Shown: piece after piece, positions 1-20,784 of the stretch
Position numbering within the stretch: the first letter of the stretch is position 1
How the letters are laid out: each line of letters opens with the position of its first letter
Source of the DNA: Betaproteobacteria bacterium UBA6910
GTDB taxonomy: Bacteria; Pseudomonadota; Gammaproteobacteria; Burkholderiales; UBA6910
Length of the DNA: 20,784 nucleotides
Direction of reading: 5' to 3'
Assembly (NCBI GenBank): GCA_002451065.1
Contig: DKBC01000300.1
Coordinates: 3,573-24,356 of the forward strand
Translations under genes and position numbers: made by a program
The notes under the pieces: model-generated
Seen by the model: the letters and a program-made list of their open reading frames with translations, nothing else
What the model was told of the DNA's origin: nothing
Databases searched by the model: none

Positions 1-2
1 TC

Positions 3-674
3 TTCCTGGACGAGATCGGCGAAACTTCTCCGGCATTCCAGGCCAAGCTGCTGCGGGTGCTGCAGGAGGGCGAAATCCGCCCGGTGGGGAGCGCGCGGCC
101 CCAGTCCGTCAATGTGCGCGTCCTCGCGGCCACCAACCGGGACCTGGACGAGGATGTGCGCAGCGGCCGTTTCCGGGAGGATCTGTACTACCGGCTGTCC
201 CAGATGACGCTCCACGTCCCGGCCCTGCGTGACCGGCCCATGGATATTCCGTTCATCGCCCAGCAGGTTCTGGAACGGGGCATGCGCCAGCTCGGCAAGG
301 CGGTCCGGGGCTTCACACCGGAAACCCTGGATTGCCTGCGCGTCTACCGCTGGCCGGGGAACGTGCGCGAGATGCAGAACGAAATCCTGCGCATGCTGGC
401 CCTGGTCCAGGGGGACGAGCTGGGCGCCGAATTGCTGTCGCCCCGGGTGCTGCAAGCCGGCGGCAGCGAGCAGGAGGAGGTAGCCTTGCAGCTGATGGCC
501 GGAGTCGAGGGCACGCTCAAGGAACGGCTCGATCTTCTGGAGGCGAGACTCCTGAAGGAAGCCCTGATCCGCCACCGCTGGAACAAGACCAAGGCAGCGA
601 GCGAGCTGGGCCTGTCACGGGTGGGCCTGCGGAGCAAGCTTTCCCGCTACGGGCTAGAGCGGAAAGGGGATTGA
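3..674 (+). CDS. hoxA: HoxA-like sigma-54-dependent response regulator, C-terminal part (5' truncated by window edge)
   Basis: This is the C-terminal part of an NtrC-family activator; the receiver domain and the start of the AAA+ domain lie before the window. The reading frame is open from the first bases and begins with the Walker B segment FLDEIGE. It continues through the AAA+ sensor and arginine-finger region ([30 protein letters not shown]). It ends in a Fis-type helix-turn-helix ([20 protein letters not shown]). Such proteins use ATP to remodel sigma-54 RNA polymerase at -24/-12 promoters. The specific call HoxA/HupR rests on context: the next genes are the regulatory hydrogenase and its kinase, as in the Cupriavidus necator hoxA-hoxB-hoxC-hoxJ arrangement. 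The family is certain; the name HoxA is inferred from neighbours. It would be the output regulator of the H2-sensing pathway. Confidence 0.9.
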
Positions 675-678
675 CGTA

Positions 679-814
679 ACCACAGAGGCACGGAGAGAGT
701 CAAAATCGTTTAAGGCAAAGTTCGCAAGGGACGAAGCTCCGGAATGCTGTTGTCTGATATTCCCTACGTGCTCCGCGTCCTTCGCGTTCGGTTGCTTCTT
801 TGTGTCTCTGTGGT
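679..814. repeat. Imperfect palindromic intergenic repeat between hoxA and hoxB
   Basis: The gap between hoxA and hoxB is almost wholly filled by a nested inverted repeat. The outer arms are 679-696 (ACCACAGAGGCACGGAGA) and 797-814, whose reverse complement is ACCACAGAGACACAAAGA, matching at 15 of 18 positions. Inner arms 720-733 and 776-789 pair at about 10 of 14 positions. A central stem GGAAT (741-745) / ATTCC (759-763) is exact. The style (CCACAGAG..., GTTCGCAAGGGACG) resembles a dispersed intergenic palindrome I recall from many environmental proteobacterial genomes; copy number here cannot be tested. The right arm ends just before the AGGAGG ribosome binding site of hoxB (817-822), so a hairpin in the transcript could affect hoxB translation or mRNA stability. 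Confidence 0.75.
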
Positions 815-825
815 GAAGGAGGCTT

Positions 826-1833
826 ATGACGGCAATGCTTAACGTGGTCTGGCTGCAGTCGGGCGGATGCGGCGGCTGCACCATCTCTCTGCTCAACAGC
901 GATTCCCGGGACCTGTTCGGCTCCCTGAAGGCCGCCGGGCTGTGCTTCCTGTGGCATCCGGCGCTCTCCGAGGAAAGTGGCGCGGAGGCCCTGGAAGTCC
1001 TCGAGCGCTGCGCGTCGGGCGCCGAGCGCCTGGACATCCTGTGCGTGGAGGGCTCCCTGTTGCGCGGCCCCCGGGGCACCGGGCGCTTTCACATGCTCGC
1101 CGGCACCGGGCTGCCCATGACCGACTGGGTCAGGCGCCTCGCGGCTCAGGCGCGCCACATCGTCGCCATCGGAAGTTGCGCCAGCTTCGGCGGCATCACC
1201 GCAGCCGGCGCCAACCCGGCGGAAGCCTGCGGGCTGCAGTACGAAGGCGAACTGCCGGGTGGCCTGCTCGGTCCCCGCTACCGTTCCCAATCCGGAATGC
1301 CGGTGATCAACGTAGCCGGCTGCCCCACCCATCCGGGTTGGGTCACCGATTCCCTCATGGCCATCGCCATGGGGAGCTTAGGCGGGGGCGATCTCGACGA
1401 GTTCAACCGGCCTCGCCTCTACACCAGCCATCTGGTGCACCACGGCTGCAACCGCAACGAGTATTACGAATTCAAGGCCAGCGCGGAAAAGCCTTCCGAC
1501 CTGGGCTGCCTGATGGAGAACATGGGGTGCATGGGCACCCAGGCCCACGCCGACTGCAACATCCGGCTGTGGAACGGGTCGGGTTCCTGCGTGCGCGGCG
1601 GTTTTGCCTGCGTCAGGTGCACCGAGCCGGAATTCGAGGAGCCGGGCCATCCGTTTGCGCGGACCCCCAAGGTGGCGGGCATCCCGTTGGCCCTTCCCAC
1701 GGACATGCCGAAAGCCTGGTTCATCGCCCTGTCTGCCCTCTCCAAGTCGGCGACACCGAAGCGGGTACGGGACAACGCCGTCGCCGACCACCAGGTGGTG
1801 GTGCCCCAGACCAAAAAGCCGGGCCCTCGATGA
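826..1833 (+). CDS. hoxB: Regulatory (H2-sensing) [NiFe]-hydrogenase small subunit HoxB/HupU
   Basis: This is the electron-transfer subunit of the H2 sensor, carrying iron-sulfur clusters. The 335-aa protein begins MTAMLNVVWLQSGGCGGCT. The WLQSGGCGGC motif (C15, C18) is typical of HupU/HoxB, whereas uptake hydrogenases usually have an EGQxCTGC-type motif. Further cluster ligands are visible in GSCASFGG, NVAGCPTHPGW and the Cys-rich C-terminal half (HHGCNRNEYY, LGCLMENMGCMG, GSGSCVRGGFACVRC). There is no twin-arginine leader, so it should stay in the cytoplasm, as expected of a sensor. AGGAGG lies 3 nt before this ATG; the in-frame ATG at 835 is an alternative start. Its TGA overlaps the hoxC start codon (ATGA), implying translational coupling. 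With HoxC it should bind H2 and pass the signal to the kinase at 3760-5181. Confidence 0.95.
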   Translation: MTAMLNVVWLQSGGCGGCTISLLNSDSRDLFGSLKAAGLCFLWHPALSEESGAEALEVLERCASGAERLDILCVEGSLLRGPRGTGRFHMLAGTGLPMTDWVRRLAAQARHIVAIGSCASFGGITAAGANPAEACGLQYEGELPGGLLGPRYRSQSGMPVINVAGCPTHPGWVTDSLMAIAMGSLGGGDLDEFNRPRLYTSHLVHHGCNRNEYYEFKASAEKPSDLGCLMENMGCMGTQAHADCNIRLWNGSGSCVRGGFACVRCTEPEFEEPGHPFARTPKVAGIPLALPTDMPKAWFIALSALSKSATPKRVRDNAVADHQVVVPQTKKPGPR

Positions 1834-3278
1834 CCCGCCTGGTGGTTGGACCGTTCAATCGGGTCGAGGGTGACCTGGAAGTCACCCTCGACATCGCCGA
1901 CGGCCTGGTGCGCGCGGCCTACGTCAACTCGCCGATGTACCGGGGCTTCGAGGAGATCCTGGTGGGCAAGGACCCCTTCGACGCCCTGGTGTTCGCCCCG
2001 CGCATCTGCGGCATCTGTTCCGTGTCCCAATCCACCGCGGCGGCACGGGCCCTGGCCCAGGCCATGAACATCGAAATGCCGGAAAACGGCGAACGAGCGG
2101 CCAACCTGGTGCTGGCGGCGGAGAACCTCGCCGACCACCTGACCCATTTTTACCTGTTTTTCATGCCGGACTTTGCGCGCAACGCCTATGCCGGACGGCC
2201 GTGGCATCCGTCGGTGAAAACGCGCTTCGCCGCCGTGAAAGGCAGCGCCACCACCGACGCCCTGCCGGCGCGCGCCGGGTTTCTCGCGATCATGGGGTAC
2301 CTCGCCGGGAAATGGCCTCACACCCTTGCCATCCAGCCCGGCGGCAGTTCCCGCTCCGTGGAAGAAGCCGAGCGCATCCGCGTCTGTGCGCTGCTGATCG
2401 AGTTCCGGGGGTTCCTCGAGCGCCGGCTGTTCGGAGACCGGTTGGAGGCCGTCACCGCCCTGGACAGCGAGCCGGCCCTGCGATCCTGGATGAAGCAACG
2501 GCCCCCGGCCGCCAGCGACTTCCGCTTGTTCCTGGAGATCGCCGACGACCTGGCGCTGGGACGGCTGGGGCGCGCTGGGGACCGCTTCCTGAGCTACGGC
2601 GCCTACCCGCTGCAGGGGAAGCCCCTGTTCGGCCGCGGCGTCTGGGACGACGGGATGGCTCCCTTCGATCCGGCGAATGTCACCGAAGACCCGACCTTCG
2701 CCTGGATGGACGGCCCCGGCAAGCCATTGCACCCCTCCGAGGGAGTCACGCGGCCCCACGCGGAAAAGGCGGACGCGTATTCCTGGTGCAAGGCGCCCCG
2801 ACTGGCGGGTAAGACCATGGAAACCGGCGCCTTGGCGCGCCAGATGGTGGATGGACTTCCCTTGATCCGGGACCTGGTGGCCGCGAGCGGCGGCAATGTG
2901 CGGAATCGGGTGATTGCCCGGTTGCTGGAGATTGCACGCGTGGTGCCCGCCATGGAGCAATGGGCCAGGGCGCTGAAGCCCGGGGAACCCTTCTGCCGGC
3001 AGGGCCCATTCCCCGACGATGCCTCCGGCGTGGGGCTCGCCGAAAGCGCCCGCGGCAGCCTCGGCCACTGGCTCACCGTATCCCGGGGGCGAATCCAGAA
3101 TTACCAGATCGTCTCGCCCACCACCTGGAACTTCTCGCCCCGGGACGCGGCGGGAATGGAAGGTCCTTTGGAGCAGGCCCTGGTGGGCACCCCAGTGGGG
3201 GATGCAGAGCGCGTGCCGCTGGCCGTTCAGCACGTGGTACGCTCCTTCGATCCCTGCATGGTATGCACGGTGCACTGA
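1830..3278 (+). CDS. hoxC: Regulatory (H2-sensing) [NiFe]-hydrogenase large subunit HoxC/HupV
   Basis: This 482-aa subunit holds the NiFe active site. The ligand pairs are RICGIC (C60, C63) and DPCMVC near the end (C476, C479). Three traits mark it as a sensor rather than an energy-conserving enzyme. First, RICGICSVSQS has Gln67 where catalytic enzymes usually have His. Second, the chain stops at DPCMVCTVH with no C-terminal peptide for a maturation endopeptidase to remove. Third, Ile62 and Phe110 sit at the positions where C. necator HoxC has bulky residues that narrow the gas channel and give O2 insensitivity (Val and Leu in standard enzymes). The start is the ATG overlapping the hoxB stop; the frame is open farther upstream, but that part is the hoxB shadow. 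A gap of about 25 bp leads to nikR. Confidence 0.96.
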   Translation: MTRLVVGPFNRVEGDLEVTLDIADGLVRAAYVNSPMYRGFEEILVGKDPFDALVFAPRICGICSVSQSTAAARALAQAMNIEMPENGERAANLVLAAENLADHLTHFYLFFMPDFARNAYAGRPWHPSVKTRFAAVKGSATTDALPARAGFLAIMGYLAGKWPHTLAIQPGGSSRSVEEAERIRVCALLIEFRGFLERRLFGDRLEAVTALDSEPALRSWMKQRPPAASDFRLFLEIADDLALGRLGRAGDRFLSYGAYPLQGKPLFGRGVWDDGMAPFDPANVTEDPTFAWMDGPGKPLHPSEGVTRPHAEKADAYSWCKAPRLAGKTMETGALARQMVDGLPLIRDLVAASGGNVRNRVIARLLEIARVVPAMEQWARALKPGEPFCRQGPFPDDASGVGLAESARGSLGHWLTVSRGRIQNYQIVSPTTWNFSPRDAAGMEGPLEQALVGTPVGDAERVPLAVQHVVRSFDPCMVCTVH

Positions 3279-3302
3279 GAGCCCCCGGCGAAGGAGCGCG
3301 CG

Positions 3303-3755
3303 ATGGAGCGTTTCACCATTTCCCTGGACGAGAAGCTGGCCCAGGAATTCGGCCGCCTGATCGAATCCCGCGGCTACCAGAACCGCTCGGAAGCGGTGCG
3401 CGACCTGATCCGGCGGGAGCTGGGGGAGCAACGTCTGAAGCGCGACGAGGCGCCCTACTGCATCGCCAACCTCTCCTATATCTACAACCACCACGAGCGG
3501 GAACTCTCCGAGCGGCTCACCGGGCTGCAGCACCACCACCACGACCTGGTGGTGTCCACCATGCACGCCCACCTGGACCATGACAATTGCCTGGAGACCG
3601 TGATCCTGCGCGGGCCGACGGGTCAGGTACGCAGCTTCGCCGACGTCATCACGGCCGAGCGCGGCGTGCGCCACGGCTCGCTCAACGTGGTGCCGGCGGA
3701 TGCCGAGAGCGGCGGGCACGGCCACTCCCATTTCCATTCCCACCCCGAGACCTGA
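3303..3755 (+). CDS. nikR: Nickel-responsive transcriptional regulator NikR
   Basis: This is a 150-aa NikR, a tetrameric ribbon-helix-helix repressor that binds DNA when loaded with nickel. Residues 1-45 (MERFTISLDEKLAQEF... YQNRSEAVRDLIR) form the ribbon-helix-helix domain. The ACT-like metal domain carries the expected square-planar site: a His in the HHHH run at 77-80, with H88, H90 and C96 in MHAHLDHDNC. The C-terminus has an added His-rich tail (GHGHSHFHSH) that may bind extra metal. GGAG lies upstream of the start. It sits between hoxC and the H2-sensor kinase, about 25 bp after hoxC and 4 bp before the kinase start. A NikR-type dyad precedes the nickel permease downstream (5308-5334), a likely direct target. 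Confidence 0.96.
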   Translation: MERFTISLDEKLAQEFGRLIESRGYQNRSEAVRDLIRRELGEQRLKRDEAPYCIANLSYIYNHHERELSERLTGLQHHHHDLVVSTMHAHLDHDNCLETVILRGPTGQVRSFADVITAERGVRHGSLNVVPADAESGGHGHSHFHSHPET

Positions 3756-3759
3756 GGGG

Positions 3760-5181
3760 ATGGCACCAGTTTCCCGCTCATCGGTGAAGCCCGGTAACCC
3801 GCGACCAGCCAGCGGCAAGCCCGGCGCCAAGAGGATGTCGCGGCGCGCCGAGCACACGGCCAGCCGGCTCACCACGATGGTGCCCATGGACGAAGCGGGC
3901 GAATCCATCTGGATCGACGTCATCCGCAAGATGGACGAGGTGTACGCGGACCTCCTCCAATACGAGTCCGCCCTGGAGGAGAAGAACAAGGCCCTGGAGG
4001 ATTCCCAGCGCTTCATCCTCAGCGTCCTCACCTCCATGTCCGACGTCCTCATCGTGTGCGACCGAGACGGCGTGATCCAGGAAGTGAATCAGGCCCTCAC
4101 CCAGCTCACCGGCCGCAGCGAAATGGCGTTGCGGGGCACTCCCCTGAAGGACCTGTTCGCTGAAGACGGTTCCAGCGCTCAGGCGAACCGCTTCGCCGAG
4201 TGCCTGCAGCAGAGGGGTGGCGTTCAAGACACCGAGCTCAGGATCATGAGTGCCGACGGCAGCGGCGTGCCGGTGGCCATCAACTGCACACCGCGCCTGA
4301 ACCAGATCGGGAAACTGGTGGGCATGGTGGTCGCCGGGCGCCCCCTGGGAGACCTGCACAAGGCATACAAGGCGCTGACCGAGGCCCATGAGGAGCTGAA
4401 GCACACCCAGCAGCAGCTGGTGCATTCCGAAAAGATGGCTTCCCTCGGCCTCCTGGTGGCGGGCGTCGCCCACGAGCTCAACAATCCCATCAGCTTCGTG
4501 CTCGGGAACGTGCACGCGCTGCAACGTTATGCCGAACGTCTGCAAAGCTACCTGGATGCGATCCACGACGGAGCCGACCTGCAGCAGCGGGAGCGTCTGC
4601 GCCGCGAACTGCGTGTCGACCATATCGTGAGGGACCTTCGGCCCCTGATCGAGGGCACCATCGAGGGCGCGGAACGCACCCGCGACATCGTGGACGGGCT
4701 CAAGCGTTTCTCCGCCAAGGACCGGGACGAAGGGGTGCGCTTCAACCTTACCGAAACCCTGGAGCGGGCGGTGCATTGGGTGGTGAAGGCTTCCGCCAAG
4801 CCCTTGGAGGTAGCCTGGGACGTCCCCCGGGAAATTCCGGTGCTGGGCTCCCTGGGCCAGTTGCAGCAGGTGCTGGTCAACCTGGTGCAGAACGCCCTGG
4901 ATGCCGCGGGCAAGGGCCCCCATCCCCGTCTCGAGATTTCGGCACGCGCGGCGGAGGGATACGTTGAGGCGAACTTTCACGACAACGGCCCGGGCATCGA
5001 GGCCCAGCATTTGTCCCGCGTCTTCGACCCGTTCTTCACCACCAAGCCGTTGGGCAAGGGTACGGGCCTCGGTCTCTCCATCAGCTTTGGGATCGTCGAG
5101 CGCCATGGCGGGACGCTCTCCGCGGCCAATCATCCGCAGGGCGGGGCCGTGTTCACGCTGCGACTGCCCCTGGCGTCCTGA
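3760..5181 (+). CDS. hoxJ: PAS-domain sensor histidine kinase HoxJ/HupT-like, H2 signalling
   Basis: This is a 473-aa soluble kinase with no membrane segments. In order: a basic, probably disordered N-terminus; a short helical stretch [19 protein letters not shown] with coiled-coil EEKNKALED (about 50-82); a PAS domain (about 85-195); an H-box [20 protein letters not shown] with phospho-acceptor H238; and an HATPase domain with N-box [19 protein letters not shown], and [21 protein letters not shown]. The [10 protein letters not shown]...MDEVYADLL start matches what I recall of HoxJ/HupT kinases, which bind HoxBC/HupUV through the PAS region and act on HoxA/HupR. This ATG lies 4 bp after nikR with GAGGGG directly before it; in-frame ATGs at 3835 and 3880 are alternatives. 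HoxJ and HupT are not separated by sequence here, so the symbol rests on context. Confidence 0.88.
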
Positions 5182-5294
5182 CCACGAAACCAGGTCACGG
5201 CCCTTGCGAAGCATCCCCGTTTCCGGAAAGCCTCCAGCCGGCACGGGAAATCAGACAGACGACACAAATTAAATAAAACAGAGACTTGTAAAAC

Positions 5295-5310
5295 TGGCAC
5301 GAACTTTGTA
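5295..5310 (+). promoter_or_regulatory. Possible sigma-54 (-24/-12) promoter of the nickel permease gene
   Basis: TGGCACG at 5295-5301 is a perfect -24 element. TTGTA follows at 5306-5310 with canonical spacing (10 nt between GG and the -12 dinucleotide). The -12 dinucleotide is GT instead of the near-invariant GC, so this is one base from consensus in its most sensitive position. A competing sigma-70 reading of the same bases is TTGTAA (5286-5291), 17 nt, TATGAA (5309-5314), 4 of 6 matches in each hexamer. Either reading puts the promoter core on the left half of the NikR dyad. A nearby sigma-54 activator (HoxA) makes the first reading attractive but unproven. Confidence 0.45.
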
Positions 5311-5334
5311 TGAAAAACGCTAACTTTGTCATAC
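5308..5334. promoter_or_regulatory. NikR-type operator upstream of the nickel permease gene
   Basis: The half-sites GTATGA (5308-5313) and TCATAC (5329-5334) form a perfect inverted repeat separated by 15 nt. The established E. coli NikR operator is GTATGA-N16-TCATAC, so both half-sites are exact and the spacer is one base shorter. The symmetry extends inward: GTATGAAAAA versus GTATGACAAA after reverse complement, 9 of 10. The site covers the presumed promoter core and start point of the permease gene and lies 24 bp before its ATG, a geometry suited to repression when nickel is plentiful. nikR is two genes upstream. Confidence 0.85.
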
Positions 5335-5358
5335 GACGGTGAAGCGGGAGACAGAGCC

Positions 5359-6174
5359 ATGGAAACGCTGCCGAACGACTGGATCGCACTGCTGGCCCTG
5401 GTGTTCATTCTCGGGCTCAAGCATGGGCTGGACGCCGATCACCTGGTGGCCATTGACGGCCTGACCCGCTATAACGCCCAGCAGCATCCGCACATGGCGC
5501 GCTGGTGCGGCTTTCTGTTCTCGCTGGGCCACGGAGCCATCGTCATCGCCGTGGCCTTCTCCGTCGGCGCGCTGACCGGTGAATGGCGGGTGCCGGGATG
5601 GGTGGCGGACCTCGGGGCGTGGATTTCCATCGCGTTTCTCATGGCATTGGGCATTGCCAATCTGATCGCAGTCCTTACCGCGCCCCCAGACCAGGTGGTA
5701 CGCCCCGTCGGCGTCAAGGGCCGGCTCCTGGGGGGACTGCAGCGCTCGAGCCACCCGCTCGCCATCGCGCTGGTCGGTGCCCTGTTCGCCCTGTCCTTCG
5801 ACACCATGAGCCAGGCCGCCCTGTTCGCGGTGACCGCCACCCAGTTCGGCGGCTGGACCCACTCCGTGGCACTGGGGCTCGCATTCATGCTGGGCATGAT
5901 GGTGGCGGACGGCGCCAATGGCCTCTGGATCTCGCGCCTCATCCGCCGCGCCGACCGCACCGCCCTGGTGGCTTCCCGCACCTTCAGCCTCGTGGTTTCA
6001 GGCTTGTCGCTGGCCCTGGCCGGCTTCGGCATCGCCAAGTATTTCTCGCCAGGCCTGGATGGTTGGACCGAGGGCGCAGAACTCGTGGCAGGCCTTTCCG
6101 TCGTGGCCATCATCGCGGTGTCGTTCGCCGTATCGCTTCGGCTCGCCCGCCCCGTTTTAGTCCGCGCCAGCTAA
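5359..6174 (+). CDS. HoxN/HupN/NixA-family nickel/cobalt permease (NiCoT)
   Basis: This integral inner-membrane carrier imports Ni2+ (possibly Co2+), here most likely for hydrogenase cofactor assembly. The 271-aa protein has a first-helix signature HX4DH (H22, D27, H28 in LKHGLDADHLVAID), the LGHG motif at 56-59, and a FDTMSQAAL segment matching the FDT(A)S(E) motif of the family. About seven or eight hydrophobic helices are visible. An upstream TTG at 5326 is in frame, but ATG 5359 is preferred: it has a purine-rich stretch (AGCGGGAG) before it and leaves the NikR dyad untranslated. The 144-bp AT-rich gap after the kinase suggests its own promoter. Whether Ni or Co is preferred cannot be read from the sequence; the NikR site argues for nickel. 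Confidence 0.92.
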   Translation: METLPNDWIALLALVFILGLKHGLDADHLVAIDGLTRYNAQQHPHMARWCGFLFSLGHGAIVIAVAFSVGALTGEWRVPGWVADLGAWISIAFLMALGIANLIAVLTAPPDQVVRPVGVKGRLLGGLQRSSHPLAIALVGALFALSFDTMSQAALFAVTATQFGGWTHSVALGLAFMLGMMVADGANGLWISRLIRRADRTALVASRTFSLVVSGLSLALAGFGIAKYFSPGLDGWTEGAELVAGLSVVAIIAVSFAVSLRLARPVLVRAS

Positions 6175-6260
6175 CTAGTCGCCGACGCCTCCGGCGCGGC
6201 GGCGGCGCCCGCGGGGTTTTGGTTCCGGCGGGTGGGTGCGTTTATCATGGCTACCCCCCC

Positions 6261-7064
6261 ATGATGCAACCCGCCCGCAAAACCGCCGAAGTCATACCTC
6301 TGCGCCCGCGGAGGCGCGAATCCGCGCCGCCCCTGGCTGCGGTCCCTGGTGCGCCCCTGTCCGCGGTAGACCGGCGCTCGCTCAAGCTGCTGTGGTTTCT
6401 CGCGCTCTCGGCCGCGCTCCACGGCACTGTGATGCTGTTCTCCCCGGCGGTTCGGATCGAGCACCTGGCCGAGACCCCGGACATACTCACCGTGCGCCTG
6501 ACCGAAGTGCCGCAGGTTGCCGAGCGAATCGCGGATCCGCTTCCTGATATCGTCCGCGAGGCGCCGAAACCGAGCGTGCCACGCAAGCCCCTGCAGCGGC
6601 GTCCGCCGGCCCGGGCCAAGTCACCGACGGCGGTTGCGGCGCTGTCGCCGCCCGCACCGGTCGCCACCGAACAGCCGATCACGAGCCCCCCGACAGACGT
6701 GCACGCCGAACCGGCCGATGTCCCGGACCCGGCGCCGACCCAGGAAAGCACGCACGTCGCCCGCAGCGCGCCCGCGCTGGTTCCGCCCACCTTTTCCGCC
6801 GCTTATCTGAAAAACCCGCCGCCCGAATACCCGGCCCTCGCCCGCCGGCGCGGCCAGGAGGGTCTGGTGCTGCTTCGGGTTCGGGTGAGCGAATCCGGCA
6901 GCCCGGCCGAGGTCCGCATCGCCGAATCGTCGGGCAGCACCCTTCTCGACAACGCCGCCCTGGAAGCCGTGGAGCGCTGGAGTTTTGTTCCGGCGCGCCG
7001 CGGTGACCAGCCCATCCCAGCATGGGTCGAGGTCCCCGTCCGTTTTCGCCTGAAGGAACGCTGA
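6261..7064 (+). CDS. TonB-family energy-transducing protein
   Basis: This 267-aa protein has the standard TonB layout. A short cytoplasmic basic N-terminus (RPRRRES) precedes one membrane anchor at about 41-61 (LKLLWFLALSAALHGTVMLF). A Pro/Ala-rich periplasmic linker follows (about 75-180, with many PAP, PPA and KP repeats). The C-terminal TonB domain begins near YPALARRRGQEG and runs through LRVRVSESGSPAEVRIAESSG to VRFRLKER. TonB proteins carry proton-motive-force energy from ExbB/ExbD to outer-membrane receptors. No exbB or exbD lies in the window, so it is an orphan or works with distant partners. The start ATG is doubled (6261 and 6264) and neither has a clear ribosome binding site; CCCCCCC lies directly upstream. 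The frame is open far upstream, but that is a shadow of the permease gene. Confidence 0.88.
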   Translation: MMQPARKTAEVIPLRPRRRESAPPLAAVPGAPLSAVDRRSLKLLWFLALSAALHGTVMLFSPAVRIEHLAETPDILTVRLTEVPQVAERIADPLPDIVREAPKPSVPRKPLQRRPPARAKSPTAVAALSPPAPVATEQPITSPPTDVHAEPADVPDPAPTQESTHVARSAPALVPPTFSAAYLKNPPPEYPALARRRGQEGLVLLRVRVSESGSPAEVRIAESSGSTLLDNAALEAVERWSFVPARRGDQPIPAWVEVPVRFRLKER

Positions 7065-7097
7065 CTTGGTTCCGGACCCCGCGATGCGCCCGGATCC

Positions 7098-7131
7098 GTT
7101 AAGTCTTTCTTAAGTCTCCGTTCTCTAGGAT
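7098..7131 (+). promoter_or_regulatory. PmrA/QseB-type direct repeat and presumed promoter of the HtrA gene
   Basis: GTTAAG (7098-7103), five bases, CTTAAG (7109-7114) form a direct repeat with an 11-bp period; the repeated unit is TTAAGTCT. PmrA- and QseB-type regulators are known to bind tandem TTAA(G/T) half-sites 11 bp apart, often overlapping the -35 region. A -10-like TAGGAT (7126-7131) lies 11 bp after the second half-site. The OmpR-family regulator at 8771-9430 is the obvious candidate ligand. A 6-bp inverted repeat (7141-7146 and 7160-7165) lies in the presumed leader. Motif and spacing are seen; binding is inferred. Confidence 0.6.
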
Positions 7132-7201
7132 TGGGCCAACGGTGCCGGCGGAGTGCGCGGGCACCATCGCATCCCAGGATTCAATAAGGAGACTTTGGCA
7201 T

Positions 7202-8677
7202 ATGCTTTTCGCTACTCGCACCAGGAGAATCATTGCTGCTTTCGCGCTTGCAGGTATCGCCGCCGGTTCGGCGATGACCCTGCACGCCATGAACGATCCC
7301 GCGCCCGCGGCGGTGACGCCGGCGGCGGCCGCGCCGGCCATGGCGCTTCCCGACATCACGAGCATCGTCGAGAAAAACACGCCGGCCGTGGTGAACTTGT
7401 CCGTCACCGGGAAATCCGCCGACGGGCCCTCGCTGGCAATGCCCGGCCCGGATGAGGAGGGACCGTTTGGCGAATTCTTCAAGCGATTTCCCTTTCCCCG
7501 TCCGATGCCCTCCCCCGACGGGGCGCCCGCGCGGGGAATGGGCTCGGGTTTCATCATCTCCCCTGACGGCTACATCGTGACCAACCATCACGTGGTGGCG
7601 AATGCCGACAGGGTCACGGTAAGGCTCAATGACAAGCGCGAGTTCGAGGCCAAGCTGGTGGGCAGCGACAAGCAGACCGACCTGGCGCTGCTCAAGATCG
7701 AGGCCAGGGATCTGCCCACAGTGAAGCTCGGCAACTCGGACGCCCTGAAGGTCGGCCAGTGGGTGGTCGCCATCGGCGCGCCCTTCGGCCTCGAGCGCAC
7801 CGCGACCCAGGGCATCGTGAGCGCCCTGTCCCGCTCCCTCCCCGGTGACCAGTACGTGCCCTTCATCCAGACCGACGTGGCCGTGAACCCCGGCAATTCG
7901 GGGGGGCCGCTGTTCGACCTGGCCGGACAGGTGGTGGGCATCAATTCCCAGATTTACAGCCGTACCGGCGGCTATATGGGCCTCTCCTTCGCGATCCCCA
8001 TCAATACCGCCCTGAACATCGTCGAGCAATTGAAGAGCGACGGCAGGGTTGAGCGCGGCTGGCTGGGAGTGGTGATGCAATCCATGACGCAGGATCTGGC
8101 CCGCTCCCTTGGAGTGAAGGAACCGGTCGGCGCCCTGGTGTCCCAAGTGAACCAGGGCAGCCCGGCGGCGGAAGCCGGCATGAAGGCGGGCGACATCATC
8201 ATCGCCTACAACGGAAAGTCCATCACCGACAGCGGCGACCTCCCGCCCCTGGTGGGGACCACCAAGCCCGGCCAGACCGTGCCTTTGACCGTGGTGCGGG
8301 AAGGAAAGGAACAGACCATCAACGTCAAGCTTGGCAGCTTCCCGGACTCCGGCGAGATCCGGCTGGCGCAGGGAGACGACGGCGCCAACGGCGCAAGGCT
8401 CAATCTCTCGGTCTCCGACCTGACCACCGAGCAGCGCAGGCAACTGGCCGTCTCGGGCGGCGTGCTGGTAAACGACGTGGGCCCCGGCGCGGCACAAAGC
8501 GCGGGCGTGCGACCGGGGGACGTGATCGTGCAGGTCGACAACCAGGAGGTCAGGGACGTGGCACACCTGAGGAAACTCGTGACGCAGCTACCCGAAGGCA
8601 AGACGGTGCCGATCCTGGTGAAGCGGGGTGACGGGGCCCTGTTCCTCGCGCTCTCCGTCCCGCCGGCCCGCGGCTGA
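7202..8677 (+). CDS. htrA: Periplasmic HtrA/DegP-family (Do/MucD-like) serine protease
   Basis: This 491-aa protein should degrade or chaperone misfolded proteins in the periplasm. The N-terminus (RTRRIIAAFALAGIAAGSAM) is a signal peptide or anchor. The trypsin-like domain holds the triad: H130 in TNHHVV, D160 in TDLALLK and S233 in GNSGGP. A proline- and phenylalanine-rich loop (about 80-108, GPFGEFFKRFPFPRP) corresponds to the LA loop of DegP/MucD. PDZ1 covers about 270-355 (RGWLGVVMQ... AGMKAGDIIIAYNG) and PDZ2 about 395-485 (AGVRPGDVIVQVDN). Two PDZ domains are standard for DegP, DegQ and MucD. The start at 7202 has AAGGAG upstream; an in-frame ATG at 7142 lacks this and would spoil the signal peptide. 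It is followed by a strong terminator, then a two-component pair, a grouping that suggests envelope-stress control. Confidence 0.95.
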   Translation: MLFATRTRRIIAAFALAGIAAGSAMTLHAMNDPAPAAVTPAAAAPAMALPDITSIVEKNTPAVVNLSVTGKSADGPSLAMPGPDEEGPFGEFFKRFPFPRPMPSPDGAPARGMGSGFIISPDGYIVTNHHVVANADRVTVRLNDKREFEAKLVGSDKQTDLALLKIEARDLPTVKLGNSDALKVGQWVVAIGAPFGLERTATQGIVSALSRSLPGDQYVPFIQTDVAVNPGNSGGPLFDLAGQVVGINSQIYSRTGGYMGLSFAIPINTALNIVEQLKSDGRVERGWLGVVMQSMTQDLARSLGVKEPVGALVSQVNQGSPAAEAGMKAGDIIIAYNGKSITDSGDLPPLVGTTKPGQTVPLTVVREGKEQTINVKLGSFPDSGEIRLAQGDDGANGARLNLSVSDLTTEQRRQLAVSGGVLVNDVGPGAAQSAGVRPGDVIVQVDNQEVRDVAHLRKLVTQLPEGKTVPILVKRGDGALFLALSVPPARG

Positions 8678-8696
8678 CCTGCGGTCCTTTCATCGA

Positions 8697-8730
8697 AGCC
8701 GGAGGGCATGCCCTCCGGCTTTGTTTTGTT
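8697..8730 (+). terminator. Rho-independent terminator after the HtrA gene
   Basis: A perfect 24-bp palindrome (8697-8720, arm AGCCGGAGGGCA) is followed at once by the T-rich tract TTGTTTTGTT. The stem is strong and GC-rich, so this is a confident intrinsic terminator. It separates the HtrA gene from the two-component genes, which therefore need their own promoter or read-through. Confidence 0.92.
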
Positions 8731-8750
8731 AAGCTACCGGAAGCGATAAT
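8721..8750 (+). promoter_or_regulatory. Possible sigma-70 promoter for the two-component operon
   Basis: TTGTTT (8721-8726), an 18-nt spacer and GATAAT (8745-8750) form a weak -35/-10 pair; the -10 matches consensus at 5 of 6. It starts in the T tract of the preceding terminator and lies about 20 bp before the response regulator ATG. A single GTTAAG half-site (8728-8733) falls in the spacer. It fits the need for a promoter after the terminator, but the -35 is poor. Confidence 0.35.
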
Positions 8751-8770
8751 TCCGCGGACTTGCCGCCCTT

Positions 8771-9430
8771 ATGCGCCTGCTGCTGGTGGAGGACGATGCC
8801 ATGATCGGCGACGCCGTGCAGAAAGGTCTGCGGGCGGAGGGCTTCGCCGTCGACTGGGTGCGCGACGGCCGGGCGGCCGAGCTCGCCCTCGATACCGGCG
8901 TGTACGAAGTGCTGCTGCTGGACCTCGGCCTGCCGCGCAAGGATGGCCTTGCCGTCCTGCGGGATTTGCGTCGAAAGGGAAACGCGGTTCCGACGCTGGT
9001 TCTCACCGCCCGGGACGCGGTGGACGATCGGGTCACGGGCTTGGACAGCGGCGCCGACGATTATCTGGTTAAGCCTTTCGAGCTCAAGGAACTGGCGGCG
9101 CGGGTGCGCGCGCTGCTGCGCCGGCGGAGCGGAAGAACCGCGCCGGAACTCGAGCACGGTGTGCTGCGCCTGGATCCCGTTTCCCACACGGTCACCTGGC
9201 GCGGGGCTGCGGTGGCGGTCTCGCCGAGGGAATTCGCGCTGCTGGCCGCGCTCCTGGAAACGCCCGGCGCTGTCCTCTCCCGGGAGCAGCTGGAGGAACG
9301 GCTTTACGGCTGGGAAGAACTGGAAAGCAACGCCGTCGAGGTGCATATCCACAACCTGCGGCGCAAGCTCGGCGCCGGCGCCATCCGCAACGTGCGCGGC
9401 GTGGGCTGGAAGATAGGGGATTGCGCATGA
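8771..9430 (+). CDS. OmpR-family response regulator (QseB/PmrA-like)
   Basis: This is a 219-aa DNA-binding response regulator. The receiver domain (1-115) has the acidic pair ED (7-8 region), phospho-acceptor D51 in LLLDLGLP, a Thr in LVLTARD and the conserved Lys in DDYLVKPFE. A winged-helix effector domain follows from about residue 125 and includes the SPREFALLAALLE and AVEVHIHNLRRKLG segments typical of OmpR/PhoB proteins. Overall style is closest to the QseB/PmrA/TctD branch. Its stop overlaps the start of the kinase gene by 4 bp, so the two are translationally coupled. No good ribosome binding site is seen before this ATG. The direct repeat upstream of the HtrA gene (7098-7117) is a probable target. 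The exact signal and regulon cannot be named. Confidence 0.93.
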   Translation: MRLLLVEDDAMIGDAVQKGLRAEGFAVDWVRDGRAAELALDTGVYEVLLLDLGLPRKDGLAVLRDLRRKGNAVPTLVLTARDAVDDRVTGLDSGADDYLVKPFELKELAARVRALLRRRSGRTAPELEHGVLRLDPVSHTVTWRGAAVAVSPREFALLAALLETPGAVLSREQLEERLYGWEELESNAVEVHIHNLRRKLGAGAIRNVRGVGWKIGDCA

Positions 9431-10746
9431 ACTCGGTGCGCGGGCGGCTTCTCGCCTGGCTCATGGTGGGACTATGCCTGGCCCTGCTGCCCACCGGGGT
9501 CGCGGCGTATCTCAAAGCCCGGGAGGAGGTGAACCTGCTGCTGGACTACCAGCTCAAGGAAACCGCCCTCTCCCTCAGGCGCCAGAGCCTGCTCGCCGCG
9601 GCCATGGCACGGGAGTTCGACAGCCGGGGAGAGGAGGGGGACGTGGTGGTGCAAATCTGGGACCAGGTTGCGGGTCTCATGTACGTTTCCCGGGCGGACC
9701 GGGAGCTGCCGCTGATTCCCCTCGAGGGATTTCACGATGTTTCCTGGCAGGGCAGGGAGTGGCGGGCCTATGTGCTCCGGGCAGGTTCCCGCACCATCCA
9801 GGTGGCCCAGCCTCTGGGACTTCGATCCCGGCTCAGCGCGGACATCGCGTTCCGCAACATGGTGCCCTACCTGGCTCTGGTTCCCTTTGCCGGCGCCATC
9901 GTCTGGTTCGGGGTCGGATTTGGCCTGCGCCCCCTGCGCCGGGTCACGGAGGCCGTGGGACGGCGCCGGCCGGACGCCCTGAATCCGTTGCCATCCTCGG
10001 GGCTGCCGGAGGAAATCCGGCCCTTGGCAGAATCGCTGAACGAACTCCTGGTGCGGCTCGATCACGCGTTTTCGGCCCAGCGCCAGTTCGTGGCGGACGC
10101 CGCCCATGAGTTGCGTACTCCCCTCACCGCCCTGCAGCTCCAGCTGCAGAACCTGGAAAGCACCGACGAGGCCCAGCGCGCGGCGGCCATCCGGGAACTC
10201 CGGGCCGGGCTCAAACGTGCTGCCCGCCTGGTGGAGCAACTACTCGCCATGGCCCGGCTCGAACCTGACGCGCCCGTCCCGTCGGAGACCGTGGATCTGG
10301 AGGCGCTGGCGAAAGGCGTCGTCGCCGAAATGTCGGTTCATGCCGAGGCCAGGAACATCGATCTTGGGATTCTGGAGAGCACTCCGGTCGCGGTTACGGG
10401 AAACCGCGACAACCTGCGCCTTCTGCTGCGCAACCTGGTGGACAACGCGGTGCGCTACACCCCCGAGGGCGGAAGGGTCGACGTCCTTGTCAATTCTTCC
10501 GGGCCGGACGCGCTGCTGGAGGTGGCGGACACCGGGCCCGGCATATCCACCGAAGAGCGGGGGCGCGTCTTTGACCGCTTCTTCCGCGGTGCCGGCGTGG
10601 AGCAGCCGGGCTCCGGCCTGGGCCTCGCCATCGTGAAGCGCGTCGCCGAGCGCCACGGGGGGAGCGTCACCCTGGCAGACGGCGAGGGCGGCCGGGGCCT
10701 TCGCGTGACGGTCCGATTGCGGGGCTTCCGTTCCGCGCCCGGTTAA
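9427..10746 (+). CDS. Two-component sensor histidine kinase (QseC-like)
   Basis: This is a 439-aa inner-membrane kinase paired with the preceding regulator. TM1 is at about 8-28 (LLAWLMVGLCLALLPTGVAA). A short periplasmic sensor segment (about 30-144) follows, and TM2 is at about 146-166. A brief linker leads to the dimerisation and phosphotransfer domain with FVADAAHELRTPL (H227). The ATPase domain has N-box LRNLVDNAVRYTP, G1 DTGPGIS and G2 GSGLGLAIVKR. The N-terminal 2CSK-type sensor layout and H-box resemble QseC and TctE. ATG 9427 overlaps the regulator stop (ATGA); a TTG two codons earlier is possible but less likely. The stop codon overlaps that of the converging minus-strand gene. Confidence 0.93.
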   Translation: MNSVRGRLLAWLMVGLCLALLPTGVAAYLKAREEVNLLLDYQLKETALSLRRQSLLAAAMAREFDSRGEEGDVVVQIWDQVAGLMYVSRADRELPLIPLEGFHDVSWQGREWRAYVLRAGSRTIQVAQPLGLRSRLSADIAFRNMVPYLALVPFAGAIVWFGVGFGLRPLRRVTEAVGRRRPDALNPLPSSGLPEEIRPLAESLNELLVRLDHAFSAQRQFVADAAHELRTPLTALQLQLQNLESTDEAQRAAAIRELRAGLKRAARLVEQLLAMARLEPDAPVPSETVDLEALAKGVVAEMSVHAEARNIDLGILESTPVAVTGNRDNLRLLLRNLVDNAVRYTPEGGRVDVLVNSSGPDALLEVADTGPGISTEERGRVFDRFFRGAGVEQPGSGLGLAIVKRVAERHGGSVTLADGEGGRGLRVTVRLRGFRSAPG

Positions 10747-11012
10747 CTCACCACCATCGCGCCCCGGATTACGCCCTTGATCGAAATCGGCGTGCGCGCC
10801 GCGGCGGGCGGGACCATTACCTGGATGGACTTGATGTTCACCACCGGGAACAGCATCAGGATTCCGTCCGCTTCGACCATCACGTACTGGTTCTTGAGAA
10901 TCTCCTCCAGCATGATCTGCCGGGCGGCCTCGTTCTTGGCCTGCTCCGGAAAATCGAAAGAAATGTTGGTTCCATCCATGAAATGCAGCGTGAGGGATCG
11001 GTCCTTGGCCAT
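10743..11012 (-). CDS. Conserved hypothetical protein (89 aa)
   Basis: This is a small soluble protein with no signal peptide or membrane helix. It starts MAKDRSLTLHFMDGTNISFDFPEQ and contains a central helical part (AKNEAARQIMLEEILKNQ) and a strand-rich second half (YVMVEADGILMLFPVVNIKSIQVMVPP). The start is set by a strong AGGAGGAA sequence 6-8 nt upstream; the longer open frame to 11123 includes non-coding leader. Its stop overlaps the kinase stop tail to tail. The alternating hydrophobic pattern suggests a small beta-rich fold, but I do not recognise a family with a known function. I have an impression of similar proteins in Betaproteobacteria, which would need a database search to confirm. 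Confidence 0.75.
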   Translation of the reverse strand: MAKDRSLTLHFMDGTNISFDFPEQAKNEAARQIMLEEILKNQYVMVEADGILMLFPVVNIKSIQVMVPPAAARTPISIKGVIRGAMVVS

Positions 11013-11155
11013 GCCCTTCCTCCTGTCAGGAATTCCCGGCAGGATGTTAGCACAGCGCCCCAACGGGCTTCGTCCCGTGCAAGTTGGACCGTCTGGCTTA
11101 TTCCGGTAAGCTTCGCCCGACATACAGCCCCTCAGCCTTGGAGAAGGAAGCTCCC

Positions 11156-11629
11156 ATGCGCGTGATCAGAATTGGTTTCGGTCTGCTTTGGGTCCTGGCC
11201 TCCGCCGGGCCCGCATCAGCAGACCAAGCCCAGACTTACGTGGACTACCAGCGCCAGGTGCTTCGCGGCGAGAGGGAAGTGAGCGTCAGAGCGAACGTTC
11301 CGCTCTCTCCCGAGGAGAGCAAGGCGTTCTGGGCCCTTTACCAGGAATACCACGACGCCAGGCAACAACTCGGCGATCGCAGCTACCGCATCATCCGCGA
11401 GTACGCGGACGCCTATAACAGTAACCGCGTGACGGACGAGCAAGCGCAGAAATGGGTGAAGGAGGCGCTGGACATCCGCGCTGAGGAAGAGAAACTCCTG
11501 CGCCAGCACATGGATCGGGTGGCAAAAGTCCTGCCGGGCAAGAAATTCGCCCGCTATTACCAGATCGAAACCAAGCTGGACAGCCTGGTCCGGGCGAAAC
11601 TCGCGTCCGAAATCCCGCTCGTCGAGTAG
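11156..11629 (+). CDS. Small periplasmic helical protein, Spy/CpxP-like in outline
   Basis: The 157-aa product begins with a clear signal peptide (MRVIRIGFGLLWVLASAGPASA, cleavage after residue 22). The mature part is nearly all alpha-helical and charged. It carries the motif LSPEESKAFWALYQEYHDARQQLGDR, then YADAYNSNRVTDEQAQKWVKEALDIRAEEEKLL and VLPGKKFARYYQIETKLDSLVRAKL. The 'plus-x-FWxLYxEY...LxDR...Y...' pattern occurs in periplasmic proteins loosely related to the LTxxQ/Spy chaperones. GAGAAGGAAG lies upstream of the ATG. It lies just before the MscS-like gene (70-bp gap), possibly in one transcript. The chaperone role is only suggested by shape; it has no exact LTxxQ motif. Confidence 0.8.
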   Translation: MRVIRIGFGLLWVLASAGPASADQAQTYVDYQRQVLRGEREVSVRANVPLSPEESKAFWALYQEYHDARQQLGDRSYRIIREYADAYNSNRVTDEQAQKWVKEALDIRAEEEKLLRQHMDRVAKVLPGKKFARYYQIETKLDSLVRAKLASEIPLVE

Positions 11630-11699
11630 GCCTCCCAAGCGCGCTCCATCACGGCGCCGCGTCCGGAGCAGGCCCAACTCATCGAATCCGGGGCAACTC

Positions 11700-14279
11700 A
11701 TGATTTCCCCCCTCAACTCAGACGTCAGGCCGCTCGGCACGCTCCGGGGGCTCTGCCTCGCGATAGTCCTGCTTGCAGGGCACCCGGCGAGCGCCCAGAT
11801 GCCGATAACGCTGCCGGGAAGCGGAAGCGGCGAAGCGGCGACACCGGCGGCCGCCGGGCAACCCAAGTCCCCGAACAACATGGACGACCTGCGCACAAAG
11901 CTCGCAGCGGTCCAAGCCGAACTCTCCAAGCTCGACGCTCCCGGGGGCCTGTCGTCGGGAGCCCCGGCGGGGACACCCGACCAGGAGCTTAACGAACGCC
12001 GCCTGCTGATGCAGCTGCTCGCCTTTGCATATCAGCAGCACATCAACGCCCTCAATGTGCAGGACGCTCAGGAAAAGCGCCGGGAAGAGAACGCAGCCCG
12101 TATCCGGGACTGGAAGGGCTTCGCCGAGAAGCCGCCCTACTCCGTTCTTCTCGTGGACAAGCTGCGCCACGAACTGCAGAGCGCGGCTCTTGCCGAGAAA
12201 AGCGAGGACGCCCGCCTGCGAATCCTCGAAGCCCGTCTCCAAACCGTAAGGCTGCACCTGGAAATGGCCCAGGAGCAGGCTCGCCGGGCCCAGGAACAGC
12301 TCGAGGCAGCACGGGCCGGGCTCGCCGCCGCAGTTGCCGTCTGGAAGCGGGACCTGGCTGAGCTCAGGGCGCGGGTGGCCGCGACAACCCTGGCGAGCCT
12401 GCAGGCTGCCCAGGAGGCCGCGCAAAGCGAACGATCCGCGACCCGTCTGGAGCTCGATTTCGTCCGCCAGCAGATCAAGGACGCCGAGAAGGATGTCCGA
12501 TTCAGCGCCGAGGACCTGGACACGCTCAAATCGCGCATCCACGAGCGGCGAAAGCTGCTGCTCAAGGAACTGGAGAGCGCCACGGCCGAGCGGGAAAAAA
12601 TCCTGGAGAAGGTGGCGGAAAACGACCGGCGCTTGTCCGATACCCGCGAGCGTCTCGCCAAACAAACCGCCGAGCGGGAGTCTGCGCGCAAGGCGCTTGC
12701 AAAAGCTGCCGAAGAAGCCGGCCAAAGTCCGGAGCAGGACAAAGGCCTGCTCCAAAAGCTGAACCCCTTCGAAGGTCGTTCCCAGAAGCGGACTGAGGAG
12801 GAGAAGAAGCGCCTCGAGACCCGGGTGGCGGAACTCGAGCGCGAACTGGCCGCTGGGCAGTCCGCGCTCGCGGCTCTGGAGCGGGAAAGCGCCATTCTCG
12901 CCGTGCGCAGCCGTAACGCGGCGATCAACGTGGATATTATTGGCAACCTGCTGGTCGGCCTCGAAATCCGGTCGTCGTTCTGGGAGCTGCGTTTTTCGGC
13001 GGCGGGCGGCGCGGCAAACTCAGTGGACCGGCGCAAAATGTATCAAGGCAGCCGCGAGCTGCTGGCAAGGCTGGACCCTCTCGCCGAATACCTGCGTACG
13101 CAGTTGGAGTTGGCTCTCAGCCGAATTGCGGAACAGCAGAACATCCTGCGCGATGCCACCAATCCCGCCGAGGCCGAACAGAGCCGGGCCATGCTGGAGG
13201 CCCTCGCCGACCGGGAGCGCGCCTACCTGCGCGCGATGACTGAATCCGAGGACCTGCGCCAGTTGCTGCGGCGCTGGGTTGAGGAATTCGAAGCCCACAC
13301 CAGGGAGCGAAGCGCAGGCGAAAAGGCCCAGGATTGGCTGGACCAGATCCGGGCGCTAGGCAAGTCGACCTGGGAGTTCGAGCTGTTCGCGGTCGAGGAC
13401 ACCATCGAGGTGGACGGCCGGAAGGTCACCGGCAGCCGGGGAATCACGGTGGCCAAGGTGACCAGTGCGATTCTCGTCCTGGTCCTGGGCTACGCCCTTG
13501 CCGCGCTGTCGACGCGCCTGATGATGCGTATCGCCGTGCGGCGCTTGAACGTGGATGCCAATCAGGCGCGAATCGCACGGAAGTGGATTCTCGCCGTCGC
13601 CATCTTCATCCTGCTGCTGATCAGCCTGGAGGTGGTCAAGATCCCCCTCACCGTGTTCGCCTTCCTCGGGGGCGCGATCGCCATCGGCGCCGGCTTCGGG
13701 ATGCAGACCCTGCTCAAGAATTTGATCAGCGGGATGATGCTGCTGGCAGAGCGGCCGTTCCGGCCGGGGGACATCGTCGAGGTGGGCGACATCCGCGGCG
13801 AGGTCACCGACATCAACGTCCGCTCCTGCACCATACGCAACATCAACGGCATCGAGACCCTGGTGCCCAACAGCACCTTCATCGAGCAGAATGTCACCAA
13901 CTGGACCCTCACCAACCGCCGCGTGCGCTACCCGATCAAGGTCGGGGTCGCCTACGGCTCTCCCGCGAGGCAGGTCGCCGACCTCCTGAGCGAGGTGGCT
14001 GACCGCCACGGCCTGGTGCTCAAGGACCCGCCGCCGGAAATCCTGTTGGAGGAGTTCGGCAATGACGCGCTAATCTTTGGATTGTATGTATGGCTGGAGC
14101 TGGGGCCCAAGATCGTGTCCCGCGTGGTGCTGAGCGATCTGCGCTTCATGATCGAGAAAAGCTTCTCCGAGCACGGCATCGTAATCGCCTTCCCCCAGCG
14201 GGACGTGCACCTGGACGCCACCGCTCCCCTGCAGGTTCAGGTCGTGGGTCCACCGGGCGAGAGGACCGCTCCCGCCTGA
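11700..14279 (+). CDS. Large MscS-family mechanosensitive channel with long periplasmic coiled coil (MscK-like)
   Basis: This 859-aa protein has a signal peptide (to about residue 32, ending in PASAQ). A long periplasmic part rich in Glu, Arg, Ala and Leu heptads (about 55-450) should form coiled coils. A hydrophobic helix lies near 582-603 (TSAILVLVLGYALAAL) and another at about 628-648. The pore helix is at about 651-675 (VFAFLGGAIAIGAGFGMQTLLKNLISG). The MscS beta domain follows (LAERPFRPGDIVEVGDIRGEVTDINVRSCTIRN, LVPNSTFIEQNVTNWT) and the C-terminal cage domain ends near FPQRDVHL. MscS channels open under membrane tension to release solutes on osmotic downshock. It is longer than MscS (286 aa in E. 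coli) and shorter than MscK/MscM (over 1,100), with fewer membrane helices than those. It converges on the patatin-like gene. Confidence 0.92.
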   Translation: MISPLNSDVRPLGTLRGLCLAIVLLAGHPASAQMPITLPGSGSGEAATPAAAGQPKSPNNMDDLRTKLAAVQAELSKLDAPGGLSSGAPAGTPDQELNERRLLMQLLAFAYQQHINALNVQDAQEKRREENAARIRDWKGFAEKPPYSVLLVDKLRHELQSAALAEKSEDARLRILEARLQTVRLHLEMAQEQARRAQEQLEAARAGLAAAVAVWKRDLAELRARVAATTLASLQAAQEAAQSERSATRLELDFVRQQIKDAEKDVRFSAEDLDTLKSRIHERRKLLLKELESATAEREKILEKVAENDRRLSDTRERLAKQTAERESARKALAKAAEEAGQSPEQDKGLLQKLNPFEGRSQKRTEEEKKRLETRVAELERELAAGQSALAALERESAILAVRSRNAAINVDIIGNLLVGLEIRSSFWELRFSAAGGAANSVDRRKMYQGSRELLARLDPLAEYLRTQLELALSRIAEQQNILRDATNPAEAEQSRAMLEALADRERAYLRAMTESEDLRQLLRRWVEEFEAHTRERSAGEKAQDWLDQIRALGKSTWEFELFAVEDTIEVDGRKVTGSRGITVAKVTSAILVLVLGYALAALSTRLMMRIAVRRLNVDANQARIARKWILAVAIFILLLISLEVVKIPLTVFAFLGGAIAIGAGFGMQTLLKNLISGMMLLAERPFRPGDIVEVGDIRGEVTDINVRSCTIRNINGIETLVPNSTFIEQNVTNWTLTNRRVRYPIKVGVAYGSPARQVADLLSEVADRHGLVLKDPPPEILLEEFGNDALIFGLYVWLELGPKIVSRVVLSDLRFMIEKSFSEHGIVIAFPQRDVHLDATAPLQVQVVGPPGERTAPA

Positions 14280-14309
14280 CCCCCGCCTGCGGCCGGGCAA
14301 ACCATCCTC

Positions 14310-16556
14310 CTAGCGACTGAAGACGTCGATGGGCGATCCAATGGTGAGATAAGCGGCCCGCTGCCCGTTTTCCGATACTCCGTAGGACAGGTATACCGGT
14401 CCCAGCTTGCTGTCCACCGCCAGGTACGCCGCGCCTCCCAACAGCAGCCCTTTCCCGGTGGCGCCGTCGAGCCGCTGATACATGTTTCCCACCTCCAGGG
14501 TCCCGCCCACGTACACCCCGGTCCCCAAGGTTTCGCTGAGATCGGCCACGCGGCGGCGAAAACCGGCGCCGGCGAAAACGTACTCTCGTCCGCGCAAGGA
14601 GCCGATCTTGTAGCCAGACAGGGTGAAGGGCCCGCCCAGGGTGAACTGATCATAAAACGGCGCCTCGGTGCCCAGGTCACTGCCGCCCCTAGCCGTCAGG
14701 GTGACGACATTGCGGCCCCACGAGAAGTTGGATTGCCAACCGCCATCCAACAAAGAATACGAGTCGTCGGCGCCGAGCCCGGGCTGGGAGGAGAACACCC
14801 GGACACCCCCGATGCTCCCCTGGGTGGGAAACACCGCCTTGTCCAGTTGGTCGTAAACGAAGCTGGCGGTGATGGCGCCCCGTTTCACGTAGCCGACTTC
14901 CACCGGGAGGGTGCCGATGTCCTGTTCGCTGTCCAGCCCGCCCCATTCGACGCCTGTCCGCAGCTCACCCCACGTGCCCAGGGCCGCCCCTAGGTCCAGC
15001 CCGACACCCCAGCGCCGGGTGTCGAAGCGCGCGACCCGCTGATCGTTCACGAACAGGTCGTCCTCCCTCTGGAGGGCGGATAGCCGTGGCGCCAAGAAAA
15101 AACGCCGGCGGACATCGATCGGCTGGTAAAACTCGGTGAAGAAAGCCATTGGCTGGCCCACCTGAAGCGAGGCGCGCCATTCCCCGCCCAGGGAATTGAG
15201 CCAGCGACGGTTATAGTCCACCCGGATGCCCCACTCGGTCTGGCCTTGAAGATCCGTCGAAAGGTTGAGGTCGAACTGCAGATAATCCGGTCCCCTCTGC
15301 TTCTCCTCCGCAATGTAGGTAAGGACATTGCGGGAATCTTTGGCGCTGACCTGATAGCTCACTGAATCAAAGTCGCCGCTGGCGACGATCCGGTCGGCGT
15401 CGGCCGCGACCTTCTCCCGGTCGTACGCATCGCCCGGCTTGACTTCGATCAGGGTCGAGATCACTTCCGGGTTGGTGTAGTTGAGTCCGGTGAGGCGCAC
15501 CTCGTCCAGCTTGACGTTGGGCGCCCCGGCCACCTGCCCCACCCCCGAGCGCCAGGCCGCGTATGCCTCGGGGCTGAGGCTGTAACGCTCGAGCTTCCCG
15601 GCCAACTGGCGCGCCGCGGCTTCGCCGACGGGAATCGCCTCCGGCACCTTGGCGAAATCTGCGGAGCCGATGTCCTGCAGTACCACCGACACGGCGACAT
15701 CGCGATCAGTGAGTGTCGCGAGTTGGGCTTTCTCGTTGGCCTCGATAGCCACGTTCATGGCCTGGCCCAGCACGGCCAGCGCGTCGGTGAGGTCGGCGCG
15801 TTTCCGGGGCGGGTTGGAAACCGGCACCGCAATCACCACGTCGGCGCACGTCTCCCGCGCCACGTCCACGGGAAGGTTGCGCACCAGCATCCCGTCCACC
15901 AGCAGCTTTCCCTCCCGGTCGACCGGCGCGAAGGCCCCGGGCACCGCCATGCTGGCGCGCATGGCCACCGTGAGATCGCCCCGGTCCATCACCACCATCT
16001 CCCCGGACTCGATGTCCGTGGCCACCGCCTTGAACGGGATGGGAAGGTCGGTAAACCGCTCGGTCTGGCGGGCCCCGGCCACGATGCGACGAAACAGGTC
16101 CTCCACCTGGTGGGTGGGCACGAAGCCCTTCGGGAACTCGAGCTTGCCTTCCTTGACCCCCAGCTCGAGGCCATTCACAAAGATAAAATCCAGGCGCTTG
16201 CGCTGCACTGGAATGTTTTGGCGCGGAGCGCTTTCGAGAACGTCCTTCCAGTTAACGGAAGTGATGACTTTCTCCAGTTCCGCAGAACCCAACCCCGTGG
16301 CGTACGCGGCACCGACGATGGCGCCCATGGATGTGCCGGCGATGCAGTCCACCGGGATGCGCATCTCTTCCAGAACCTTGATGACGCCGATATGCGCAGC
16401 CCCCTTGGCGCCGCCCCCGCCGAGGACGAGGCCGATGCGCGGGCGCTTCTCCGTAGGAGGCTGATCCTGCGCCCCATGCAAAGGAACGGGGAGGGAAACC
16501 ATCAAAACGATCCAGAGCAGCCGCCAGGGCTCAATCGAAAAAAGGCGCGGACGCAT
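14310..16556 (-). CDS. Patatin-like phospholipase with POTRA and outer-membrane barrel (PlpD-like, type Vd secretion)
   Basis: The protein is 748 aa from this start. Residue numbers here count from the upstream ATG at 16562 (750 aa). A signal peptide (about 1-31) is followed by a patatin domain: oxyanion loop GGGGAKG (48-54), nucleophile elbow GTSMG with S78, and catalytic Asp in VDG (D223). Next is a POTRA-like region (about 348-415, NVKLDEVRLTGLNYTNPEVI). A C-terminal 16-strand-type barrel of the BamA/surface-antigen kind (about 430-750) ends ...TIGSPIDVFSR. This is the layout of PlpD of Pseudomonas aeruginosa, a type Vd autotransporter whose lipase domain crosses the membrane through its own barrel. 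The start at 16556 has GGAG 6 nt upstream; 16562 is too close to it. Lipase activity and surface release are inferred from the family. Confidence 0.92.
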   Translation of the reverse strand: MRPRLFSIEPWRLLWIVLMVSLPVPLHGAQDQPPTEKRPRIGLVLGGGGAKGAAHIGVIKVLEEMRIPVDCIAGTSMGAIVGAAYATGLGSAELEKVITSVNWKDVLESAPRQNIPVQRKRLDFIFVNGLELGVKEGKLEFPKGFVPTHQVEDLFRRIVAGARQTERFTDLPIPFKAVATDIESGEMVVMDRGDLTVAMRASMAVPGAFAPVDREGKLLVDGMLVRNLPVDVARETCADVVIAVPVSNPPRKRADLTDALAVLGQAMNVAIEANEKAQLATLTDRDVAVSVVLQDIGSADFAKVPEAIPVGEAAARQLAGKLERYSLSPEAYAAWRSGVGQVAGAPNVKLDEVRLTGLNYTNPEVISTLIEVKPGDAYDREKVAADADRIVASGDFDSVSYQVSAKDSRNVLTYIAEEKQRGPDYLQFDLNLSTDLQGQTEWGIRVDYNRRWLNSLGGEWRASLQVGQPMAFFTEFYQPIDVRRRFFLAPRLSALQREDDLFVNDQRVARFDTRRWGVGLDLGAALGTWGELRTGVEWGGLDSEQDIGTLPVEVGYVKRGAITASFVYDQLDKAVFPTQGSIGGVRVFSSQPGLGADDSYSLLDGGWQSNFSWGRNVVTLTARGGSDLGTEAPFYDQFTLGGPFTLSGYKIGSLRGREYVFAGAGFRRRVADLSETLGTGVYVGGTLEVGNMYQRLDGATGKGLLLGGAAYLAVDSKLGPVYLSYGVSENGQRAAYLTIGSPIDVFSR

Positions 16557-16587
16557 GCGCATCTCCAGGGTGCGGGAGGACAGCGGG

Positions 16588-16593
16588 ATTATA
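16588..16593 (-). promoter_or_regulatory. Possible -10 box for the patatin-like gene
   Basis: On the minus strand a perfect TATAAT lies about 31 bp upstream of the chosen start codon, in the 89-bp divergent gap with the gene at 16646. No convincing -35 element sits at the right distance, so this is a tentative promoter call. Confidence 0.35.
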
Positions 16594-16645
16594 TTCGTCT
16601 CTCGGGTCTTGCACGGTCGAAGGTGTTGCGACGAAAATCTCGCCC

Positions 16646-17671
16646 ATGGGATTTCTCAGGCGCCTTTTCGGAACAGCGGCTGCGGACGATTCCGAGGGGC
16701 CCGACGATGCCACGACCGACGAGGCCATCGAGCGCGCCGTCGCCCACATCGACCCCAAGCTGCGCCTGGTGGCGGGATACCGCAGGGAATTGCGGCCGCC
16801 GGTGAGAATCGCGCTCAAGTTCGCCCGCGAGATGGCGGGCCGGATCCCTGGGCCGGTAACACTCAGTGCGGGCGCCTGGTCCACAGACCCCCTCCTCCGG
16901 CTGATCTTCGCCGCGCCCACGGACATCGGGCAGCGGCTGAGCCGCGGCCAGGAACTGCAGGCGTACGTCAACAAGCGGGGCGCTGCCACATCGGAGATCT
17001 ACGTCCTGTTTGCCGCCCGGCGGGATGAACGAACGGTGCTCGGCGCGGAACTCCACGGCAACATGGTCCGCACCGATGTCGCCCAGCGCACCGTCAGTTT
17101 CGCCCAACATCAAGCCACCATTCCCTGCGCCACGGAGGAAGAACTGCGGGCCGAGATGGAGCGCCGCGCATTCGTTTTCCTGCTCAACCGGGTGCTCGCC
17201 CGAATCAGCGGGCTGAAATCCAGGACCCGGGAACTGGAGCAGCAGCGGGCCATGCTGTCGACGCGCCTGATGCTCCTGAAACAGCGCGGAGGCGGCCTCG
17301 AAGACGCCTTTGGACCAAGCGAGAACGTTTCTGACGTCGAAGTAATCGAAAGAAAGCTCGCCGAAAATGCCCGTTACCTTGAATCGACCAAGGCCAGCGT
17401 GGGCACCCTGGACCGCTATCTCGATCAGGCCCGGGCCGTGCTCAGCAACCCAGGAGACTTCCTTTACCTGACCGAAGTCCAGTTGCGGGTGAACAGCATG
17501 AACCAGATCATTGGGCCCGGAGCACCGGGGCCCGCCATGGAGTTCAACCTGGTGGAGGTGCAGCTGGCCGAGGACCCGCCGCGCCAGGGCACCGTGATGG
17601 TCGGCCGACTGCCGTCGGGAGAGGTGATCAGCCGCGGCGACATGCTTCGGGATGCCGAACGCTTTCTTTGA
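16646..17671 (+). CDS. Conserved hypothetical protein (341 aa) with coiled-coil segment
   Basis: The product starts MGFLRRLFGTAAADD, with no signal peptide or membrane helix, and appears soluble. The N-terminal half mixes helices and strands (LRLVAGYRRELRPPVRIALKFAREM, DPLLRLIFAAPTDIGQRLSRGQELQAYV, SEIYVLFAARRDERTVLGAELHGNMVRTDV). A coiled coil covers about residues 170-215 (RAEMERRAFVFLLNRVLARISGLKSRTRELEQQRAML). The C-terminal part includes a second helical stretch (VEVIERKLAENARYLESTKASVGTLDRYLDQA). I recognise no catalytic motif and assign no function. It lacks a good ribosome binding site at this ATG. It is divergent from the patatin-like gene and precedes the small lipoprotein genes. 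Codon use is normal for the window, supporting a real gene. Confidence 0.8.
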   Translation: MGFLRRLFGTAAADDSEGPDDATTDEAIERAVAHIDPKLRLVAGYRRELRPPVRIALKFAREMAGRIPGPVTLSAGAWSTDPLLRLIFAAPTDIGQRLSRGQELQAYVNKRGAATSEIYVLFAARRDERTVLGAELHGNMVRTDVAQRTVSFAQHQATIPCATEEELRAEMERRAFVFLLNRVLARISGLKSRTRELEQQRAMLSTRLMLLKQRGGGLEDAFGPSENVSDVEVIERKLAENARYLESTKASVGTLDRYLDQARAVLSNPGDFLYLTEVQLRVNSMNQIIGPGAPGPAMEFNLVEVQLAEDPPRQGTVMVGRLPSGEVISRGDMLRDAERFL

Positions 17672-17808
17672 CAAGGAAGTTGTCATCCGTGCGGGCAAGG
17701 AAGAAAATAGCGCTGCCGAGATCCGGGGCCGCCCCAATTGCCCGGAGCGCAGGAGCATTCCCTCAATAGGGCTGCGGACCTTTTTTGTCAGCTTGCAAGG
17801 AGAACGAG

Positions 17809-18024
17809 ATGCAAAAACGAATCAACACCTGGGCCTTGATCGTCACGGTAGCGGCCGCGCTGGGAATGGGAGCCTGTAGCGGCGGCGGAGCGGAGATCAA
17901 GAGCGAGATCACCACCACGACCAAGGGACAGCAGCTGCTGGACCTGCAAAAGGCCTACGAGGCCGGAGCCATGTCCAAGGACGAGTACGAGCGCGAGCGC
18001 AAGCGCGTCCTTGAAAGCAAGTAA
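17809..18024 (+). CDS. Small SHOCT-domain lipoprotein (copy 1)
   Basis: The 71-aa product has an N-terminal lipoprotein signal: positive MQKR, hydrophobic core ALIVTVAAALGMG, then a lipobox ending in Cys23 (LGMGAC). After a Gly-rich linker and a Thr-rich stretch (SEITTTTKG) comes a SHOCT motif, about 30 residues (GQQLLDLQKAYEAGAMSKDE, then YERERKRVL). SHOCT domains are short C-terminal oligomerisation or interaction modules. AAGGAG at 17797-17802 fixes the start at 17809, though the frame extends to 17785. It is a close relative of the lipoprotein at 18428-18619. Location is probably the periplasmic face of a membrane; function unknown. Confidence 0.85.
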   Translation: MQKRINTWALIVTVAAALGMGACSGGGAEIKSEITTTTKGQQLLDLQKAYEAGAMSKDEYERERKRVLESK

Positions 18025-18057
18025 CAGTCTTGAACATCACGCCCGGGCGCTTTGCTC

Positions 18058-18357
18058 ATGGTGGATGGCCGCAAGCTGATCCTCCCCGCGGAGCTCCGGG
18101 TCTGCGCCACCTGCAGCTACTGGGACGGCGCCCGCAGCCATGATGCGGAAACCAAGTTGGTGGTGGTGGAGCACCGCTGTCCCGGGGAGTGCCTTCTCCG
18201 TGAGGAACAGATAGGCTGCACCACTCCGGCCGACGGTCTCAAGCTCTGCGCCTGGGAACCCATCGAGTCCGAGCCCCCTTCCGGCACTTCCGCGACCGGT
18301 CCGGAGGGGCCGGAATTCGATGAGCAATCCGCAGCGCCGAAAATTGGCACTTCATGA
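18058..18357 (+). CDS. Small cysteine-containing hypothetical protein (99 aa)
   Basis: This short soluble protein sits between the two SHOCT lipoprotein genes. Cysteines occur as CATCSYWDG, then CPGECLL, then GCTTP and LCAWEP. Two close pairs (CxxC and CPGEC) with two more Cys look like a small metal or disulfide site. The C-terminal 25 residues are Gly/Pro/Ser-rich and probably disordered. No signal peptide. The ATG at 18058 lacks a clear ribosome binding site, and a TTG two codons upstream is in frame. The ordered spacing of Cys, Trp and Gly argues for a real gene, though length alone would not. I do not recognise a named family. Confidence 0.6.
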   Translation: MVDGRKLILPAELRVCATCSYWDGARSHDAETKLVVVEHRCPGECLLREEQIGCTTPADGLKLCAWEPIESEPPSGTSATGPEGPEFDEQSAAPKIGTS

Positions 18358-18427
18358 GTCCCTGGTCCAGGTGTCGGGCCGCGTCCGTGGCCTGCGTCGA
18401 GCGCACATCCCTGAGGAAGCAGCTGAA

Positions 18428-18619
18428 ATGCGCGCATTAATGGTTGCAGCAATAATCGCAGCGGCCTTGGCCGCGGGCTGCGGCGGAGAGAAAGTCGAGC
18501 ACCGCGGCACCACCGCCACCACCGGGAAACAACTCATGGATCTCCAGAAAGCCTACGAGGCCGGTGTGATAAGCAAGGATGAGTACGAGCAGGCGCGCAA
18601 AAAAATTCTGAATCCTTAG
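18428..18619 (+). CDS. Small SHOCT-domain lipoprotein (copy 2)
   Basis: The 63-aa product begins MRALMVAAIIAAALAAGCGG, a compact lipoprotein signal with lipobox Cys18. The SHOCT segment (GKQLMDLQKAYEAGVISKDE, then YEQARKKIL) matches that of the gene at 17809-18024 at 21 of 29 positions. The Thr-rich linker (HRGTTATTG) is also alike. The two are clearly paralogues from a local duplication. The frame extends up to 18320, but that would place the signal peptide internally, so 18428 is chosen; GAGGAAG lies about 10 nt upstream. Function unknown. Confidence 0.8.
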   Translation: MRALMVAAIIAAALAAGCGGEKVEHRGTTATTGKQLMDLQKAYEAGVISKDEYEQARKKILNP

Positions 18620-19020
18620 CAGGCGGGCGCAAGAGGGACAGTGGTCAAGCGGCGCCACGCCCCTCGCAGAGGTCGACGCCGGCCGCTGGCAGGACGATCG
18701 GGCGCCGATTGAGGGCAATCCGATACGACCCCGAAAACCGGATTGCGGGATTCTCACTTCTAACGGCGCCGCCGCGCCCCGGCGCGCCAAGGATAACCTG
18801 AGCATTGGCTGGCTTACCGGACGCTGAGCCTGGGTCGCGTTCCGGAATCACCATGGCGAGTCCGGCATACCGACCTGCTGGGCAGCAAGCACAGCGTTCT
18901 GAACAAAGAGGACGTTGGGCCGGAGACATCGGCACCCGGTAAACAAATGGCACGCCCGGACCCCCGATGCAGGGTGGTTAACCAAAGTCGACGTCCGGAT
19001 GATTGCCGGGTCTGAAATAG
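18620..19020. other. Stretch without a supportable gene
   Basis: About 400 bp follow the second lipoprotein gene with stops in all forward frames and no convincing promoter, terminator or repeat. The open frames on the minus strand (18645-18953 and 18814-19323) have compositions and motifs unlike real proteins and no ribosome binding sites. With the decayed gene piece just downstream, the stretch may be remnant DNA, but no homologous protein segment could be read in it. Confidence 0.6.
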
Positions 19021-19251
19021 CAAGACGCCGTTCACGACAACACTCGGACTCTCGTTGGTGCTGGGCGCGGTCTCGATCCCAACGCCTGGTTCAACACCGT
19101 GGAACTGGTCGCGGCCGAAAAAGTGGGAGGTGAAACTGCCCAGCACGTGAGCAAGATCAACAAGTATTACCTTGCGTATGTCATGGTCGAACTCGAGCGC
19201 GCGGAACGCGCCCGGGTCAAGCAGGAACTCCGGCGGCGAGCCGACCATTAA
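19021..19251 (+). pseudogene. Remnant of a lytic transglycosylase (MltF-type) C-terminus
   Basis: The frame is open from the TAG at 19018-19020 to the TAA at 19249-19251 but has no plausible start codon. From 19069 it reads GLDPNAWFNTVELVAAEKVG, then GETAQHVSKINKYYLAYVMV and a charged tail. This strongly recalls the C-terminal end of periplasmic lytic murein transglycosylases of the MltF/Slt70-like group (GLDPN-WF-NVE-...-ETV-YV-NI-KYY-AY). Those enzymes cut peptidoglycan and are over 400 residues long; only about 60 residues survive here, with no catalytic Glu domain upstream in any frame I read. The simplest reading is a 5'-deleted, dead copy. Family recall is from memory, not a search. Confidence 0.55.
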
Positions 19252-19415
19252 CCGCGATAGGGCAAGGGGATCCCAGCCTACGGAAACTGCTGCAGGAGCT
19301 CTTTGCCGCCCATCGAGGTTCAATGTTGCATTTTTGCGACGAATATCGGAAGGAAAGCGAGAGCTGCAGTGCCCGCTTGGCGAAAGGGTGCGCCGGGGGG
19401 AAAAAAGTGTCTAGA

Positions 19416-20375
19416 ATGGAATTGCAGAAGCGAAAATCAAATATTCTGATGCGTGGAAATTGGCACAAAATTCGGGTCTTGGCCTTTGCCGCGGCGGGCG
19501 CGTTTGCCATCGCTCCTGCCGTCGGGGCCGCGGGAAGCTACGAGCTCCTGCCCAGTGGCGCCGCCGATGGCGATAGCGCGCACTTTGTGCTGGGCGTCAC
19601 CCCATTTTCACGCGATCCTCTGACGGCGCCGGGGTTGGGCGTGGGGCGCTATGGGGTCGGATTCGGGGCCAGCACTTATGCCTGGCGGTCCGGCCTTGAC
19701 GAATGGGAGGGCAGGGCAGCCCGCGAACAAGCCGTTGCCGGCGTTTTCGTCACTCCGGCCATCAGTTACCGCGCCACCGGCACCCTTGCCTTGGACGCCG
19801 GGGTTGCTCTGCGCTACCGCTTGGGGCCATCTGCAGGGTCCCAGTTTCCAGCCAGCCTGCAGGATCCCCTTTCCCGTGCCTCAGGGTTGCGCGGCGCTGA
19901 CCTGAATCTCGGGCTGCGCTATGCCCTCGACCCCGGGACCGAAGTCGGTTTGGCATACCGGTCCCGGTTCCGGGACGACACGTTGAGCCAGTGGTATCCG
20001 ATCACGCGGTATTCAGATTTCACGACCCCGGGCGTGCAGGTTCCAGGTGTTACGGTTCCGCAAGCCGTGGCCGCGACAGTGTCCCACCAGTTTGGCAAGC
20101 GATGGGCCCTTACCGGCGCCCTGGGCTGGCAGGAACTGGCCCAGTCCGAGCGCGTTGCGTGGTCACAAGGCGGGGCATTGGGCGGCGGCGAAGCCTGGTT
20201 CGCCGGTGTCGGCGCAAGATATTCCCTGCGGGAGAATCTCGGGGTCGGGATGGCCGTGGAGTATCTTTATGGCAGCGGCCTCGATCCGGCGCGCCGCAAC
20301 CTCGTCCCCCCCGCCTTGCCCGCGGGTGACAGCAGCTACTACTTCTTCGGGCTCGACCTGAACTGGCGTTTCTGA
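19416..20375 (+). CDS. Outer-membrane beta-barrel protein (FadL/OmpP1-like in outline)
   Basis: The 319-aa product has a signal peptide (core IRVLAFAAAGAFAIAPAVGAAG). The mature chain is rich in alternating amphipathic strands and Gly/Tyr/Arg, and ends ...YYFFGLDLNWRF, with a terminal Phe as in outer-membrane barrels. LRYALDPGTEVGLAYRSRF and the later GKRWALTGALGWQEL resemble strands of FadL-type hydrophobic-substrate channels. At about 290 mature residues it is shorter than FadL (about 420) and shows no NPA-type N-terminal plug, so it may be a different small barrel. Start choice is uncertain: ATG 19416 gives a long n-region, while ATG 19449 gives a textbook signal peptide; neither has a strong ribosome binding site. 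It converges on pgi. Confidence 0.8.
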   Translation: MELQKRKSNILMRGNWHKIRVLAFAAAGAFAIAPAVGAAGSYELLPSGAADGDSAHFVLGVTPFSRDPLTAPGLGVGRYGVGFGASTYAWRSGLDEWEGRAAREQAVAGVFVTPAISYRATGTLALDAGVALRYRLGPSAGSQFPASLQDPLSRASGLRGADLNLGLRYALDPGTEVGLAYRSRFRDDTLSQWYPITRYSDFTTPGVQVPGVTVPQAVAATVSHQFGKRWALTGALGWQELAQSERVAWSQGGALGGGEAWFAGVGARYSLRENLGVGMAVEYLYGSGLDPARRNLVPPALPAGDSSYYFFGLDLNWRF

Positions 20376-20430
20376 GTCGCCGTCGCTACCGGTAACCGAG
20401 TTTCCTCGGACCCGTTGTTGCCGAAGCTTC

Positions 20431-20784
20431 CTATTTCCCTCGCCGAGCCCGATATCGGCGGATCAAGGCATTGGTTGAACTGTCATGACCCAGATGGATT
20501 GCATCGCGGTCTTCCAGTTCCGGCACGATGCGCTGGGCGAGGGCCTTGCCCAGTTCCACTCCCCACTGGTCGAAAGCATTCACGCCCCAGATCACCGACT
20601 GGGTGAACACGCAGTGCTCGTAGAGGGCCACCAGCGCGCCCAAGGTTTGCGGCGTTAGCCGCTGGGCCAGGATGGTACTGGAAGGGCGATTACCCTCGAA
20701 CACCTTGTGCGGGATCAAATCCGCTGAAACACCCACGCTCCTCACTTCCTGGGCAGTCTTGCCGAAAGCCAGCGCCTCGGTCTG
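20431..20784 (-). CDS. pgi: Glucose-6-phosphate isomerase, C-terminal part (5' end outside window)
   Basis: This is the last 117 residues of phosphoglucose isomerase, which interconverts glucose-6-phosphate and fructose-6-phosphate in the cytoplasm. The frame stays open to the window edge, reading [20 protein letters not shown] before the first internal Met. Recognisable segments are [14 protein letters not shown] with the catalytic His, [15 protein letters not shown], and the family signature [13 protein letters not shown] with the active-site Lys. It ends near [18 protein letters not shown]. Its stop is 55 bp from the stop of the converging barrel gene; a small hairpin (CCGAG/CTCGG, 20396-20409) in that gap is too weak to call a terminator. 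Confidence 0.96.

Follow-up and report, generated by a model that had tools for sequence, protein, structure and literature searches.

A NikR-type operator overlapping a sigma-54-type promoter element upstream of a NicO-family permease gene in a betaproteobacterial hox gene neighbourhood

In the DNA analysed here (20,784 nucleotides of Betaproteobacteria bacterium UBA6910, hereafter the window), a NicO-family permease gene is preceded by two regulatory motifs that share bases. A sigma-54-type −24/−12 element, TGGCACG-AACT-TTGTA (GG-N10-GT), lies on the plus strand at 5295–5310, and a NikR-type operator, GTATGA-N15-TCATAC, lies at 5308–5334. The initial annotation of this DNA had described both motifs and an overlap of the left half-site with TTGTA; its letters and coordinates are right, and GTA at 5308–5310 is common to the two. 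Counted from the −12 base T5309 by sigma-54 spacing, the predicted transcription start is at 5321 (plus strand), which would place the operator over −13 to +14. It is likely that transcription of the permease gene starts at a sigma-54 promoter that a NikR operator covers at the −12 region, the melting region and the start, and that the gene is on only when hydrogen is present and nickel is short. Comparison with relatives supports the view that the overlap is under selection, since the register, the −24 and −12 boxes and the operator arms are kept while the dyad interior and the flanks vary.

The genome is a 3.28 Mb draft of 365 contigs, 85.5% complete, and was the sole genome of its genus in a genus-level search. 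The plus-strand order is hoxA-like gene, hoxB, hoxC, nikR, hoxJ-like gene, 177 nt of intergenic DNA and the permease gene; the genes preceding the window are presumably hypE-like and hypX-like, as judged by position and likeness. The hoxA-like sigma-54 activator gene (3–674, +) has its 5′ end outside the window, and the C-terminal part present matches PF00158 (Sigma54_activat), an AAA lid and HTH_8; the N-terminal part, as seen in locus L125, looks receiver-like by eye. The regulatory hydrogenase is encoded by a hoxB-like small subunit gene (826–1833, +; PF01058, PF14720), the product of which is 68.6% identical to the annotated small subunit of Cupriavidus necator (C. necator), and by a hoxC-like large subunit gene (1833–3278, +; PF00374) whose translation ends in DPCMVCTVH. 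The nikR gene follows at 3303–3755 (+; NikR_C, RHH_1). Its product scores over the cut-off of NF002815 and under that of TIGR02793 (163.5 versus 175.45); aligned with E. coli NikR (1q5v/2hzv), it keeps R3, T5 and the HHHHD...HxH...DxC stretch, with T7 replaced by S, residues which we take to be those that bind DNA and metal. The hoxJ-like PAS histidine kinase gene (3757–5181, +; start uncertain, open reading frame from 3700) is named from its PAS, HisKA and HATPase_c domains and its place in the hox cluster. A complete HoxBCJA-type set is thus present, i.e. regulatory hydrogenase, kinase and sigma-54 response regulator, the receiver domain being assigned by eye. These domain matches agree with the earlier assignment of a sigma-54 activator (HoxA), an H2 sensor and NikR to this block, and the genome also contains rpoN (PF04552 match).

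The permease gene (5359–6174, +) encodes 271 aa and matches PF03824 with 49.7 against a cut-off of 27.7. Its ATG at 5359 corresponds to the codon used by several relatives and follows a likely ribosome-binding site, GGGAGA, at 5346–5351 (+). A TTG start further upstream, at 5326, was rejected; it falls inside the operator. The narrower HoxN/HupN/NixA model TIGR00802 gives 57.4 bits, under its cut-off of 333.05, so that nickel as the substrate is deduced from the broader family and from context. On the same strand, 3′ of the permease gene, is a TonB energy-transducer gene (PF03544; 6264–7061, +), and the permease transcript might also serve outer-membrane nickel uptake through it. A small open reading frame of 126 aa with no Pfam match is found at 10746–11123 (−).

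Both half-sites of the operator are exact, and the 27-bp dyad ends 24 nt 5′ of the permease ATG. An exact dyad with spacers of 14–17 occurs once in the window and in 0/100 shuffles, and with spacers of 13–18 the draft genome has no other exact site. Binding of NikR at 5308–5334 would be expected from these letters. The half-sites are identical to those of the E. coli nikABCDE operator, GTATGA-N16-TCATAC, which serves NikR-repressed nickel uptake (PMC7055735, excerpt); the E. coli operon differs in encoding an ABC transporter and in its spacer of 16, against a permease and 15 here. The annotation had pointed to a spacer one base shorter than in E. coli. The N15 is correct, but it is not unusual, as published NikR signals are inverted repeats of 27–28 bp with N13/14 between 7-bp arms (PMC545781, excerpt). 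Those signals, from predicted delta-proteobacterial regulons, resemble the present one in lying upstream of nickel transporters, and differ in the arm GTGTTAC and in the transporters concerned; the excerpted text mentions no overlap with sigma-54 elements (PMC545781). When the bare dyad was looked for across the class, 110 of 369 genomes had a match; this result was set aside because reversed-pattern controls also match frequently.

The −24 side of the sigma-54-type element, TGGCACG at 5295–5301, follows the TGGCAC...-type −24/−12 consensus, and the N10 between the two dinucleotides is also present; at −12 the window has GT in place of the canonical GC. The element had been called near-perfect. 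The GG-N10 spacing and the single GT mismatch are as described, but taken alone the element is not significant in the window, with four matches at ≤2 mismatches against a mean of 1.98 in shuffles. Conservation therefore had to decide, and it is from conservation that the significance comes.

The first comparison set was drawn from a permease search of 399 genomes of the order, 112 of which had a match. It consists of the 50 best places of that result plus five named loci from metagenome-assembled genomes titled Azonexus, Rhodocyclaceae, Azonexaceae and Sulfuricella, and numbers 54 after one identical pair was merged. The annotation had held that its reading would fall if the −24/−12 bases were not conserved in relatives; upstream of the permease gene they are conserved together with the dyad. 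In six aligned representatives from five genera, TGGCAC and TTGTATGA are invariant and the right arm nearly so, while the N5, the dyad interior and the flank vary. Each part of the composite tends to accompany its own regulator. The sigma-54 element at ≤1 mismatch occurs in 17/22 hoxJ-adjacent loci of the first set versus 2/32 other loci (0.4/54 expected by chance from dinucleotide shuffles). NikR status covers 51 of the 54 genomes, and the dyad (≤2 mismatches) is found in 20 of the 29 loci in genomes with NikR versus 2 of the 22 in genomes without it; nine loci in NikR genomes thus have no dyad match, and two in NikR-less genomes have a dyad-like one. Hox-linked loci that have no element at one mismatch are also seen (5/22 hoxJ-adjacent loci here, 12/35 in the second set). 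A permease tree yields only four supported independent pairs (3.1 agree, 0.0 disagree; not significant), and so does not settle the independence of these associations.

Single relatives show parts of the composite lost or changed. G132, of the same family and 94% complete, has no NikR match in its genome, and about 130 nt separate hoxC from hoxJ, where nikR stands in the window; its promoter has an intact −24/−12 element and a decayed right dyad arm. G276 and G216 have the hox cluster and no NikR; their element ends in TTGCT, with the canonical GC, and the dyad is absent. G330 has only distant hoxJ-like matches (27–28%) in the stretch examined, and there the dyad is present with one mismatch and the −24/−12 spacing is lost; in G062, of the same genus, hoxJ is nearby and the composite is intact.

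The second comparison set comes from the family of G217, where 106 of the 365 genomes searched have a permease match at E ≤ 1e-40. It contains 99 loci, i.e. 102 minus three repeats (L226 = L034, L263 = L035, and L240, whose upstream region is the same as that of L239). There is some overlap with the first set, as genus g76 is in both and L236 is identical to L032 at 113/120 positions. With the repeats retained, the counts stand at 50/71 for GGCA offsets, 25/38 and 12/64 for the element, 57 composites, and 23/26 and 5/31 for the activator dyad.

A NikR-like dyad precedes 69 of the 99 permease loci, with a spacer of N15 in 63 of the 69. When loci are chosen by the dyad alone, GGCA is found 12 nt upstream of it in 39/69 and 13 nt upstream in 9/69, 48/69 in total; all 61 remaining offsets combined account for 16 (binomial P 4e-85, not corrected for kinship). 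A composite, defined as an element with ≤3 mismatches in register 13 or 14 to the dyad, occurs in 55/99 loci and in 17 of 34 genera, not counting g439, a genus represented by a repeat alone. The association with hoxJ is seen again: the element at ≤1 mismatch precedes 23/35 hoxJ-adjacent loci versus 12/64 others.

The −12 base is T in all 55 composites of this set. In the 44 of register 13 the T also belongs to the dyad, so that only the 11 composites of register 14, all with T, are independent on this point. Hydrogenase promoters give a further view. Two hydrogenase operons of the window's own genome have the sigma-54-type elements TGGCACG-CTGC-TTGCG and TGGCACG-GAAC-TTGTA; the latter (L156, 4614–4629, contig C288) has the same TTGTA ending and no NikR dyad. 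Among 30 hydrogenase loci, 400 nt each, four have a perfect element, two have one with one mismatch and 24 have none; three of the four perfect ones end in TTGT (L186, L187, L192), and the dyad is present in none. GT at −12 is thus a recurrent form here and not a fatal mismatch.

The annotation had also named a sigma-70 promoter, TTGTAA-N17-TATGAA, as the alternative start. On that explanation sigma-70 polymerase drives the permease gene, NikR represses it as in E. coli nik, and the likeness to a −24/−12 element is a by-product. The two hexamers each match at 4/6 positions, and permease loci with a dyad and no −24/−12 element do exist, e.g. L136, which has TATGAT. No −35 box is conserved, however: the match is 1–3/6 in most first-set composites (4 in L125 and L130, 5 in L035), while TGGCAC is conserved. 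A strict sigma-70 scan of 5100–6300 found 0 sites, and the concentration of GGCA at two neighbouring offsets also speaks against a by-product. This explanation appears quite unlikely.

A further question is whether the permease gene needs a promoter of its own. The DNA between hoxJ and the permease gene yielded no terminator, so the permease transcript may also come from read-through, and in G199 and G372 the permease gene begins about 30 nt or less after hoxJ with no element at one mismatch. It might then be supposed that read-through from hoxABC-nikR-hoxJ is the main source of expression, with the NikR site acting as a roadblock and the −24/−12 element a remnant. If the element were a remnant, −24, −12 and register would not have been conserved in half of the 34 genera, nor in loci that have no hoxJ upstream, and read-through as the main source is therefore very improbable. 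A sigma-54 promoter under a NikR operator remains the preferred reading.

Of the 55 second-set composites, 31 do not directly follow hoxJ. For 11 loci where hoxJ is not adjacent, stretches of 16–19 kb were searched; in one of them, from G906, a hox cluster stands at a distance of about 6 kb, and the other 10 have no match of at least 45%. In genus g428 the promoter reads NGGCATG-N4-TTGTATGA with the dyad, and nikR is nearby, with no close hoxJ in the stretches examined. The composite is thus wider than the hox cluster, and an H2 input may not be general.

A candidate activator (HoxA) site, GGAAAGCCTCCAGCC, lies at 5225–5239 (+) in the window. Its left arm is perfect and its right arm degenerate (3/12 mismatches), and with one good arm this copy taken alone has a P of 0.067. 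GGAAAG occurs 70 nt upstream of TGG in the window's genome (G000), G132, G092 and G048. The full motif, GGAAAG-N3-CTTTCC, was framed from G092 and the hydrogenase promoter of G071 after the first set had been viewed, and was for this reason tested on the second set. In the other lineages of the first set the combined P is 5e-5, with three overlaps with hoxJ codons excluded. At ≤3 mismatches the motif is found in 21/24 hoxJ-adjacent composites of the second set (1.8 expected) and in 5/31 others (1.3 expected; Fisher 3e-8, computed before duplicates were dropped). Eleven of the 21 matches are in non-coding DNA; the remaining 10 reach into the end of hoxJ and may be due to its codons. The C. necator promoters PMBH and PSH have no good match, the best in about 500 nt having four and three of 12 mismatches, respectively.

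We infer that GGAAAG-N3-CTTTCC is a HoxA site. It could be argued instead that the sigma-54 promoter and the NikR operator are real and that activation comes from a protein other than HoxA, or answers to a signal other than H2, with a different enhancer-binding protein driving the composites generally. The 31 composites with no adjacent hoxJ, such as those of g428, and the poor matches in C. necator fit such an arrangement. It is, however, hard to square with the concentration of the activator dyad in hoxJ-adjacent composites, with the association of hoxJ and the sigma-54 element in both sets, and with the hoxA-like activator gene in the window's own cluster, and on balance another activator seems unlikely. 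A variant dyad, GCATAG-N3-CTAACC, is present in g428 loci L268, L269, L274, L279, L280, L285 and L291, 79–80 nt upstream of the −24 box. These composites have no adjacent hoxJ and the place of the dyad is fixed; a diverged activator may bind there.

In C. necator, sigma-54 promoters are switched on by HoxA in its unphosphorylated form, which HoxJ inactivates when H2 is absent (PMC10073562, excerpt). With HoxA as the activator of the permease promoter, the HoxBC sensor would, when H2 is present, keep HoxJ from inactivating HoxA, as reported for C. necator. HoxA would then activate the sigma-54 RNA polymerase, probably from the 15-bp GGAAAG-N3-CTTTCC-type dyad about 70 nt upstream of the −24 box. 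When nickel in the cell is ample, Ni-NikR on −13 to +14 would, judging from its position, block polymerase binding or opening. The predicted net output is nickel uptake that requires both a sensed H2 signal and a shortage of nickel, i.e. an AND gate at the permease promoter that depends on HoxA and has H2 as an input. Since the H2 sensor, as a NiFe protein, depends on nickel too, the output should drop again at extreme nickel starvation, and instead of a plain AND the gate may act as a band-pass for nickel. A broader proposal, possible though tentative, is that composites in which a NikR operator shares or abuts −13/−12 and spans the start form a conserved promoter class that acts as a nickel-import band-pass, with T at −12 as part of the design. 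Such promoters would be off without H2, for want of active HoxA, off under NikR when nickel is ample, and off once more when nickel is extremely scarce.

Sigma-54 promoters are generally regarded as silent without their activator, and a repressor site inside the core is therefore unusual. If the proposed control is true, the supply of a metal cofactor is tied, at one promoter, to the inducing signal of the enzyme that needs the metal, and predictions could be made as to which hydrogen oxidisers adjust their nickel uptake to H2. The composite also offers a natural two-input promoter for testing how a repressor halts sigma-54 polymerase.

The logic has precedent: E. coli nik also needs FNR, and activation combined with NikR repression is known there. 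That promoter presumably uses sigma-70 with FNR, where the window is read as using sigma-54 with HoxA. The C. necator promoters PSH and PMBH are alike in their H2-sensing cluster (HoxBC-HoxJ-HoxA) and sigma-54 dependence (PMC10073562, excerpt). Before C. necator hoxK, the sequence most like the element is AGGCATAGATCTTGTT, which again has GT at −12 and ends in TTGTT; it is a candidate, chosen by match and not by a mapped start. PSH and PMBH differ in driving hydrogenase genes and in lacking a NikR-like dyad, the closest match in about 500 nt having four mismatches. NikR regulation has been predicted for Ni-specific NiCoT permeases and for Ni-Fe hydrogenase (PMC2667541, excerpt); the excerpt gives no promoter architecture, and the word ‘promoter’ occurs 0 times in the main text. 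A search of the open-access PMC literature on NikR together with sigma 54, RpoN or HoxJ found no description of the overlap. NikR repression of nickel transporters, HoxA/sigma-54 control and the N15 spacing are known; their overlap in one core promoter appears to be new, with no earlier description found in open-access PMC.

Some further motifs and searches may be mentioned. CAA 16 nt upstream of the −24 box is present in 6/7 first-set lineages (at most four in 1000 shuffles) and in 9/57 second-set composites before deduplication. It is treated as lineage-limited, being rare in the second set and mostly from one genus there; the window has CAG at 5279–5281. TTG-N5-CAA, which we take to be the HupR site, is near only 3/22 permease promoters and 5/26 promoters and was dropped. 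A class-wide search for the composite (≤2 mismatches, 369 genomes) gave, besides the window's genome, three two-mismatch matches and no support beyond the order. In the order-wide search (≤3 mismatches, 399 genomes), 41 genomes have a match. Those with three mismatches are mostly taken as chance, as controls match too, and the one-mismatch composite of G344 also looks like chance; G344 has no NikR, and the piece tried has no Pfam match. At zero mismatches 6/6 composites are upstream of the permease gene, as is the one-mismatch composite of G306. Two-mismatch composites are found in G213, with no GG and about 2.5 kb from nikR, and in G058, before a TonB receptor gene.

G058, which belongs to another family of the order, has two genes that are preceded by GG-N10-GT and, in the same register, by a NikR-like dyad: a permease gene and a TonB-dependent receptor gene (PF00593; L160, about 4776–4815, minus strand, and L159). 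In G071 and G024 (L039, L041) both operator arms are changed together, by eye, to TTAAGA and TCTTAC with about 15 nt between, as if NikR may read another half-site in these two loci.
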